A stretch of 64,000 bases of DNA, taken from assembly GCA_016191845.1 (NCBI GenBank), contig JACPVF010000016.1, positions 372,001-436,000 of the forward strand, given 5' to 3'. Numbering within the stretch: the stretch's first letter is position 1; every line of letters begins with the position of its first letter. This document shows, piece after piece, positions 1 to 64,000 of the stretch. This DNA is from Chloroflexota bacterium. GTDB taxonomy: Bacteria > Chloroflexota > Anaerolineae > Anaerolineales > Villigracilaceae. The position numbers and the translations under genes were made by a program. Under the pieces are notes generated by a model. It was not told the origin of the DNA, made no database searches, and worked only from the letters and a program-made list of their open reading frames with translations.

Positions 1-1408
1 GCAGGAAGACCGCCATCTGGTCACGTGTGACGGTGGTGGCTGGGCAGTACATCAAGGGGCTGGCCGAGCACCCGCCTGTGATGCCATCATTGTACAGGCG
101 CTCGATGTACTGCCACGACCAAAAGCTATAGGGCACATCTGCAAAAGTGGGATTGTCTGTTTTTTCGTATGCGCCAATATCGCAATGTGTGCCTTGCGGA
201 CGCGTTACACTGCGCTGATCTTTACCACCCGCACCGAAAGTTGGCGAGCCGACAACTGCCGCGCAGGTGGCGTCATCGCCCGCGTCAATGGCTGGAGAAC
301 CGTCTAACAGCACCAGCGTCCGGGTGGAGCCGCCGTTATTTGCAAGCGTGCCCAAATTCGGATTGGATGTAAACGCAGGTGTTCCGCATGCATTCACACC
401 CGACGCGTTTGCCTGGATTAGATTCTTTACATCCGCTCCGATAGTTCCGCCGTTATTGTAGCAATCAAGCCCGCCGCTATTCCCGGCAACGATCGTATTT
501 TTAATATTGAGGGTTGTTGAAGAGCCATTCAGGATGCCATATGAACCTGAATTCCCTGCGATGGTGCTGTTGATAATGGTCAAGGTATTTGCGGTACCCG
601 TGGTGCTGTTTCCAATCGTATCATCGGTCGCTGTGTTGCCAGTGAACGTGCTGTTCGTAATGGTCAGCGTTCCGCCCGTCATGTTTTTGATACCGCTGCC
701 GCCAAAGCTGGCAAAGTTGCTGGAGAACGTGCTGCCAATAACATTTACTGTACCTCCGCGGTTGTCTATTCCACCCCCATCCCCGTTATTTGCATGGTTA
801 TCCGTGAAGTTGCTATCGGACACACTTAAAGTCCCACTATTTTCCACACCAGCGCCAGAGTTTGCACGATGTCCGGAAATCGTGCTATTTGTGATGGTTA
901 AGGCTCCAGCATTGTAAATACCTCCGCCGTTGGTGCCATTTGTTGAGCACGAACCGCCACATCCGCCATTTGCAACCGTCACATCGTTCAGCGTCAGGTT
1001 GCCTGTACCTGAGATTTCGATGATGCGGTGAGTACCTGTTTGCGAGGCGGCAGCACCTTGAATGATCGTGTTCGCCGCGCCATTGCCATTGATGGTGATG
1101 GGGGTTGTCACTACAGGGAATTGACTTCCAGCGGTGATGGTGTAATTGGCGGCAAAAGAAATTGAGTCTGCACCGGAACCCGCGGAACATTCCCCGACGG
1201 CTGCACCAGAAACGGCGTCGGAATTGGCCGATGTGATTGCCTCGCGCAAAGTACAGACGCCGTCATTTGCAACCGTATCTGCAGTGCTGGTGACAGTGAT
1301 GGATGCCGCATAAGCAGGGGTAACTGTAAGCGCACCGCTGAACAGGGTTAGAACAAGCACAAAAGGGGTAAGAATATTAAAGATTGCCGATCTAGTGCGG
1401 AATTTCAT
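1..1408 (-). CDS. SLH-anchored CSLREA/beta-helix surface protein, 3' end cut by window
   Basis: Secreted cell-surface protein. The reading frame is open from the ATG at 1408 (complement) to the window edge, about 469 codons. The start is preceded by GGAGAA. Residues 1-34 form a signal peptide, followed at about 52-57 by CTLREA, the hallmark of CSLREA-domain proteins. Asn/Thr/Gly-rich repeats of the type ITNSTFSGN follow, as in right-handed parallel beta-helices. A DQRSVTRPQG...CDIGAYE segment matches the end of the choice-of-anchor Q domain. The last visible residues (CPATTVTRDQMAVFL) are the first of what are probably three SLH repeats, which bind cell-wall polymers. It is a paralogue of the next gene. 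Ligand or enzymatic role unknown. Confidence 0.85.
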   Translation of the reverse strand, partial: MKFRTRSAIFNILTPFVLVLTLFSGALTVTPAYAASITVTSTADTVANDGVCTLREAITSANSDAVSGAAVGECSAGSGADSISFAANYTITAGSQFPVVTTPITINGNGAANTIIQGAAASQTGTHRIIEISGTGNLTLNDVTVANGGCGGSCSTNGTNGGGIYNAGALTITNSTISGHRANSGAGVENSGTLSVSDSNFTDNHANNGDGGGIDNRGGTVNVIGSTFSSNFASFGGSGIKNMTGGTLTITNSTFTGNTATDDTIGNSTTGTANTLTIINSTIAGNSGSYGILNGSSTTLNIKNTIVAGNSGGLDCYNNGGTIGADVKNLIQANASGVNACGTPAFTSNPNLGTLANNGGSTRTLVLLDGSPAIDAGDDATCAAVVGSPTFGAGGKDQRSVTRPQGTHCDIGAYEKTDNPTFADVPYSFWSWQYIERLYNDGITGGCSASPLMYCPATTVTRDQMAVFL

Positions 1409-1555
1409 AAATTTTTCTCCTTGGAGTATGGATGCATTTGAGCATACCCTGATCCCCCATACATTAAGGAGAATAGTTATCCAGCTCATGGATCAATATA
1501 GATATTTTACATCTAAATACTCTCAGAATAATCCCCAATGTTTCCCATAAACGTG

Positions 1556-1585
1556 AAAGGCCGCGGGAATACCCCGCGGCCTTTT
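1556..1585 (-). terminator. hairpin terminator after SLH gene 2
   Basis: GC-rich perfect stem (AAAGGCCGCGGG / CCCGCGGCCTTT, loop about 5 nt) with short T tracts on both sides. It lies just past the stop codon of the 1607-3358 gene and upstream of the 1-1408 gene, so the two genes are separate transcription units. Confidence 0.75.
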
Positions 1586-1606
1586 GATCTTCAGAATTGG
1601 TCCGTC

Positions 1607-3358
1607 TTACGGCAGACTGAATGCCCTGATGAGGAAGACGGCCATCTGGTCGCGGGTGACGGTGATACTGGGACAGTAGTTCCCGCCCCCGCAGCCGCCG
1701 GTGATACCCTCATTGGCGAGTTGCTCGATCCAGGCGGCGGCCCAGAAACTGGACGGAACATCCGCGAACATGGTGCCTGTCGCGGCGGGCGGAGTGTAGC
1801 CGCCGCCATGCTCTCCGCGCAGGAGGAAGACCGCCATCTGGTCACGGGTGACGGGCAGGGTGGGACAATAATTCCCGTTACCGCATCCGCCCGTGATGCC
1901 TTCGTTGGCGAGTTGTTCGATCCAGTCTGCGGCCCAATGGGTGGATGGAACGTCCGCGAACATGGTGCCAGTAGCGGTCGGAGGATTGTATGCGGAACCA
2001 TGCTCCCCGCGCAGGAGGAAGACGGCCATTTGATCGCGAGTGACGGTGGTTGCAGGGCAGTACATTAATGGGAGGTTGGAACAACCACCCGTTATGCCAG
2101 CGTTGTACAGCCGTTCGATGTATTGCCAGGCCCAATAACTGACGGGCACATCATCAAATGTCGGGGCAGGCACGGGCGATTCAAAGGCTCCCATGTCACA
2201 ACCAGCACCCTGTGGTCGTCCGATGCCGCGCTGATCTGTGAGTGGACAGGCAGTGCCTGAACCGGAATCGATCGCAGGGCTTCCGATCCCGAGCGTCATG
2301 GTTTGTGTGGGACCGCCGTTATCCGCCAGTGGACCCAGTTTCGGGTCCGGTCCAATAATATTGCCATTCACACCTTGAGTTAATCCACATCCATCGATTG
2401 CATCTTCTATTAAGTTGTTGTGGCCGATCAAAGTGCCGGCATTGAGTACGCAGTTCGCAACGCTGGTGTCGCTATTCGCAAGAATATTATTATCCAGGCT
2501 AAGTATTGGAGTAGAGAAAGTCGAGTAGTAGATACTGCTGCCATTGATCCCAGTGCCATTGCTGGAGAATGTACTATTTGTAATCGTAGTCGTCCCTGTG
2601 CTATAAATTGCACCACCGTAGTTCGTGCTTGTATTGTCGACAAAGGTACTATTCGTAATGGTAAGTGTGCTGGTGGTGCCATTTATAATTGCGCCTCCTG
2701 AAGTTGCACTGTTGTTGATGAAGGTGCTGTTTAGAATAGTTGTAGAGCCGTCGTCGCTTATGACCGCACCTCCACTGGATGTGGCACTATTGCCAGAGAA
2801 GGTGCTGTTCGTTATAGTTACTGTGCCTGTATTATAAATACCACCCCCATGAACAGTACTTGTGTTGTGGTCGAGGATACTATTGGTGATTGTCAGTGTG
2901 CCATTTACATTTTGGATACCGCCGCCAGTATTACCTTTTCCATTCTTGATGCTTAGATTTTGTAAGTTTAGAACTCCAGCAGGGAAAATATTGAATACCT
3001 GGTAAAGGTTTGCACCGCTCACAGTTACATCTCCGCCGCCATTGATCGTAAGCCCGTTGATGTCTGAGATGACTGGGAGGGCTGTGTTTAGTATGATTGT
3101 AGATGTGCCAAGAGAATTATCAAAGAGAATGGTGTCATTTCCAGATCCCGCAGCACAATCGGCAAATGTGGCAGAGTCTGAATCCGCATTGGTTACGGCT
3201 TCCCGCAAGGTGCAGAGACCATCAACCACTGTATTGTCTGCTGAACTGGTGACCGTAATGCTGCCTGCGGCGACGGCTTTCCCTGGGAAACCTGACGCCA
3301 TCAGTGCTGCGATGACAAAAGAAATCATCAATAGGTGAGTAGCTCTTCTGGGAAACAT
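1607..3358 (-). CDS. SLH-anchored CSLREA/beta-helix surface protein
   Basis: Complete 583-aa secreted surface protein. The signal peptide covers about residues 1-31, with CTLREA at 49-54. Residues about 120-330 are Asn/Thr/Ser/Gly-rich repeats (ITNSTFSGNSAT, ITNSTFVDNTST) expected to form a parallel beta-helix. A QRGIGRPQGAGCDMGAFE motif (choice-of-anchor Q type) follows. Three SLH repeats, each ending in VTRDQMAVFL(L/I)R, occupy about residues 400-583 and should anchor the protein to the cell envelope. A CAAAGGAGCCCT stretch precedes the ATG. It is flanked by terminators, so it is probably monocistronic. Its substrate or adhesion role cannot be told from sequence. Confidence 0.88.
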   Translation of the reverse strand: MFPRRATHLLMISFVIAALMASGFPGKAVAAGSITVTSSADNTVVDGLCTLREAVTNADSDSATFADCAAGSGNDTILFDNSLGTSTIILNTALPVISDINGLTINGGGDVTVSGANLYQVFNIFPAGVLNLQNLSIKNGKGNTGGGIQNVNGTLTITNSILDHNTSTVHGGGIYNTGTVTITNSTFSGNSATSSGGAVISDDGSTTILNSTFINNSATSGGAIINGTTSTLTITNSTFVDNTSTNYGGAIYSTGTTTITNSTFSSNGTGINGSSIYYSTFSTPILSLDNNILANSDTSVANCVLNAGTLIGHNNLIEDAIDGCGLTQGVNGNIIGPDPKLGPLADNGGPTQTMTLGIGSPAIDSGSGTACPLTDQRGIGRPQGAGCDMGAFESPVPAPTFDDVPVSYWAWQYIERLYNAGITGGCSNLPLMYCPATTVTRDQMAVFLLRGEHGSAYNPPTATGTMFADVPSTHWAADWIEQLANEGITGGCGNGNYCPTLPVTRDQMAVFLLRGEHGGGYTPPAATGTMFADVPSSFWAAAWIEQLANEGITGGCGGGNYCPSITVTRDQMAVFLIRAFSLP

Positions 3359-3473
3359 AGGGCTCCTTTGAAACTAAAAGATGAGAATTTCATTATATAG
3401 ATGATATATCTTCTCTTTATTCCCCATTAAGTCCTAATTTGGAATTTTCGACCACGAATTTCCCTTTGGATAT

Positions 3474-3505
3474 AAAAAGCCACCCTAATTTCAGGGTGGC
3501 TTTTT
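3474..3505 (-). terminator. terminator after the frameshifted SLH/SBBP gene
   Basis: AAAAAGCCACCCT / AGGGTGGCTTTTT with a 6-nt loop. T tracts on both strands make it potentially bidirectional. It sits between the stop of the 3522-5595 gene and the promoter region of the 1607-3358 gene. Confidence 0.85.
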
Positions 3506-3521
3506 GGAGACAAGCACTAAA

Positions 3522-5595
3522 TTACGGCAGGCTGAAGGCCCTGACGAGGAAGACGGCCATCTGGTCGCGGGTAACAGGTGTGGAGGGACAGTAGTTGCCA
3601 TTTCCGCAGCCGCCCGTGATGCCCTCGTTGGCAAGTTGCTCGATCCAGTCTACAGCCCAGTAGGCATTAGGTACGTCACTGAAGAGACCCGTGGCTGCAG
3701 GCGGAGTATAGCTGCCGCCATGCTCTCCGCGCAGGAGGAAAACCGCCATCTGGTCGCGGGTGACAGGTAGGGTGGGACAATAATCCCCATTCCCGCACCC
3801 ACCTGTGATACCCTCGTTGGCGAGTTGTTCGATCCAGTCTGCAGCCCAGTAATCGGCTGGCACATCCGCGAACGTGGTGCCAGTTGCGGCGGGCGGAGTG
3901 TAGGCGGAGCCATGTTCTCCGCGCAGGAGGAAGACCGCCATCTGGTCGCGGGTGACAGTGACGGTGGGACAATACTTCATCGGGTTAGTCGAGCATCCGC
4001 CGGTCACGCCCGCATTATAGAGACGCTCGATGTAGGTATTGGCCCAATTGCTGAAGGGGACATCTGTAAAGATGGGCGGGATGATGTCGCCGTCCAGTTT
4101 GGATACAAAGATGTCATATCCGCCTGTGTGGCTGGTCAGATTGGCGGTGCCGGGACCGGGGTCGAAATCGACCGTCCCTGTAAACGATCCAATCGTGAAC
4201 ATATTACCTTGTGTATCCACAGCGATCTTGCTGCCACCGTCGTAAGAATCCCCCCCCATACCCTTCGCCAGGACAAGGTTGCCGTTGCTGTCCCATTTGG
4301 AAATGAAGATATCGCTATCGCCTGCGCTGGTCAGGGTGTATACTCCGGGTCCGGGGTCAAAATCGAGGGTTCCGATAAAAGCGCCTGTCACATACACATT
4401 ATCGCTGATGTCCACGGCTATGCTTTTGCCTATGCCACCAGCAGTATTAGGCTGTTGGGCCCCCATTTCATTTTCCCAAATGATATTGCCATTATTGTCG
4501 AACTTGAAGATTACGATGTAATCGATCATGGGAAAAGGAAATGATGGGCTATGATATGACGATGCGAGGACAGCATCATAGCCCGTTGCCAGAATATTGT
4601 TGCCCGAGTCCAAGGTGATAGCTTTGATGCCTGTAGCTACCTTCTCGGCCAGGACGAAATTGCCGTTCCCATCCAGTTTGCTTAGGAATCCGCATTGCGC
4701 ACCCGGGTAACTGCAATCTAGGTTGAATTCTCCCGTCCCGGGGTCAAAATCCCCCACGCCTGCGAAGTTTCCTGCTGTGTATATGTTGCCTGTCGTATCC
4801 ACCACAATAGCTAGCAAATGCGCATCCAATGTGCCCATGCTGCTCCCTGTGATCTTCGCCAGGACGTAGTTACCGTTGGCATCCAGTTTCGAGACAAAGG
4901 AAACCATAGCTCCTGAACTTGTGAAGGTTAGATTTGCCTTGCCCGGACCGGGATCGAAATCGACCGTGCCCACAAAGTGCCCCGTGGTGTAGATGTTGCC
5001 GGCCGCATCCACTGCAATGCCGTACCCCTCAGCCCAGGAGTATTTCCCACCCATATCCCTGACTTTGACAAAGTTGCCACTTCCATCCAGTTCGGCGATA
5101 TAGAGATCACAAGAACCGATGCTGGTCGCCCGGACCCGGATCGAAATCGACCGTGCCGCAAAACCTGCCTGTGACATAAACATTGCCATTGGCATCCAGG
5201 GCAATGGCGTTGCTGGTCGTGACGGCCGTGTATGCATTCGGGCCGCTCCCGCCCATGTTTTTGGCCCAAACAAAATTGCCATTGCTGTCCAACTTGGAGA
5301 CAAAGATATCAAACCCTGTGCTGGTTAAGTTGAAGGTGCCTGGACCGGGATCGAAATCGATCGTGCCGCCAAATCGGCCCGTTGTATACACATTGTCATT
5401 CGAGTCGATGGCGAGGCTGATTGCCTCACCCACGTCTGAGGCGCTCCAGTTTTTCGCCCACAGGTAATCGCCATCTGCGAGGAGCGGACGGGATGGCGAC
5501 TTGGCTTGGGCCAGGGTGGACGGAATCCCCACGATTGCTGTCAGCAATACGAGGATCGCAATGACATTGAAGACGAGTTTGTATTTGCCGTGCAT
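3522..5595 (-). pseudogene. SLH-anchored SBBP-repeat surface protein with frameshift
   Basis: Two overlapping frames together encode one protein of about 690 aa: signal peptide, about eight SBBP-type repeats (GNVYVTGRF-GTVDFDPGPG-x4-LTS...SKLD), then three SLH repeats ending VTRDQMAVFLVRAFSLP. The start chosen is the ATG at 5595, because AGGAGG lies 8 nt upstream; the ATG at 5601 is only 2 nt from it. The upstream frame is intact to GTVDFDPGPG, and the frame changes at 5127/5128. The downstream frame resumes at TSIGSCDLYIAELD. Other repeats have four residues (such as TFNL) between DPGPG and TS. Here only the G of such a codon remains, which fits an 11-nt deletion. It is either a real broken gene or an assembly error. 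Confidence 0.8.
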
Positions 5596-5717
5596 GAACA
5601 TATCCTCCTTAATATGATCGAACCTTTTCGTTTGTACATACCCACAATGATTCTACACCCGCCTTCCGAAAAAGATATTCTTCGTATCAGTAATTTACTA
5701 GAATTTTCTCATAAATA

Positions 5718-5746
5718 TTGACATTTTCCCCCCGCTTTGCTATAAT
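5718..5746 (+). promoter_or_regulatory. consensus sigma70-type promoter of the suf operon
   Basis: TTGACA (5718-5723), 17-nt spacer, TATAAT (5741-5746): a perfect match to the vegetative consensus, about 55 nt before sufC. No clear operator palindrome for an IscR/SufR-type repressor was seen. Confidence 0.85.
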
Positions 5747-5800
5747 CGCGCCGCAATCGGTAAAACCGCCAGAAATGGCTTAATTTCAGGAGTGAAACGC

Positions 5801-6574
5801 ATGTCGTACTTAGAGATCAAGAATCTCCATGTCAGCATCGAAGACAAGGAAATCCTCAAAGGCCTCAACCTGACGGTGGAGCAGGGCAAGGTCCACGCCA
5901 TCATGGGGCCGAACGGGACGGGCAAGTCCACGCTGGCATACACCTTGATGGGTCATCCCAACTACACCGTCACGCAGGGTGAGGTCATCTTCAAGGGCCA
6001 GAACATCCTCGAGCTGGAACCCGATGAACGGTCCCGCCTGGGCATTTTCCTGGCTTTTCAGTATCCAGTCGCCATCCCGGGTGTGACGGTGGCGAACTTC
6101 CTGCGTTCGGCGGTCAATGCCCGCCGCCGTGCGGAAAACCCCGAGGACAAGGGCTTGCCCATCCCCGAGTTCCGCAAGATGCTCAAGGAGAAGATGGGCC
6201 TGCTCAAGATGGACCAGGCCTTCGCGGGTCGCTATCTCAACGACGGATTCTCGGGTGGCGAGAAGAAACGCGCCGAGATCCTGCAAATGGCCACTCTGAA
6301 ACCTGAGATTGCCATCCTCGACGAGACCGATTCGGGCCTCGACATCGACGCGCTGCGGATCGTCTCGGAGGGTGTCAACGCCCTTAGCGGACCCGACCTG
6401 GGCGTGCTGGTCATTACTCACTATCAGCGTTTGCTCAATTACATCAAGCCCGATGTGGTCCACGTGATGATGGATGGACGCGTGGTCGAATCGGGCGGTC
6501 CCGACCTGGCCCTGCACCTTGAAGAGCGCGGCTACGACTGGATCCGCGAAAAAGTGGAAGAAGCGGCGGCCTAG
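5801..6574 (+). CDS. sufC: Fe-S cluster assembly ATPase SufC
   Basis: ABC-type ATPase of the SufBCD scaffold that builds Fe-S clusters in the cytoplasm. 257 aa from the ATG at 5801, chosen because AGGAG lies 8 nt upstream; an in-frame GTG at 5792 overlaps that Shine-Dalgarno. The Walker A motif GPNGTGKST is at 36-44 and the signature [11 protein letters not shown] at about 148-158. The Walker B/D-loop carries the SufC-typical LDETDSGLD. First gene of the suf operon (sufC-B-D-unknown-sufS-sufU), driven by the promoter at 5718-5746. Length and motifs are canonical. Confidence 0.96.
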
Positions 6575-6582
6575 CGGGCGCG

Positions 6583-6614
6583 CGGCCTTTGGAATTTATT
6601 GGAACCCAAGGCCG
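6583..6614 (+). other. intergenic hairpin sufC/sufB
   Basis: CGGCCTT(TGG) and CCAAGGCCG pair across a 13-nt loop in the 61-nt sufC-sufB gap. No T run follows, so it is more likely an mRNA-processing or stability hairpin than a terminator. Confidence 0.45.
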
Positions 6615-6635
6615 TCTTCCAAATTGGAGACAACC

Positions 6636-8045
6636 ATGACTGACGACGCAAAGATCCTCGAAGATATTGGTGAATACAAGTACGGCTTCCACGACCGTGA
6701 TGACAATTATGTCTTCAGGTCTCAAAAGGGACTGAGTCGCGAGGTGGTCGAAAATATTTCGCGCATGAAGGGCGAGCCGCAGTGGATGCTCGAGTTCCGC
6801 CTCAAGGCGCTGGAGCACTTCCTCAAACGCCCGATGCCGAACTGGGGTCCTGAGTTGAAGGAACTCGACCTCGACAACATCTATTACTACGTCAAGCCGA
6901 CCGAGAAGAGCGAGAAGTCCTGGGATGATGTGCCCGATGACATCAAGCGCACCTTCGATAAACTCGGCATCCCCGAGGCCGAGCGCAAGTTCCTGGCAGG
7001 CGTGGGCGCGCAGTACGAGTCCGAGATGGTGTATCACTCCATTCAGGAGCATCTCGAAAAGCAGGGCGTGATCTTCCTCTCCATCGAGGACGGTCTGCGC
7101 CAGCACCCTGACTTGTTCCGCGAATACTTCGGCACGGTCATCCCGATCGAAGACAACAAGTTCGCCGCGCTGAACTCGGCGGTCTGGTCAGGCGGATCGT
7201 TTGTGTACGTGCCGAAGGGCGTCAAAGTGGATTTGCCTTTGCAGGCCTATTTCCGCCTGAACACGGCCAACGTCGGTCAGTTCGAGCGCACGCTGATCAT
7301 CGTGGACGAGGGCGCGCAGGTCCACTATGTGGAAGGCTGCACTGCGCCGCAATACACCACCGACTCGTTCCACTCGGGCGTGATCGAGATCATCGTCAAG
7401 AAGGGCGCACGCTCGCGCTACTCGACCATCCAGAATTGGTCCACGAACGTCTACAACCTGGTCACCCAGCGCGCCAAGGTTTTCGAGAACGGCACGCATG
7501 AATGGGTGGACGCCAATCTTGGCTCCAAGGTCACGATGAAATATCCGTCCTGTTACCTGATGGAACCAGGTGCACATGGCGAAATGCTCTCGATGGCCTT
7601 TGCTGGCCCTGGCCAGATTCAGGATGCAGGCTCGAAGATGGTGCACTTTGCGCCGAACACCACCAGCAAGATCACGTCCAAGTCGATCAGCAAGGCAGGC
7701 GGGCGCGCTTCCTATCGCGGCCTGCTCAAGGTCTACAAGGGCGCCAAGGGTGTCAAGTCCAATGTGGTCTGTGACGCGCTGCTGCTCGACCCCAAGTCCC
7801 GCTCTGACACGTATCCCTACATCGAGATCGATGAAGATGACGTCACCATCGGCCATGAGGCCTCGGTCTCGAAGGTCGGTGAGGAACAGCTCTTCTATCT
7901 CATGTCGCGCGGCCTGAGCGAGGAAGAGGCCACGACCATGGTCGTCTCGGGCTTCATCGAACCGCTTGTCAAGGAACTGCCGATGGAATACGCCGTCGAG
8001 ATGAACCGCCTGATCCAGCTCCAGATGGAAGGCAGTATTGGATAA
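6636..8045 (+). CDS. sufB: Fe-S cluster scaffold protein SufB
   Basis: Core scaffold subunit of the SufBCD complex. 469 aa from the ATG at 6636, with TTGGAGA upstream. An in-frame extension back into sufC exists but has no ribosome-binding site or homology. The family pattern is clear: an N-terminal helical region ([18 protein letters not shown]), the beta-helix core ([19 protein letters not shown]) and the C-terminal half ([20 protein letters not shown], then [14 protein letters not shown]). Second gene of the operon. SufB and SufD (8148-9491) are distant paralogues that form the heterodimeric core bound by SufC. Confidence 0.97.
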
Positions 8046-8050
8046 ATCCG

Positions 8051-8128
8051 CCCTGAGCGGAAGAGCCGAGCGAAGGCGAGGCTCTGAAGTCGAAGGGCGC
8101 TTCGACTTCGCTGCGCTCCGCTCAGCGC
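8051..8128 (+). repeat. nested palindromic intergenic element (sufB/sufD)
   Basis: Three nested or adjacent inverted repeats fill the 102-nt gap: outer CTGAGCGGA/TCCGCTCAG, middle AGAGCC/GGCTCT, and inner GAAGTCGAAG/CTTCGACTTC with a 4-nt loop. It resembles REP/BIME-like dispersed elements and could fold as a branched RNA hairpin. Confidence 0.65.
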
Positions 8129-8147
8129 GTATTCATGGAAAATAAAA

Positions 8148-9491
8148 ATGCAGGAAAAACCAAAAGTTACAGTTTCAAGGACTCGACGGGCTGACTCTGC
8201 CGCAAAGGATTTCGTCTTCACCCAGGCGGATATCCGCGCTGTGGACGGAACCGCCGCCTCCTTCCGTGCCCAGGCCTGGGAAGCGTTTAAGCGGCTTTCC
8301 CTCCCCGCGGTTGTTGATGAGCCGTGGCGCCGCACCGACATTCACGCCCTGCCCACCGACCAGTTTGTCCTCCCGAAGGAGGACGCTTTCGAAGACCTGC
8401 CGCCTGTCCGCGAGGATTTGCTCAAGCCGCTGACGGCGAATCAGCATGGTGGACAGATCGTCCTGCTGCCTGGTGGTTCGAAGATCGACCTCGATGAGAA
8501 ACTTGCCAGGCAGGGCGTGATCTTCACCGACCTGAAGACCGCCGAACAGAAGCACCCTGAATTGTTGGCTCGGATGCTCGGCAAGACCGTCAACGTAGAG
8601 GAAGGCAAGTTTGCTGCACTGGCTGGCGCTTTCGCGCAGAACGGCGTCGTGCTGTATGTCCCCAAAGGTGTGACGGTCGAAGAGCCATTGCACTCCGTGT
8701 TGTGGGGTCCGGGCGCGAACCTGGCGCATGTCTCGCATGTCCTCGTCCTGATAGATGAAGGTGCGTCGGTGACCTACGTCCACGAGGCGGCTTCACCCGA
8801 TGAGACGGGCGTCAACTCGATGCATGCAGGCAGCGTCGAGATCCAGGTCATGCAGGGTGCGTCCCTTCGTTTCGTGGAGCTTCAATCCTGGGGTCGCCAT
8901 GTCTGGAACTTCAGTCACGAGCGTGCCCGCGTCGAACGCGACGGCAACCTTGACTGGATCTTCGGCGCGATTGGTTCGCGCCTGACCAAGAACTTCTCCG
9001 AGTTGGATCTGGCGGGGCAGGGTGCCACAGGCCGCATGTCGGGCTTCTACTTCACCGACGGCAACCAGCACCTCGATCACGACACCCAGCAGAACCACCT
9101 GGCTCCCAACACCACCAGTGACTTGCTCTTCAAGGGTGCGCTGAAAGGTAAGAGCCGCTCGGTATGGCAGGGCATGATCTACGTCGCCCCTGGTGCGCAG
9201 AAGACCGACGGCTACCAGGCCAACCGCAATCTGGTCCTCAGCGACCAGGCCCGCGCCGATTCGATCCCTGGCCTCGAGATCCTCGCCGACGATGTGCGCT
9301 GTACCCATGGTGCGACGGTCGGCAAGCTTGAAGCGGAACCGCTCTTCTATCTCAAGTCGCGCGGTATTCCGCAGGCCGAAGCCGAGAAGATCGTTGTGGA
9401 AGGTTTCTTCGATCCGATCTTCCAGCGTATCCCATTCGAAGGTGTGCGCGAACGGTTCCAACAGTATATTGCTGATAAAATGAGTGTGTAA
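8148..9491 (+). CDS. sufD: Fe-S cluster assembly protein SufD
   Basis: SufD subunit of the SufBCD scaffold, 447 aa. The N-terminal helical part contains EAFKRLSLP and EPWRRTDIHALP, typical of SufD. The beta-helix core shares YVPKGVTVEEPLHSVLW with SufB. The C-terminal part has NLVLSDQARADSIPGLEI, then CTHGATVGKLEAEPLFYLKSRG and the terminal AEKIVVEGFFDPI. Starts at the ATG at 8148 with only a weak purine tract (GGAAAATAAAA), just after the palindromic element at 8051-8128. Third gene of the suf operon. Confidence 0.96.
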   Translation: MQEKPKVTVSRTRRADSAAKDFVFTQADIRAVDGTAASFRAQAWEAFKRLSLPAVVDEPWRRTDIHALPTDQFVLPKEDAFEDLPPVREDLLKPLTANQHGGQIVLLPGGSKIDLDEKLARQGVIFTDLKTAEQKHPELLARMLGKTVNVEEGKFAALAGAFAQNGVVLYVPKGVTVEEPLHSVLWGPGANLAHVSHVLVLIDEGASVTYVHEAASPDETGVNSMHAGSVEIQVMQGASLRFVELQSWGRHVWNFSHERARVERDGNLDWIFGAIGSRLTKNFSELDLAGQGATGRMSGFYFTDGNQHLDHDTQQNHLAPNTTSDLLFKGALKGKSRSVWQGMIYVAPGAQKTDGYQANRNLVLSDQARADSIPGLEILADDVRCTHGATVGKLEAEPLFYLKSRGIPQAEAEKIVVEGFFDPIFQRIPFEGVRERFQQYIADKMSV

Positions 9492-9496
9492 TACAA

Positions 9497-9521
9497 TGCC
9501 TGGCGAAAATTTCGCCAGGCA
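9497..9521 (+). terminator. hairpin between sufD and downstream gene
   Basis: Perfect 11-bp stem TGCCTGGCGAA/TTCGCCAGGCA with a 3-nt loop, followed by AAAATCTCTTTTC rather than a clean T run. It could be a partial terminator or attenuator inside the suf operon. Confidence 0.55.
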
Positions 9522-9544
9522 AAATCTCTTTTCAAGGACAGTCC

Positions 9545-9925
9545 ATGAGCAAGACACGTGTCATCCAGGTTCAACCCGTCCCTGCGGAATCTGCGGGTAA
9601 AACCCGAGCAGCGCGCTCGGGTCGACAATTCTCCTATATGCGCGCCCCTGGGGCGGAGCATGCCTTTGAGGTGGGCGACAACGTCGAGGTCTTCTGCGAC
9701 CACGAGAAGAATAACGACCGCATCCGAGGCTGGATCAAGGGCATCGTTGTACAGGTTGACAACAAGATGGTGGCTGTCCAGTTCCGCTCGAACGTATTCC
9801 TGACCGACGGCTGGATGGTGCCCGATCGCATCCTCTGGTATCCGCTGACCTCGGAGCACATCCGCCCCGTCAGCGGCGGGAAGAAAGCCGCCTCCAAGAA
9901 GGAAAAGGAAATTCCTGATTACTAG
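9545..9925 (+). CDS. unknown basic beta-barrel-like protein in suf operon
   Basis: 126-aa protein of unknown function, starting at an ATG preceded by AAGGACAGTCC. The N-terminus (1-40) and C-terminus (105-126, Lys-rich) look disordered and basic. The middle (about 38-100) is beta-rich: a FEVGDNVEVFCD strand, WIKGIVVQVDNKMVAVQF, then GWMVPDRILWYPL. This pattern resembles small SH3/Tudor/Agenet-like barrels, but that is inferred from appearance. It lies between sufD and sufS on the same strand, so it may serve Fe-S assembly or its regulation. No cysteine-rich cluster motif is present. Confidence 0.75.
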   Translation: MSKTRVIQVQPVPAESAGKTRAARSGRQFSYMRAPGAEHAFEVGDNVEVFCDHEKNNDRIRGWIKGIVVQVDNKMVAVQFRSNVFLTDGWMVPDRILWYPLTSEHIRPVSGGKKAASKKEKEIPDY

Positions 9926-9926
9926 C

Positions 9927-10012
9927 CGTCATTGCGAGGGCGTAGCCCGAAGCAATCTCCTGTATTTTTGAAACTTGAGATTGCTTCGCTCCCTTCGGTC
10001 GCTCGCAATGAC
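9927..10012 (+). repeat. dispersed palindromic repeat, copy 1 (before sufS)
   Basis: Begins CGTCATTGCGAG and ends CTCGCAATGAC, with inner arms GAAGCAATCTC and GAGATTGCTTC around a short AT-rich loop. It fills the spacer before sufS. Related copies lie at 11255-11368 and 14395-14484, with a short remnant at 26708-26735. Confidence 0.85.
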
Positions 10013-10022
10013 TATTCCATTT

Positions 10023-11249
10023 ATGTCCCTCAACATCGAACAAATCCGCAAAGACTTTCCCATCCTCGCGCGTGAGACCCAACCTGGCACGCGCGTGGTT
10101 TATCTCGATTCCACGGCCACCAGCCAGAAGCCACTGGCCGTCATCGAGGCGATGAACGATTTCTATCGCCGCTCGAACGCCAACATCCATCGCGGCGTGC
10201 ACACCCTGGCCGAAGAATCCACGGCCATGTACGAAGGCGCGCGCGAGAAGATCGCCAAGTTCATCAATGCCGTCTCGTCACGTCAGGTTATTTACACGCG
10301 CAACACCACCGAGTCGATCAATCTCGTGGCTTATTCCTGGGCGCGCGCTAACCTCAAGGCGGGTGACCTCGTCGTCCTGACCGAGATGGAGCACCACTCG
10401 AATCTCGTTCCCTGGCACATGCTTCAGGCGGAACGCGGCATTGAGTTGGAATTCATCCCCGTGACTGGGGATGGGCTGCTCGACCTGGACGTGTACCGCG
10501 CCCTTCTGACTCGCGGCCCGAAGCTGGTCTCGTTTACGCACATGTCCAACGTCCTTGGCACGATCAACCCCGCTGCTGAGATCATCCGTCTGGCTCACGA
10601 GGCTGGCGCGCTGACTTTGGTGGACGGGGCTCAATCGGTCCCGCATTTGCCGGTGGACGTGCAAGCCCTCGACGCCGACTTCCTGGCCTTCTCCGCGCAC
10701 AAGATGTGCGGTCCGACAGGCATCGGCGCCCTCTACGGAAAAGCGGACCTACTCGAAGCCATGCCGCCCTTCCTCGGCGGTGGCGATATGATCCGCGAGG
10801 TCAAACTGCGCTCCTTCCGCCCGAACAGCCTGCCGCACAAATTTGAGGCGGGCACGCCCGCCATCGCGGAAGCGGTCGGCTTCGGGGCGGCGGTCGATTA
10901 TTTGTCCCAGCTTGGCATGGACGCGGTGGCCGCGCACGAACATGCCATTACCGAATACGCGCTCGAACGTCTGGAGGAAATTCCTGGCGTGAAAGTCTTT
11001 GGCCCGTCTGCCGATAAGAAGGGCGGGGTGGCAGCCTTCACGCTCGAAGGCGTTCACCCGCACGATGTGGCCCAGATCCTCGACCAGGACGGCATCGCTG
11101 TCCGCGCGGGACATCACTGCGCCCAGCCGCTGCACGAGAAATTCAACATCCCTGCCACCAGCCGCGCTTCGTTCTACATCTATAACACAAAGGATGAAGT
11201 CGACCTGCTGGTGAACGGGATTTACAAAGTCAAGGAAATGTTCGGATAA
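10023..11249 (+). CDS. sufS: cysteine desulfurase SufS
   Basis: PLP-dependent group II cysteine desulfurase that removes sulfur from cysteine and passes it to SufU for Fe-S assembly. 408 aa from the ATG at 10023 (MSLNIEQIRKDFPIL), which matches the family N-terminus. Upstream in-frame ATGs lie in or next to the palindromic repeat and would add a non-homologous leader. The PLP lysine is K227 in FSAHKMCGPTG; the persulfide cysteine is C366 in AGHHCAQPLH. No clear Shine-Dalgarno precedes the start, so translation may depend on the repeat-derived leader. Confidence 0.96.
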   Translation: MSLNIEQIRKDFPILARETQPGTRVVYLDSTATSQKPLAVIEAMNDFYRRSNANIHRGVHTLAEESTAMYEGAREKIAKFINAVSSRQVIYTRNTTESINLVAYSWARANLKAGDLVVLTEMEHHSNLVPWHMLQAERGIELEFIPVTGDGLLDLDVYRALLTRGPKLVSFTHMSNVLGTINPAAEIIRLAHEAGALTLVDGAQSVPHLPVDVQALDADFLAFSAHKMCGPTGIGALYGKADLLEAMPPFLGGGDMIREVKLRSFRPNSLPHKFEAGTPAIAEAVGFGAAVDYLSQLGMDAVAAHEHAITEYALERLEEIPGVKVFGPSADKKGGVAAFTLEGVHPHDVAQILDQDGIAVRAGHHCAQPLHEKFNIPATSRASFYIYNTKDEVDLLVNGIYKVKEMFG

Positions 11250-11254
11250 TTTAC

Positions 11255-11368
11255 GTCATTGCGAGCTCCCCGTTCTTTGGGGAGCGAAGCAATCTCATGT
11301 TTTCTGAAACCACGAGATTGCTTCGTCGGGATTTCGGCGCTGCGCGCCTCAACCCTCCTCGCAATGAC
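11255..11368 (+). repeat. dispersed palindromic repeat, copy 2 (before sufU)
   Basis: Same outer ends as copy 1 (CGTCATTGCGAG ... CTCGCAATGAC) and same inner arms (GAAGCAATCTC / GAGATTGCTTCG). The distal arm carries extra sequence. It fills the sufS-sufU spacer and ends just upstream of the sufU ribosome-binding site. Confidence 0.85.
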
Positions 11369-11380
11369 ATCGGAGAACTC

Positions 11381-11776
11381 ATGGACGATCTCTATCGCGA
11401 AGTCATCATCGAGCACTACAAGAATCCCTCCTATCGCGGACATCTCGACCCGCACGACATCTCCTTTGCGGACAATAATCCGCTGTGCGGAGACCACATC
11501 CAGGTTGATCTGCGCGTAGACAATAACGGCATCGTGACCGACGCCCGTTTCGACGGTCATGGATGCGCCATCTCGCAGGCCTCCGCTGATTTGTTGATGG
11601 AAACCATCATCGGCAAACCTGTCGAAGAAGTGAAGCAGCTCAACAAACAAGATGTGCTCGACATGCTCGGCATCGACCTGGGTCCCGTGCGCCTGAAATG
11701 TGCGTTGTTGTCTCTCAAGGTTTTGAAGGCTGGTGTCTATGGGTTGGGCGAAGCCAGTGATTCTTTGGTGGAATAA
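11381..11776 (+). CDS. sufU: Fe-S assembly sulfur-acceptor protein SufU
   Basis: Zinc-dependent sulfur acceptor for SufS, of the IscU/NifU-N fold. 131 aa from the ATG at 11381, with CGGAG 6-10 nt upstream. The in-frame extension to 11297 comes from the palindromic repeat. The expected ligands are present: C36 in NPLCGD (with D38), C62 in GHGCAIS and C107 in RLKCALL. The C-terminus (KAGVYGLGEASDSLVE) overlaps the next gene by about 20 codons. A copy of this 3' end reappears at 12319 as part of a tandem duplication. Confidence 0.93.
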   Translation: MDDLYREVIIEHYKNPSYRGHLDPHDISFADNNPLCGDHIQVDLRVDNNGIVTDARFDGHGCAISQASADLLMETIIGKPVEEVKQLNKQDVLDMLGIDLGPVRLKCALLSLKVLKAGVYGLGEASDSLVE

Positions 11777-12242
11777 CAACAGAAAACCAGTTCTCAAGAT
11801 TTTTCTTCTTTGCGCTGGTTTGGTTGGCTTATGCCTTCTTGTTTTGATGTTTTCAGGTCCCTTGATAAGTAAATATGTGTTTTGTACCAGCGCAGCGAGG
11901 TTAAATAATACTATTAGTGTAGAATTATCTGGGATGCCTGAAGCGACCTCGTATAAGGTTACCTTTCATTTTCCCCAAGAGGAGACGCGATCAGTTTCTT
12001 GTGTCTTCGGAAACGAGGATCTAAGGAACGGGTGCAAGAAAAACGGTGCGTTTGTTTATATGAACCCTGAATCCTATGCTCCAGAAAGTTTTTCTTTGAC
12101 CGTTTTGATTAATGAAAAGCAGATTTCAAAAACCTTTCATCCTCTTTACAGGAAAAACAGGCCATTTTGGAATAATTGTCCTATTACTGACTACGACGAA
12201 ACAGTTCTTTTGACTATCCCTGATGATTTCTTTGGTGAATGA
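11757..12242 (+). CDS. small single-pass membrane protein, copy A
   Basis: Unknown protein of about 161 aa. It aligns along its length with the protein at 12349-12828, which suggests the GTG at 11757 as start; an in-frame ATG at 11739 is an alternative. It has a short basic N-terminus with a WW pair, one hydrophobic segment (about residues 14-36), then an extracytoplasmic domain. Four cysteines are shared with copy B (FCTS, SCVF, NGCKK, NNCP), suggesting two disulfides. Its AT-rich composition contrasts with the GC-rich suf genes, so acquisition by transfer is plausible. It overlaps the end of sufU by 20 nt. No recognised family. Confidence 0.7.
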   Translation: MILWWNNNRKPVLKIFLLCAGLVGLCLLVLMFSGPLISKYVFCTSAARLNNTISVELSGMPEATSYKVTFHFPQEETRSVSCVFGNEDLRNGCKKNGAFVYMNPESYAPESFSLTVLINEKQISKTFHPLYRKNRPFWNNCPITDYDETVLLTIPDDFFGE

Positions 12243-12243
12243 C

Positions 12244-12333
12244 ATGTTCAACTACACAGCTTTGGATGAAACTAAAGTCGACTTTATAGAGATCGTCTCC
12301 GCCTCCGAGCTTCCCAATGGCTGGTGTCTATAG
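12244..12333 (+). pseudogene. truncated duplicate of the Rieske gene 5' end
   Basis: MFNYTALDETKVDFIEI begins exactly like the intact gene at 12835. After 26 codons (…LPNG) it jumps into a copy of the sufU 3' end and stops after three more codons (WCL). It is the left breakpoint relic of the tandem duplication. It could be translated as a 29-aa peptide, but no function is expected. Confidence 0.85.
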
Positions 12334-12348
12334 ATTGGGGGGTGAGTA

Positions 12349-12828
12349 ATGAGTTGGTGGAGTGAACATAAGAAGCATATTCTTTTGCCTCTTGCAGGTT
12401 TTGTGATTTTGGTTGGAGTATTGATTACTTCATTGATGCTCCTTGGCCCTGTGATCGGTGACACATTCTCTTGTACTTTGGTAGTTTGTTTTGGCTCTAT
12501 ACATGTAGATGTGTTTGATTTACCAGCCTCCGAGCCTTATCTTGTCAAATTTGAATTTCCCTCAGGTAAAACAGAATATGCTTATTGTAGGGTGGGTGAG
12601 TTCAATTTTGAGGAAGGTTGTAGCGAAACTGGAGCACATATTTTTACGGCTCCAGATGTTATACCTGAGAATGAAGTGCTTGTAACGATCATGGTTAATG
12701 GTAAACAAGTCTCAGAAAGGTTTTATCCTGAATATAAAAAAACGCAGCCAAATGGTAAGAATTGTGCCCCAACGTGCTATTATGCTGCAGTAAACATGAC
12801 TATTCCTAAAACAATTTTTTCACGGTGA
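12349..12828 (+). CDS. small single-pass membrane protein, copy B
   Basis: 159-aa paralogue of copy A: N-terminal MSWWSEHKKH, hydrophobic segment at about 11-34 followed by GP(V/L)I, then an extracytoplasmic domain. That domain keeps cysteines at SCT, YCRV, EGCSE and NCAP plus a few extra. Shared motifs with copy A include F-FP near the middle and (I/V)N-KQ(I/V)S--F-P-Y near the end. GGGGGGTGAGTA precedes the ATG. Also AT-rich. It ends 6 nt before the Rieske gene, which implies co-transcription. Function unknown; a surface or envelope role is inferred only from topology. Confidence 0.75.
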   Translation: MSWWSEHKKHILLPLAGFVILVGVLITSLMLLGPVIGDTFSCTLVVCFGSIHVDVFDLPASEPYLVKFEFPSGKTEYAYCRVGEFNFEEGCSETGAHIFTAPDVIPENEVLVTIMVNGKQVSERFYPEYKKTQPNGKNCAPTCYYAAVNMTIPKTIFSR

Positions 12829-12834
12829 AGGATT

Positions 12835-13182
12835 ATGTTCAACTACACAGCTCTGGATGAAACTAAAGTCGACTTCATAGAAATTGCCCCCGCCTCTGAG
12901 CTTCCCAATGGCGAGCGACTTTTCGTGGAAGTGGCCGATCGTCCGATTGTGATCTTCAATATCGCGGGCCAGCTTTTTGCCATTGGCGACGTCTGTACCC
13001 ACGATGATGGTCCGCTGGGAGACGGCGACCTGGAAGGCTACAACATCGTCTGTCCGCGCCATGGAGCGGAATTCGACGTCCGTACGGGCAAGGTCATGCA
13101 GATGCCCGCCGTGGTGGATATCCCTGCCTATCCCGTCCAGGTGCGGGATGGGAATATTTATATCGGCATCCCGAAGGAATAA
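12835..13182 (+). CDS. Rieske [2Fe-2S] ferredoxin
   Basis: Small soluble Rieske-type electron carrier, 115 aa. The [2Fe-2S] ligands are C54 and H56 in CTHDDG and C73 and H76 in CPRHGAEF, with no signal peptide. It is similar to the ferredoxin components of aromatic-ring dioxygenases and to stand-alone Rieske proteins that often follow suf genes. Starts at an ATG with GAAGG upstream and ends in a strong terminator. Its position as last gene of the suf transcript fits a cluster-bearing client or partner of the Suf machinery. The redox partner cannot be named. Confidence 0.93.
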   Translation: MFNYTALDETKVDFIEIAPASELPNGERLFVEVADRPIVIFNIAGQLFAIGDVCTHDDGPLGDGDLEGYNIVCPRHGAEFDVRTGKVMQMPAVVDIPAYPVQVRDGNIYIGIPKE

Positions 13183-13189
13183 CATGTGG

Positions 13190-13227
13190 AAAAAGCTGCG
13201 AAGAGAATTCTCTTCGCAGCTTTTTTT
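13190..13227 (+). terminator. terminator of the suf operon
   Basis: Perfect stem AAAAGCTGCGAAGAGAA / TTCTCTTCGCAGCTTTT followed by a T7 run. The A run on the left makes it bidirectional, serving the convergent gene at 13229-13738 as well. Confidence 0.95.
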
Positions 13228-13228
13228 G

Positions 13229-13738
13229 TTACCAGTCTCCTGCGTACAGGATGTTGTGTGTTTGAGTGATCCGTTCGATATGTGCGCGCTGGAGTTCCAC
13301 CAGCTGGCGGATGTGCAGGTTGTCGTGCGCGATCCAGCAGGCGAACATCTCGCCCGCCGAGAACTGACCAAACTCCGAGTCGTAGGTGATATCCCAGTCC
13401 ACATCGACCAGGTCGATCAACCAATCCAGGGATTTGCGGCGTTCTTCGAAGAAGCTGATCTTGACTTCTTCGAAGTCCTGTTCGTTGTACTTGCGGGATG
13501 TGATCCATCCCTGCGGATCGATCTTGGCCCATTCTCGGTTTTGCGGGTGAAGGATGAAATCCAGGTGTTCGCGGAAATCCTCGCGTTCCTCGTCGCGCAG
13601 GTGACACATCACCTCGAGCATGGACCAATCCTCGGATGTGGGCCTGATCTGCGCTTCGGCTTGGGACACATTCTCGGTCAGGGCGCGGATGACCTCCGTG
13701 CTGTTGACCATCTCCTGGTAATACTCCGAGAATTTCAT
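13229..13738 (-). CDS. DinB-family (DinB/YfiT-like) protein
   Basis: 169-aa four-helix-bundle protein of the DinB/YfiT metalloenzyme-like superfamily. Histidines spaced as in the family metal site are seen in MCHLRDEE (about 45-52) and AHDNLHIRQL (about 139-148). Proteins of this family are often thiol-dependent transferases, but the substrate here is unknown. The ATG at 13738 is preceded by GAGGTCGAT. It lies 14 nt after the PIG-L gene on the same strand, so the two are probably co-transcribed. Confidence 0.85.
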   Translation of the reverse strand: MKFSEYYQEMVNSTEVIRALTENVSQAEAQIRPTSEDWSMLEVMCHLRDEEREDFREHLDFILHPQNREWAKIDPQGWITSRKYNEQDFEEVKISFFEERRKSLDWLIDLVDVDWDITYDSEFGQFSAGEMFACWIAHDNLHIRQLVELQRAHIERITQTHNILYAGDW

Positions 13739-13752
13739 ATCGACCTCGTTTT

Positions 13753-14385
13753 CTATTCTTCGAATATGCCGACGATCCTCAGGATATCGAAACCTTCTGC
13801 AAAGGGAATCTCTGCCAGCGCGCCGTGGCGGACCATGATCGAGCGCGTCAGTTCGGAGTTGAAGTAATACTTGTCGCGGTAGGTCTCGTATTGCGAGAGT
13901 GCTTCGATCTTTTTGTTCACACTTTCTTCCGAGACCTCGACCAGGAAGTGCGGGAAGAATCCGTACGAGGAGCGCACCACATCGAAGCCCAGCACCGTGA
14001 TGCCGCGGAAGGCGCGCAGGGCCTCGTCGGTCATGGTGTTATGGTCCTGGTGGATGTCGTGCTGTGAGTGGACGAAGATCAGGTCGGGCTTGAAGTCCTT
14101 GCGCAACTTCAGGAAGTATTCGAGGATCTCCTGCCGCGAATCGGGGAAGACGCGCGTGGTGAACGGGCCGAAGGCTACCTTTTCTGCGGGCACCCCCAGC
14201 ACCGCCATGGACTTGAGATGCTCATCCTTGACGTTTTGCAAATCAGGGTTCTTCTGGTTGTCCGAGAGTGTCACGCACAGCACCTCGGTCTTGTCCACGA
14301 TCTGGTGCAACAGAGCGCCGCATCCCAACTCGATGTCGTCGGGATGCGCGCCGAGGAAAAGGACACGTTTGCCGTAGAAATTCAT
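13753..14385 (-). CDS. PIG-L (LmbE-type) deacetylase
   Basis: 210-aa zinc-dependent N-acetyl-sugar deacetylase of the PIG-L/LmbE family. The metal-site motif GAHPDDIELGCG is at residues 11-22 and the downstream HSQHDIHQDHN at about 106-116. Family members act on GlcNAc-linked molecules (GlcNAc-inositol, bacillithiol or mycothiol precursors, antibiotics). Which substrate applies here is not visible. No clear Shine-Dalgarno precedes the ATG; a palindromic repeat lies immediately upstream. Confidence 0.9.
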   Translation of the reverse strand: MNFYGKRVLFLGAHPDDIELGCGALLHQIVDKTEVLCVTLSDNQKNPDLQNVKDEHLKSMAVLGVPAEKVAFGPFTTRVFPDSRQEILEYFLKLRKDFKPDLIFVHSQHDIHQDHNTMTDEALRAFRGITVLGFDVVRSSYGFFPHFLVEVSEESVNKKIEALSQYETYRDKYYFNSELTRSIMVRHGALAEIPFAEGFDILRIVGIFEE

Positions 14386-14394
14386 AGGGATTTA

Positions 14395-14484
14395 TGTCAT
14401 GGCGAGGGCGTGCTCTTCGCCCGAAGCAATCTCCTTTTATATGGAGGTTGCTTCGTCGGGCAGAACACCCTCCTCGCAAAGACA
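14395..14484 (+). repeat. dispersed palindromic repeat, copy 3
   Basis: TGTCATGGCGAGG ... CTCGCAAAGACA outer ends with GAAGCAATCTCC / GGAGGTTGCTTCG inner arms. It is slightly decayed relative to copies 1 and 2. It lies between the methyltransferase and PIG-L genes. Confidence 0.8.
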
Positions 14485-14491
14485 TGCCTTT

Positions 14492-15292
14492 TTACTTCGT
14501 CGCCAGAATTCCGCCGACGACCTTGGTCATCACCAGCTTGCCGTCGCGGTCGAACCACTTCTGGGCCACGGCCTGGATCTTGCCGATCAGGGCCTCGTAC
14601 TCGTCCTTACCGTTGAACATCGAAGTCCACAGCTTGCGGTCCTCACCCAAGGAGGCGCGCACGTATTCGATGAACGGTGCCACTTCGGGGAAGGTCAGAT
14701 GATTCTCGAACTTGTGCAGTTCGGTCTTGGCGAAGATGCGGTCGATGGTGTTGAAGATGTCGCCCTTGAAGCGGCTGGAGCCTGGCATGGGCGGGATGGT
14801 CTTATCGGTGGCTTCCTTGATGATGTCGTAGAACATCTGCTTGTTCTCGGGCAGCGGACCCGAGACGAACAAGCGTCCGCCTGGCTTGAGCACGTGATGC
14901 GCCTCGCCAAAGGTGAAGTCCAGATTTGAGGCGTAGTAGATCGCGAAGGCGCTGGTACACAGGTCGAAGGTGTTATCAGCGAAGTTGAACGGCTTGTTGA
15001 AATCGAGGAACTGGAAATCGATGTCCGCGCCGACCTGTTGATTTTTCTCGCGAGCCTTGCCGAGCAACTCTTCTGAGAAGTCGCCGCCCGTGATCTTCGC
15101 GCCGCCGTGCGTGTATTCGTTAAATAAGAAACACAGCTTGCCCGCGCCGCAGCCCACGTCGAGGATGTTCATGCCAGCCTGCGGCTTGAGCAGCTCGTTG
15201 GTCCAGACGTCGATGTTGGCTGAGCCATATTTTTCGTGGATGTCGATGCGCGTCAGAAGGTCCTTGCTGGGTTCCTGATAGTTGATTTGCAT
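14492..15292 (-). CDS. class I SAM-dependent methyltransferase
   Basis: 266-aa Rossmann-fold methyltransferase. The SAM-binding motif I NILDVGCGAGKLCFL is at about 43-57, and the acidic motif II lies in GGDFSEELL (about 69-77). A post-I segment FDLCTSAFAIYYA and a motif near LKPGGRLFVSGP follow. The substrate is unknown; the C-terminal 100 residues are family-specific. A strong AAGGAGAG precedes the ATG at 15292. Separated from the PIG-L gene by a repeat. Confidence 0.9.
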   Translation of the reverse strand: MQINYQEPSKDLLTRIDIHEKYGSANIDVWTNELLKPQAGMNILDVGCGAGKLCFLFNEYTHGGAKITGGDFSEELLGKAREKNQQVGADIDFQFLDFNKPFNFADNTFDLCTSAFAIYYASNLDFTFGEAHHVLKPGGRLFVSGPLPENKQMFYDIIKEATDKTIPPMPGSSRFKGDIFNTIDRIFAKTELHKFENHLTFPEVAPFIEYVRASLGEDRKLWTSMFNGKDEYEALIGKIQAVAQKWFDRDGKLVMTKVVGGILATK

Positions 15293-15330
15293 GGTTCTCT
15301 CCTTGTTGAGTGTGATTGGATTATAAACGG

Positions 15331-15372
15331 AGCAATTCCAAAATTCAAGTACTGAATTTTGGAATTGCTTTC
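15331..15372 (-). terminator. long hairpin after the hydrogenase protease gene
   Basis: AGCAATTCCAAAATTCA / TGAATTTTGGAATTGCT: a perfect 17-bp stem with a 6-nt loop, AT-rich and without a clean T run. It lies between the stop of the protease gene and the methyltransferase start. Confidence 0.65.
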
Positions 15373-15409
15373 TGTGGTCTGGATTTTATAGGTTGGGGAG
15401 TTTCAAAAC

Positions 15410-15883
15410 CTATCGCAAATTTTTCTGTGCGAATTCCTCGATCAGCATGCAGACTGCGGGCAGCATTTCCTCGACCTCGGGGCTGAGTCCTGCGCCGAGG
15501 TCCATCTGGCCTGCCTCGACGCCGATCAAGTGGATGGGGGGCAGGGTCAGCCCGAGTTGGCGGGCCAGGCCCAAGGTCTCGGCCACGCCCCAGCCGTGGG
15601 CGGAGTTGGAATCCGCTGAAAAGGCGAGCAACTCCTCGGGGCCGATTCGATGGATGGTCCCGACTCTCGCCCCGCTTTGAACGGCGTCCACCAACAGGAC
15701 GGAATCCGCCCCCTCGAACAAATCCAGCAGGCCCAGGCCAGGCAACTCGCAACCCTCCACCTGGACCTCGGGCCTGCTGGCCGTTTCGTTGAATTCATCC
15801 CGCCATCGGCGGACGGCTTCCAACCCCACAGCGTCGTCGCCGCGAAAGCTCTGACCGATGCCGATGATGGTGATTTGGCTCAT
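15410..15883 (-). CDS. [NiFe]-hydrogenase maturation protease (HycI/HyaD family)
   Basis: 157-aa endopeptidase that trims the C-terminal tail of the hydrogenase large subunit after nickel insertion. The conserved N-terminal GIGQSFRGDDAVG carries the nickel-sensing Asp. VLLVDAVQSGA and the GVEAGQMDLGAGLS segment (with a conserved Glu) are also present. It lies just downstream of the large-subunit gene, separated by a hairpin. TAGAAT ends six bases before the ATG and no Shine-Dalgarno is visible. It may therefore have its own leaderless transcript. Confidence 0.92.
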   Translation of the reverse strand: MSQITIIGIGQSFRGDDAVGLEAVRRWRDEFNETASRPEVQVEGCELPGLGLLDLFEGADSVLLVDAVQSGARVGTIHRIGPEELLAFSADSNSAHGWGVAETLGLARQLGLTLPPIHLIGVEAGQMDLGAGLSPEVEEMLPAVCMLIEEFAQKNLR

Positions 15884-15889
15884 GCTGAA

Positions 15890-15895
15890 ATTCTA
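15890..15895 (-). promoter_or_regulatory. -10 element, probable leaderless start of protease gene
   Basis: TAGAAT on the minus strand ends exactly 6 nt before the ATG at 15883, so transcription would begin at or next to the start codon. No -35 was recognised. Confidence 0.5.
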
Positions 15896-15898
15896 CCA

Positions 15899-15931
15899 AA
15901 GAGCCAGTCATCTTTTGGATGGCTGGCTCTT
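15899..15931 (-). terminator. hairpin between hydrogenase large subunit and protease
   Basis: AAGAGCCAGTCATC / GATGGCTGGCTCTT with a 5-nt loop (one G-T pair), followed on the minus strand by a short TTT. Probably a terminator or attenuator ending the hydBGDA transcript. Confidence 0.6.
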
Positions 15932-15939
15932 GATTGGCT

Positions 15940-17223
15940 TTATACGTTTTCGACTTTCAGCTTGAGGAAGTGCGTGGCGCACGAAATGCATGGGTCATAC
16001 GCGCGGACCAGGTGCTCGGCGGTCAGTGTGGCCTCTTCGTGCGGCATCTCCACGATCTTGGGCGCCAGCGCAAACAGGTCGGCTTCGATGCGCGGCAGGT
16101 TTTGCGCGGTGGGCGGCGTGATCTTGGCGAACGTGACCAGGCCCTGATCGTCGATCTTGTAGCGGTGATAGAGCAACCCGCGCGGAGCCTCGGTGGCACC
16201 CGTGCCTTCACCCGCTTTCAGTTTCAGCGACACGTAGGAGCGGCCTTCGGGTTTGTAGGCATTGATCAGTTGAATGGCCTCTTCGTAGAAGTGGACCAAC
16301 TCGATGGCGCGCGCCAGCAGCGACTTGTACGGATTCTTGAGCGGCAGTTCGACGCCCGTGTCCTTGAGGGCCTGCTTGGCGGCGGGGGACAGCTGCTGGT
16401 TATTCAGGTTCAGGCGCGCCAGCGGACCGACCAGGTAGGTGCTGCCGTCCACGGTGTGGCTGTGCAGGGCATTCGAATGCTTGACGTGTTCCTCGATGTA
16501 GCCGTTCTCGTACTCGGGGATGGTCAGCACGCGGCCCTTTGAAGAAAGCACCTCGCCTTCGATGACGCCGTATTCGTTGGGGTGATGCAGTGCCACAAAC
16601 TCGTAGTCGATCTCCAGGTCGGGATAGGGAAGCGTGGCGGCCCACTTGGCGCATTCGATCGAGGCGGCCAGACCCCATTCGAGATCGGGCAGCAAGGCTT
16701 TGAGGTCCGCGGCCTTGGGCCATCGGTAGAACCCGCCCACGCACACGTTGACGGGGTGCACGGAACGTCCGCCAATGGCTTTAAGCAGGTTGTTGCCGAT
16801 CTTCTTCAGGCGCAAGGCATTCTTGACGACGTCGGGCGCCGTGGCAGCCAACTCCAGGGCGGACTGGACTCCCAACATGTCGGGGGCCTGCAAGAGGTAG
16901 ATGTGCAGGGCATGGCTTTCGATGTATTCGCCACAATACATCAGGCGGCGCAGCGCCCGTGCCTGCGGGTGGATGGTCACGCCCAGAGCGCGTTCGAGCG
17001 CGTAGGCTGCACTCATCTGATAGGCCACGGGGCAGATGCCGCAGATGCGGGCGGTGATATCGGGCACTTCCTGCAGGAAGCGTCCCACCAGGAAGCCTTC
17101 AAAGAATCGCGGCGGTTCGTAGATGTCGAGGCGGATCTCCACAGCTTTGCCGTCTTGCAGGCCGATGAACAGGCCGCCTTCGCCTTCCACGCGAGCCAGG
17201 GCGGGGACTTCAATGTTTTTCAT
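15940..17223 (-). CDS. hydA: [NiFe]-hydrogenase group 3b large (catalytic) subunit
   Basis: Catalytic subunit of a cytoplasmic NAD(P)-linked hydrogenase; interconverts H2 and protons with electrons to or from NADP(H), and some relatives reduce sulfur. 427 aa from the ATG at 17223, preceded by AGGAGG. Ni-Fe ligands: C61 and C64 in RICGICPV, and C412 and C415 in DPCISCATH. H418 marks the protease cleavage site, leaving a 9-residue tail. The start overlaps the small-subunit stop by 4 nt. Length and the hydB-hydG-hydD-hydA order match Pyrococcus-type sulfhydrogenases. A longer upstream extension in this frame is not coding. Confidence 0.95.
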   Translation of the reverse strand: MKNIEVPALARVEGEGGLFIGLQDGKAVEIRLDIYEPPRFFEGFLVGRFLQEVPDITARICGICPVAYQMSAAYALERALGVTIHPQARALRRLMYCGEYIESHALHIYLLQAPDMLGVQSALELAATAPDVVKNALRLKKIGNNLLKAIGGRSVHPVNVCVGGFYRWPKAADLKALLPDLEWGLAASIECAKWAATLPYPDLEIDYEFVALHHPNEYGVIEGEVLSSKGRVLTIPEYENGYIEEHVKHSNALHSHTVDGSTYLVGPLARLNLNNQQLSPAAKQALKDTGVELPLKNPYKSLLARAIELVHFYEEAIQLINAYKPEGRSYVSLKLKAGEGTGATEAPRGLLYHRYKIDDQGLVTFAKITPPTAQNLPRIEADLFALAPKIVEMPHEEATLTAEHLVRAYDPCISCATHFLKLKVENV

Positions 17224-18005
17224 TTGGCCTCCTTGAGGAGCATGTCCGCGGTTTCGCGGAAGGTGGGTGCATATCCACTGATGCCACGGAACAGGCGTAC
17301 GGTTTCGCCAGGGGTGCGTTCGAGTTTGGTGAGGATGTTGGTAAGCGAGTCGAGGTTGGTGGAGCGGGTCGGGCCGAAGCAGCCGTAGCATCCGCGTCCG
17401 TTGGCGGGACAGATCGCGCCGCATCCTGCCTGGGTAGCGGGACCAATGCACGGAATGCCCTTGTCGACCAGCACGCAAATGGTGCCGCGGCGTTTGCATT
17501 CCAGGCACACGCTGTAGGCGGGCAGGTTCGGACGGCGGTTGTTGAGCAACGCGCTGATGACCTCCAGCACCTGGCCCTTGTTGACGGGGCAGCCCCACAA
17601 TTCCATGTCCACAGGGACATGCTCGGCGATGGGCGTGGCGGTGTCGAGGTAGTGCAGGAATTCGGGATGGTCGTAGACGGTTTGTGCGTAGGCTTTGGCG
17701 TCGGTAAAGTTGCGCAGAGACTGGATTCCGCCCGCAGTGGCGCAAGTGCCCAGAGCGATCAACACCTTCGACTGGCGACGGATTTCCTTAATGCGTTCGG
17801 CTTCGTGGGGCGTGGTGATCGAGCCTTCCACGATGGCGATGTCGTACGGACCTGGGCGCTCGGCACGGGTGGCTTCCAGGAAGTAGGCGATGTCGAGGGC
17901 GCCAGCAATGTCGAGCAGTTCATCCTCCATGTTCAGGATGGAGAGCTGGCATCCATCGCAGGAGGAGAATTTGTAAACGGCGAGGGTGGGTTTATGGTGA
18001 GTCAT
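17220..18005 (-). CDS. hydD: [NiFe]-hydrogenase group 3b small subunit
   Basis: Electron-transfer small subunit, 261 aa, same length as its Pyrococcus counterpart. Starts at the ATG at 18005 (MTHHKPTLAVYKFSSCDGC) with GAGGAG upstream; it overlaps the preceding stop codon by one base. The proximal [4Fe-4S] cluster ligands include C16 and C19 in SSCDGCQ, plus LGTCATAGG and ELWGCPVNKG further on. C-terminal cysteine clusters (CLECKRRG, GCGAICPANGRGCYGC) can hold the medial and distal clusters. There is no Tat signal, as expected for a cytoplasmic enzyme. Confidence 0.95.
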   Translation of the reverse strand: MTHHKPTLAVYKFSSCDGCQLSILNMEDELLDIAGALDIAYFLEATRAERPGPYDIAIVEGSITTPHEAERIKEIRRQSKVLIALGTCATAGGIQSLRNFTDAKAYAQTVYDHPEFLHYLDTATPIAEHVPVDMELWGCPVNKGQVLEVISALLNNRRPNLPAYSVCLECKRRGTICVLVDKGIPCIGPATQAGCGAICPANGRGCYGCFGPTRSTNLDSLTNILTKLERTPGETVRLFRGISGYAPTFRETADMLLKEAK

Positions 18006-18874
18006 TAGAACTCCTCCACATTGAAGTAGGGCTGTAACGCGTCGAAGCGGAAGACGGGGCCGTCCTTGCAGATGAAGTACGGGCCAAGCTGACAGTGGCC
18101 GCAGGAACCCTGTCCGCATTTCATGTTGCGTTCGAGCGAGACATAGATCTGCTCGGCGGGGACGCGGCGGGCGAGGCCTTCGTACACTACGAAACGGATC
18201 ATGATCTCGGGTCCGCAGGTGAGTACCACGCTGTTGGGCGCGTCCATGCGGAAGCGGTAGAACAGCATCGGCACCACGCCGACCTGTCCCTGCCAGTCTT
18301 CATCCGCGCGGTCCACGGTGACCTGCACCTGGATGCCTGCCCGTTCCCATTCCTCGAACTCGGTCGGGTAGAGCAAATCCTTGGGGGTGCGCGCGCCGTA
18401 GAGCAGATAGACCTTGCCAAATTTCTCGCGGTTATTCATGATGTGATAGATCGCGGGACGCAGGGGCGGCAGACCAATGCCACCGCAGGCGATGATCACA
18501 TCGTGGCCTTCCATTTCCTTCATCGGCCAATAGGAGCCGAAGGGGCCACGGACGCCGACTACGTCGCCGACTTTCAGGCGGCTGATGGCACGCGTGACGT
18601 TGCCCACGAAGCGGATGGTATGGCCGACCAGTGTCGGGTCCGCAGGGTTGGAACTGATCGAAATGGCGGCCTCGCCGTAGCCGGGCAGGTAGACCATGTT
18701 GAACTGTCCAGGCTCGAAGGTGTAGGCGGCTTCCACGGCAGGGTCGGTGAACTTCAGCCAATACGTGGAAATACCTTCTGCTTCATTGGTGATGTCCATG
18801 ACCTGCGCCCAGACGGGTTCGAGCAGGCGCTCGGAAGGAGAGGCTGGAGAGTGAGTGTGAGCATGAGCGGCCAT
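18005..18874 (-). CDS. hydG: hydrogenase FAD/NAD(P)-binding diaphorase subunit
   Basis: 289-aa subunit of the ferredoxin-NADP reductase / dihydroorotate dehydrogenase electron-transfer family, linking the hydrogenase to NAD(P)H. An FAD-binding barrel covers about 20-120 (FEPGQFNMVYLPGYGE). The nucleotide-binding motif IIACGGIGLPPLRP is at about 127-140, and LTCGPEIMIR lies near 217. The C-terminal cysteines CGQGSCGHCQLGPYFIC bind a [2Fe-2S] cluster. It overlaps both neighbours by one base (TAATG), showing tight translational coupling. Confidence 0.94.
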   Translation of the reverse strand: MAAHAHTHSPASPSERLLEPVWAQVMDITNEAEGISTYWLKFTDPAVEAAYTFEPGQFNMVYLPGYGEAAISISSNPADPTLVGHTIRFVGNVTRAISRLKVGDVVGVRGPFGSYWPMKEMEGHDVIIACGGIGLPPLRPAIYHIMNNREKFGKVYLLYGARTPKDLLYPTEFEEWERAGIQVQVTVDRADEDWQGQVGVVPMLFYRFRMDAPNSVVLTCGPEIMIRFVVYEGLARRVPAEQIYVSLERNMKCGQGSCGHCQLGPYFICKDGPVFRFDALQPYFNVEEF

Positions 18875-19998
18875 TAGCGGATCTCCTTGCGCAGGTCGGC
18901 AACTTCAACCGTGATGTCGATCGCAGCAGGGCACCAGGTGATACAGCGACCACAGCCCGTGCAGCCGAAGGTTCCATATTGGACCTTCCACGTGCCGAGC
19001 TTGTGCGACATCCACTGGCGGTAACGCGAGTGGATGGTGGGGCGGGTGTTGCCGCCTGCCTGGTAGGAGTAGCCAGGGTTGAAGCACGAGTCCCACACGC
19101 GCTCACGGCGGGTCTGATTGCCGTCGAGGCTGAGCGTGTCGGTGGCGTCCCAGCAGAAGCAGGTCGGGCAGACCTGGGTACAGTTGGCGCACGAGAGGCA
19201 GCGCTCCCCGATGGCGCGCCAGTGCGGATGGTCGAGGTTGTTGAGGATCAGGTCGGGCAGGTCGCTGGTGTCCATGCTGCGGCCCATCTGCAGGGTGGCA
19301 CGTTCGAGACCGCGGTTGGCGGCGTTCAGCACGAAGGCGCTGGCCGATTCGTACGGCAAGCCCGCCAGGATGTTACGGCCCAACTCCGAGCCGACGTTGA
19401 GCAGGAAGACATCTTCCAGTTCGGTCAGAGTCAGGTCGGCGTCGCCTTCCACGCGCGGACCGGTGCCCATCGAAGCGCAGAAGCAGGTCCCTGCAGGATG
19501 CATGCAGTTGACAGCAAGAATAAACGCCTTCTCGCGTGCGACACGGTAGATCGGGTCCGTGAAATCGCTGCGCAGGAAGGCGTTGTCTTGGATTTGGATG
19601 GCGGCCAGCTCACAGCCACGCACGCCGATGAAAGCGTAGGCGGGAGCGGTCGGTTTGGGAGTCTCCATCTCCCAGGCCCCGTTGACCTTTTTCAGGTTGA
19701 ACAGATTGGCATGAGACGGGAAGAGGAATTGCTTCCAGGATTGTGCACCCGGGATGACGTCGAAGTAGCGCGTGTGTCCCGTGTACACCAGGCGGAAGGA
19801 GCCCGCCTCCTGCTCGGTCACGTACCCGCGTGGCAGGTCTTCGAGTTTTTGGATCGGCGCATATACGAGAGTCTCGTTCTCCACGTGCGGGCCGACGACT
19901 TCGTATCCCTGCGTCTTGAGTTTTTCGAGAAGCGCGTTGAAGATGTGTTTCTGGATGGAAACGGTGCTTCCGATTTCTGGGCTGCGATCACTTGGCAT
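18874..19998 (-). CDS. hydB: hydrogenase 4Fe-4S subunit (sulfhydrogenase beta-type)
   Basis: 374-aa iron-sulfur subunit passing electrons between the diaphorase and the NiFe core. Starts at the ATG at 19998 ([10 protein letters not shown]), preceded by GGAGAAC. Two ferredoxin-like motifs lie near the C-terminus: [16 protein letters not shown] and [12 protein letters not shown]. The N-terminal two thirds ([31 protein letters not shown]) match the family. The 5' end overlaps the cNMP-binding gene by 11 nt. First structural gene of hydBGDA. Confidence 0.94.
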
Positions 19999-20476
19999 TT
20001 TTGTTCTCCGGTTCAGCAAACATGTCCAACAATTGCAGGCGGCTGCTCATCAGGCGGCTGGCCACAATATTGGACAGGCGGCGCATTACGAGGTAGCCGA
20101 GGTCATGGTCCTGGTCGCACAGTTCGCGCAGTCTGGCCGAGTCGATCATGGCCAGGCGACTGTCCACTACAGCGGTGGCACTGGCAGTACGCTGATGTAC
20201 GACAGGCGTGGCGCTCGACCAACCAATGACCTCCCACGGATCGGCGGTGTGGAAACGCATTTTGCCGCGCGGCGGGACGGCCATATCCAGGGCGATGCGC
20301 CCTGACAGTACGATGTAGATGTACTCGGCCCGGTCGCCCTCGCGGAACAGGACCTCACCCGCTTTCACATTGCGCAGTTGCGAGATGCCTGCGATCATGT
20401 CCAAGTGTTTGATCTGCAGTTCTCGGAACCAGGGAATTTTTTGAAGTTCAAGCTTCAATTCATCCAGCGGATCCAT
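19988..20476 (-). CDS. cyclic-nucleotide-binding domain protein (hydrogenase operon)
   Basis: 162-aa protein with a single Crp-type cNMP-binding beta-roll: GEVLFREGDRAEYIYIVLSGRIAL at about 40-63 (motif only partly quoted here by its ends), then a GW-SS segment and a C-helix. It has no helix-turn-helix, so it is not a Crp/Fnr transcription factor. A strong AAGGAG precedes the ATG. It is the first gene of the hydrogenase operon and overlaps hydB. It may sense a small molecule and act on the hydrogenase directly; that role is inferred from position only. Confidence 0.88.
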   Translation of the reverse strand: MDPLDELKLELQKIPWFRELQIKHLDMIAGISQLRNVKAGEVLFREGDRAEYIYIVLSGRIALDMAVPPRGKMRFHTADPWEVIGWSSATPVVHQRTASATAVVDSRLAMIDSARLRELCDQDHDLGYLVMRRLSNIVASRLMSSRLQLLDMFAEPENKNAK

Positions 20477-20598
20477 GAAATCGCTCTCCTTGTTAAGTTA
20501 GAATGTTCTCACCATAATTTGTACTATTTTTCACAATTATTAACCAGTGCGTTTACTCCTTAGTCCATGAGCCGTTTGTCATGCAAAACGGCGGAATA

Positions 20599-20607
20599 TG
20601 CTACAAT
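20599..20607 (+). promoter_or_regulatory. extended -10 promoter element of hisS
   Basis: TG-C-TACAAT, an extended -10 box, 27 nt before the hisS start codon. A TTGTCA at 20576-20581 is too far (20-nt spacer) to be a normal -35. Confidence 0.45.
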
Positions 20608-20634
20608 GCGGACAGTTTTTTCACGGAGTCCATC

Positions 20635-21906
20635 ATGAAACCTAGCATCCAAACCGTCAAAGGCGCGCGCGATTTCTATCCCGAGGAAATGGCGCTGCGG
20701 AATTATCTGTACGCGAAGGCCCGCGCGGCTTCGCAGGCGTTCGGCTATCAGGAATGGGATGGTCCCTTCCTCGAAACGCTTGATCTGTATGCCGCCAAGT
20801 CAGGCGAGGAGTTGGTCAAGAAGCAGTCCTTTGTCTTCGCCGATCGGGGTGGGGACGAGGTCACCCTGCGTCCCGAACTGACCCCGTCGTTGGCGCGCAT
20901 GATCGCCGCCCGTCAGGGTTCGCTCACCTTCCCTGTGCGTTGGTGGTCCTTCGGTCCATTCTGGCGTTATGAGCAGCCGCAGAAGGGACGCTCGCGGGAA
21001 TTCTTCCAGTGGAACATCGACATGCTGGGAGTCAACTCGCCCGAAGCGGACGCTGAACTGCTGGCGATCGCTGCCACCTTCCTGCGTTCCGTTGGCCTAG
21101 ACCCTCAGCGGGCGACCATTTTCGTGAATAATCGCCGCCTAATGGATTCCCAGTTCGACGCGTTGGGCATTGTCCCCGAGAAGCGGCTGGATGTCTCCAA
21201 TCTGGTGGACCGCCGTTCGAAGATGGACCCGTCCCAGTGGGACGCCAACGCCCTTGACCTCGGCTTGAACCAGGCTCAACTGGATGGGTTGAAGTTCCTG
21301 TTGGCGGATTATGACCTGTGGAAGAAGAGCGAGGAACTGACGCGCTTGTTTGCTGCGCTTGAAGCGCTGGGCGTGAAGGAATACATCAAGTTCGACCCAA
21401 ACATCATGCGCGGACTGCTGTACTACACGGGCACCGTCTTCGAAGCCTTCGACCAGACAGGTGGTGTGCGCCGCGCCATCCTCGGCGGTGGCCGCTACGA
21501 TAACCTGCTGGCTGACGTGGGCGGGCAGCCGCTTTCGGGCGTAGGCTTTGCCATGGGTGATGTGGTCATCGGCATCGTCCTCAAGGAGGCGGGCCTGCTG
21601 CCCGATTTCGACCCGACTCCCTCGTCCGTGCTGGTGACGGTCTTCGATGAAAAGTTGTGGATGACCTCGTATGCGTTGTCCTCTGAATTACGCGCCGCGG
21701 GCCTGAACGTAATCACTTTCCCCGAGCCTGCCAAGCTTCCCAAGCAATTCAAGTATGCGGATAAGATGAAGATGCGGGTTGTCGTCACTGTGGGCCCCGA
21801 CGAAGCGGAAAAGGGCCTGGTGGCGGTGAAGAACCTTTCGAACGGTGAGCAGGTCATCGTCGCGCGCGCTGAGGCGGCGGAGGCCGTCCGTAAAATTCTG
21901 GGCTGA
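20635..21906 (+). CDS. hisS: histidyl-tRNA synthetase
   Basis: Class II aminoacyl-tRNA synthetase charging tRNA-His, 423 aa from the ATG at 20635, with CGGAG upstream. Motif I region VKGARDFYPEEM is at about 7-18. Motif 2 is FWRYEQPQKGRSREF with the preceding TLRPELTPSLAR. The histidine-specific segment matches GLLYYTGTVFEAF, and motif 3 is LGGGRYDNLL with GVGFAMGD. A C-terminal anticodon-binding domain (about 325-423) is present, so it is a true HisS rather than HisZ. It is followed directly by tRNA-His. Confidence 0.96.
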   Translation: MKPSIQTVKGARDFYPEEMALRNYLYAKARAASQAFGYQEWDGPFLETLDLYAAKSGEELVKKQSFVFADRGGDEVTLRPELTPSLARMIAARQGSLTFPVRWWSFGPFWRYEQPQKGRSREFFQWNIDMLGVNSPEADAELLAIAATFLRSVGLDPQRATIFVNNRRLMDSQFDALGIVPEKRLDVSNLVDRRSKMDPSQWDANALDLGLNQAQLDGLKFLLADYDLWKKSEELTRLFAALEALGVKEYIKFDPNIMRGLLYYTGTVFEAFDQTGGVRRAILGGGRYDNLLADVGGQPLSGVGFAMGDVVIGIVLKEAGLLPDFDPTPSSVLVTVFDEKLWMTSYALSSELRAAGLNVITFPEPAKLPKQFKYADKMKMRVVVTVGPDEAEKGLVAVKNLSNGEQVIVARAEAAEAVRKILG

Positions 21907-21909
21907 GTC

Positions 21910-21937
21910 TTGATGCCCTGATAAACTGTGATAAAAT
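21910..21937 (+). promoter_or_regulatory. possible promoter of tRNA-His
   Basis: TTGATG (21910-21915), 16-nt spacer, TAAAAT (21932-21937), then about 18 nt to the tRNA. It overlaps the hisS stop region. Moderate match only. Confidence 0.4.
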
Positions 21938-21955
21938 ATCGTCCGCTTGTGGTAC

Positions 21956-22028
21956 GGAGCCTGTAGCTCAACGGCAGAGCGCCACACTGTGGATGTGGAT
22001 GTTGTGGGTTCGAAACCCATCAGGCTCC
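21956..22028 (+). tRNA. tRNA-His (anticodon GTG)
   Basis: Cloverleaf folds by eye. An 8-bp acceptor GGAGCCTG/CAGGCTCC contains the genome-encoded G-1 paired with C73, diagnostic of tRNA-His. The D arm is GCTC/GAGC. The anticodon arm is CCACA-CTGTGGA-TGTGG with anticodon GTG. The T arm is GTGGG-TTCGAAA-CCCAT. The 3' CCA is not encoded. It lies 49 nt after hisS, the enzyme that charges it. Confidence 0.95.
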
Positions 22029-22031
22029 CCT

Positions 22032-22063
22032 AAAAAGGGCGGATCTTGTGTCCGCCCTTTTTT
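22032..22063 (+). terminator. terminator after tRNA-His
   Basis: AAAAAGGGCGGA / TCCGCCCTTTTTT, 6-nt loop, T6 tail immediately after the tRNA. Confidence 0.92.
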
Positions 22064-22093
22064 GCTACATGGAGAGGAGAAGAGGAGAGTGCA

Positions 22094-22897
22094 ATGAAAC
22101 GTTATCGTGTGGAACCAGGCAGGAAGATCGACTTAAGCAAGTTTGATCCGAATGACACAGAGGCTTTTAAGGGAGACAAAGAAAAAGGCCTGAAGGCTCT
22201 TTCTAAATTAAATGCAGAATTACAGGCACTGCAGGAATTGCTGTATGCCGAGCAGAAACATAAGGTGCTGATCGTATTGCAGGCCATGGACACGGGCGGC
22301 AAGGACGGCACCATCCGACGCGTGTTCGACGGGGTGAATCCGCAAGGGGTGAAGGTGGCCAGCTTCAAGGTCCCGACCGCCGAGGAATCGGCGCACGATT
22401 TTCTGTGGCGCGTCCACAAGGTGGTGCCTGGCGCGGGTGAGATGGTCATCTTCAACCGCAGCCATTACGAGGATGTGTTGGTGGTGCGTGTGCATGGATA
22501 TGCCCCCGAAGAAGTCTGGAAGAAACGCTACGGCCAGATCAACGACTTCGAGCGCCTGCTGGACGAGAGCGGAACGACCATCCTGAAGTTCTTCCTGCAC
22601 ATCGACCTCGACGAGCAGAAGGAACGCCTGCAGGCCCGCCTCGATGACCCGACCAAGACCTGGAAGTTCCGCCTGGGCGACCTGGAGGAACGCAAACTGT
22701 GGGGCCAGTATATGCAAGCTTATGAGGATGCGCTCAACAAGACCAGCACAGAGTACGCGCCCTGGTATGTGATCCCCGCCAACCGCAAGTGGTACCGTGA
22801 CCTGGTCATCTCCACGATTTTGGTGGATACGCTCAAGGGCCTCAAGATGGAATTTCCCAAATCTGAGGAAAACCTCGACGGCGTGGTGATCGAGTAA
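22094..22897 (+). CDS. ppk2: polyphosphate kinase 2 family phosphotransferase
   Basis: 267-aa PPK2-family enzyme that moves phosphate between polyphosphate and nucleotides (AMP/ADP or GDP). The start at 22094 has GAGGAGAG upstream. The Walker A-like motif AMDTGGKDGTIRR is at about 65-77, with the adjacent VFDGVNPQGVKVASFK. The Walker B region with lid Arg/Lys residues follows: FNRSHYEDVLVVRVH. A C-terminal IPANRKWYRDLVIS is typical. The subclass (ADP- versus AMP-preferring) cannot be settled from sequence by eye. It sits next to glycogen genes, fitting a storage-polymer theme. Confidence 0.92.
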   Translation: MKRYRVEPGRKIDLSKFDPNDTEAFKGDKEKGLKALSKLNAELQALQELLYAEQKHKVLIVLQAMDTGGKDGTIRRVFDGVNPQGVKVASFKVPTAEESAHDFLWRVHKVVPGAGEMVIFNRSHYEDVLVVRVHGYAPEEVWKKRYGQINDFERLLDESGTTILKFFLHIDLDEQKERLQARLDDPTKTWKFRLGDLEERKLWGQYMQAYEDALNKTSTEYAPWYVIPANRKWYRDLVISTILVDTLKGLKMEFPKSEENLDGVVIE

Positions 22898-22911
22898 CAC
22901 CCGATTCGTTG

Positions 22912-22917
22912 TACAAT
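22912..22917 (+). promoter_or_regulatory. -10 element, probable leaderless start of glgA
   Basis: TACAAT ends 6 nt before the ATG at 22924. No Shine-Dalgarno is present, which fits a leaderless mRNA. Confidence 0.5.
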
Positions 22918-22923
22918 AATCTC

Positions 22924-24375
22924 ATGCCTGAAACCATCAATGTTCTATTCCTGGCTGCGGAAGCCGATCCGTTCATCAAGGTCGGCGGCCTGGGTGACGT
23001 CTCTGGCGCGTTGCCGCGCGCCATCCGCGCGCTGACGCCCGAGATCACGGGCGAGACCAAACTGGACCTGCGCCTGGTCCTGCCGATGCACTCGGCGGTG
23101 CGGGCCGACCCGTTGCGGCCGCTGGCCGTCTTCCCGTTGAAGCGGGGCGACTCCGAGGTCCAGGTGGAGGTCTTCGAGAGTGTGCTGGACGGGATGCCCG
23201 TCTACTTCATCTCGGGCGATCCCATCCGCAATAGTGGATCAGTCTATTCGCTCAAGGCTGAACTGGACGCAGAGAAATATCTCTTCTTCTCGCTGGCCGC
23301 GGTGGAACTGCCGCGGCAGATCGGCTGGGACGTGGACGTGCTGCACGCCAATGACTGGCACACGGCCCTGGCGGCCTACGTCAACCTGACCCGCCGCTGG
23401 GAGGAAGGCACGCGCCGCGTGGCGTCCATGCTGACCCTGCACAACCTGCCCTTCATGGGGCCAGACATTTCCGAGTTGTTGAAGTTATATGGCATCCCGC
23501 TGGCGCAGACCGACCTGCCCGAGTGGGCGCGCGTGCTGCCGCTGCCGCTCGGACTGTGGGCGGCGGACGTCATCACGCCTGTCTCGCCCGGGTATGGGGA
23601 AGAGATCCTCGGCGAAGAATTCGGTTGCGGCCTGTATGATTTTCTTGCCACGCGTCGTTCCAGCTTGCATGGCATTCTGAACGGCATCGACATGGCGTCC
23701 TACAACCCGACCGACGATGCCGCGCTCGAGTCACCCTTCTCGCGCCTGACCCTGGCCGACCGCGCACCCAACAAGTCCGCGTTACAGACCCGCCTGGGAT
23801 TGCCCATCAATGCGGATGTGCCGCTGCTGGCGATGGTCACACGTATGGACGTGCAGAAGGGCGTGGACATTGCCATCAAGGCGCTGGCTTCCTTCAAGAA
23901 GCGCGACTTTCAATTGGTCATTCTCGGAACAGGCGACCCCGTGCTGGAGGAATCTGCGCGGGCGTTGCAAGCATCTCATCCTGACCATATCCGCATCGAG
24001 ACGCGCTTTGACGCGCAGCTGGCCCGTCAGATCTACGCGGGCGCGGACCTGTTCCTGATGCCCTCGCGCTACGAGCCCTGCGGACTCTCACAGATGATCG
24101 CCATGCGTTACGGCTGTGTGCCGCTGGTGCGCGCTACAGGCGGATTGCGCGACACGGTCACGCCTGATGCGGGCTTCCTGTTCGAGAAGGCCACTCCGCT
24201 GGCTTTTTCCAACGCGCTCCGCAAGGCGCTCAAACGCTTCCCTGACCGCGAGGCTTGGACCAACATGCAGTTGGCAGGCATGGCCAAGGATTTCTCGTGG
24301 GTCAATTCGGCCAAACAATATTTCGAGTTGTATCAATCCCTCGTTTTGGAAAATAGACCCAACCCCGTTTCATAA
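22924..24375 (+). CDS. glgA: glycogen synthase (GT5)
   Basis: ADP-glucose (or UDP-glucose)-dependent alpha-1,4-glucan synthase, GT5 family, 483 aa. The N-terminal nucleotide-sugar loop FIKVGGLGDVSGALPRA is at about 18-34. HANDWHTAL lies near 142, TLHNLPFMG follows, and ILNGIDMASYNP marks the domain boundary. The C-terminal domain has MVTRMDVQKGVD, and the catalytic E-motif is RYEPCGLSQMIAMRYG. It is followed 3 nt later by malQ, forming a glycogen/maltodextrin pair. Start ATG 22924 chosen over an upstream TTG at 22909. Confidence 0.94.
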   Translation: MPETINVLFLAAEADPFIKVGGLGDVSGALPRAIRALTPEITGETKLDLRLVLPMHSAVRADPLRPLAVFPLKRGDSEVQVEVFESVLDGMPVYFISGDPIRNSGSVYSLKAELDAEKYLFFSLAAVELPRQIGWDVDVLHANDWHTALAAYVNLTRRWEEGTRRVASMLTLHNLPFMGPDISELLKLYGIPLAQTDLPEWARVLPLPLGLWAADVITPVSPGYGEEILGEEFGCGLYDFLATRRSSLHGILNGIDMASYNPTDDAALESPFSRLTLADRAPNKSALQTRLGLPINADVPLLAMVTRMDVQKGVDIAIKALASFKKRDFQLVILGTGDPVLEESARALQASHPDHIRIETRFDAQLARQIYAGADLFLMPSRYEPCGLSQMIAMRYGCVPLVRATGGLRDTVTPDAGFLFEKATPLAFSNALRKALKRFPDREAWTNMQLAGMAKDFSWVNSAKQYFELYQSLVLENRPNPVS

Positions 24376-24378
24376 CCT

Positions 24379-25881
24379 ATGACTTTCAAACGCGTCTCTG
24401 GCATTCTCCTGCATCCTTCCAGCCTGCCTGGTCCCTATGGCATCGGCGACATCGGTCCTCAAGCCTATCGCTTCGTGGATTTCCTGGCCGATTCGGCTTG
24501 CAACCTGTGGCAGGTTCTGCCGCTCGGCCCGACGGGCTATGGCGACTCGCCTTATCAGTGTTTCTCCGCCTTTGCGGGGAACCCGTACCTGATCAGTCCC
24601 GATGAGCTGATCGGCGATGGCCTGCTCACCCCCGAAGACCTGCACGACAAACCCGCCTTCGATGAAACTCGCGTGGACTTCGGCTCATTCATCCCTTGGA
24701 AGTTGTCCCTGCTGGGCCGCGCCTATGACCGTTTCGCGGCGGAATCCACGGCAGGGCTGCGTGAGGCGCTGTCTACCTTCCGCGCCGAAAATGCCGCCTG
24801 GCTCGACGACTATGCCCTGTTCATGGCCCTCAAGGAAGCCCACGGCGGCGGTTCCTGGGACGGCTGGCCCGAGCCGCTGCGCCAGCGCGATCCCAAGGCC
24901 CTAGCCGAGGCTCGCAAGACTCACGGTGAGGTCATCGCGCGGCACGTCTTCTATCAATTCCTGTTCTACCGCCAGTGGAATAACGTGCTGTCCTATGCCC
25001 ATCAGCGCGGGATCCAGGTCATCGGTGACATCCCCATCTTCGTCGCTTATGACTCATCCGATGTGTGGTCCCACCCTGACCTGTTCCACCTCGACGAGGC
25101 GGGCAAGCCGACCGTGGTGGCGGGCGTCCCGCCTGACGTTTTTTCCGCCACGGGACAGTTGTGGGGCAATCCGCTCTATAAGTGGGAAGTCCACAAGGCC
25201 AGCGGATATGCCTGGTGGATCGAGCGCATGCGCGCCACCCTCAAGTTGGTGGACATTGTCCGCCTGGATCACTTCCGCGGGTTTGCGGGTTATTGGGAGA
25301 TCCCCGCGGGTAACGCAACGGCGGAATTTGGTCGTTGGGTGCCTGGCCCTGGCGCGGACCTGTTCGATGCGCTGATGGCCGACCTGAAGGAGCACCTTGG
25401 CACCGAGGACTTGCCGATCATCGCTGAGGACCTGGGCGTGATCACTGCCGATGTGGTGGAACTGCGCGAACGCTACAATTTGCCTGGTATGAAGATCCTG
25501 CAATTTGGGTTCTCGGGTCCTGATAACCCCTTCCTGCCGCATCATTACGTCACGAACTGTGTGGCTTATACGGGCACGCACGACAATAATACGACCCGTG
25601 GCTGGTACGAGTCCGCGCCCGAGCAGGAACGGGATTTCGCCCGCCGCTACCTCGGCGTGGACGGCAACAATTTTGCCTGGGACCTGATCCGCGCGATCTG
25701 GTCTTCAGCGGCAGTCTTCGCTGTTGCTCCCATGCAGGACTTCCTCAACCTGGGCGGCGAGGCGCGCATGAACTTCCCCAGCCGCCTGGGCGGCAACTGG
25801 GAATGGCGCATGCGCGACGGTGACTTGAACGATGGGTTGCTGGGTCGCATCCGTGAGTTGAATTATCTGTATAGTCGATAA
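24379..25881 (+). CDS. malQ: 4-alpha-glucanotransferase (amylomaltase, GH77)
   Basis: 500-aa GH77 enzyme that transfers maltosyl and longer units between alpha-1,4-glucans in glycogen/maltodextrin turnover. Substrate-site motifs start at SGILLHPSSLPGPYGIGD, then GPTGYGDSPYQ. The nucleophile Asp lies in VRLDHFRGFAGYWEIP, the acid/base in IIAEDLGVIT, and the third carboxylate in YTGTHDNNTTRGW. Length is standard. It starts 3 nt after glgA and ends before a strong terminator. Confidence 0.96.
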   Translation: MTFKRVSGILLHPSSLPGPYGIGDIGPQAYRFVDFLADSACNLWQVLPLGPTGYGDSPYQCFSAFAGNPYLISPDELIGDGLLTPEDLHDKPAFDETRVDFGSFIPWKLSLLGRAYDRFAAESTAGLREALSTFRAENAAWLDDYALFMALKEAHGGGSWDGWPEPLRQRDPKALAEARKTHGEVIARHVFYQFLFYRQWNNVLSYAHQRGIQVIGDIPIFVAYDSSDVWSHPDLFHLDEAGKPTVVAGVPPDVFSATGQLWGNPLYKWEVHKASGYAWWIERMRATLKLVDIVRLDHFRGFAGYWEIPAGNATAEFGRWVPGPGADLFDALMADLKEHLGTEDLPIIAEDLGVITADVVELRERYNLPGMKILQFGFSGPDNPFLPHHYVTNCVAYTGTHDNNTTRGWYESAPEQERDFARRYLGVDGNNFAWDLIRAIWSSAAVFAVAPMQDFLNLGGEARMNFPSRLGGNWEWRMRDGDLNDGLLGRIRELNYLYSR

Positions 25882-25894
25882 AATATGACAAAAC

Positions 25895-25922
25895 ACGACC
25901 GCCCTCAACAAGGGCGGTCGTT
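25895..25922 (+). terminator. terminator of glgA-malQ
   Basis: ACGACCGCCCT / AGGGCGGTCGT with a 5-nt loop, just after malQ. The T tail is short. It may also serve the convergent minus-strand gene. Confidence 0.75.
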
Positions 25923-25931
25923 CATTCTAGG

Positions 25932-26285
25932 CTATGGACTTACCCCAAAATAGTCTTCAGGACAAAGACTTGATGGATCGCTGCTAAGTTCTGTGGCGCA
26001 GGCGACGTTGGTTTTTGTCGCACTCGTCACCATCCAGAACGGCCCCACGCCCACGGTCTGGCAGGTCAGATCGTTGTATCCGTCGCTGAAGACCATCCAG
26101 GATACGAAGATCATCTGTGTGGTGTGGATGTGGTCCCAGACAGCATAGCCCTTTGTCTGTAGCACAAATTCTCGGCAAGCGCCGTATGCGGAGAACCTGT
26201 TGGTCTCAATAGACCCGAGGAACATGCTCAAAAGGACGACGAGAGCTGCCGATAAAAGAATGCCGACTTTCATCTTGCGCGACAT
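25932..26285 (-). CDS. small exported or membrane-anchored hypothetical protein
   Basis: 117 aa. Residues about 6-27 form a hydrophobic N-terminal signal or anchor (KVGILLSAALVVLLSMFLG) and the rest is predicted outside. Four cysteines (ACREF, LTCQT, VACAT, LCPED) could form two disulfides. No family recognised. GAGGACCCC precedes the ATG. It lies 16 nt downstream of the Rid gene on the same strand, so it is probably co-transcribed. A small cysteine-containing extracytoplasmic domain is also seen in the proteins at 11757-12828, but no clear sequence similarity was found. Confidence 0.65.
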   Translation of the reverse strand: MSRKMKVGILLSAALVVLLSMFLGSIETNRFSAYGACREFVLQTKGYAVWDHIHTTQMIFVSWMVFSDGYNDLTCQTVGVGPFWMVTSATKTNVACATELSSDPSSLCPEDYFGVSP

Positions 26286-26301
26286 GGGGTCCTCGCTTTG
26301 A

Positions 26302-26694
26302 CTACTCCTTCGTAACCGCCGTCAAATTCATCGTCAACAGTACGCCTGGCTTGGGCAGCTCGTTCACACCGATGACCGTCCGTGCGGGGCGGTGGTTTCC
26401 CATCATTTCGACGTAGGCGCGGTTCATTTCCTCGAAGTCTTTCATCTCTTTGAGAAAGACATTGATGTGGACCACATGCTCCAGGTCTGAGCCGACCGAT
26501 TCGAGCATCACCTGGAACGACAAGAGGATTTGCCTGGTTTGTGCGTAAGCGTTATCGCCCGCCAGTTTCCCTGTGGACGGGTCCACCCCTGCCGTCCCGC
26601 CGACGGTGATGAACGGACCCACTTTGGCGATGTGGTTGTAGGGTCCGATGGGAGTTGGGGTGTTGGGTGGAGTGGTAGTTTCGACTTTGGGCAT
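26302..26694 (-). CDS. Rid (YjgF/YER057c/UK114) family protein
   Basis: 130-aa trimeric Rid-family protein. Classical RidA hydrolyses reactive enamine/imine intermediates. The family arginine is present in HRPARTVIGV (about 100-109). The Glu that archetypal RidA carries near the C-terminus appears replaced (LLTMNLTAV where RidA has an IEIEAIAV-like strand). It may therefore belong to a Rid subgroup without deaminase activity. AAGGAACC precedes the ATG. Confidence 0.88.
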   Translation of the reverse strand: MPKVETTTPPNTPTPIGPYNHIAKVGPFITVGGTAGVDPSTGKLAGDNAYAQTRQILLSFQVMLESVGSDLEHVVHINVFLKEMKDFEEMNRAYVEMMGNHRPARTVIGVNELPKPGVLLTMNLTAVTKE

Positions 26695-26707
26695 AATTGG
26701 TTCCTTT

Positions 26708-26735
26708 CGTCATTGCTTCGCTCGCTTGCAATGAC
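26708..26735 (+). repeat. short remnant of the dispersed palindromic repeat
   Basis: CGTCATTGCTTCGCTCGCTTGCAATGAC keeps both outer ends of the family (CGTCATTGC / GCAATGAC) but has lost the inner arms. It lies between the Rid gene and the gluconokinase-YbaK gene. Confidence 0.6.
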
Positions 26736-26736
26736 A

Positions 26737-27708
26737 TCAAATCACAGGTTTCTCGCGATCCGTCAAATTGACCACGATGGCATTGCAGGCCTTGATCAGG
26801 TTTTCGGGCGTGATGAAGATCTCCTCACCCCATTGTCCCGCTCCAACGCCGAGCATCGGCTCATTTACCAGGCTGGCTTCGAGGAAGGTGCGGAATCCCT
26901 CGGGCTGCCAGCAGAAGGGCGGGATCGAGCCGATGACGTAGCCCGTGGTCTCCTTGACCACTTCGGGCGCGGCCATCTGAATGTTACGCGAGCCGATGGC
27001 CTTCTTGAGGTTGCCCGAGATGGCGTTCTGGTCGCCGCCCAGCATGACCAACACCCGCTCGCCCGTGTCCACCTGGAAGATGAGGGTCTTGACGGCCTGC
27101 CGCTCGGAGAAGCCCAGGGCGTGGGCTACGTTGGCGGCTCCCTTTTCGGTGGTGTTGGGGAAAGATTTGCGCGTGTAAGGGATTTGATGTTCATCGAGAA
27201 AGTTATGGGAGGGAAGTTTAATTTCCATGAGGTGTAATTCCTTGATGATGGTGTCAACAATGGCGGATGGCTCCATTGTAATATCAACTACGATGGCTTG
27301 TGCGGGTTCTTCGAGAATCTCGAATTGGCTGTCGAGCATGGCGGGCTTCATGTAATGTCCGTGCCGACCCTCCAGCCTTGACCTGATCTGTTCACGCGTG
27401 CCTTTCAGATAGACAAAGTGCACGTCATCATTGACTTGCAGAATTTGGCGATAGCTCTCCTTCAAAGCGGAGCAGGCTAATATGAGCGAATGTCCAGCCT
27501 GTGCATTGCTGACCAACAACTCGCGCAGCGATGTAAGCCAGTCGACGCGGTCGGCGTCGTTCAGTGGGATGCCAGCTGCCATCTTCGCGCGATTGGCATT
27601 CGAGTGGAAATCGTCCGCGTCGAAGAAGGGCCAGCCCAGCCGCTCGGACAGAGTTCGCCCGAGGGTGGTCTTGCCCGAGCCAGCCACGCCCATCAGGATC
27701 AGAATCAT
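26737..27708 (-). CDS. gluconokinase fused to YbaK/EbsC-type deacylase domain
   Basis: 323-aa two-domain protein. Residues 1-160 match thermoresistant gluconokinase, which phosphorylates gluconate to 6-phosphogluconate: P-loop GVAGSGKTTLG at 7-17, DADDFHS at 30-36, and a typical C-terminal end. Residues 161-323 match a complete YbaK/ProX-like aminoacyl-tRNA editing domain, with EKGAANVAHALGFSERQAVKT near its start and GYVIGSIPPFCW later. No stop separates the domains. The junction Met (ATG at 27228) has AAGGAA upstream, so the second domain could also be made separately. The start at 27708 overlaps the previous stop by 4 nt. Confidence 0.82.
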   Translation of the reverse strand: MILILMGVAGSGKTTLGRTLSERLGWPFFDADDFHSNANRAKMAAGIPLNDADRVDWLTSLRELLVSNAQAGHSLILACSALKESYRQILQVNDDVHFVYLKGTREQIRSRLEGRHGHYMKPAMLDSQFEILEEPAQAIVVDITMEPSAIVDTIIKELHLMEIKLPSHNFLDEHQIPYTRKSFPNTTEKGAANVAHALGFSERQAVKTLIFQVDTGERVLVMLGGDQNAISGNLKKAIGSRNIQMAAPEVVKETTGYVIGSIPPFCWQPEGFRTFLEASLVNEPMLGVGAGQWGEEIFITPENLIKACNAIVVNLTDREKPVI

Positions 27709-28013
27709 TGGGCCGTCAGGAGTTGGTCGGCCCATTTCTTGTGGACATCGAGATCGTTGGCGAATTCCGCCCACATGAGCACGTCGCGCCAGTCGCGTTT
27801 GGCAAGGTCAAGAGCTTGGCCGAATTTCGTCCAATCGCCGCTGCTGATCTTCAACACAGCGAAGCGGATGCGTTCCAGTGTTTCGGGAGTGCCCTTCTCG
27901 CAGAAGGGCAGATTCTGTCCACATTCCTCGACGAGACGTTGTTCTGCATCTGCTGCCAATTGAGGGAAAAGTTTTTGTACGATCTTCTGCGTCCGTGGGC
28001 TGAGTGGGGTCAT
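27705..28013 (-). CDS. conserved-looking hypothetical protein
   Basis: 102 aa, predicted mostly helical, no signal peptide or membrane segment. Notable segments: LFPQLAADAEQRLVEECGQN, then ERIRFAVLKISSGDW and WRDVLMWAEFANDLDVHKKW. The two Cys residues are not in a metal motif. It overlaps the transporter gene upstream and the gluconokinase gene downstream by 4 nt each, so the three genes are translationally coupled. Function unknown. Confidence 0.75.
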   Translation of the reverse strand: MTPLSPRTQKIVQKLFPQLAADAEQRLVEECGQNLPFCEKGTPETLERIRFAVLKISSGDWTKFGQALDLAKRDWRDVLMWAEFANDLDVHKKWADQLLTAQ

Positions 28014-28933
28014 TCGTTGCTCCTTGAGGCCAGGTAAATGCCAGCCAGGATCAAAATACCACCGACGATTGTAAAGCCAGTCGGTTTCTCGCCGAGGATG
28101 AACATCGCCAGGATGGCTGAGCCGATCGGTTCGCCCAGGTTGGCGGTGGCCACCATCGAGGCGGGCAGATAGCGCAGGGCCCAGTTATAGGTCGAGTGGC
28201 CGATCAATTGCGGAATGAGCGCCAGCGCCAGGATCCACAGATAAGTCACGGGTTGGTATCCCAGCGGAGACTGACCTGCGGCCAACATGATGACGATCAG
28301 CGCGAGCGCGGCCATCCCATAGACGAGGAAAATGTACGGAATGAGCGACATCCTGGCCCGCAGCTTGCGCCCGATGACCAGATAGCCTGTCACCGCCCAG
28401 GCGCCCGCCAGCGCGAGGAAGTTGCCCCACATGGCGCGTCCCTGCAGCGCATCGGCCAGGGATGGACAGACCAGTCCGCCGTTCCAGACGCAGGCATCCG
28501 CCAGACCGACGATGGTCCCACCCAGGAGGGCGAGCGCCAGCCCAAGCAGCGCGGAGCGTCCCAGATGCTCCTTGAGTAGCAGCGGTGAGACCAGCGCCAC
28601 CCACAACGGTCCCGTGCTGACGAAGACCACTGAACTGGCCACGGTCGTGTATTCGAGCGAAGAGATCCATGTGGCGAAGTGTACGGCCAGGAACAGGCCC
28701 GAGAGCAGTGCCAATCCCAACTCGCGGCGGGTCAGTGCGGATAACTCATCGCGGTGGCGGAGAAGCGCAATCGGCGCGAGCACCAGGCTGGCGAAACTGA
28801 TGCGTAGCGCGGCGATGACCAACGAAGGCGCTTCGGCCTGCGCAAAGCGGATCAGGATCGAGGCGGTGGAGACGGCCAGGATGGCGGTCACCAGGGCGAG
28901 GGGCAGGAGGAGTCGGTGGCGGGGCGTGGGCAT
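28010..28933 (-). CDS. EamA/DMT-family transporter
   Basis: 307-aa inner-membrane protein with about ten hydrophobic segments in two homologous halves, as in the drug/metabolite transporter (EamA) family. Typical segments are VIAALRISFASLVLAPIAL in half one and GEPIGSAILAMFILGE in the second. The start at 28933 (MPTPRHRLLLPLAL) has AGGACGC upstream; an in-frame extension further upstream crosses the promoter region and is not supported. The substrate is unknown. It leads a coupled operon with the 102-aa protein and the gluconokinase-YbaK fusion. Confidence 0.9.
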   Translation of the reverse strand: MPTPRHRLLLPLALVTAILAVSTASILIRFAQAEAPSLVIAALRISFASLVLAPIALLRHRDELSALTRRELGLALLSGLFLAVHFATWISSLEYTTVASSVVFVSTGPLWVALVSPLLLKEHLGRSALLGLALALLGGTIVGLADACVWNGGLVCPSLADALQGRAMWGNFLALAGAWAVTGYLVIGRKLRARMSLIPYIFLVYGMAALALIVIMLAAGQSPLGYQPVTYLWILALALIPQLIGHSTYNWALRYLPASMVATANLGEPIGSAILAMFILGEKPTGFTIVGGILILAGIYLASRSNE

Positions 28934-29002
28934 AAGGGTGCGTCCTAATTCGGAGTAGATTTGCCCGAGTATAAGCGAATTATAAGAGTTTGTACCATTT
29001 AC

Positions 29003-29031
29003 TTGACAGGCCTTCCTTGAAGCGATACAAT
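29003..29031 (+). promoter_or_regulatory. sigma70-type promoter of superoxide dismutase
   Basis: TTGACA (29003-29008), 17-nt spacer, TACAAT (29026-29031), 44 nt before the start codon. On the opposite strand TATAAT occurs at 28984-28979, which may serve the divergent transporter gene. Confidence 0.82.
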
Positions 29032-29075
29032 TTTGATTATATTTATCATAAATATCCGACTCAAGGAGAGATAGA

Positions 29076-29681
29076 ATGGCATTCGAACTGCCCAAGCTGG
29101 CTTACGCGTACGATGCGCTGGAACCGTACATCGACGCGCGCACGATGGAGATCCACCATACCAAGCACCACCAGACCTATATCACCAACCTGAACGGTGC
29201 CGTCGAGAAGACGCCCGAGCTGGCGGGGAAGTCACTGGAAGCGTTGCTGGGCGACCTGAATGCCGTGCCCGAGGCGGTGCGCACCGTGGTCCGCAATCAC
29301 GGCGGTGGGACCTTCAACCACAACCTGTTCTGGGAAGTGATGGGGCCCAAGGCGGGCGGCGCGCCGATGGGCGAGTTGGCCAAGGCCATTGACGCTTCCT
29401 TCAACTCCTTCGACGCTTTCAAGGAAGAATTCACCAAGGCCGCCAACGGACGCTTCGGCTCGGGCTGGGCCTGGCTGGTGAAGAAGGGCAGCGGACTGGC
29501 GGTGGTCTCCACGGCCAATCAGGATTCGCCCCTGTCGGATGGTCTGACCCCCATCCTCGGCATTGATGTGTGGGAACACGCCTACTATCTCAATTACCAG
29601 AACCGTCGCGCGGATTACGTCACCGCCTGGTGGAATGTGGTCAACTGGGATGTGGTGACCGAGAAGTTCAACGCGAAGTAA
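29076..29681 (+). CDS. sod: Fe/Mn superoxide dismutase
   Basis: 201-aa cytoplasmic superoxide dismutase of the iron/manganese family. Metal ligands sit in the N-terminal [13 protein letters not shown], the NHNLFWEVM segment, and the C-terminal Asp/His pair of [12 protein letters not shown]. Which metal is used cannot be decided safely from sequence. AAGGAGAGATAGA precedes the ATG. Monocistronic, with a clear promoter and terminator. Confidence 0.97.
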
Positions 29682-29698
29682 AGTTCTTGCTGGTTATG

Positions 29699-29730
29699 AA
29701 AACGGAGAGCACAAGGCTCTCCGTTTTTTT
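29699..29730 (+). terminator. terminator of sod
   Basis: AAAACGGAGAGC / GCTCTCCGTTTT with a T7 tail; probably bidirectional between convergent genes. Confidence 0.93.
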
Positions 29731-30610
29731 ATTTCATCACTACATGTACCCACTGGCCGTTCACGAAAAACACCCTGACATTATCGTAGCGGTTAAACCA
29801 GGCATCCTGAATGAAATCTTTTTGAAAAGAGTCATCGATTACTATTTCTTGCTGTGTAAATGATCGAAATAAAGATTTGACGACAACTATCTTGTCGTTC
29901 CCGCCAGCAATTGCGCTAACAAAATACTGTTCGCCATTTTCATTTAGCACAGTTTCCAATTCAGTATCTTCTTCCATAGTGCTTACTTTTTGATCAGTGA
30001 TGTCGCGATCTTTTGTTAGGATGATCACCCATTTGCCTTCTCCAAACGTAAGGCTGGTGACAAAATAGCCATCTTTTTGATCAGAGGCTAAATCTTCAAT
30101 TGATAGATTGGTTGAAATAATGATTTTTTGAGTATCAGATTCGTTTGTAGTGCTATAAGTTACAAGCCATATCTTATCGCCTTGAGCAACACTATTGATG
30201 AAATATCCACGGTCAATAAGATTGTTTAGATCATTTTCTGTTAACGCAGAGAGAGCATCTATGTATTGTATTTCCCTGTTGTCTCTCAATAGAGTTGAAA
30301 CCCAATATCCATCTCCGTAAGCCACGCTGAGAATTCTTTCATGTCCTTGACCCAAGTGTTTCCTTAGTTCATCAACAGGTTGTTCGATGGACAATATCCA
30401 CATATGTCTGCCGTCTGCTGATATTTTGGGTATGGATATGTCGCCATGTGACAAAATTTCTAGAGTATGGGTAGCGGGACTGCTTTTCGATTGTGCTGTT
30501 GAGGCAGCATTATCAATGGAATGAGTATTTGCCTGACAGGCTGTGAGTGTAATGAAAATTATCAAGCCAGCAAGTATTTGAATACCACGTCTTCCTGATG
30601 TATGGTTCAT
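29729..30610 (-). CDS. lipoprotein with repeated G-Y-V-S-(L/V)-x-GxGxWV motifs
   Basis: 293-aa predicted lipoprotein. The signal ends in the lipobox LTAC with Cys25. The mature part carries four or five related units of about 40 aa: ILSVAYGDGYWVSTLL, FINSVAQGDKIWLVTYS, FVTSLTFGEGKWVIILTK and FVSAIAGGNDKIVVVK. They suggest a beta-propeller-like or WV-repeat surface domain. Notably AT-rich compared with its neighbours. Its ATG overlaps the stop of the Lgt-like gene upstream by 4 nt, so a lipid-modifying enzyme and a lipoprotein are translationally coupled. Function unknown. Confidence 0.75.
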   Translation of the reverse strand: MNHTSGRRGIQILAGLIIFITLTACQANTHSIDNAASTAQSKSSPATHTLEILSHGDISIPKISADGRHMWILSIEQPVDELRKHLGQGHERILSVAYGDGYWVSTLLRDNREIQYIDALSALTENDLNNLIDRGYFINSVAQGDKIWLVTYSTTNESDTQKIIISTNLSIEDLASDQKDGYFVTSLTFGEGKWVIILTKDRDITDQKVSTMEEDTELETVLNENGEQYFVSAIAGGNDKIVVVKSLFRSFTQQEIVIDDSFQKDFIQDAWFNRYDNVRVFFVNGQWVHVVMK

Positions 30611-31344
30611 AGATTAATCTCCTTTTCGATAATTTGTATTCTCCACTCATACAACCCCAACGACATCGCCAACACAGCCCACGCGATGACCTGCTCTGCA
30701 TGGAATTTTCCAAGCAGCAAGGTACTATCCGCGCGGAAGGCGGCGAGGAAAATCGTCCAGCCTGCGGTGAGGGCGGTGAAGGTCAGGAAGAGCAGGCCCG
30801 AGCGGGGATTCGGCTTGAGAGTCCAGACCAGGCCGAAGGTCAGCAGGGCGGCCAGGGTTTCGTAGATCTGGGTCGGATGGCGGTCTGCATTCCACAGGTT
30901 AATGGCCCAGGGTAGGTCGGTTGGCTGGCCGAAGGCGGTCCCTGCCGCGAGGTGACTGAGTCCCAGTCCGACCATCAGAACGGAGAGGAGCGGCGTCAGT
31001 GCGTCGAACGTGTTCCACAGGTCCAGCTTCTGGCGCTGACCGTAGATCAGCATGGTCAGTATGGCGGCAACGACTCCGCCAAGGGCGTCGAACAGGTCGG
31101 GGTTGAGCGCAAATAGACTGAGCGGACTCTTCAAGAAAGCATCGATGTGGCCAAAGGCAAAGAACAACCGCCCGCCGAGGATGAAGGCGATCAGCCCATA
31201 GAAAGTCAGGTTGTTGAGCGCTTCGATGCTGACGTTGTGGCGGGTGGCGCGCTTCTCGGAGAGGGTCATGCCCAGCCAGGCAGCGGCCACCAACAGGATC
31301 ATGTGGCGCGGCGGGGTGAACAGGCTGCGGAAGAGTTCGATCAT
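30607..31344 (-). CDS. Lgt-like prolipoprotein diacylglyceryl transferase family protein
   Basis: 245-aa multipass membrane protein of the Lgt family, which attaches diacylglycerol to the lipobox Cys of prolipoproteins. Family-like features: GGRLFFAFGH, a GLGLSHLAAGTAFGQPTDLPW loop, and RHPTQIYET (equivalent to the R-H-P-x-Q-x-Y-E motif). It is shorter and more divergent than typical Lgt, so it may be an accessory paralogue. It overlaps the tlpA-like gene upstream and the lipoprotein gene downstream by 4 nt each. Confidence 0.85.
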   Translation of the reverse strand: MIELFRSLFTPPRHMILLVAAAWLGMTLSEKRATRHNVSIEALNNLTFYGLIAFILGGRLFFAFGHIDAFLKSPLSLFALNPDLFDALGGVVAAILTMLIYGQRQKLDLWNTFDALTPLLSVLMVGLGLSHLAAGTAFGQPTDLPWAINLWNADRHPTQIYETLAALLTFGLVWTLKPNPRSGLLFLTFTALTAGWTIFLAAFRADSTLLLGKFHAEQVIAWAVLAMSLGLYEWRIQIIEKEINL

Positions 31345-31871
31345 CTCAGGATGTCCTCAATACGGGTGCGGAGCAGGGCCTCGGCCATCGGGCCGCCGAT
31401 GATGACCTGGCGCACGATGCCTTTGCGGTCGATGAAGTAACTGGACGGCAGCGAGCGAACCTGATAGGCGTTGGTGACCAATCCCGTGTCATCGAGCAAT
31501 ATGGGAAAGGTCAAGCTGTGCTCGGCGGCGAAGGGCGCGACGGCAGAGGCGGTGTCCTGCACGGTCGAGTTGACGGCCAGGATCACCAGCCCCTGATCTT
31601 TGTATTCTTCATACATCTTTTGCAGGGCGGGCATCTCCGCACGGCAGGGCGGACACCACGTGGCCCACAGGTTGATGACCACCGCCTGTCCGCGCAGATC
31701 GGAGAGGGTGTAGGTTTCGCCTGTGATGGATTGCAGCGTGAAGTCAGGCGCAAGGAAGCCTTCCTGCGGTGCGGCGGTGACGGTTTGAGTCCCGCCCGCG
31801 CTGAGGCCGATCCACGCCAGGCCAGCGGCAAGGATCACGATAAAGAGAATACGGCGGATGGTTGGTTGCAT
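31341..31871 (-). CDS. TlpA/ResA-like membrane-anchored thioredoxin
   Basis: 176-aa extracytoplasmic thiol-disulfide oxidoreductase of the TlpA/ResA/AhpC-TSA type. An N-terminal signal or anchor covers residues 7-27, then a thioredoxin fold with the active site NLWATWCPPCRAEMP at about 67-81. A cis-Pro segment (RSLPSSYFID) lies near 140. It probably reduces disulfides in exported proteins such as cytochromes. TAAAAT ends 7 nt before the ATG and no Shine-Dalgarno is visible, so the message may be leaderless. Confidence 0.92.
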   Translation of the reverse strand: MQPTIRRILFIVILAAGLAWIGLSAGGTQTVTAAPQEGFLAPDFTLQSITGETYTLSDLRGQAVVINLWATWCPPCRAEMPALQKMYEEYKDQGLVILAVNSTVQDTASAVAPFAAEHSLTFPILLDDTGLVTNAYQVRSLPSSYFIDRKGIVRQVIIGGPMAEALLRTRIEDILR

Positions 31872-31930
31872 GGGTTGGATTTTACTCGGTGGAAATGAAT
31901 TTTATTTTTGGATGCAAGGGAAAAGATAAA

Positions 31931-31990
31931 GTGACAGCCACCTTCGCCCACTCCATGACACTACAGGTTGCTTTGCAAGGGGACTGTCAC
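31931..31990 (+). mobile_element. small MITE-like inverted-repeat element
   Basis: About 60 bp bounded by imperfect inverted ends, GTGACAGCCACCTT on the left and AAGGGGACTGTCAC on the right, in the tlpA/DUF429 divergent gap. It has no coding capacity. No target-site duplication could be confirmed. Confidence 0.5.
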
Positions 31991-32003
31991 CTGGATCAAT
32001 TTA

Positions 32004-32032
32004 TTGCATAAGTTTTCCTTTTCGGCTACACT
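32004..32032 (+). promoter_or_regulatory. probable promoter of the DUF429 gene
   Basis: TTGCAT (32004-32009), 17-nt spacer, TACACT (32027-32032), 20 nt before the start codon. Confidence 0.55.
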
Positions 32033-32052
32033 GATAAAAAGGCCCATTTCCT

Positions 32053-32814
32053 ATGCTCTTTACAGACTCCGTCTACGTTGGGATCGACCCTGCTTCGGGA
32101 CGCAAATCCTTTGCGTACGCCGCGCTCGATCGTGACCTGCATCTGGTCACGTTGGCGGACGGCGAACTGGACGATCTGACAGCCTTCCTTGGCGCGCAGC
32201 GTTCGGCAGTGGCGGCCGTCCTGGCGCCTTCGAGCGTCAATCAGGGATTGGTGCGGAGGAAGCTCGAAAGCGAGAGTCTTACCCCAGGGATGCACATCCG
32301 TGGAGCGGACCTGCGCATGGCGGAATACGACCTGCGTGAACGCGGCATCACGGTGACGGGCACGCCCGCGCGCGCTGAGTCCTGCCCCGCGTGGATGCAG
32401 TCTGGTTTCGACCTGTATAAGAAGCTGACGAAGATGGGCTTTGCGACCTACCCACAGGACGACGCCCCGTACCAGATGCTGGAGGCGAATCCGCATGCCT
32501 GTTTCTGCGCCCTGCTGGATCAGATCCCGCTGCCCAAGCCGACCCTGGAGGGGCGTCTGCAGCGACAGTTGGCCCTGCACGAGCGCCGAGTCCGCGTGAA
32601 AGACCCGATGGATTTCTTCGAGGAGATCACGCGCCATAAATTACTGCGAGGCATCCTGCCGACCGACCTGATCTATGCCGCCGACATGCTGGACGTGATC
32701 GTTGCGGCTTACACGGCCTGGCTGGCGGCCCAGCACCCCGAGCAGATCGTCCACGTAGGGGACCCATCCGAAGGGCAGATTGTGGTCCCAGGGCGGCTGA
32801 AGGAGAAATATTGA
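32053..32814 (+). CDS. DUF429 family protein (predicted RNase H-like fold)
   Basis: 253 aa. An N-terminal VYVGIDPASGRKSFAYAALD resembles the first strands of RNase H-like nucleases and matches DUF429 proteins. Later conserved-looking segments include APSSVNQGLVRRKLE, MLEANPHACFCALL and the acidic DLIYAADMLDVIVAAYTAW near residue 210. A predicted nuclease-like activity is inferred from the fold only. Transcribed alone, with a terminator shared with the convergent gene downstream. Confidence 0.82.
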   Translation: MLFTDSVYVGIDPASGRKSFAYAALDRDLHLVTLADGELDDLTAFLGAQRSAVAAVLAPSSVNQGLVRRKLESESLTPGMHIRGADLRMAEYDLRERGITVTGTPARAESCPAWMQSGFDLYKKLTKMGFATYPQDDAPYQMLEANPHACFCALLDQIPLPKPTLEGRLQRQLALHERRVRVKDPMDFFEEITRHKLLRGILPTDLIYAADMLDVIVAAYTAWLAAQHPEQIVHVGDPSEGQIVVPGRLKEKY

Positions 32815-32820
32815 TTTGTT

Positions 32821-32849
32821 GCAGGGACGGCCCATCAGGCCGTCCCTGT
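32821..32849 (+). terminator. bidirectional terminator
   Basis: GCAGGGACGGCC / GGCCGTCCCTGT hairpin followed by ATTTTATT, between convergent genes ending at 32814 and 32853. Confidence 0.85.
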
Positions 32850-32852
32850 ATT

Positions 32853-33671
32853 TTATTCCTCGGTCTCCATCGCGTGTTCGGCCAGCATTTCCTCCAGTTT
32901 ACCCACGCGTTGTAACACTTCTTCAATTTCCAACTCCGCCTTCAAGTTGACACGGTAATCCAGCTCGCTGCGCACGCGATCCTTGGCGTCCTGTCGGTTC
33001 TGGCTCATCATAATGACGGGCGCCTGAATGGCTGCCAGCATGGACAAGAACAGGTTCAGCAGGATGAATGGGTAAGGATCCCAGGGCTTCGCGAGTTCAG
33101 AATTTAGGAAGATATACACCACCAGAATCACCGCGAACGTGATGACGAATCCCCAAGAGCCGCCGAAGCGTGCCACGGCATCCGCCATCCGTTGACCGAA
33201 GGTCTCCTGCTCGTCGATCTCCTCGTTAGGGTTGCGGGCTACGCGAGTGCGCATCAGGTCGTGCGCCACGCGCAATTGCTTTTCTACAATAGTCATCATG
33301 TCCAGACCTGCTAACGGTTTGACGGTGAGCAGCGCAATGATGTCATTGCGGTCGATCTCGATGGCGGTCGTGTCCTCCATGGCCACGGCCGTCGTTTGGT
33401 GTTTCTCGCCCGCCATCAGCGAGGACATGCCCACCAGTCCGCCGTCGTCTGCAATGTCCACCACCACGGTCTCGTGGTTGGCATCCTTGATGCTGACGTG
33501 GATCGTCCCCTTTTGCACGAGGTACGCCAGCCCGCCAGGGTCACCTGCTCTGAAGATGACCTCGCCTTCTTTGAACTTCCGCACGGAGACCTGGTCGGCC
33601 AGCACCTTTCGTTCATCCGCGTCCAGTAATTGGAACAAAGGGACATCATTGAAGAGATCAGGATCGACCAT
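32853..33671 (-). CDS. cNMP-binding domain plus DUF1003 membrane protein
   Basis: 272 aa. Residues about 10-130 form a Crp-like cyclic-nucleotide-binding domain (FKEGEVIFRAGDPGG, then GLVGMSSLMAGEKHQTTAVA). Residues about 150-272 form a DUF1003 module with two transmembrane helices (WGFVITFAVILVVYIFL and PFILLNLFLSMLAAIQAPVI), ending in a QNRQDAKDR-type coiled segment. There is no DNA-binding domain. GAGGTGTCTG precedes the ATG. It may sense an intracellular nucleotide at the membrane; the output is unknown. Confidence 0.88.
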   Translation of the reverse strand: MVDPDLFNDVPLFQLLDADERKVLADQVSVRKFKEGEVIFRAGDPGGLAYLVQKGTIHVSIKDANHETVVVDIADDGGLVGMSSLMAGEKHQTTAVAMEDTTAIEIDRNDIIALLTVKPLAGLDMMTIVEKQLRVAHDLMRTRVARNPNEEIDEQETFGQRMADAVARFGGSWGFVITFAVILVVYIFLNSELAKPWDPYPFILLNLFLSMLAAIQAPVIMMSQNRQDAKDRVRSELDYRVNLKAELEIEEVLQRVGKLEEMLAEHAMETEE

Positions 33672-33765
33672 CAGACACCTCTTTTTTAGCGAAATTTGGG
33701 CTAGGATACCACGTTCTTATCTGTTCACGATGGTACAATAGCACATTCTATTTTTTGGATTGACT

Positions 33766-35742
33766 ATGACCCCCGACCTTCAAACTCGTTCCATTAATAC
33801 GCTTCGTTTTCTTTCCGCTGACGGCGTCCAACAGGCCAACTCAGGCCACCCTGGACTTCCAATGGGCACCGCTGCAATCGCCTTCACCCTGTGGACGCGT
33901 CACCTGCGTCACAACCCCCGCAACCCCAAGTGGGCGGGCCGCGACCGCTTCGTCCTCTCGGGCGGACATGGCTCGATGCTGTTGTACTCCCTGCTGCATC
34001 TCACGGGCTACGATGTCTCTCTCGATGACCTCAAGAACTTCCGCCAGTGGGGCAGTATTACACCTGGACATCCCGAATACGGCCTGACCCCTGGCGTCGA
34101 GATGACCACGGGTCCGCTTGGACAGGGATTCGCCACAGGCGTGGGCATGGCGATTGCCGCCAATCACATGGCCGCAACCTTCAACCGCCCTGGGCATGAA
34201 TTGATCGACCCGTTCATCTACGCCATCGTTACCGACGGCGATCTGATGGAAGGTGTCGCCTCTGAGGCCGCCTCGCTGGCGGGACATCTCTCCCTGGGCC
34301 GTCTGATCTACCTCTACGACGACAATCACATCTCCATCGACGGCTCGACCGACCTGGCTTTCACCGAGGACCGCGCTCTGCGTTTCGAGGCTTATGGTTG
34401 GCACGTGCAGAAGGTGGCCGACGGCAACGACGTTGAAGCCGTCGATGCCGCCATCCAGGCCGCCAAAGCCGATCCGCGCCCATCGATCATCGTGTGCCGT
34501 ACCACCATCGGCTTTGGCTCCCCGAATCGCCAGGGCACTTCGAAGGCCCACGGTGAGCCGCTGGGCGATGAAGAACTGGCCCTCGCCAAGCAAAACTTGG
34601 GTTGGCCGACCGAGCCGCGTTTCTTCATCCCTGAGGACGTGCTCGAGTTCTACCGCCAGGCCGTAACCCGCGGAGGCAAGGCCGAGGATGAGTGGAAACT
34701 GCGCTTCGAAGCCTATCGCCGCATCCACCCCGAGGCAGGCAAGGAACTGGAGCGCCGCCTGAAGGGCGAGTTGCCGCAGGATTGGCAATCTGCGTTGCCA
34801 AGTTTCCCCGCCGACCCGAAGGGCATGGCTACCCGCGCCTCCTCGGGCAAGGTGCTCAATGCCCTGGCCGCCAAGCTGCCCGAATTGATCGGCGGCTCCG
34901 CGGATTTGGCCCCGTCGAACAACACCAAGCTGGATGGTTACCCCGCCTTCCAGAAGGACAGTCCGCAGGGACGCAACTTCCACTTCGGCGTGCGCGAACA
35001 TGCCATGGGCGCGGCCCTGAACGGCATGGCCGTCTTCGGCGGCGTGATTCCCTACGGCGGCACCTTCCTGGTCTTCTCCGATTACAACCGACCCGCCATC
35101 CGTGTGGCGGCGCTCTCGCACATCCCGTCGATTTTTGTCTTTACACACGATTCGATCGGCTTGGGCGAGGATGGCCCGACCCACCAGCCCGTGGAGCATC
35201 TGGCCGCGTTGCGCACCATTCCCAATCTGACCGTCATCCGCCCCGCCGACGCGAATGAGGTGACCGCCGCTTGGAAGGTTGCTATCGAGAACAGGCACGG
35301 ACCGACCGTCCTGGCCCTGACCCGACAGAATGTCCCGACCTTCGGCCCCTTCAGCGAGCCGACCGTCGAGCGCGGCGCGTATGTCCTCAAGGACTTTGGC
35401 GCCGAACCGAAGTTGATCCTGATGGCCTCAGGTTCGGAAGTGGGCCTGATCTACGCCGCCGCCGAGAAACTGGCCGCGGAAGGCATCGCTGCTCGCGTGG
35501 TGTCGTTCCCGTCGTGGGAACTGTTCGAGAAACAGGACCAGGCCTATCGTGAGTCCGTGTTGCCGAAGTCGATCCAGGCGCGATTGGCCGTCGAGGCGGG
35601 AGTCCGCCAGGGCTGGGAGCGCTACGCGTCGGCCTTCATCTGCATGGAGTCCTTCGGCGCATCCGCGCCCGCCAAAATCCTGTTCGAGAAGTTCGGCTTC
35701 ACGGTCGAGAACGTGGTGGCGAAGGCGAAGGAACTGCTATGA
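33766..35742 (+). CDS. tkt: transketolase
   Basis: ThDP-dependent transketolase of the pentose phosphate pathway, 658 aa from the ATG at 33766. N-terminal [13 protein letters not shown] is followed by [13 protein letters not shown]. The ThDP/Mg site is in [20 protein letters not shown] through [11 protein letters not shown]. The C-terminal domains contain [17 protein letters not shown] and [19 protein letters not shown], and [11 protein letters not shown] is also seen. Its stop overlaps the rpiB start by 4 nt. A TACAAT at 33734-33739 may be its -10 element. Confidence 0.96.
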
Positions 35743-36209
35743 AAGTTGCCATCGCTGGAGACCATGCAGGCTTTCCGCTCAAGGCGACTGTGATCGAGGC
35801 TGTCCGCGCGGCGGGCCACGAACCCATGGACCTGGGCACGGATAGCACCGCTCCTGTGGACTTTCCTGATTTTGCCGAGAAGGTCGGTCACGCCATCCAG
35901 AACGGCGAGGCCGAGCGCGGGATTTTGATCTGCGGCTCGGGCATCGGCGCGTGCATCGCCGCCAACAAGATGAAGGGCGTGTATGCTTCGATCTGCCATG
36001 ATACCTATTCCGCCATGCAGGGCGTCTTACATGATGACATGAACGTGCTGTGCATGGGCGGACGTGTGATCGGCCCCGAATTGGTCAAAGTGCTGGTGCC
36101 CGCCTTTTTGAATACGGAATATCAAGGCAATGAACCTGGCGGCGAACGCCTGGCGCGGCGCGTGGCGAAGATCAGGAAATTAGAAGAAGGAAAGTCGTTG
36201 GAAGGTTAA
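35739..36209 (+). CDS. rpiB: ribose-5-phosphate isomerase B
   Basis: 156-aa RpiB/LacAB-type sugar-phosphate isomerase interconverting ribulose-5-phosphate and ribose-5-phosphate. Family motifs: [15 protein letters not shown] at the start, the catalytic-Cys loop [17 protein letters not shown] (about 62-78), then [19 protein letters not shown] overlap with transketolase indicates coupled translation in a pentose-phosphate operon. Confidence 0.96.
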
Positions 36210-36275
36210 AAGGTTGGTAGGTTTGTAGGTTGGCCTTACACTTTCTGACTTTGAGGCCTGCTAACGAGAGCCATC

Positions 36276-36686
36276 ATGCCCACCATCAAACGCTTTGAAG
36301 AAATTGAGGCTTGGCAAACTGCGCGCGACCTGACAAAAACGATCTACGCCGTCACGGAGCAAGGAAAGTTCGCCCGCGATTTTGGCCTGCGGGACCAGAT
36401 TCGCCGTGCGTCGGTTTCGGTGATGAGCAATATTGCTGAAGGATTTGAATCCCAAACGCAACAACAATTCATCCGGTATTTAAGTATCGCGAAGGCGTCT
36501 GCTGGTGAAGTGCGTTCGCAATTGTATGTCTCTCGCGACCTGAATTATTTGACTGAAGAACAATTTACTGGCTTGTTTCAAATGGCCGAGAAAGCATCCC
36601 GCCAAATCGCCAACTTTATTTCATATCTTGAAAGTCATCCACAATCCCGCACAGTGCGGGAGGATTTCACAGAGTACGAAGCCTGA
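36276..36686 (+). CDS. four-helix-bundle (23S rRNA intervening-sequence type) protein
   Basis: 136-aa protein of the IVP/S23-like four-helix-bundle family: FEEIEAWQTARDLTKTIY near the start, then LRDQIRRASVSVMSNIAEGFE, then FIRYLSIAKASAGEVRSQL. These are often encoded as free-standing genes or in rRNA intervening sequences and tend to be scattered like mobile genes; their biochemical role is unclear. Here the gene interrupts the pentose-phosphate cluster between rpiB and tal-pgi in the same direction. GAGAGCC upstream is a weak ribosome-binding site. Confidence 0.9.
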   Translation: MPTIKRFEEIEAWQTARDLTKTIYAVTEQGKFARDFGLRDQIRRASVSVMSNIAEGFESQTQQQFIRYLSIAKASAGEVRSQLYVSRDLNYLTEEQFTGLFQMAEKASRQIANFISYLESHPQSRTVREDFTEYEA

Positions 36687-36731
36687 TCCTTCAATCTGTA
36701 AACCTTCAAACCTGAAAACTTGGAAACAAAA

Positions 36732-39419
36732 ATGACAACCCCAATCGAAAAGCTTACCTCTCTCGGCCAATCCCTTTGGTACGACAATATCCAGCGCCGT
36801 CTCTTGGAGAATGGCGAACTCAAGGCCATGATCGACCGCGGTGATATCCGCGGCGTGACCTCCAATCCGACCATCTTCAACAATGCCATCGCCAAGACCA
36901 ACGATTACGATGCGGCCCTGACCCCGCTCGCCTGGTCGGGTTGGGACGCGGAGCAGATCTTCTGGCAGCTCGCTGTCGAAGACATCCGCGCCGCTACCGA
37001 CCTGTTCCGCCCGCTGTACGACGAGACCCGCGGCGGCGATGGTTACGTCAGCCTCGAAGTCAGTCCGTTCCTCGCGCGCGATACGGAAGGCACCTTCCAG
37101 CAAGCCCTACAGCTTTGGGATCGCGTCGCCCGTCCGAACCTGATGGTCAAGATCCCTGCCACGAAGGAAGGCATCCCCGCCATCCGCAAGGCCATCGCCG
37201 CGGGCATCAACGTCAACGTCACGTTGATCTTCTCGCTGGAGCGCTACGCCGAAGTGATGGAGGCCTACCTGAGCGGCCTCGAAGACCGCGTGGCGGCGGG
37301 GCAGCCCATCGACCACATCGCCTCGGTGGCCTCGTTCTTCGTCTCGCGCGTCGACAGCAAGATCGATCCGCGCCTGCCTGAGAACTCTCCGCTGTGCGGT
37401 CTGGCGGCCATCGCCAACGCTAAGCTGGCCTACAAGGCCTTTGAAGAGACTTTCACCACGGCGCGCTTTGCGGCGCTCAAGGCCCGCCACAGTGCGCGCG
37501 TGCAACGTCCGCTGTGGGCATCCACCAGCACCAAGAATCCCGCTTACCCCGACACGATCTATGTCGATAACCTGATCGGCCCCGACACGGTCAACACCGT
37601 GCCGCCCGCCACGTTGGACGCCTTCCGTGACCACGGCAATGCGGCGGTCACCATCACGCGTGACCTGACCGACGCCGAAAAGGCCCTGGCCGATCTGGCC
37701 AAGGCGGGCATCTCGATGGATACCGTCACCCAGGAACTGGAGGACGAGGGCGTCAAGTCCTTTGCGGATGCGTTCACCCAGCTGTTGGCGACCATCGACG
37801 AGCGCAGGAAGTCCGCCCGCTCCCAGATCGGACATCTGGCGGATCCCGTTTCCGAGCGGGTTGCCCAACTCGAAGCGGAGTCCGTCCCCGCCCGCATCTG
37901 GCAGCATGACCCGCTCTTGTGGGCCGACCCATCTGACGCGGCGGGCACGAAGGAAGTCACCATCCGTCTCGGCTGGCTGGATTCGCCCGTCGCTTCGCGA
38001 GCGGCTGTTGCTGAGATCCAGGTTTTCGCTGACGAGGTCCATGCGCAGGGCATCAAGAAGTTCCTTGTCATCGGCATGGGCGGCTCCTCGCTCACGCCCG
38101 AGGTCTTCTCGTTGTTCTTCCCGCACCCCGAATACAAGCTGTCGATCCTCGACTCGACCGATCCCGCTCAGGCGTTGGAAGCGAGCAAACATTTTCCGCC
38201 TACCGAGACGCTCTACATCGTTGCCAGCAAATCGGGCGGTACCGCCGAGGTGATGGCTGGTTTCAACTACTTCTGGGAACTGGCCAAGGGCGACGGCTCG
38301 CGCTTTGTCGTCACTACCGATGCGGGCTCCTCGCTGGAAGTGCTCGGCAAGGAGCGCGGCTTCCGCAAGATCTTCAACGCGGACCCGATGGTGGGCGGCC
38401 GTTATTCGGCATTGACTCACTTTGGGCTGGTCGCCGCCGCGCTGATCGGCGTAGACCTGAACCAGTTCCTCGCCCGCGCCGCCTGGATGCGTGATCAGTC
38501 GCTGGCCGACGTGCCCGCGGCGCGTAACCCTGGCCTGGTGCTGGGTGCCGTGTTGGCCGAATCCACTTTGGGTGGGAGGGACAAGCTCACCATCTTGAGC
38601 GACTCGGCTCTGGCTCCGCTTGGTTCGTGGATCGAGCAGATCGTGGCCGAATCGAGCGGCAAATTCGGCAAAGGCATCATCCCCGTGGACGGCGAGCCTG
38701 CGGGCATCCCATCCGATTATGGCGCGGACCGCCTGTTCGTGTACCTGCGCCAATCGGGTGAGCACGATTCGGCCGTGATGAAACTGCGCGGTGCGGGCTT
38801 CCCTGTCATTGAGTTTCACCTGCCTGACTCATACGCACTGGCAGCTGAGATGTTCCGCTGGGAAGTGGCCACCGCCACGGCTTGTTATCTCTTGGGTGTA
38901 AACGCATTCGACCAGCCCGACGTGCAGGACGCCAAGGAGATGACCAAGGCCAAGATTGCCGAATATCAAAAGAACGGTTCCTTGCCCGAAAGCGACCTGG
39001 TGGCCCTGACGGTCGCGTCGACGGCTCTCAAGAATTTGCTGGAGAAGGTCAAAGCGGGCGATTATATTGCCGTCAATGCCTATCTGCCGCGCAATTCCGA
39101 GACGACCGCCGCACTGACCCAGTTCCGTATGGCGCTGCGCACGCAGACGGGCTGCGCCACCACCGTCGGCTTTGGCCCGCGCTTCCAGCACTCGACGGGT
39201 CAACTCCACAAGGGTGGACCCGACAGCGGCGTGTTTATCCAGATCGTGGCGGATGCCTCGCCCGATGTAACCATCCCCACCCAGGGCATGAGCTTCGGTA
39301 CCCTGGAACGCGCTCAGGCCCTCGGCGATTATGAGGCTTTACGCGCCCGTGGACGCCGCGCCATCCGCATCCACCTGCCCAACGCAGATGCGGTCAAGAC
39401 GTTGGTAGACCTGCTGTAA
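36732..39419 (+). CDS. tal-pgi: bifunctional transaldolase / glucose-6-phosphate isomerase
   Basis: 895-aa fusion of two pentose-phosphate/glycolytic enzymes. Residues about 1-365 are transaldolase: [29 protein letters not shown], and the Schiff-base lysine in [11 protein letters not shown]. Residues about 370-895 are a phosphoglucose isomerase: [47 protein letters not shown] and [12 protein letters not shown]. The start ATG at 36732 is chosen over an in-frame TTG at 36720. Tal-Pgi fusions are known in several phyla including Chloroflexota. Last gene of the cluster, followed by a terminator. Confidence 0.95.
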
Positions 39420-39428
39420 AAAAACAGT

Positions 39429-39456
39429 GAGGCGGACCTTCAAGGTCCGCCTCTTT
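39429..39456 (+). terminator. terminator after tal-pgi
   Basis: GAGGCGGACCTT / AAGGTCCGCCTC hairpin with a minimal loop and a TTTATTT tail; also faces the convergent minus-strand gene. Confidence 0.88.
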
Positions 39457-39458
39457 AT

Positions 39459-39770
39459 TTAAGAGTTTTGGTTTTCAGGGAAAAGTATGGCCCAACAATC
39501 TGAGGTGCCTGTAAGCAGGCCCAGTCCTTTTCTAAGGGGCTTGTCGCAAGGCTGAGCATGGAGCGTCTTTGCAATCCGCTCTGCTTCAGGTGAAAAATAG
39601 GCGTTTACCTCGCAGTGTAAACGATCCTCTGAATCATATCGTGTAAAAACAGCCATTCCCGCAGGCCTGCCCGCTGCTTCGAAATACGCCTGGAACGAAT
39701 CGCGTATTTGATCGAGTACGTCGGTGGCCGTCATGCCATCTCCAAGCGAAAGGTGAAACCATGTGGACAT
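39459..39770 (-). CDS. hypothetical protein
   Basis: 103-aa cytoplasmic-looking alpha/beta protein with no recognised motif. Segments VLDQIRDSFQAYFEAAGRP, then RLHCEVNAYFSPEAERIAKTL and CDKPLRKGLGLL suggest a compact domain. Three Cys are present, not in a metal-binding pattern. Separated by a short gap from the small membrane protein gene upstream on the same strand. No clear Shine-Dalgarno. Confidence 0.65.
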   Translation of the reverse strand: MSTWFHLSLGDGMTATDVLDQIRDSFQAYFEAAGRPAGMAVFTRYDSEDRLHCEVNAYFSPEAERIAKTLHAQPCDKPLRKGLGLLTGTSDCWAILFPENQNS

Positions 39771-39800
39771 AAGCTAGGGTGGATTCTTAAGTTCTCGACC

Positions 39801-40079
39801 CTACAGGAAGAAACTTCCGAGGTAGATCAGAAAGTCCACCACCAGCGCCGCCAGCGCCACGTAAAAACTGACCAGGAGTGCGGTGAAGTTTCGCTTTCTG
39901 GCGGGATTCTTCTCCCAGGTAGCCAGGTCATGCAGGTTGGCGATGTCGCGGGTATGTTCGCGAAGTGGATCGCTCGGGTAACCGTTACTGCGGATTACGC
40001 TCTTGATGATGCCCCATAGAATGATCAGGATCAGGGCCAGTGGCAGCAGAAGAAGCAGGGGAAGATTGTCAGAGGGCAT
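39801..40079 (-). CDS. small two-helix membrane protein
   Basis: 92 aa with hydrophobic helices at about 7-26 and 66-89, separated by a charged stretch containing NPARKRNF. Likely an inner-membrane hairpin with its loop in the cytoplasm. No family recognised. A TATAAT on the minus strand at 40109-40104 lies 24 nt upstream of the start and may be its -10 element. Confidence 0.7.
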   Translation of the reverse strand: MPSDNLPLLLLLPLALILIILWGIIKSVIRSNGYPSDPLREHTRDIANLHDLATWEKNPARKRNFTALLVSFYVALAALVVDFLIYLGSFFL

Positions 40080-40142
40080 AATGGTGCTCGCGGGAATGGG
40101 ATGATTATAAATCCGCCGCCATTCGGCGGCGGAAGCGGATGT

Positions 40143-40931
40143 CTATTCTTTCATTTTCACGTAGATCAGGATTGAACCGTCGATTTCCTGGCTACGCATC
40201 TCGAAATCATCTTTCAGGCTGCGCACCAGACGTGAGAGCTGTTTCTGTCCATACGTGCGTGGATCGAAGCTGGGATCGAGCTGATACAGGTTGGTGCCCA
40301 TCACATCCAGGCGTGCCCAGCCATCCTCACGGACGGCCATCTCGTAGGCTTGCTCTAGCAGGGGCATGGGATCGGCCTCGGACGATTTCTCGGCTTCGAC
40401 CTTTTCTTCTCCGCTCTTGCCTTCCTTGACCTGCTTGCCGTTGCTCTTCTTTTGGGTGCGAGGTTTCTTCTTGGCGGGGACCAGGTTCTCCGTATAGACA
40501 AACACGTCGCAGGCGTTGACGAAAGGTTTGGGCGTCTTCTTTTCGCCGATGCCCATCACGAAGGTGCCCGACTCGCGGATGCGGGTGGCCAGGCGGGTAT
40601 AGTCGCTGTCGGACGAGACCAGGCAGAAGCCTTCGACCACACCTGTATGCAGGATGTCCATCGCGTCGATGATCATGGCGCTGTCGGTGGCATTCTTTCC
40701 CACCGTATAGCGGAATTGTTGGATGGGTTGGAAGGCGTGGAAGTTGAGCGTTTCCTTCCACGAATTCATGTTCGAGGTGGTCCAGTCGCCGTAGATGCGG
40801 CGTACGGTGACCTGCCCATAACGGGCGGCCTCCACCAGCATCTGTGCGAGCAGGCCCGCCTGGGCATTGTCGCCATCGATCAGCATTGCAATCTTATGTC
40901 GCGGAAGAGAGGTGAGTTGTTCGTCAGCCAT
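40143..40931 (-). CDS. NYN-domain (LabA/DUF88-like) protein with C-terminal winged-helix (LOTUS-like) domain
   Basis: 262-aa predicted RNA-acting protein. Residues about 12-150 form a PIN-like NYN domain with its acidic residues: MLIDGDNAQAG (start), ATDSAMIIDAMDILH, and LVSSDSDYTRLATRIRE. A Lys/Glu-rich linker (about 155-190) leads to a C-terminal domain (about 192-262) with YGQKQLSRLVRSL, resembling an OST-HTH/LOTUS domain. Start ATG 40931 chosen; TATAAT ends six bases before it and no Shine-Dalgarno is present. Nuclease activity is inferred from family only. Confidence 0.88.
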   Translation of the reverse strand: MADEQLTSLPRHKIAMLIDGDNAQAGLLAQMLVEAARYGQVTVRRIYGDWTTSNMNSWKETLNFHAFQPIQQFRYTVGKNATDSAMIIDAMDILHTGVVEGFCLVSSDSDYTRLATRIRESGTFVMGIGEKKTPKPFVNACDVFVYTENLVPAKKKPRTQKKSNGKQVKEGKSGEEKVEAEKSSEADPMPLLEQAYEMAVREDGWARLDVMGTNLYQLDPSFDPRTYGQKQLSRLVRSLKDDFEMRSQEIDGSILIYVKMKE

Positions 40932-40937
40932 GCGCCG

Positions 40938-40943
40938 ATTATA
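40938..40943 (-). promoter_or_regulatory. -10 element, probable leaderless start of NYN gene
   Basis: Perfect TATAAT on the minus strand ends 6 nt before the ATG at 40931. Confidence 0.55.
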
Positions 40944-41044
40944 CAACACAAGCATCTCGTGGGGCTTATTTTGCCCGGCAGGGTGCTTTACACAATCTTT
41001 AAACTCTCTTCAAGCAGGATTTATGAAAATCAGACCGTCGGGGT

Positions 41045-41050
41045 TAGAAT
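41045..41050 (+). promoter_or_regulatory. -10 element, probable leaderless start of response regulator
   Basis: TAGAAT ends 6 nt before the ATG at 41057. The GGAG in the gap is only one base from the ATG, too close to act as a normal ribosome-binding site. Confidence 0.5.
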
Positions 41051-41056
41051 TGGAGC

Positions 41057-41740
41057 ATGCCAAAGATATTAATCGTGGATGATGAACCCTCCATTGTGAA
41101 CCTGGTCAGCGCATACCTGAAGCCCGAGAGCTATGAGGTCTATACAGCTGCCGACGGTCCTTCGGGCCTCAAGGCTGCGCGCGCCTACAAGCCTGACCTG
41201 ATCGTGCTGGATGTGATGCTGCCAGGCATGGACGGGATCGAATTGCTCTCGCTCTTGCGCCGCGAGTCGGATGTGTACGTGATCCTGCTGACAGCCCGCA
41301 CCGAGGAGACCGACAAGGTGGTGGGCCTGACCGTCGGCGCGGACGATTATGTCACCAAGCCGTTCAGTCCGCGCGAGTTGACGGCGCGCATCAAGGCGGC
41401 GCTGCGGCGCGTCAAAACGGGGGCAGGCTCGGGGTCCGAGGCGCGGATATTGTCCTTCCATCGATTGCGCATAGACACTGGAGCGCGCGTTGCCACAGTG
41501 GATGATCAGCCCATCGAGCTGACGGCCATCGAGTTCGACCTCCTGCGGGTGCTGGCCGAAAACCGCGGACGCGTTCTCACCCGCGAGCAATTACTGGAGA
41601 AGGTGTGGGGCGGTGAATATTTTGGCGAGATGCGTGTGGTGGATGTGCACCTGGGCCACGTGCGTCAGAAGTTGGGCGATGGGAATTTCATCGCCACTGT
41701 GCGCGGCGTCGGCTACCGTTTCGAGGATGAACCGCTATGA
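41057..41740 (+). CDS. OmpR-family response regulator
   Basis: 227-aa two-component response regulator. Receiver domain at 1-120 with acidic pocket VDDE (8-11), phospho-acceptor D52 in LIVLDVMLPGMDG, switch Thr in LLTART and Lys in VTKPFSPREL. A C-terminal winged-helix DNA-binding domain spans about 130-225 (LTAIEFDLLRVLAENRGRVLT, quoted by its ends; GVGYRFED). Its stop overlaps the start of the partner kinase by 4 nt. Targets unknown. Confidence 0.96.
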   Translation: MPKILIVDDEPSIVNLVSAYLKPESYEVYTAADGPSGLKAARAYKPDLIVLDVMLPGMDGIELLSLLRRESDVYVILLTARTEETDKVVGLTVGADDYVTKPFSPRELTARIKAALRRVKTGAGSGSEARILSFHRLRIDTGARVATVDDQPIELTAIEFDLLRVLAENRGRVLTREQLLEKVWGGEYFGEMRVVDVHLGHVRQKLGDGNFIATVRGVGYRFEDEPL

Positions 41741-42906
41741 AATTGATTCGCTCGCGCCTGGGCGTCCGATTGTTCCTGTCTTTTCTGGTGGTCATCCTGC
41801 TGGGCATGGCGGTGTTGTTCCTGACCACGGTTTTCACCCTGCCTCGTGCCTATCAGAGTCACCTTTTGTTCATGGAAGAGCAGGTCGGTTCTGGCATGAT
41901 GGGACAGGGACAAGGTCAGGGGATGGGAATGGGCCGAGGCCAGGGGAATGGTCAGGGCGGTGGAATGATGGGCGATTTCTATCGCAATTTCCAGGCGTCG
42001 TTCAACGAGTCGTTGTGGGTTGCTGCAGGTGTGGCTACGCTGGCTGCCGTGGGCGCAAGCCTGCTGATCAGCCGTAGCATTGTTGCGCCCTTGCGTGAAA
42101 TGATGAATGCCAGTCAGCGCATCGCCGAGGGTCGTTATGAGGAGCGGGTGCAGGTGACCAGCGCCGATGAACTTGGTCAACTGGCTGCGCGCTTCAATCA
42201 GATGGCTGCACAGTTGGAACAAGTCGAGTCGATGAGGCGGCAGTTGATCGGCGATGTGGCCCACGAGTTGCGCACTCCGCTGACGGCCATCAAGGGATCG
42301 ATGGAAGGGTTGATCGATGGCGTCTTGCCCGCGGAGGACGAAACGTATGAACAGATCCACCGCGAGGCCGACCGTCTCAACCGTCTTGTGGATGACCTGC
42401 AAGAATTGAGCCGCGTCGAGTCGGGGGCGTATCCGCTGGATATTCACTCCGTGGACGCCTCTGCGCTGGTAGGGACGGTGCTCAAACGGTTGGGTTTCCA
42501 GTTCGACGAGAAGGGCGTCACCCTGACCTCCAGCCTGCCCCCGTCTCCGCTGAGAATCCGCGCCGACGAGGACCGCATCGTGCAGGTTCTGACCAACCTG
42601 GTGGGAAACGCCCTGCACTACACACCTGCGGGTGGCAGTGTGACTGTCTCCATCCAGCCCATGAACGACATGGTCCAGTTCGCGGTTCGTGATACGGGGA
42701 TCGGCATCCCCGCCGCGCACCTTCCGCGCATCTTCGACCGTTTCTACCGTGTGGATAAATCCCGTTCACGTGCGCGGGGCGGCTCGGGTATCGGCTTGAC
42801 CATTGCCAAGCGCCTGGTCGAAGCGCATGGCGGACAGTTATGGGTGGAGAGTGATGGTGAAGGGAAGGGAAGTACGTTTTTCTTCACGTTGCCGTTGACG
42901 AAATGA
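41737..42906 (+). CDS. sensor histidine kinase with Met/Gly/Gln-rich extracytoplasmic loop
   Basis: 389-aa membrane kinase, partner of the upstream regulator. TM1 is at about 10-34 and TM2 at about 92-113; HAMP about 113-165; HisKA with phospho-His H176 in GDVAHELRTPL. The HATPase domain has the N box LVGNALHYTP, G1 RDTGIGIP and G2 GGSGIGLTIAK. The periplasmic-side loop (about 35-91) is short, and residues 51-79 are almost only Gly, Gln and Met (six Met). That composition could bind copper or silver through Met thioethers, but this is inference. Confidence 0.95.
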   Translation: MKLIRSRLGVRLFLSFLVVILLGMAVLFLTTVFTLPRAYQSHLLFMEEQVGSGMMGQGQGQGMGMGRGQGNGQGGGMMGDFYRNFQASFNESLWVAAGVATLAAVGASLLISRSIVAPLREMMNASQRIAEGRYEERVQVTSADELGQLAARFNQMAAQLEQVESMRRQLIGDVAHELRTPLTAIKGSMEGLIDGVLPAEDETYEQIHREADRLNRLVDDLQELSRVESGAYPLDIHSVDASALVGTVLKRLGFQFDEKGVTLTSSLPPSPLRIRADEDRIVQVLTNLVGNALHYTPAGGSVTVSIQPMNDMVQFAVRDTGIGIPAAHLPRIFDRFYRVDKSRSRARGGSGIGLTIAKRLVEAHGGQLWVESDGEGKGSTFFFTLPLTK

Positions 42907-42914
42907 TCGAAAGC

Positions 42915-42948
42915 AAATCCGCCCATCCAACTGGATGGGCGGATTTTT
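42915..42948 (+). terminator. terminator after the two-component pair
   Basis: AAATCCGCCCATCC / GGATGGGCGGATTT, 4-nt loop, T5 tail; shared with the convergent lipoprotein gene. Confidence 0.93.
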
Positions 42949-42957
42949 GTACGATAG

Positions 42958-43626
42958 TTATGGCGTGATCGGCTTAACTACACCGATATCGCCAGGTACG
43001 CCGATCCCCAGGACATCGAGCGAGGTGCAGGACTGCTTGTCGATGCGCAACAGCACCACGTCATTGGACAAGCCGTCCACCTGGATGATGGTATCCTGCT
43101 TGTAAGCCGAGTCCACGGTTAACTTCAAGGTGACTCGATAATTGACAGGCAGGTTGGGTACGCAGGCCTTCTTGTCAGGATGTTCGCGGTCCTCGTCGGC
43201 GGCGCGTAGCAGGCCGCAGGCGTTGGGCAGATCCACAGTGCCTGTGTTCTTGAGGGTGACATAGGCATTCGTCACCTCGCCCATGCCGTGAGTGAAGTCG
43301 AAGCCTGTGTTGCACCCGATGATCTCGATCTGCATGGCTGCCACAGGCACAGGAGTAAACGTCAGCGAGGCCGTATCAGTGATGGGCGGCAGACTGGGCA
43401 CGAACGTGGGTGTGTCGGTAGGTGGTGAGACTGGCGTGACGGTGCTGATGGCGGCTGTGGAGGTGGCGGTCAGGCTGGGGATCAGGACGACAGGCGTAGG
43501 TGTGAAAATGGATGGCGTGCGCGAGGGAATGGGCGTCCACACAGGGAAAGGCTGCGGGGCCACATTCCATGTGCCGCATCCAGTGAGGAACAACGCAAGC
43601 AGAACGAAAAAAACAATGGTTCTCAT
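42958..43626 (-). CDS. Thr/Pro-rich lipoprotein
   Basis: 222-aa predicted lipoprotein from the ATG at 43626, preceded by AAAGGATGTCCCC. The lipobox LTGC has Cys17. A Thr/Pro/Ser-rich, probably extended or glycosylated linker spans about 25-95. A globular C-terminal domain (about 96-222) includes VTNAYVTLKNTGTVDL, reminiscent of FxLYD/CARDB-like immunoglobulin folds, with several cysteines. An ATG at 43665 would add a charged leader before the signal and is less likely. Function unknown. Confidence 0.8.
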   Translation of the reverse strand: MRTIVFFVLLALFLTGCGTWNVAPQPFPVWTPIPSRTPSIFTPTPVVLIPSLTATSTAAISTVTPVSPPTDTPTFVPSLPPITDTASLTFTPVPVAAMQIEIIGCNTGFDFTHGMGEVTNAYVTLKNTGTVDLPNACGLLRAADEDREHPDKKACVPNLPVNYRVTLKLTVDSAYKQDTIIQVDGLSNDVVLLRIDKQSCTSLDVLGIGVPGDIGVVKPITP

Positions 43627-43824
43627 GGGGACATCCTTTTTTCGGCGTTTCGGATGGTTGACCATTCAATTGTATCCCGCCTACAGCGCCTGACAAAGGG
43701 CCTTCTCATGGTTCACATGCCACCCTATTGAAATTCTTGCCGAATTGTGTAACAATAACATTGACCCTGTCGTTGGGTGCCCCCCTCACCCCGCGGCGGG
43801 GTCACTTCGTACGGTCCCGCTGGA

Positions 43825-43851
43825 TGAAAAAACGGCGGAATTCCGCCGTTT
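43825..43851 (-). terminator. terminator of the glutaredoxin gene
   Basis: On the minus strand AAACGGCGGAA / TTCCGCCGTTT runs directly into TTT, making a compact GC hairpin with a T tail. Confidence 0.88.
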
Positions 43852-43859
43852 GGTGATTT

Positions 43860-44129
43860 TCAAGATTTGGAAAACTTCTCGCCCAATTGAGTGTTGGATG
43901 GTTCGACCAGGAGTGAACCGTCAGGGAAGACAATGGTTGGAACCGTGCGGTTGCCGTGGTTGACCTGACGGACAAAATCTGCACCCTGCAGGTCGTGGTC
44001 CACATCCACCAGCAGGTAGGAGATTTGGTTGCGTTCGAAGAAAGACTTGGCCCGTTTGCAGTCTGGGCACCAATCGACGGAGTACATCACGATCTGTTTA
44101 GGTTGCAGGGTGTAAAGATTGTCAGTCAT
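43860..44129 (-). CDS. glutaredoxin-like protein (mycoredoxin type)
   Basis: 89-aa thiol oxidoreductase from the ATG at 44129, with GGGAGGGC upstream. The active site is YSVDWCPDCKRAK (Cys-Pro-Asp-Cys), residues about 20-32. The TVPTIVFPDGS cis-Pro region and a terminal helix follow. CPDC rather than CPYC resembles actinobacterial mycoredoxin/NrdH-like proteins. Probably reduces mixed disulfides in the cytoplasm; partner thiol unknown. Confidence 0.92.
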   Translation of the reverse strand: MTDNLYTLQPKQIVMYSVDWCPDCKRAKSFFERNQISYLLVDVDHDLQGADFVRQVNHGNRTVPTIVFPDGSLLVEPSNTQLGEKFSKS

Positions 44130-44419
44130 TTTGCCCTCCCGAGGCATGGAGTGAGAGTGATTTTATCCCGACGAGGAAAGGAGATCGCTTACAACTTCCA
44201 AACAATCTTTTCCTGCCGCAAGCTTGCCTGGCATGGATGCGTCGGCGCCTGAAGATCTTTCCACGACAGAATAAACTGGTGATGTGCACCATACCCAAAG
44301 GCTGCATAAGAAGATACACTAGGAAGGTCAACCTGCCCATGGATTGGGTATAGGTTGGTTCGAAATAATCATATTCTTTTGATTGCCGGTCTTTTTTTCT
44401 TCAGGATTTTTCTTATTTT
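44130..44419. other. 290-nt divergent intergenic region
   Basis: Separates the glutaredoxin gene (minus) from the large multi-GAF gene (plus). No supported gene, RNA or strong palindrome was seen; it presumably holds both promoters. Composition becomes AT-rich near 44370-44415, just before the plus-strand start. Confidence 0.5.
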
Positions 44420-47400
44420 ATGAGAGTTTCATCAGGCCGTGCACTTCATATTGCCCTCGCGGTGAACGATTCACCCCGGGTGGATTTTGTTTCCCGCATT
44501 TTGGGGGATTCGGGGGAAAGATTTGTCGTCACGCAGATTCCCAGCCTTGATTCTCTCGTTCAATCTGGCGGTCCACTGACCTTCGACCTGCTTCTGCTGG
44601 ACCTGGCTTTTCCTAACACCCAGGCCTGGCTGTCCGCACGGGAGGATGGATGTCCTGTCCTTTTGTTGATCAGCGCGGACGAAGAAGCCGAGGCGCTCAC
44701 TCTTCTTCAGGATGGACGGGTTGTGGATTACCTGCTATGGGATGAAGCGCAACTTAATCGGCTTCCTTTTATAGTGGAGCGGGCAGTTGCCAGGTATAAG
44801 GGGCAGGATCAGAATGGGCAACAGAACCAGACTCGGGTCTTGCAAGAGGCGGTGTACCAGATCGCCGAAGCGGCGGTGATGACTATATCCCTTGAAGATT
44901 TGCTACCCGAGATCCATCGGATCATTTCCCAGGTCATGCCTGCTGAAAATTTCTACATTGCCCTTTACGATCCCTTGCAGGAAACGCTGAGTTTTCCGTA
45001 TTTCGTCGATGAACAGGAGACCCTGACTGAAACCACTCTTCCGTTGGGCAGAGGGTTGACGGAATTCGTTTTGAGAAGCGGGAAGTCACTACTATGTGCC
45101 GATGAGAGCCAGGAGCGCCTGTCCCTTTCTGGTGAGGTGGATGCGGTAGGTCCCCCTTCCGCCATCTGGTTGGGCGTGCCGTTGATCGTGGATGGCGCCG
45201 CCATCGGTGTGATGGCGGTTCAGCATTATCGCGATTCAACTGCGTATGGCGAGGCTGAACGACGTATGCTGGAATTTGTCTCGTTCCAGGTGGCAATGGT
45301 TATTCACCGCAAGCGCATGGTGGATGCCTTGCGCGCCAGCGAGGTCAGTTTTCGTGGAGTTTTTGAGAATGCCACCGTGGGCTTGGGTCGCACCACGCCA
45401 GACGGGCGCATCCTGTTGGCTAACCCAGCCATGGTCCGTATGTTGGGATTCGAAAACTTGGAGGACCTGAAAAGGCGAAATCTGTCGAAGGAAGGATATC
45501 CTGAGGGATACTCGCGTGAGGAATTCCTGAATCGTATGGAGCGTGATGGTGAAGTGCAGGGCCTGGAATCAGCCTGGGTGCGTGCTGATGGCTCGCTCAT
45601 CTATGTGCGGGAAAGCTCCTGGGCTGTGCGCGATGAGGAAGGACACATCCTTTATTTTGAATCGGTGGTGGAAAATGTCACTGATCGTCGTCGCGCAGAA
45701 AATGCTCTACAGGACAAGGTCGTGGCCTTGCAGTCACTGGCAGAGATCGACCGTGAGATCCTGGCGGCAAATGATTCGCGATCGATCCTTGACCTTGTGT
45801 GCAAACGCATTGCTGAATTGATCAAAGCACCCAAATCAGCCATTGTGGCCATGGAAAAATCCAATCGTCGTTTTGTAATGGCTTTCCATGGTTTTTCTGA
45901 TGGCGAGAGCCTGCGGAGCGAATTTAGCAACGTCGTCCGCGAAGGGATGCTTGATCACTGGCAGCCATATGCGGTTAATGATGTGTCTGGTGAGCAGGCC
46001 AGATATATGTCGTTCCTACGCGCGAATGAAAACCTGCGCGCGCTGGTAGTGGAGCCATTTCAGCTATCGTCCAGTGTGCTCGGCGCATTGGTGGTGTTTG
46101 ACACATCACCGCGTCAATGGTCAGAGGATGATATTCAGTTGGTGCGTCTATTGGCGGGGCAGGCTGCTTTGGCGCTCGAAAAGATGCGCCTTTTGACTGA
46201 AGCGCGTCGCCGTGCAGATGAAGTTTCCAGCTTGTATCAGGTAGCGGTCGAGATCATGAGCCGCCGTGACCTGAACACGGTTTTGGGGGTGATCGTTAAC
46301 AAAGCGGCTGGCTTCTATCGAGTGGCCAATGCTTTCATTTATTTGTACGATGAGGCGCACCAGGAAGTAGTGCTCTCGGTGGTTTCAAACCCTGAGATGG
46401 TACTGGGGGTTAAATTGAAACTGGGTGAGGGCATGGCCGGCAAGGTGGCTGCCACTCTCCAGCCTATGACCCTGGAGGATTACAGTAGATGGGATGGGCG
46501 TGCCCATGCGTATGATGATCGCCATGTGATGTCTGTGCTTGAAGTGCCCATGCTCTACGGTGGAAAATTGATCGGCATTCTCGGCATTGAGTCGTTGGAC
46601 AATTCGCGCACATTTGATGACGCTGACCAACTTTCCTTGTCTTTGTTGGCGGAGCAGGCGGCCAGCGCCATCTATAATGCGCGTTTGTTCTCTGAGATCG
46701 AAGACCGCAACCGCGAATTAAATCGCCTTTCACACGCGTCCGCGACCCTGTTGGCAGGCGTCTCCAGTGATATTCCGCATCTGTGCCGTGATATTGCCGC
46801 CTTGCTGGCATCCGAATTCCATAATTCCCATTGCAGTATCTGGCTGATCAAAGACGATGACCTATCTCTGGAGCGAGTGGGAGTTTCTGGTCCGTATGTG
46901 GATGTAATCAAGGCTGCCCTGCTGACCACGAAGGGCCCAGGCTTGATTGCAAAGGCCATTCGCACTAAGGCTTCCATCAATGTGGGAGATGTTCGTGGTT
47001 ACGAGGATTACATTGAAGGCTGGGAGGACGCCGCGTCGGAACTGGTGGTGCCCCTCCGCACCGGGGACCGTATCCTGGGTGCTATCGATCTGCAAAATCA
47101 TTCCCTGAACGCATATAGCGATGATGATGTCCGTTTGATTGGATTAATCGCCTCGCAAGCCGCGTTGATGGTTGAACATGTTCGTCTCTACCAGCAGACC
47201 GACCATCGCCTGCATCAATTGACTGTGCTCTCGAACATCGATGCGGCCATTGCTTCGAGCCTTGATTTGCGAGTCACGCTCAATATCCTTGTGTCACAGA
47301 TCTCCACGCATTTGGAAACCGATGCCGTGGACGTGATGTTGCTGAACAACCACTTACAATTGCTCGAGTTTGCGGCTGGACGTGGTTTCCGCGGGAATGC

Positions 47401-48289
47401 CATCCGCCGTGTGCCACTGTTGCTCGGCGAGGATCCCGCTGGAATTGCCGCCCTTGAGCGGACTGTCGTCAACATCTTCGATTTGTCCACCCAAACGGAT
47501 CTCCAGCACCCTGAACGTATCGCAGGCGAAGATTTCGTCTCGATGTACGCTGTTCCCTTGGTCGCCAAAGGACAAGCTAAAGGTGTGCTTGAACTGTTCT
47601 ATCGTCGCCCCGTCGAATCTAATCCAGACTGGATCCACTTTCTAGAGATTCTGGCGCGGCAGGCGGCGGTGGCCGTGGAGGATGCCAGCCTGTTCAACGA
47701 TATGCAGCGCTCGTTCACCGAGTTGGCCGTGGCATACGATGCCGCCATCGAAGGGTGGGCGCGCGTCTTACAGATGCGGCATCATGAACCCGAAGAGCTC
47801 CCGCACACACTGTCAACTTTGACCCTCGAACTGGCCCGCCGTATGGGCGTTCCCGAGTCGGAGATGGCGCACATCTATCGCGGTGTGTTACTGCATGATA
47901 TCGGGAAATTGGATATCTCTGAGAAAATCCTTTTCAAACCGGGGCCGTTGACCGTTGATGAAAGAGATATTATCAATCATCATCCTGCCTACGCCTACGA
48001 TTTTCTGCAATCCATTGCCTATCTGCGTTCCGCAATGAACATTCCATACTGTCACCATGAACGATGGGATGGTAGTGGCTATCCCCGCGGATTGAAGGGA
48101 GAGGCGATTCCCCTGGAGGCCCGCATTTTCTCCGTCGTCAAGGTATGGACCGTGCTCCAGTATGAACGTCCCTTCCGTCCGGCTTGGAGCCGCACCGAAG
48201 CCACTTCCTACATCACCGAGAAGGCCGGACAGGAGTTTGATCCCCATGTAGTGGCGGAATTCCTACAAATGTTGAAAGACCAGGTGTGA
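44420..48289 (+). CDS. multi-GAF/PAS signalling protein with degenerate HD-GYP domain
   Basis: 1289-aa cytoplasmic sensor. Predicted order: receiver-like domain (about 8-125, LTFDLLLLDLAFPN), GAF (about 150-298), PAS (about 305-430, FRGVFENATVGLGRT), then four more GAF domains (about 440-595, 605-760, 775-935, 945-1100). A C-terminal HD-GYP-like domain (about 1105-1289) has HD at 1159-1160 in LLHDIGKLD and HHERWDGSGYPRG at about 1212. The later Asp-bearing helix of active HD-GYP enzymes reads RIFSVVKVWTVL, so at least one metal ligand is missing. Cyclic-di-GMP hydrolysis is therefore doubtful. The ribosome-binding site (CAGGA) is weak. Confidence 0.9.
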   Translation: MRVSSGRALHIALAVNDSPRVDFVSRILGDSGERFVVTQIPSLDSLVQSGGPLTFDLLLLDLAFPNTQAWLSAREDGCPVLLLISADEEAEALTLLQDGRVVDYLLWDEAQLNRLPFIVERAVARYKGQDQNGQQNQTRVLQEAVYQIAEAAVMTISLEDLLPEIHRIISQVMPAENFYIALYDPLQETLSFPYFVDEQETLTETTLPLGRGLTEFVLRSGKSLLCADESQERLSLSGEVDAVGPPSAIWLGVPLIVDGAAIGVMAVQHYRDSTAYGEAERRMLEFVSFQVAMVIHRKRMVDALRASEVSFRGVFENATVGLGRTTPDGRILLANPAMVRMLGFENLEDLKRRNLSKEGYPEGYSREEFLNRMERDGEVQGLESAWVRADGSLIYVRESSWAVRDEEGHILYFESVVENVTDRRRAENALQDKVVALQSLAEIDREILAANDSRSILDLVCKRIAELIKAPKSAIVAMEKSNRRFVMAFHGFSDGESLRSEFSNVVREGMLDHWQPYAVNDVSGEQARYMSFLRANENLRALVVEPFQLSSSVLGALVVFDTSPRQWSEDDIQLVRLLAGQAALALEKMRLLTEARRRADEVSSLYQVAVEIMSRRDLNTVLGVIVNKAAGFYRVANAFIYLYDEAHQEVVLSVVSNPEMVLGVKLKLGEGMAGKVAATLQPMTLEDYSRWDGRAHAYDDRHVMSVLEVPMLYGGKLIGILGIESLDNSRTFDDADQLSLSLLAEQAASAIYNARLFSEIEDRNRELNRLSHASATLLAGVSSDIPHLCRDIAALLASEFHNSHCSIWLIKDDDLSLERVGVSGPYVDVIKAALLTTKGPGLIAKAIRTKASINVGDVRGYEDYIEGWEDAASELVVPLRTGDRILGAIDLQNHSLNAYSDDDVRLIGLIASQAALMVEHVRLYQQTDHRLHQLTVLSNIDAAIASSLDLRVTLNILVSQISTHLETDAVDVMLLNNHLQLLEFAAGRGFRGNAIRRVPLLLGEDPAGIAALERTVVNIFDLSTQTDLQHPERIAGEDFVSMYAVPLVAKGQAKGVLELFYRRPVESNPDWIHFLEILARQAAVAVEDASLFNDMQRSFTELAVAYDAAIEGWARVLQMRHHEPEELPHTLSTLTLELARRMGVPESEMAHIYRGVLLHDIGKLDISEKILFKPGPLTVDERDIINHHPAYAYDFLQSIAYLRSAMNIPYCHHERWDGSGYPRGLKGEAIPLEARIFSVVKVWTVLQYERPFRPAWSRTEATSYITEKAGQEFDPHVVAEFLQMLKDQV

Positions 48290-48381
48290 AATTGGCACTA
48301 CGGATCATAGTGTGTTCATCTGTTGTTAATTTTGGATGTATAATATTCATTCATTCGCGCGTCCGACCAACCTCAATTTTA

Positions 48382-48387
48382 TAGAAT
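48382..48387 (+). promoter_or_regulatory. -10 element, probable leaderless start of 48394 gene
   Basis: TAGAAT ends 6 nt before the ATG at 48394 and there is no Shine-Dalgarno. A second candidate -10 (TATAAT, 48339-48344) lies further upstream. Confidence 0.5.
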
Positions 48388-48393
48388 GTAACC

Positions 48394-49272
48394 ATGGCCG
48401 ACCTAAAAAACTCCGTCGCAATCCTTCTTTCGTACGTGTTGATAATTTTTGGAATCGCGAACATCTCTGTTGTCGAGGACACGATTATCAATTTCAGCCC
48501 GGCGTTCTTCATTTTGATGACGCTGGCAGTAGTTTCCGCCTTTATTGTCAGACCGTCCCCTAAATTTACTATCTATGTTTTCCTGGGTATCTGGGCGGGT
48601 ATCTATATCCTGACCTGGGCTTTTTACTGGCGGGAACTGGATCCCATCCCGCTTCAAGTCCATGGCATCCAGTTCCTGCTGATTGAGATTGGCGCCGGGC
48701 TGGCTTTTGACGTTGGCCGCCACATCAACCAGATCGTGAATCTGTTTGAAGGGTTGACCGCCAGCACCTTTCCCAACCGGACCCTGGAGTTGCGCGAGGC
48801 CGAGGGGCGAATCAGTTCTGAGTTGACTCGCAGCCGCCGCTACCACCATTCCATGGCTGTGGTATTGGTGGAGTTGGAAGATTATGGGCGGGATTCGCTT
48901 CGGAAAAATATCGTTCTTGAGCGCGACATCCTATCCCGATTTGCGGTGGCCAAGATTGGGCAGATCATCAACGATTGCGCCCGGGAGACTGATCTGATTA
49001 TTCGCGATGACAAAGGGCGTTTTGTGATCCTTTGCCCTGAGACCACTAATCAGAACTCCAAGATCCTGGCGGACCGTATTGAAAAGGCCGTCTCTGAAAA
49101 ATTGAATGCAAGGGTCTTTTTGGGCTCCTCTTCATTCCCAGACGAGGCTTTGACCTTTGACGACCTGGTCCATAAGGCTTCCGAACGTTTGGCCGATGCG
49201 ACCCCGCTCGAGATCGCAAATGGAGCAGAGGTCGAAGCCGCCAAGACGGTCAGTGAGAAACGCGCGTTATGA
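48394..49272 (+). CDS. membrane protein with degenerate GGDEF-like domain
   Basis: 292 aa. Four hydrophobic helices lie at about 8-27, 33-52, 57-77 and 92-108, then a linker and a C-terminal domain (about 130-270) with the fold pattern of diguanylate cyclases: LTRSRRYHHSMAVVLVELED, then RETDLIIRDDKGRFVILCPET. The GGDEF signature is replaced by DKGRF (206-210), so cyclase activity is not expected. It may bind nucleotide or act as a scaffold. It overlaps the priming glycosyltransferase gene by 4 nt, tying it to exopolysaccharide synthesis. Confidence 0.82.
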   Translation: MADLKNSVAILLSYVLIIFGIANISVVEDTIINFSPAFFILMTLAVVSAFIVRPSPKFTIYVFLGIWAGIYILTWAFYWRELDPIPLQVHGIQFLLIEIGAGLAFDVGRHINQIVNLFEGLTASTFPNRTLELREAEGRISSELTRSRRYHHSMAVVLVELEDYGRDSLRKNIVLERDILSRFAVAKIGQIINDCARETDLIIRDDKGRFVILCPETTNQNSKILADRIEKAVSEKLNARVFLGSSSFPDEALTFDDLVHKASERLADATPLEIANGAEVEAAKTVSEKRAL

Positions 49273-49946
49273 AAAACAGTGCTGCACTTGATCTGGGCTG
49301 GGTTAGAAAATTTAATCCCAACCAACGCATTCTGACTGGCAGAACCTATCTGATCGCCAAGCGTATTTTCGACCTGGTGGTTGTGATCGGAGCCATGCCG
49401 TTCTGGCTGCCGCTGGTCGGTGTGATTGCGTTGCTGATCCGCATCACTTCGCCAGGTGCTCCTGCCATCTTCGTCCAGCAGCGGACAGGCAAGGGCGGTC
49501 GGCGTTTTTCCATGTACAAGTTCCGTTCCATGGTTCCCAATGCCGAGGAGTTGAAGGCCAAGTATGCGCACCTGAACGAGCTTCAGTGGCCTGATTTCAA
49601 GATTACCAATGACCCGCGCATTACGCGTCTGGGTCGTTTTCTGCGTAAGACCAGCCTGGATGAAATTCCGCAATTGTTCAACGTTCTTTTGGGTGATATG
49701 AGTCTGGTCGGTCCACGTCCAACCTCTTTTGGCGCGGAAACTTACAAACTCTGGCAGACCGAGCGGTTGGATGTCCTGCCTGGGCTGACAGGGCTTTGGC
49801 AGGTGGAAGGCCGCGCCTCGCTTGAATTCGACGACCGTCTGCGCCTCGATATCATCTATATCGAACGCAGGAGCATGATGCTCGATATAGTCATCTTATT
49901 CCGCACGGTGTATACAGCGATCTTGAAACAGCAGGGGGCCAAATAG
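49269..49946 (+). CDS. undecaprenyl-phosphate sugar phosphotransferase (priming transferase)
   Basis: 225-aa bacterial sugar transferase (Pfam Bac_transf, WcaJ/CpsE-like catalytic part) that starts polysaccharide repeat units by linking a sugar-1-phosphate to the lipid carrier. A single membrane segment lies at about 32-57. Conserved catalytic features are [43 protein letters not shown] and [11 protein letters not shown]. It lacks the long N-terminal membrane domain of full-length WcaJ. First committed step of the exopolysaccharide locus. Confidence 0.94.
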
Positions 49947-50029
49947 GGGCTCTTTTTTTTATTGGTTTGTTGATTAGGTAAGATGGAGAACTCGTGCGTT
50001 TTCCTTAAAATACTAGGAGAGTAGAGAAA

Positions 50030-50746
50030 ATGAAGAAAAGTCTGTTCCATCGCCCCGCCTTGTATATCATCCTGGGCTTATATATCATTGTGTCCTACCA
50101 TTCCCTGGCGATAGAGGGAAATCAGATCGATAATTTCTTCTTTACGGAAGACCATTATTTCGAGAATGTGGGCGCGATCTCGCTGTTCATCACGGCGGGA
50201 CTGTTCTTTTATGGATTCCTCCGCATCCGCCAAAAGCCCTTGCGTGATAAGACTCATTGGATCAAGCAGTTGGCCTTCCTGGGCTTCGCGGTGATTGCCT
50301 TTTTCGGTGGTGGCGAAGAGATCAGTTGGGGGCAGCGCATTTTCAATATCCAGGAGCCTGCTGCGTTGGGTCAGATCAACGCGCAGGGTGAGTTAACGGT
50401 CCATAACATCGAAGTAAACGGGCAGCAATTGAATTTTGAGACCCCCTTCGACATGATGTGGTTCACCGTGGTGGTGCTCATTCCGCTGGCGGTCATTGCT
50501 TTTCCGTTTGCGAAAAAACTGGCTACCACCTACTTCCCTGCCGTCTTCCTGCCGATTGGTGGATTGTTCCTTACGAATTATCTTTGGGCGAAAGTAGCGA
50601 AGATTTTGTATATGGGTGTGTATACCTTCAACAATACCATCCCGTTTGTGCAGGCCGTGCAGGAAGTGAAAGAGAGTCATTACGAACTGCTCTTTGCCTT
50701 GACTGCCTTGTATGCGGTGCTTGACCTGATCTCTGGCGATTCCTAG
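50030..50746 (+). CDS. polytopic membrane protein with GGGEEISWGQR motif
   Basis: 238-aa integral membrane protein of unknown function. It has about six hydrophobic segments, at roughly 9-27, 47-65, 82-96, 143-162, 168-190 and 217-234. The conspicuous polar motif FFGGGEEISWGQRIF (about 88-102) sits at a membrane boundary and looks catalytic or ligand-binding. AGGAGAG precedes the ATG. It is the third gene of the exopolysaccharide cluster and is followed immediately by the GNAT-like gene. A role in polysaccharide polymerisation, modification or export is only inferred from position. Confidence 0.8.
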   Translation: MKKSLFHRPALYIILGLYIIVSYHSLAIEGNQIDNFFFTEDHYFENVGAISLFITAGLFFYGFLRIRQKPLRDKTHWIKQLAFLGFAVIAFFGGGEEISWGQRIFNIQEPAALGQINAQGELTVHNIEVNGQQLNFETPFDMMWFTVVVLIPLAVIAFPFAKKLATTYFPAVFLPIGGLFLTNYLWAKVAKILYMGVYTFNNTIPFVQAVQEVKESHYELLFALTALYAVLDLISGDS

Positions 50747-50755
50747 GTGGTTTTG

Positions 50756-51970
50756 GTGACAAGTTCCAGTGATGAGATGCGGACTCTGGATGGGGTCCGC
50801 ATCGTTGAATATGATCGCGCTGGTGGGATCAGTGAGATCGAGCGCATCTGGTGCGGACTGCAGGCGCAGTGTCCGCATGATTACTTCCTGTCATGGGGAT
50901 GGATTTCCACCTGGCTGGAGAGCCTCCCCAAAGATGTGGATGTGCGTCTGATCGTCGGCCTAGTACAAGACCAGCCTGTTTTGGCCTTCTTTGTTGGTTC
51001 TGCCCGCCGACGAAAATATGGCCTCCTGCCGACGCACTCGCTTGCGTTGAACACCACGGGCAATCGTTACTTCGATTTGTTGTACATCGAATATAACTCA
51101 GTCCTGGCTCTGCCTTCGCTGAAATTTTCGTTGGCGGATCTTTTACATTGGCTGGGAAACAAGCGTTGGCATGAATTTTCGCTCCCGGGACTCTCGTCGG
51201 AGTTCGTTCAGCAGATGGGGTTGCTCGGTTCCGAATCGCCGACCTCGGTTGGGGTGTTGCTCGAAGAGGAGTCCAGTGCCTATTTCGTGGACCTGGCCAA
51301 GGTCCGCGAAGCGAAGATGGACTACCTCGGTTTGCTCAGCTCGAACAAACGAAGCCAGATTCGAAGGTCCATCAAGGAATATGAAAAGGAGGGCGAGGTT
51401 CATATTCAGGCGGCGGAGTCTGTTGCAGAGGCGCTCGAGATGTTGTCTGCCCTGGCGGAACTCCATCAGGAGGAATGGCAGAAACGCGGCAAGCCTGGGG
51501 TGTTCTCCAACCCGTATCTGATGGACTTCCACAGGAAATTGATTGTGTCCCGTTTTGAGGCGGGCGAGATTCAGATCTTGCGCGTCTTTACTCCGCAGGC
51601 CACCATTGGTTATTTGTATAACTTTGTGTATGGCGATAAGGTTCTGTTTTATCAATCAGGCCTGAAATATCGCCCGGGTAATCTGTACCGTCCTGGGTTG
51701 GTATCGCATTATTTTTCCATTATGCAGAACGCCCGTACCGATATGCGTGTGTACGATTTCATGGCGGGTGAGGCAGGCTATAAGTCAAGCCTGGCCACCG
51801 ACTCGGTTCCCATGTATTGGGTGCGGTTGGTGAACGGTCGACTGCGGTTCTCCATGGAGCGGACAGTCTTGAGTCTGAAGGAGCGCCTGAAGGAAATGCC
51901 CTCGGTAGCCGACCGCCTTAAGCGGATGCGCGACCGCTTTTCCTCCGCCCCAAAAACGAATTCCGCATGA
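50756..51970 (+). CDS. FemAB/GNAT-like (CelD/BioF2-type) acyltransferase
   Basis: 404-aa cytoplasmic protein with two GNAT-like halves, as in CelD/BcsL and FemAB-type enzymes: HDYFLSWGWISTWLES near the N-terminus, SNKRSQIRRSIKEYEKEG in the middle, and YNFVYGDKVLFYQSG plus FMAGEAGYKSSLA near the end. It may acylate a sugar precursor of the exopolysaccharide. The GTG at 50756 is chosen because AGGTGG, overlapping the previous stop, lies 5 nt upstream; GTG 50747 and ATG 50777 are alternatives. Its stop overlaps the next gene by 4 nt. Confidence 0.85.
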   Translation: MTSSSDEMRTLDGVRIVEYDRAGGISEIERIWCGLQAQCPHDYFLSWGWISTWLESLPKDVDVRLIVGLVQDQPVLAFFVGSARRRKYGLLPTHSLALNTTGNRYFDLLYIEYNSVLALPSLKFSLADLLHWLGNKRWHEFSLPGLSSEFVQQMGLLGSESPTSVGVLLEEESSAYFVDLAKVREAKMDYLGLLSSNKRSQIRRSIKEYEKEGEVHIQAAESVAEALEMLSALAELHQEEWQKRGKPGVFSNPYLMDFHRKLIVSRFEAGEIQILRVFTPQATIGYLYNFVYGDKVLFYQSGLKYRPGNLYRPGLVSHYFSIMQNARTDMRVYDFMAGEAGYKSSLATDSVPMYWVRLVNGRLRFSMERTVLSLKERLKEMPSVADRLKRMRDRFSSAPKTNSA

Positions 51971-53034
51971 AGGTTCGAGTCTTCGCCCTGACCTGGCTCC
52001 TGTTGCTGGTTTCAGCCTGTGCGCCGACGGCATCTGAGGCGCCTGTCATTGCGCCCTCGCCGACGGTGACAGCCATCCCCATCCCGCTGACCGAGATTCC
52101 TGCGGAACAGATTTTTTGTGCTCCGCCGTATGCGCAGGACTCGATCTGGAACACGCCCATCGATTGGCAGGTCGCGCGCATCCATCCGCAGAGTAACCAG
52201 ATGATGGCAGCTTTCTTCAAGCGCGACGACTGGATCGGTTCCGATGTGACGCAGTACGCGCCGAATATCTACTATGCGGATGCGAACACCCCGCTCGTGC
52301 CAGTCACGATGTGGCCCAGTCGCAGTTTCCGTGATGCGCTTTCGGATGCGGAGATCTTGTACGGCCAGCCTGGGGACGTGGTTTTTGTGCCACTGCCGTC
52401 TGAGGCGCAGCCCGCACCTGGTACGGATGGCGAACTGGTGATCGTCAATCGCGATACAGGCGAGGAATGGGGCCTGGCCAAGGCCAGCCGTGAAATCGAC
52501 GGGAGCTGGTCGGCGGGCAGTGTGTATCGTTATCATCTTAATAACTCTGGTGTGCCGCCCAAGGGATTTGCCCAACGCGGTGCAGGCATTGGATCACTGG
52601 CAGGTATTGTGCGTCCATGCGAGGTGAAGCAGGGTGAGGTCCGCCATGCTGTCACGATTGCATACGATTATCCCTGTGCGCCCGATGTGTGTGCCACCAA
52701 TGGCTGGCCTGCCGTCATTCCGCCTTTTACCAAGACCGATGGAGAGGGTATTTCGCAATATGACATCCCTGAAGGCGCACGGTTGGTGATCCGCCCCGAG
52801 ATCTCTGCAAGCGAAATCGAACAGGTTTGCAAGGGAATGCGCGGATGTGTGGTATGGGTCAAGGCCATGCAGGTTTACGGCGGATTCATCGTGGACAATA
52901 GCGGCCACCCCAAGACTTATGGTGAAGGCAACCTGACCGCTCGCTGGGACTCCTCGCTCTGGTCGGATGATATGCTGCGAAACATTCCGCCTGACTGGTA
53001 TGCCGTGTTGGATTGGAATTTTCCCGCGAATTAG
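51967..53034 (+). CDS. exopolysaccharide-locus lipoprotein of unknown function
   Basis: 355-aa predicted lipoprotein: lipobox VSAC with Cys18, a Pro/Thr-rich linker to about 45, then a large globular domain. Conserved-looking stretches are FAQRGAGIGSLAGIVRPCE, VRHAVTIAYDYPC and CVVWVKAMQVYGGFIVDNSG, the last resembling a C-terminal region of secreted polysaccharide-related proteins. A SIWNTPID segment (about 59-66) opens the domain. No enzyme family assigned. ATGA overlap with the acyltransferase gene shows it belongs to the operon. Confidence 0.78.
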   Translation: MKVRVFALTWLLLLVSACAPTASEAPVIAPSPTVTAIPIPLTEIPAEQIFCAPPYAQDSIWNTPIDWQVARIHPQSNQMMAAFFKRDDWIGSDVTQYAPNIYYADANTPLVPVTMWPSRSFRDALSDAEILYGQPGDVVFVPLPSEAQPAPGTDGELVIVNRDTGEEWGLAKASREIDGSWSAGSVYRYHLNNSGVPPKGFAQRGAGIGSLAGIVRPCEVKQGEVRHAVTIAYDYPCAPDVCATNGWPAVIPPFTKTDGEGISQYDIPEGARLVIRPEISASEIEQVCKGMRGCVVWVKAMQVYGGFIVDNSGHPKTYGEGNLTARWDSSLWSDDMLRNIPPDWYAVLDWNFPAN

Positions 53035-53107
53035 TGGGTTTGGTTGTACAATTGATTTGCTTATCGTAACCACGAAGCGCGTTTGTTTTATCAGAGGAAG
53101 AGAGAGC

Positions 53108-54553
53108 ATGACACTTCGTAAAGATTATCCTTATATTCTGCTTGCCGTAGCGCTGACTGCGTTGGCCGCGACGGCGGTGGCCGACCCGGGCGAGTCGATC
53201 GGCACGTATGCCCTGTTGGGCTTGATGGGTGTAGCGGTGGTGATGGCAATTATCATCAACCCGAGCCTGGGCGCCTACGTGCTGATCGGGGCGGTTTTTT
53301 CTAATGTCTCCCGCCAATTATCGGATCAGGGCCTGCCGGGCGTGATCAAGCCGCTGGTAGTAGTGGTTTTTGTCGCGATTCTGGTCAGGAATATCTATGT
53401 CGGTGGGATTCCGCTCAATCGTCCGCGCACCTCGCGGATCGAGCTTTTCTTGATTGCCTACTTGTTCGTTGTAGCGGCATCTTTCCTGGTTGCCTCTGAT
53501 CGCGACCTGGCCCTTGAGCGCGTCATCGACTTGGGCAAAGATATCGTCATTATTTACTGTATCATCTTTTCTCTGCGCAATCTGAAGGATTGGGATACGG
53601 CCATCTATCTGATTGTGCTGGTCACGGTCGCTTTGAGCCTGTTGGGACTCTTTCAGGTGGCGACGGGCAACTACTCGCAGACCTTCTTCGGCTTTGCCCG
53701 CATCGGCTCGGAGAACCGCCTGGGCGGCCCCATCAACGAGCCGAACATGTGGGGACAGGTGCTGGTGGGTGTCATTCCATTTGCGATCTTTGGATTCATG
53801 CGTGAGACATCCCCCCGCAAGTGGATCTATGCAGTCAGCCTGGTGATTCTGCTGGCAGAATTGCTGAACACATACAGTCGTGGTGCATACCTCGCTTTGA
53901 TGTTCGGACTCGTATTGATTGCCTTCTTCTTCACGCGTTTCAATCCAGTGCTGATCTTTTCGGGGGTGGCGGCTCTCGTATTGTTGCTGCCCATCCTGCC
54001 GCCGCAATATCTGGCGCGCCTCGAGACGATCTCCTTCCTGGCGCCCAACACCCAGAACGGCGTGTATCAGGAATCCTCCTTCCGTGGACGGGCCAGCGAG
54101 ATGCAGACAGGCCTGCTCATGTTCGCATCCCACCCAATTTTGGGCGTTGGAGCCGCCAATTACCCGGTCAATTATCAGAAGTACACACAACTGATCGGCC
54201 TGGAGGTCCGCTCGGAGGACCGCGAGGCCCACTCCCTATACGTGGAAACGCTGGCCGAGACGGGCATCCTTGGATTTGCGGCCTTCCTCGGGATACTGAT
54301 CTCCATTTTCCAGGCGCTGGCTCGCATCAAGCTGGATGTGATGAACTCGGTGGCGCACCAGAAATGGATTTCGCATATTTCCGCCTTGCAGGTATCCTTC
54401 CTGAGCTATCTGTTCGCGGCCATCTTCCTGCATGGTGCATATATCCGCTTCTTCTGGATGTTCCTGGCCCTGGCGATGACCCTGATCACCCTGCTGTACG
54501 AAGATTTGAACGATCCCTATAAAACTACGACCACGAACCGGGTGACCATTTGA
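53108..54553 (+). CDS. O-antigen ligase / polymerase family membrane protein
   Basis: 481-aa polytopic membrane protein with about eleven helices and the Wzy_C/O-antigen-ligase signature. GPINEPNMWGQVLVG is typical of family members, and the large extracytoplasmic loop after about residue 300 contains FRGRASEMQTGLLMFASHP and EAHSLYVETLAETG. It polymerises or ligates lipid-linked repeat units outside the membrane. Start ATG 53108 with AGAGGAAGAGAG upstream; TACAAT at 53047 may be a -10. Coupled to the flippase gene by a TTGA overlap. Confidence 0.92.
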   Translation: MTLRKDYPYILLAVALTALAATAVADPGESIGTYALLGLMGVAVVMAIIINPSLGAYVLIGAVFSNVSRQLSDQGLPGVIKPLVVVVFVAILVRNIYVGGIPLNRPRTSRIELFLIAYLFVVAASFLVASDRDLALERVIDLGKDIVIIYCIIFSLRNLKDWDTAIYLIVLVTVALSLLGLFQVATGNYSQTFFGFARIGSENRLGGPINEPNMWGQVLVGVIPFAIFGFMRETSPRKWIYAVSLVILLAELLNTYSRGAYLALMFGLVLIAFFFTRFNPVLIFSGVAALVLLLPILPPQYLARLETISFLAPNTQNGVYQESSFRGRASEMQTGLLMFASHPILGVGAANYPVNYQKYTQLIGLEVRSEDREAHSLYVETLAETGILGFAAFLGILISIFQALARIKLDVMNSVAHQKWISHISALQVSFLSYLFAAIFLHGAYIRFFWMFLALAMTLITLLYEDLNDPYKTTTTNRVTI

Positions 54554-56025
54554 GCGAGATCCAATCCAACCCAGCCGCGGAAGGCGAGGGTCTGACCCGC
54601 AAAGCCGGCCGCGGCATTTTTTGGAATTTCCTGACCTATGGCTTGGGCAAGGGTGGGGTGTTGATCACCACCTCCATCCTGGCCCGCCTATTGGATCGCG
54701 GCGACTTTGGTCTGGTATCCATTGCCGTCATTGCCATCAACTACCTGTCGGTGTTGAAGGACCTGGGGCTGGGCGTGGCTCTCGTCCAGCGCAGGGATGA
54801 TGTGGAAGAGGGAGCCAACACTGTCTTCACCATCAACCTCCTGCTTGGCGTGACCTTGAGCACGGCGGCCTTCTTTTTGGCTCCGTGGATGGCGAATTAC
54901 TTCAACGAGCCGATGGTGACCTCTGTCCTGCGCTGGCTGGGACTGTCTTTTGTCATCAATGCCCTGGGAGCGGTGCACAGTGTTTTGCTGGTGCGCGAAC
55001 TGGATTACCGCCGTAAGATCGTCCCCGACCTTGGCAATACCGTTGTCAAGGGCGTCGCCTCCATCGGATTGGCCTTTGCGGGGTACGGGGTCTGGGCGCT
55101 GGTCTTTGGTCAGTTATTGGGCTCACTGGCATCCGTCATTCTTCTGTGGATCGTGCTGCCATGGCGACCACGGCTTTCGATCAACCGTGGTATCGCAGGT
55201 TCGCTCGTCCGCTTTGGAGCTTCCATCATTCTCGGTGATGCGTTGAGCGCCTTGATCGACAACACTGCCTCGACCATTGTCGGGCGCGTGTTTGGCGCGG
55301 ACAAATTGAGCATTTATACGCTGGCTTACCGTCTGCCCGAGGTGACCTTGATCGGCAACCTGTGGGTGATGAGCGGCGTGACTTATCCCGCTTTTTCTTC
55401 GATCCAGCATAAGCCCGAGGAGATGCGGCGTGGCTCGTTGTTGGCGATTCGTGTTGTCCAACTGTTGGCAGCACCTATTTCGGTGGGATTATTGCTTGCG
55501 GCGGACCCCATCGTGCGGGTGGTTTTTGGTGAGAAGTGGGTGGATGTCATCCCGCTTCTGCGTGTGCTGGCGATTTACGCCTGGGTGTATTCCATTGGCT
55601 ACCACGTCGGCGATATCTACAAGGCTATCGGCCGCCCCTACATCCTGTTGATCCTCGACGTGTTGACCCTGGTTGTGCTGGTGCCGTCCATGTTGTTTGG
55701 TTCCAAGATCGGGCTGACGGGTGTCGTCCTGGCCTTGTTATTCACCACGATTGTCGAGCGCATCGTCGGCCTGACCATCGCTTCGCGTTTCGTGAAGATC
55801 ACCTTCCTGGAGATCCTGGGTGAGCTCAAACCTGCCTTGTTGGGCGTGGCCGCGATGGCGCCTGTCGTGCTGGCTGCCCTGTACCTTACCCGTGACCTCA
55901 ACGTATTCCTGCAATTAGCCTTGGTCATCTCCGCGGGTGGATTGGCCTATGTGGCCGTGTTGTGGCAGGTGGAGCGCGAGAACCTGATGCGCGTCGTGAC
56001 GATGTTTACTTCGCGAAATAAATAA
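54550..56025 (+). CDS. Wzx-like polysaccharide flippase (MOP superfamily)
   Basis: 491-aa membrane protein with about 12-14 helices, predicted to flip lipid-linked repeat units across the membrane. Family features: AGRGIFWNFLTYGLGKGGVL near the N-terminus, LARLLDRGDFGLVSIA, and a long middle region with VRFGASIILGDALSALIDN. The start is TTG at 54550, overlapping the stop of the ligase gene (TTGA), which suggests translational re-initiation. Directly followed by GT4 genes. Confidence 0.92.
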   Translation: MSEIQSNPAAEGEGLTRKAGRGIFWNFLTYGLGKGGVLITTSILARLLDRGDFGLVSIAVIAINYLSVLKDLGLGVALVQRRDDVEEGANTVFTINLLLGVTLSTAAFFLAPWMANYFNEPMVTSVLRWLGLSFVINALGAVHSVLLVRELDYRRKIVPDLGNTVVKGVASIGLAFAGYGVWALVFGQLLGSLASVILLWIVLPWRPRLSINRGIAGSLVRFGASIILGDALSALIDNTASTIVGRVFGADKLSIYTLAYRLPEVTLIGNLWVMSGVTYPAFSSIQHKPEEMRRGSLLAIRVVQLLAAPISVGLLLAADPIVRVVFGEKWVDVIPLLRVLAIYAWVYSIGYHVGDIYKAIGRPYILLILDVLTLVVLVPSMLFGSKIGLTGVVLALLFTTIVERIVGLTIASRFVKITFLEILGELKPALLGVAAMAPVVLAALYLTRDLNVFLQLALVISAGGLAYVAVLWQVERENLMRVVTMFTSRNK

Positions 56026-56030
56026 CATCC

Positions 56031-57194
56031 ATGAGTATGGCGAAACCCTCCAATATCGTTTATATGATCGACGGTCTGGGGCTGGGCGGCGCGGAACGGT
56101 TGATGATTCCGCTGCTGGCCAACCTGGACCGTGAGGCTTTCTCGCCGCGTGTGTGTGTCTTCCAGGTCCGCAATGGCAACCCAATTGCCGAAGATCTCAA
56201 GGCCCTTGGCGTGCCCGTGGACCTGCTGCCCATTCCATATCTGCGCGATCTCTCGGCCCTGCCGCGCCTGTGGCGGTACCTGCGCGATACCCGGGCGGAC
56301 CTGGTACATACCCAGTTGGAGTTTGCCAACATCCTCGGCAACCTGGCCGCCAAGGGAGCACGCCTGCCCAGCGTTTGTACCGTTCATACCATTCCTTCGC
56401 AGGAAGACATGAAGACCAAGACCCGCCTGCACCAGGATGTGGAATTTTTCTGCCTGCGGAATTTCTGCGACACGGTCATCTCGGTCTCTGAGGAAGCAGA
56501 CCGTTTTCATAAGGACGTTGGACGCCTTTCGCCCCGCAAAACAACCACCATCTACAACGGCATCGACCTGGCACGCTTCACTGCCGAATCCCAGCGTGCG
56601 GACCCTCAAGCGGTCCGCCGCGAATTTGACATTCCCGCCGCCGCGCCGTTGTTTATCACGGTAGCGGTTCTGCGCGAGTTGAAGGGCATCCAGTTCATGA
56701 TCCAGGCCATGCCTGCCATCCTGGCCCAGCAACCCGAGGCGCGTTACCTCATTGTTGGTGACGGCGACCATCGTGCCCAATTGATCGAGGAGGTTCGCAG
56801 ACAGGGTGTGGAGGGCCGCGTGATCTTTGCGGGCGCGCGCAAGGATATTCCTGCGCTGATGTCCGCCGCGGATGTGTTCGTCCTGCCCACGCTGACGGAG
56901 GCCCTGCCGACCGTCCTGGCGGAGGCCATGGCGGTGCGCCTGCCCATCGTGGCCAGCCGCGTGGGTGGTGTTCCTGAGATGGTCACGGATGGGGTGAATG
57001 GTCGGCTGCTGGAGCCAGGCGATCCCCGTCAGTTGGCGGAAACCTGCCTCGAATTGCTGGCCAAGCCCGAAGTCCGCGCGGAAATGGGCGGGCGGGGCCG
57101 CTCCATCGTCGAGCAGAAATTCGATGTCCGCGTCCAGGCGGAGCACTTGCACGCGCTGTATCAACGTTTGATGGGATCCTATGGAAAACGATAA
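56031..57194 (+). CDS. GT4-family glycosyltransferase
   Basis: 387-aa retaining GT-B glycosyltransferase. The N-terminal domain has MIDGLGLGGAERLMIPLLA at about 12-30, and the C-terminal domain has VAVLRELKGIQFMIQAM. The nucleotide-sugar E-x7-E motif lies in LPTLTEALPTVLAEAMAV. Probably adds one sugar of the exopolysaccharide repeat unit in the cytoplasm. Its 3' end overlaps the next gene by 14 nt. Donor sugar unknown. Confidence 0.93.
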   Translation: MSMAKPSNIVYMIDGLGLGGAERLMIPLLANLDREAFSPRVCVFQVRNGNPIAEDLKALGVPVDLLPIPYLRDLSALPRLWRYLRDTRADLVHTQLEFANILGNLAAKGARLPSVCTVHTIPSQEDMKTKTRLHQDVEFFCLRNFCDTVISVSEEADRFHKDVGRLSPRKTTTIYNGIDLARFTAESQRADPQAVRREFDIPAAAPLFITVAVLRELKGIQFMIQAMPAILAQQPEARYLIVGDGDHRAQLIEEVRRQGVEGRVIFAGARKDIPALMSAADVFVLPTLTEALPTVLAEAMAVRLPIVASRVGGVPEMVTDGVNGRLLEPGDPRQLAETCLELLAKPEVRAEMGGRGRSIVEQKFDVRVQAEHLHALYQRLMGSYGKR

Positions 57195-58416
57195 ACTCCA
57201 AATCTGCGTGATCGAGTCGGCCAACGGCGGCGGCCTGATCCATTTTGCCTATCAGTTGTGCACGGCGCTGGCAAATGAAGGCGCCGATGTGACCTTGATC
57301 GTCGGAACGGAGTACGAACTGGATTCCCTGCCGCACAACTTCAAGGTTTTGAAGATACTGCGGCTATGGAAGAGTTTCGAGAGCCGCAGCGAGGAGGACC
57401 TCTCCAATCGCCTCCGCTTGATGCAGAAGAAAGTGTATTGGATGGGGCGCCGTGTGGTGCGAGGTGTGCGCTTTGTGGCGACCTGGATTAACCTGGTGCG
57501 CTACCTGGTACGGACGCGTCCGCATCTCATCCAGTTCTCGCGCTTCGACCACGCCGTGGAGGCCTTCTTCATCACGTACCTCAAGGCGCGCGGGTTCACG
57601 CTCAGCCAGGTGTGTCACGAATTCGAGTCACGCGAGAACGGACACGTCATCCAGAACCTGCTGGCCAGCCTGTATATGCGCGCCTATCGTTCCTTCTCGG
57701 CCATCTTCCTGCTGGCACACGAGAGCCAGGGACGCTTCTTGAGCCTGTTCCCGTCGCTCGACCCTGCGGTCACACACGTTGTGCCGCACGGGAATTCGGA
57801 CTGGATGCTGGGCGTTCAATCCCCGCCTGAGAAGGTCCAGTTGCGAAACCGTTATGGTCTCAATGATCAGGACAAGGTCGTGTTGTTCTTTGGCTTGCTG
57901 GCCCCCAGCAAGGGACTCGAGGATCTGGTGGACGCCTTTGCCCTGGCACTGTCTTCGTGCGATGCAAAGCTGGTCATTGCCGGGTACCCGACCAAGCAAC
58001 TGAATCTACTCAAGATCCACGAGCGAATCGCGGAATTAGGCCTGGGCAACAAGGTCATCCTCGACCTGCGCTACATTCCCGTGGACGAGGTCGGCTCGTT
58101 GATGGACCTGGCGACCGTGGTGGTGTATCCCTACCTCTCCAGCACCCAGAGCGGATCGCTGCAGGTGGCATACACCTTCAGCAAACCCGTCATTGCCACG
58201 GAAGTCGGCGGGCTGCCCGAGGTGGTGGAAGACGGCAAGAGCGGATTTCTGGTGCCGTCGCATTCGCCGTCCCTGTTGGCGGAGAAGATCGTCATGCTGG
58301 TCAACGACCCCGAGCGGGCACGGACGATGGGCCAGTATGCCCGTCAACTGGCCAGCACGCGCTTTGCGTGGGATACCGTCGCCAAACAGATGATGGACGT
58401 GTATCGCGATCTATAA
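57181..58416 (+). CDS. GT4-family glycosyltransferase
   Basis: 411-aa GT-B enzyme. N-terminal SANGGGLIHFAYQLCTALA at about 13-31; the C-terminal donor domain has LFFGLLAPSKGLEDLVDAF and PYLSSTQSGSLQVAYTFSKPV where typical GT4 enzymes have an E-x7-E. The first Glu of that motif is replaced (SSTQSGSLQVA), so the donor site is somewhat atypical. Last plus-strand gene before the terminator at 58425. Confidence 0.9.
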   Translation: MENDKLQICVIESANGGGLIHFAYQLCTALANEGADVTLIVGTEYELDSLPHNFKVLKILRLWKSFESRSEEDLSNRLRLMQKKVYWMGRRVVRGVRFVATWINLVRYLVRTRPHLIQFSRFDHAVEAFFITYLKARGFTLSQVCHEFESRENGHVIQNLLASLYMRAYRSFSAIFLLAHESQGRFLSLFPSLDPAVTHVVPHGNSDWMLGVQSPPEKVQLRNRYGLNDQDKVVLFFGLLAPSKGLEDLVDAFALALSSCDAKLVIAGYPTKQLNLLKIHERIAELGLGNKVILDLRYIPVDEVGSLMDLATVVVYPYLSSTQSGSLQVAYTFSKPVIATEVGGLPEVVEDGKSGFLVPSHSPSLLAEKIVMLVNDPERARTMGQYARQLASTRFAWDTVAKQMMDVYRDL

Positions 58417-58424
58417 ACCTGAAC

Positions 58425-58456
58425 AAAAATCCCGCCGACAATCGGCGGGATTTTTT
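58425..58456 (+). terminator. bidirectional terminator inside the exopolysaccharide locus
   Basis: AAAAATCCCGCCGA / TCGGCGGGATTTTTT with A and T runs on both sides; separates convergent genes ending at 58416 and 58469. Confidence 0.94.
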
Positions 58457-58468
58457 ATTTTGGTGTGA

Positions 58469-59509
58469 TCAACGTCTCAGGCGATTGATCGGGGTAATCA
58501 ACGCGCAGAATTCAGGCATGGTGTGTGCGTGCGAGATGAAACTCCTGCGGATGGCATAAGGTGATTGACGTACCTCTCGCAGGCTGGTGGGTCCGTTGAG
58601 CAGGGTGTAGGCGGTGATGCAGCCCGCTTCTTTCGTGATCTGGATCACGGTCTCGTTGAAGTCGGTGCTCATGCCGTTGGGATAAGCAAAGCTGGTGACG
58701 GGCTTCCCCAATTCGGCGGAGATCTTCGCGATCGAGCCTTCGATCTCGGTCCGCGCCCGCTCGGGCGGGATGCGGGTGAGGATGGGGTGGTTGACGGTGT
58801 GACCGCCGAACTCGATGCCGTTGGCGCTTATCTCGCGGACCTGGTCCCAGCTCATCATCAGGGATTTGAAGAAACCCTGCGGCACGGCCACTCCCAGCGC
58901 CTCGGGCAGCCCTCGCACCCAGGTCTGTTTCTCGTCCTCGGTCAACCGCTTGAGGGACTCGATCCAGGCATGGGAGACGCGCTGCCTGCCTGCCTCCTCC
59001 TGCCAGGACTGCTCGGTCCCGTCGGGGAAGGTGATGCGGTCCCGCTGGGTGTGGGAGAAGCAATAGGCGGTCAGGTCCCAGAAGAAGGGCGTGTCCGCTT
59101 CGATGTGCCCCGCGGTGAGAAAGATGACCGCCGAGAACCCGTACTTGCGCAGGATGGGATAGGCGTTGACGTAGTTGTCGAGGTAGCCGTCGTCGAAGGT
59201 GATCAGTGCAGCGTGGGGCGGGAGCGGTTTTCCTTCCAGCAGCCAGGCGTGCACATCCTGCACGGAGACCACGTTGTACCAGCGCGAGAGGTATTGCATC
59301 TGGCGGTCGAAGTCGGCCGCCGACGCGCTGACGTTGGGTTGGAAGGTATCCGCGTCCAGGTCGGCGATGCGGTGATAGTTGAGCACCGTCAAGGACTTTG
59401 CCCACAGCGGGCGCCCCAGTCGAATCAGCCCCGAGTTGAATCCGAAATTGAGCAATCCCCTGACCAGGTTGGAGCGCTTGAACCGTTTGGGTGGCGACGA
59501 CAAATACAT
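58469..59509 (-). CDS. polysaccharide deacetylase (CE4)
   Basis: 346-aa carbohydrate esterase family 4 (NodB-like) enzyme, predicted to remove acetyl groups from N-acetylated polysaccharide. The catalytic metal motif LITFDDGYLDNYV is at about 103-115; the His site is FGGHTVNHPILTRI (about 234-247). FAYPNGMSTDFN and a late SPYAIRRSF follow. No clear signal peptide. AAGGATATTTC precedes the ATG. It is co-directional with the GT4 gene upstream (12-nt gap). Confidence 0.93.
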   Translation of the reverse strand: MYLSSPPKRFKRSNLVRGLLNFGFNSGLIRLGRPLWAKSLTVLNYHRIADLDADTFQPNVSASAADFDRQMQYLSRWYNVVSVQDVHAWLLEGKPLPPHAALITFDDGYLDNYVNAYPILRKYGFSAVIFLTAGHIEADTPFFWDLTAYCFSHTQRDRITFPDGTEQSWQEEAGRQRVSHAWIESLKRLTEDEKQTWVRGLPEALGVAVPQGFFKSLMMSWDQVREISANGIEFGGHTVNHPILTRIPPERARTEIEGSIAKISAELGKPVTSFAYPNGMSTDFNETVIQITKEAGCITAYTLLNGPTSLREVRQSPYAIRRSFISHAHTMPEFCALITPINRLRR

Positions 59510-59521
59510 GAAATATCCTTT

Positions 59522-60679
59522 TCAGCGCTTGCGGGATTGATGAAATAGAAATGCCTTGCGGTAGGCGTCCATGGTTTTTTGGAATTGCGCCTCCAGACTG
59601 AACTCGGTTTGAATGCGCCGGACGGCGTTGCGGGCCAGTTGACTGGCGAAGTCGGGATGGCCGAGCAATTCCATCAGCGCGGAGGCCAGGGCCATCGGGT
59701 TCTCGGCGGGGACCAGCAGCGCCTCCTGGCGGTCACGCACGAGCTCGGGCATCCCGCCCACGTTCGAGGCCACGATGGGGCGTCCCAGCGCGCCTGCCTC
59801 CAGCAGGGCAATGGGTGTGCCCTCGTAGCGGGACGGCATGGCGAACAGGTCGCTGGATTTGAGGATGGACAGCACCTGTTCGCGGTTTTGTTGTCCCGCC
59901 AGGGTGACCCGTTGCGACAGGCCCAGACTTTGGATCTGACCCTCCAATGCTGCGCGCGCCTCCCCGTCCCCGACCAGGAGCAGGTGCAGGTGAGGTGCGT
60001 CCGCTTCGAGCAATTTGACGGCGTCGATCAACACGTCATAGCCTTTGATGGGGACCAGCCTGCCGACCGCCGTGCACACGACCGCGTCCGCTGGGATGGA
60101 GAAGGTGCTGCGCAGCCAGTCCCTGTCACCCGAGATGTCCTCCGTGCGGATGGAGACGGCGTTGTAGATCAGCTCGATGTGGTCTTCAGGAAGCCCCGAG
60201 CGCAGCAAGGCTTGACGGTCCCGTTCGGAGACCGTGATGTACAGGTTCAAGGCATGATTGGTGGCCAGTTCGAGGGCGGTGTACATCCGCCCTTTGAGCG
60301 AGGCGCGGCCATGTTCGCTGGCATACCAACTGTTGATGGTCGAGACGAAGGCCACATCTGTGAAAAGAGCCGCAGCGCTGGCCCAAAACTTGGACTGGAT
60401 GTTTTGCGTGTCCAGCAGTTGATAACCCTCCGCACGGATCAGGCGCACCAGGTTTTGGAGGATGCGCAGGTCGGTCTTGCCCTGGCCGACGATGCGCTGG
60501 GGGATGCCCAGGCGTTCGGCTTCGCGGCTGATGGCGCTGCCAGCCAGGGCGGCCAGGGTCAGGCGGTCCGCTTCACCGCGTTGGAGGATCGAGAGGATGC
60601 GGGAGGTGGATCCGCCATACTTCATGGACAGGTCCACGACCAGCGTCTTGGGCGGGTTGGACATCGGGTCTGCGCTCAC
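59522..60679 (-). CDS. GT4-family glycosyltransferase
   Basis: 385-aa GT-B enzyme. N-terminal VVDLSMKYGGSTSRILSIL; the C-terminal donor domain has TAVGRLVPIKGYDVLIDAV, and the E-x7-E motif is MPSRYEGTPIALLEAGALG. It starts with GTG at 60679, which has GGAG 8 nt upstream; an in-frame ATG at 60664 is an alternative without such a site. It lies 4 nt after the GT2 gene in a minus-strand operon GT2-GT4-deacetylase. Confidence 0.93.
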   Translation of the reverse strand: MSADPMSNPPKTLVVDLSMKYGGSTSRILSILQRGEADRLTLAALAGSAISREAERLGIPQRIVGQGKTDLRILQNLVRLIRAEGYQLLDTQNIQSKFWASAAALFTDVAFVSTINSWYASEHGRASLKGRMYTALELATNHALNLYITVSERDRQALLRSGLPEDHIELIYNAVSIRTEDISGDRDWLRSTFSIPADAVVCTAVGRLVPIKGYDVLIDAVKLLEADAPHLHLLLVGDGEARAALEGQIQSLGLSQRVTLAGQQNREQVLSILKSSDLFAMPSRYEGTPIALLEAGALGRPIVASNVGGMPELVRDRQEALLVPAENPMALASALMELLGHPDFASQLARNAVRRIQTEFSLEAQFQKTMDAYRKAFLFHQSRKR

Positions 60680-60683
60680 GGTT

Positions 60684-61898
60684 TTATCTCCGCTCGATGC
60701 GAGTCCACAGGTGACCGGGCTGCTTCTTCAGGAATTGGAAGAAACCCTGCAGGGCCGCCAGGTTGCTGTTGGTGAGGAAGGTGGGCAGGTAGAACAGCAG
60801 GCGCAGCTTGCTCTTGCCCTGCTTCTGCTGGATGAAATTCCCCACCAGCGCCATCAAGTAGAACAGGACCTGCAGGGCGAGTAGAACCCATCCCAGAGGG
60901 GCGGTCAGGAAGAACCCATTCGCGGGCCGTGGATACGGAAGGACCACCGCCAGGAAGTTCGTCAGCAGGGCCGCGATCATGAAGAACGGCACGAGCGGAC
61001 GCATGAACTTGTGGGAGAAGATCTGCCAGACCAGCATGGGTTGATTGAAGGGCAGCACCTGGCGTGACATGGCGATGGCCTGATAGCGCCCCGCGTTGAT
61101 GCGCCTGCGGCGAATGACCTCGTCCTTTGCGCTGGGCGAAACCCGCTCGCTGGACCTGGCCTTGGGCTCGTACACCAGTCGATACCCCTGACGTACGACC
61201 TGCATGGCCGTGAAGAAATCGTCATTGATGATGTTATCGGGAGGGCGGACGTAGGCCGCCTTGCGGATCGCGAGGATCTCACCCGCCACGCTGGTGCAGG
61301 ACCCCAGGCGGGATTCCTGTTTCTTGATGAAGGACTCGTACTTCCAATACAGGCCCTCCGATTCGCCCAAATCCCCGTCGCCCTTGAGGATGACCTTGGC
61401 CCCCGTCACCGCGCCCACGTTCGGGTCGTGGAAGGGCAGGGCCAGCTTCTGCAGCGTGTCGGGTTGATAGAAGTTGTTGGCGTCTGAGAAGACGATGATC
61501 TCGCCCCGCACCTGCTGCATGGCGCGATTGATGGCGGCCATCTTGCCACGCCGCTCGGGCTGGTGGAGCAACTCCACGCCCTGGCCCACGAATTTCTGCG
61601 CCAGGTCGGGCGTGCCGTCGTCGGAGCCGTCGGTGACCACCAGGATCTGCAGCTTCTCACGCGGATACTCGCTGGCGAGGCTGTTCCTGAGTTTCTCTTC
61701 GATGACGGACTTTTCGTTATAGGCCGCGATCAGCAGGGTGAGCGCAGGAAGGGCCGCATCGGCTTCCGCCCCTTCCTCCTTTCTCTTCTTTGCAGGCAGC
61801 AGGGCGATGAGGAGGGGGTATCCAAAATACGTGTACGCGATGAGCAGGAGGCTGACCCAAAAGAGGATGGAGAGGAGGCAGGCGGCAAGTAATTGCAT
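60684..61898 (-). CDS. GT2-family membrane glycosyltransferase (cellulose/hyaluronan-synthase-like)
   Basis: 404-aa processive-type GT2. One N-terminal transmembrane helix (about 7-28) is followed by the GT-A domain: LTLLIAAYNEKSVIEEKL, VTDGSDDGTPDLA, FSDANNFYQPDTL (metal Asp), then IINDDFFTAMQVV and the RRRRINAGRYQA motif (related to Q/RxxRW). At least two to three C-terminal helices (about 305-375) could form a polymer channel. Start ATG 61898 with TTGGAAATCACC upstream. Together with the BcsB-like and Wzz-like genes on the other strand it suggests a synthase-type polysaccharide system. Confidence 0.9.
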   Translation of the reverse strand: MQLLAACLLSILFWVSLLLIAYTYFGYPLLIALLPAKKRKEEGAEADAALPALTLLIAAYNEKSVIEEKLRNSLASEYPREKLQILVVTDGSDDGTPDLAQKFVGQGVELLHQPERRGKMAAINRAMQQVRGEIIVFSDANNFYQPDTLQKLALPFHDPNVGAVTGAKVILKGDGDLGESEGLYWKYESFIKKQESRLGSCTSVAGEILAIRKAAYVRPPDNIINDDFFTAMQVVRQGYRLVYEPKARSSERVSPSAKDEVIRRRRINAGRYQAIAMSRQVLPFNQPMLVWQIFSHKFMRPLVPFFMIAALLTNFLAVVLPYPRPANGFFLTAPLGWVLLALQVLFYLMALVGNFIQQKQGKSKLRLLFYLPTFLTNSNLAALQGFFQFLKKQPGHLWTRIERR

Positions 61899-62217
61899 GG
61901 TGATTTCCAATTCGGATTAATTTTCGATGAAAAAATGCACTTAAGCAATACCCATTTGGGGGATGTCCAAATGGCACACCGTCCCTTAACATGCTGAAGC
62001 AGTCAGGAGACCCGCCGTCTGGTTTATTTTATGCGTAAAGAATGATAAAATAATCAGACGGTATTTGCCCGATTATAGCATCCCAATTCTAATTTCCACT
62101 CGAGAGTTGGAGGCTCCATTTCGGGAGTTCCGCGGAGAGAGACGGGCCACCCGGTTGACCCGTGGATGAGTTGAGAGAGTTCTTCGAGTTCGATCAGATT
62201 CAGAGGAGAGACAATTT
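61899..62217. other. 319-nt divergent regulatory region
   Basis: Lies between the GT2 operon (minus) and the Wzz-BcsB operon (plus). It holds a long imperfect palindrome at 62015-62061, AT-rich promoter-like stretches around 62025-62080, and about 140 nt of probable 5' untranslated leader before the Wzz-like gene. No credible gene. Confidence 0.65.
62015..62061 (+). promoter_or_regulatory. long inverted repeat upstream of the Wzz/BcsB operon
   Basis: CCGTCTG-GTTTATTTTAT pairs with ATAAAATAAT-CAGACGG around a 12-nt centre: about 16 paired bases with one bulge/mismatch. It could be an operator for the divergent exopolysaccharide operons or an RNA hairpin. Confidence 0.55.
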
Positions 62218-63330
62218 ATGGAGATTCGTTTTTTCTTCAAGGTCATCCAGCGCGGGTGGTGGATGATCCTCATTTCGGCTTTACTGGCGGTCAACTTCTC
62301 GTTGATTTATTCTTATTACATTGCCAAGCCGGAATATGAAGCGGTGGCGCGCTTCATCGTCAGCCCCAACCTGCAGAACACCGACAGCCGCGACATGGTC
62401 AACAGCCTGGAGGCGTTGGACAAGCGATCCATCATCGCGACCTACGCCGAGGTGCTGAACAGCTACCAGATCACCAACGAAGCGCTGCAGATGCTCCGCA
62501 AGAACCCGGCCGAATTCGTCGAGTACACCACTTCGGCCACCCTCCTGCCAGACGCGAACATCATCCGCTACAGTGTGCAGGGTCCCGACCCTGAAGTGGC
62601 GGCCATGCTGGCGAACAATATCGGGCAATACGCCATCGACTACGTCCGCAAGTTATACATCGTCTATAACATCGACTTCCTCGACAAGGCCACCGCGCCC
62701 GAGGAACCCTACAAGCCGCGCCCGCTGCAGGACGCGCTTTTGGCTTTGCTGGTGGGCATCGTGATCGGCATGGGCCTGGCGATCTTCCGCGACCAACTCT
62801 CCGGGACGCTGGCGCGCGTGGGCCAGCGCAATATCGTGGATTACGAGTCGAATGCGCTCACGCGGGTGCAGTTCGAACGCCGCGTGCGCGAGGAGATCTC
62901 AAAGCAGCCAGACGTGGTCATCACGCTGGGTATCATCTACCTGAACGGCATTCAGGAGATCTACGACTCCCTGCCCCAGATGTACGTGAACCAGATCCTG
63001 CGCAAGGTGACGGAGACGCTCAAGTATCAACTGCGCGGCAACGACCTGGTGGGACGCTGGTCGAAACTGCAATTCTCCGTGCTCTTGCTGTCCACTGACG
63101 GTACGGCCGCCCTGAGCCGCCTGGAGCGCATCCGCGAGATCCTCGATCAGCCGATGACCCTCGAAGGCGCCGAGGAACTCAGCATCCACCTCGACCCGCG
63201 CATCGGCTTCGCCGACCGCCAGGGCGGGGAGGCGGTCTCGGTGACCTCGAACCAGGCCGAGAACGCACTGGACGTGTCCATGGCCTCGGATGTCAAGGTC
63301 AACATGTACAAGGTCCGCCCGTTCGGATAA
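62218..63330 (+). CDS. Wzz-type chain-length protein fused to a degenerate GGDEF-like domain
   Basis: 370 aa. Residues 1-192 have the Wzz/polysaccharide co-polymerase layout: TM1 at about 14-34, an extracytoplasmic domain (YYIAKPEYEAVARFIVS...), a Pro-rich stretch (PEEPYKPRP) and TM2 at about 172-191. Residues about 207-310 follow the GGDEF fold: ALTRVQFERRVREE, then RGNDLVGRWSKLQFSVLLLS. The active-site GGDEF is replaced by SKLQF (282-286), so it is presumably a binding or regulatory domain. AGAGGAGAG precedes the ATG. It is followed 37 nt later by the BcsB-like gene. Confidence 0.85.
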   Translation: MEIRFFFKVIQRGWWMILISALLAVNFSLIYSYYIAKPEYEAVARFIVSPNLQNTDSRDMVNSLEALDKRSIIATYAEVLNSYQITNEALQMLRKNPAEFVEYTTSATLLPDANIIRYSVQGPDPEVAAMLANNIGQYAIDYVRKLYIVYNIDFLDKATAPEEPYKPRPLQDALLALLVGIVIGMGLAIFRDQLSGTLARVGQRNIVDYESNALTRVQFERRVREEISKQPDVVITLGIIYLNGIQEIYDSLPQMYVNQILRKVTETLKYQLRGNDLVGRWSKLQFSVLLLSTDGTAALSRLERIREILDQPMTLEGAEELSIHLDPRIGFADRQGGEAVSVTSNQAENALDVSMASDVKVNMYKVRPFG

Positions 63331-63367
63331 ACCTCAAGATGCGTTTAGTGGATAATGGAGTTTGTTC

Positions 63368-64000
63368 ATGAGAAGTAAAATCCTTGTTCTTACCCTCCTG
63401 GTGGCGATGCTGCTGGTCTCCCCGTTGCAGGCCATGGCCCAGAGCCAGACCCCGCCAGGGGTCCAGGTGACCGCCGACCGGGTGACGTTCTCCTTCGCGG
63501 ACCTGCGTTCCACCGACATCAGCCTGTTGAGTCCGCTTTCCATCAGCCGCCTGTTGTTCAGCTTCCCCTCCAACTGGCAGTTGACGGGGGGCACGTTCGA
63601 ACTTCAGTACGACGTCCTGTTGACGGGCTCGGACATTGCGCGCATCCAGAACGGCGGCGGCGTGTTCGGGGGCAACCTGTTCGTCAAGGTGAACGATACC
63701 ATCGTGGCCACCCTCCCGATCAATGCCAGCGGCAGCTACGTGCAGAAGATCACGCTGCCCGCCCAGGCCATGATCCCCATCCGCGAGGACGGCCGCCACA
63801 TGGTGACCTTCACCTTCGACTCGCAGGTGAGCTGCGTGTATGACATCAGCGCCATCGTGACCTTGAAGAGCGCCTCGTTCTTCGACATGGGCTACACCTC
63901 CACCAGCCCCGCGCTGAACCTGGCCCGCCTGCCCGCCCCCTTCTTCCTCGAGAACTCGCTGGTGCCCGATGGCGCGCGCGTGGTCGTTCCCGACCAGCCG
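63368..64000 (+). CDS. BcsB-like cellulose synthase regulatory subunit, 3' end cut by window
   Basis: First 211 codons of an exported protein, open to the window edge. Residues 1-24 form a signal peptide (cleavage after AMAQ). The following beta-rich region matches the N-terminal part of BcsB, the extracytoplasmic partner of cellulose-type synthases: SRLLFSFPSNWQLTGGTFEL, GGNLFVKVNDTIVATLPIN and NLARLPAPFFLENSL. Start ATG 63368 with TGGAG 7 nt upstream. Paired with the Wzz-GGDEF-like gene upstream. A GT2 synthase lies on the opposite strand at 60684; further synthase genes may lie beyond 64000. Confidence 0.88.
   Translation, partial: MRSKILVLTLLVAMLLVSPLQAMAQSQTPPGVQVTADRVTFSFADLRSTDISLLSPLSISRLLFSFPSNWQLTGGTFELQYDVLLTGSDIARIQNGGGVFGGNLFVKVNDTIVATLPINASGSYVQKITLPAQAMIPIREDGRHMVTFTFDSQVSCVYDISAIVTLKSASFFDMGYTSTSPALNLARLPAPFFLENSLVPDGARVVVPDQP

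Follow-up and report, generated by a model that had tools for sequence, protein, structure and literature searches.

We analysed a window of 64,000 nucleotides (G000:C15:372001-436000) from a Chloroflexota genome of 4.63 Mb in 18 contigs. It contains a SUF operon with the order SufBD-family gene, small gene, class-V aminotransferase (as in SufS), sufU and Rieske. The sufU gene (11381..11776, forward strand, as are all features below) encodes a 131 aa SufU/NifU_N scaffold (NifU_N, E=7.2e-30), and the full Rieske ferredoxin-type gene (12835..13182) encodes 115 aa (Rieske, E=2.6e-20). A first-pass annotation of this DNA had described a 591-bp tandem between the two genes. The tandem is real, as both repeat pairs are spaced exactly 591 bp apart. 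The Rieske repeat (12244-12321 / 12835-12912) is 71/78 identical, the value that had been reported, and the sufU-tail repeat (11728-11748 / 12319-12339) is 90% (19/21) identical. When a 2-nt gap is allowed, the sufU similarity extends to the sufU stop codon (12319-12365), with 11 substitutions in 47 aligned bases.

Unit 1 comprises the sufU tail (11728-11776), gene A (to 12242) and a Rieske stub (12244-12321), and unit 2 comprises the sufU-tail copy (12319-12365), gene B (12349-12828) and the full Rieske gene (12835-13182). Both units are exactly 594 nt long, with full-length relatives at 550, 581 and 599. Each unit had been drawn as running from the sufU tail through a small gene to the Rieske start, which stands, except that gene A begins within sufU. 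This ORF (11739..12242; ATG 11739, or the alternative start GTG 11733) encodes an N-terminal transmembrane (TM) helix and an ectodomain, and the last 38-44 nt of sufU double as its start in the +1 frame. Gene B (12349..12828) is predicted to encode a TM helix (residues 8-31) followed by an eight-strand beta-sandwich ectodomain with six family cysteines.

The stub (12244..12321) is the first 26 Rieske codons. It runs into the sufU-tail copy as a 29-codon mini-ORF (12244..12333, ending at TAG 12331-12333) that might be translated. The junction, read from the sequence, is GGC (12319..12321), a 3-bp microhomology between Rieske codon 26 and a sufU tail. The tail copy itself (12319..12365) derives from the final 49 nt of sufU and has shrunk to 47 nt, in which a 2-nt deletion and the 11 substitutions have closed the sufU frame. 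Just upstream of the gene B ATG, the decayed tail contains GGGGGGTGA (12337..12345), a putative Shine-Dalgarno-like stretch that may bind ribosomes. Both genes would be translated from the SUF operon.

The cassettes had also been described as AT-rich in a GC-rich operon, in agreement with GC contents of 0.39-0.42 in 300-base windows within the cores vs 0.51-0.64 in windows over 8000-11749. Terminator-like sites numbered 7 vs 2.1 in shuffles, with none within 11740-12830, and sigma-70-like sites showed no excess (2 vs 2.9 in shuffles). A dispersed repeat lies at 11254-11370 and 14422-14485 (GAAGCAATCTC / GAGRTTGCTTCGTCGGG, and CCCTCCTCGCAA-GACAT at two places), and similar text occurs upstream of sufU in a congener (G001).

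Two homologous proteins of an unnamed family

Proteins A and B are approximately 31% identical over their cores (50/159 aligned residues), close to the roughly 30% previously judged by eye. Their alignment score of 232 lies far above that of 500 shuffles (mean 9.6, sd 5.3, maximum 31), and B as query finds A in its own genome with E=4.2e-24. The two cores are homologous, and homology and profile searches found these two copies only in the genome.

The AlphaFold2 model of B (mean pLDDT 88, pTM 0.68) has a TM helix at residues 8-31 and eight strands, in line with the single transmembrane helix claimed at first, here followed by an ectodomain. The ectodomain model matches common beta-sandwiches no more than moderately; its arrangement resembles that of transthyretin/CnaB-type domains, with Z about 5.2-5.6 for transthyretins and 5.5 for a CnaB2 domain; the best of all rows in the structure comparison was a DUF4876 protein (Z 7.0 over 79 residues, rmsd 2.5). 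It differs from that type in that every Z is below 8 and no PDB sequence matches. Foldseek with the B model returned nothing at E≤0.001, the best hit being 4ilt, a dioxygenase domain (E 0.0094, TM 0.36).

Neither protein had a notable match in Pfam, in NCBIfam or among PDB sequences. The earlier statement that they match no known family thus holds for those three resources, but relatives are present in other Chloroflexota genomes. We ran profile searches over 152 genomes of the same taxonomic family. At the sufU-Rieske place, G001 (same genus), G153, G124 and G164 carry full-length homologues, and G160, G161 and G143 have N-terminal forms of 50-53 aa. A wider profile (E≤1e-4) matched 7/152 genomes, namely G000 itself, those four, and G143 and G148, in which the family members are lipoproteins located elsewhere. 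At order level 12/400 genomes matched at E≤0.001, own genome included, among them lipoproteins in G272, G275, G281, G215 and G313, and at class level 5/396 matched at E≤1e-4, again with the own genome included.

Cysteines C42, C80, C91 and C139 (B numbering) are invariant in 14/14 family members, and C47 and C143 are present in 13/14, A being the member that misses both. Four kept cysteines had been noted in the pair; A does keep four, whereas B and most relatives have six that are conserved. Because A misses both C47 and C143 while the other members have both, the sequences suggest that these two residues form a pair. A and B belong to an unnamed six-cysteine Chloroflexota family of anchored beta-sandwich domains, defined in this analysis, and an extracytoplasmic domain family that Pfam and NCBIfam do not name comes to light. 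The proteins would function outside the cytoplasmic membrane; an immunity-like or receptor-shielding role is our guess.

Several other matches were set aside. Profile A2 matched 25/152 genomes at E≤0.01, most via weak matches of the TM segment, and those weak matches were dropped, since 14/16 such loci read (own ones included) carry Flp-pilin-like TM stretches. Three tandem small pilin-like TM genes, approximately 300 bp apart, lie at G000:C13:366329-367034. Matches to phrog_15511 (3/7 proteins scanned), which point to no function, begin in the proline/threonine-rich linker of the lipoproteins and were also discarded. PADLOC matched 0/14 family members, a tblastn search of plasmids with B gave no match, and a literature search on the Rieske/SufU operon of Chloroflexi found nothing.

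The sufU-Rieske interval in related genomes

The Rieske gene is present in 134 genomes of the taxonomic family, and the locus was read in 116 of these 134. In 111/116 loci, own genome included, sufU lay in the stretch, and these 111 form the surveyed set. A full-length gene is at the site in 5/111 loci (G000 having two) and a short form in 3/111, leaving 103/111 with neither. Three further loci hold other genes: two different acetyltransferase-like ORFs, named by eye (L147 in G062 and L086 in G141), and a second Rieske (L035 in G011). The remaining 100/111 have 0-170 bp between sufU and Rieske. The three short forms (L043, L044 and L046) all end NFC before the stop, and may represent a 50-aa TM version that has been maintained.

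This survey lends no support to a role in Fe-S assembly, given the 103/111 loci without the gene, full-length or short, at the site. The SUF operon is probably the address of the A and B genes, not their function. At 77/111 loci the +1 frame across the end of sufU encodes WW, so that part of the N-terminus at sufU is largely a by-product of sufU coding. Here the 3' end of a conserved Fe-S assembly gene also carries, in a second frame, the start of another gene. We mapped the full, short and absent states on a SufU+Rieske tree of 83/111 loci, which were selected by genus and clean length; the tree is a quick one, in which few forks are supported and one row (G156) is misaligned. At least 5 changes were needed, so the gene is patchily distributed. 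A single full-length copy sits here in the congener and in three genomes from another genus. Among the surveyed genomes the tandem occurs solely in G000, and no strain had A alone or B alone.

Relative age of the cores and the flanks

Conserved ends around a diverged middle could reflect a tandem duplication of recent date, after which diversifying selection rapidly changed one core or both, one of three options raised at first. The flanks are 91% identical vs 31% for the cores, the units are of identical length, and A had the longer branch in an 8-row core tree (1.25 vs 0.86 for B), all of which fit such a history. Synonymous sites contradict it. At residues common to A and B, 16/24 fourfold sites differ, compared with 1/9 in the Rieske repeat (Fisher p=0.0066; the repeat has only these nine fourfold sites), and synonymous codon differences at shared residues were 25/50 in the cores vs 5/24 in the repeat (p=0.023). 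Selection on amino acids cannot cause near-saturated synonymous sites at shared residues, and cores no older than their duplicated flanks, as a recent duplication entails, are not what was found, unless the stub was converted.

In the one species pair that serves as the synonymous-rate control, the closely related G164 and G124, the core does not run faster than its flanks: core dS was 0.10-0.11 vs 0.13 for sufU and 0.11 for Rieske, and dN/dS was 0.35 in the core vs 0.02 in sufU and 0.18 in Rieske. The core of this pair is under relaxed purifying selection. With a core synonymous rate equal to that of the flanks and a dN/dS of 0.35, rapid change following a recent duplication fails to account for what is seen, and we consider it highly improbable. 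Instead, the near-saturation of the cores relative to the Rieske repeat indicates that the core is older than the repeat appears to be. Where the ends of a tandem pair are conserved but its middle is diverged, the pattern can thus mislead; here the synonymous sites suggest that two old versions were joined, and not that one of them diverged fast.

The divergence between A and B is like that between versions of different species and genera. The closest version to B is D of G153, from another genus, at 44% identity, compared with 31% for A. Core trees do not settle which core is sister to which. In a 15-row tree A and B were sisters with support of 79/70, which is not strong, and none of the four alternatives tested was rejected (B+D p=0.13, A+C p=0.25, A+B+C p=0.30, B+D+E p=0.29). 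In the 8-row tree A+B was not rejected either (p=0.39), and A+B+C was marginally rejected (p=0.04), a result that vanished with more rows.

The Rieske stub and the sufU-tail copy

The stub matches the full Rieske copy of its own genome at 71/78 positions, and the other 110 loci match the stub or the full copy at ≤65/78. Since the congener matches the full copy at 55/78 only, the repeat looks younger than the split between the two genomes; a 71/78 match is not unusual among close species, being reached by 13/5995 other locus pairs. Five of the 7 differences are synonymous (P=0.03 if neutral; dN 0.034, dS 0.37), an excess from which the stub and the full copy seem to have diverged earlier as working Rieske genes. 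The 2 nonsynonymous differences are both stub changes; the base found in the full copy is retained there by 97 and 102 of 110 relatives, respectively. Such changes at conserved positions are expected of a stub that no longer functions.

Divergence is greater in the sufU copy than in the stub (11/47 vs 7/78 changed, p=0.035), possibly a sign that the stub was converted or constrained. The sufU copy carries stop codons in the sufU frame as well as the 2-nt deletion, whereas the sufU tails of all 111 loci run in frame to a stop without such a deletion. This bears on whether the tandem is an assembly chimera of two strains. The two units do resemble two haplotypes, and the 18-contig genome may be a metagenome bin. 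The join, however, overlaps by just 3 bp, and a copy that was already non-functional in a real genome argues against an artefact; we give a chimera the least credence of the readings considered.

Origin of the tandem

The pattern is probably best explained by two old, strongly diverged versions that were joined by recombination between lineages, the second version being brought in. This corresponds to recombination with another family member through the flanks, which fits best of the three options first proposed. The equal 594-nt units are a coincidence under this joining and count against it.

They favour an old tandem duplication within the lineage, in which the cores diverged over a long time and the stub stayed similar through conversion by the intact Rieske gene. 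The sister placement of A and B at 79/70 (not strong) in the 15-row tree and the greater divergence of the sufU copy also speak for that history. On the other hand, the congener and the three genomes from another genus have one full-length copy, and B resembles D of G153 more closely than it resembles A. A near-saturated core (16/24 fourfold sites) implies a genus-level age, over which a sufU copy of 47 nt without function, still 36/47 identical, should have vanished unless it was converted too. We therefore regard an old duplication as unlikely, although it deserves more weight than the other alternatives.

Under the joining of two versions, the sufU-Rieske site of this lineage harbours a patchily distributed gene for a small membrane-anchored ectodomain, starting in the +1 frame over the sufU 3' end, and recombination between lineages would have brought versions A and B together. 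The simplest single step would be homology-facilitated illegitimate recombination. Incoming DNA with a sufU tail, one version and a Rieske start may have paired by homology on one side and been joined on the other via the 3-bp microhomology, fusing Rieske codon 26 to a sufU tail. The same result could come from a simple tandem duplication in which one core was later replaced by homologous recombination. Afterwards the sufU-tail copy would have decayed into a leader for gene B, with the Shine-Dalgarno-like stretch and a new ATG. We infer both the route and which copy came second.

Comparison with known systems

Homology-facilitated illegitimate recombination is known from naturally competent species and from conjugation in E. 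coli (PMC3240628). For the orphan immunity-gene arrays of the Vibrio cholerae T6SS, something akin to it between strains is suggested by Kirchberger et al. 2017 (PMC5361080), where the mechanism is likewise a proposal. Those arrays also stack small protein genes of different origin at one locus, and their feature of diverged relatives in tandem with flank remnants is present at the sufU-Rieske locus. Unlike in Vibrio, no effector or secretion gene was seen beside the site (no toxin or secretion protein among seven neighbourhood proteins scanned with Pfam), and the likeness here is one of DNA arrangement only. Homology-assisted illegitimate recombination has also been proposed for some of the small variable segments found in bacterial genomes (Touzain et al. 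2010, PMC2884548). These too are short variable stretches between conserved flanks; sufU-Rieske differs in having two alternatives in tandem in one genome.

Integron gene cassettes are small AT-rich genes, as are A and B, but the copies at the sufU site share flanking genes and not attC. The family lipoprotein of G148 (L045, G148:C95) has an attC-like repeat on either side, the two belonging to a row of four with spacings of 673, 782 and 704 bp, and that of G143 (L064, G143:C52) follows one such repeat. A strict attC-like pattern found 0 sites in the window, and the same pattern found only 1/4 of the L045 repeats. Our more speculative and rather doubtful extension is that sufU-Rieske is a swap site, at which species exchange members of a surface-domain family that integron cassettes also carry; its genes would start in the +1 frame of the sufU 3' end and stack as tandem versions, possibly as an immunity-like repertoire riding on an essential operon.

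Elsewhere in the genome, two integron integrases above the NCBIfam cut-off lie near contig ends (G000:C15:1859-2800 and C13:474113-475051), and an attC-like site adjoins the latter. Within the window, overlapping ORFs on the reverse strand (5107-5601 and 3522-5312, spanning 3522-5601) look like one repeat-rich secreted protein, apparently split by a frameshift or a sequencing error.
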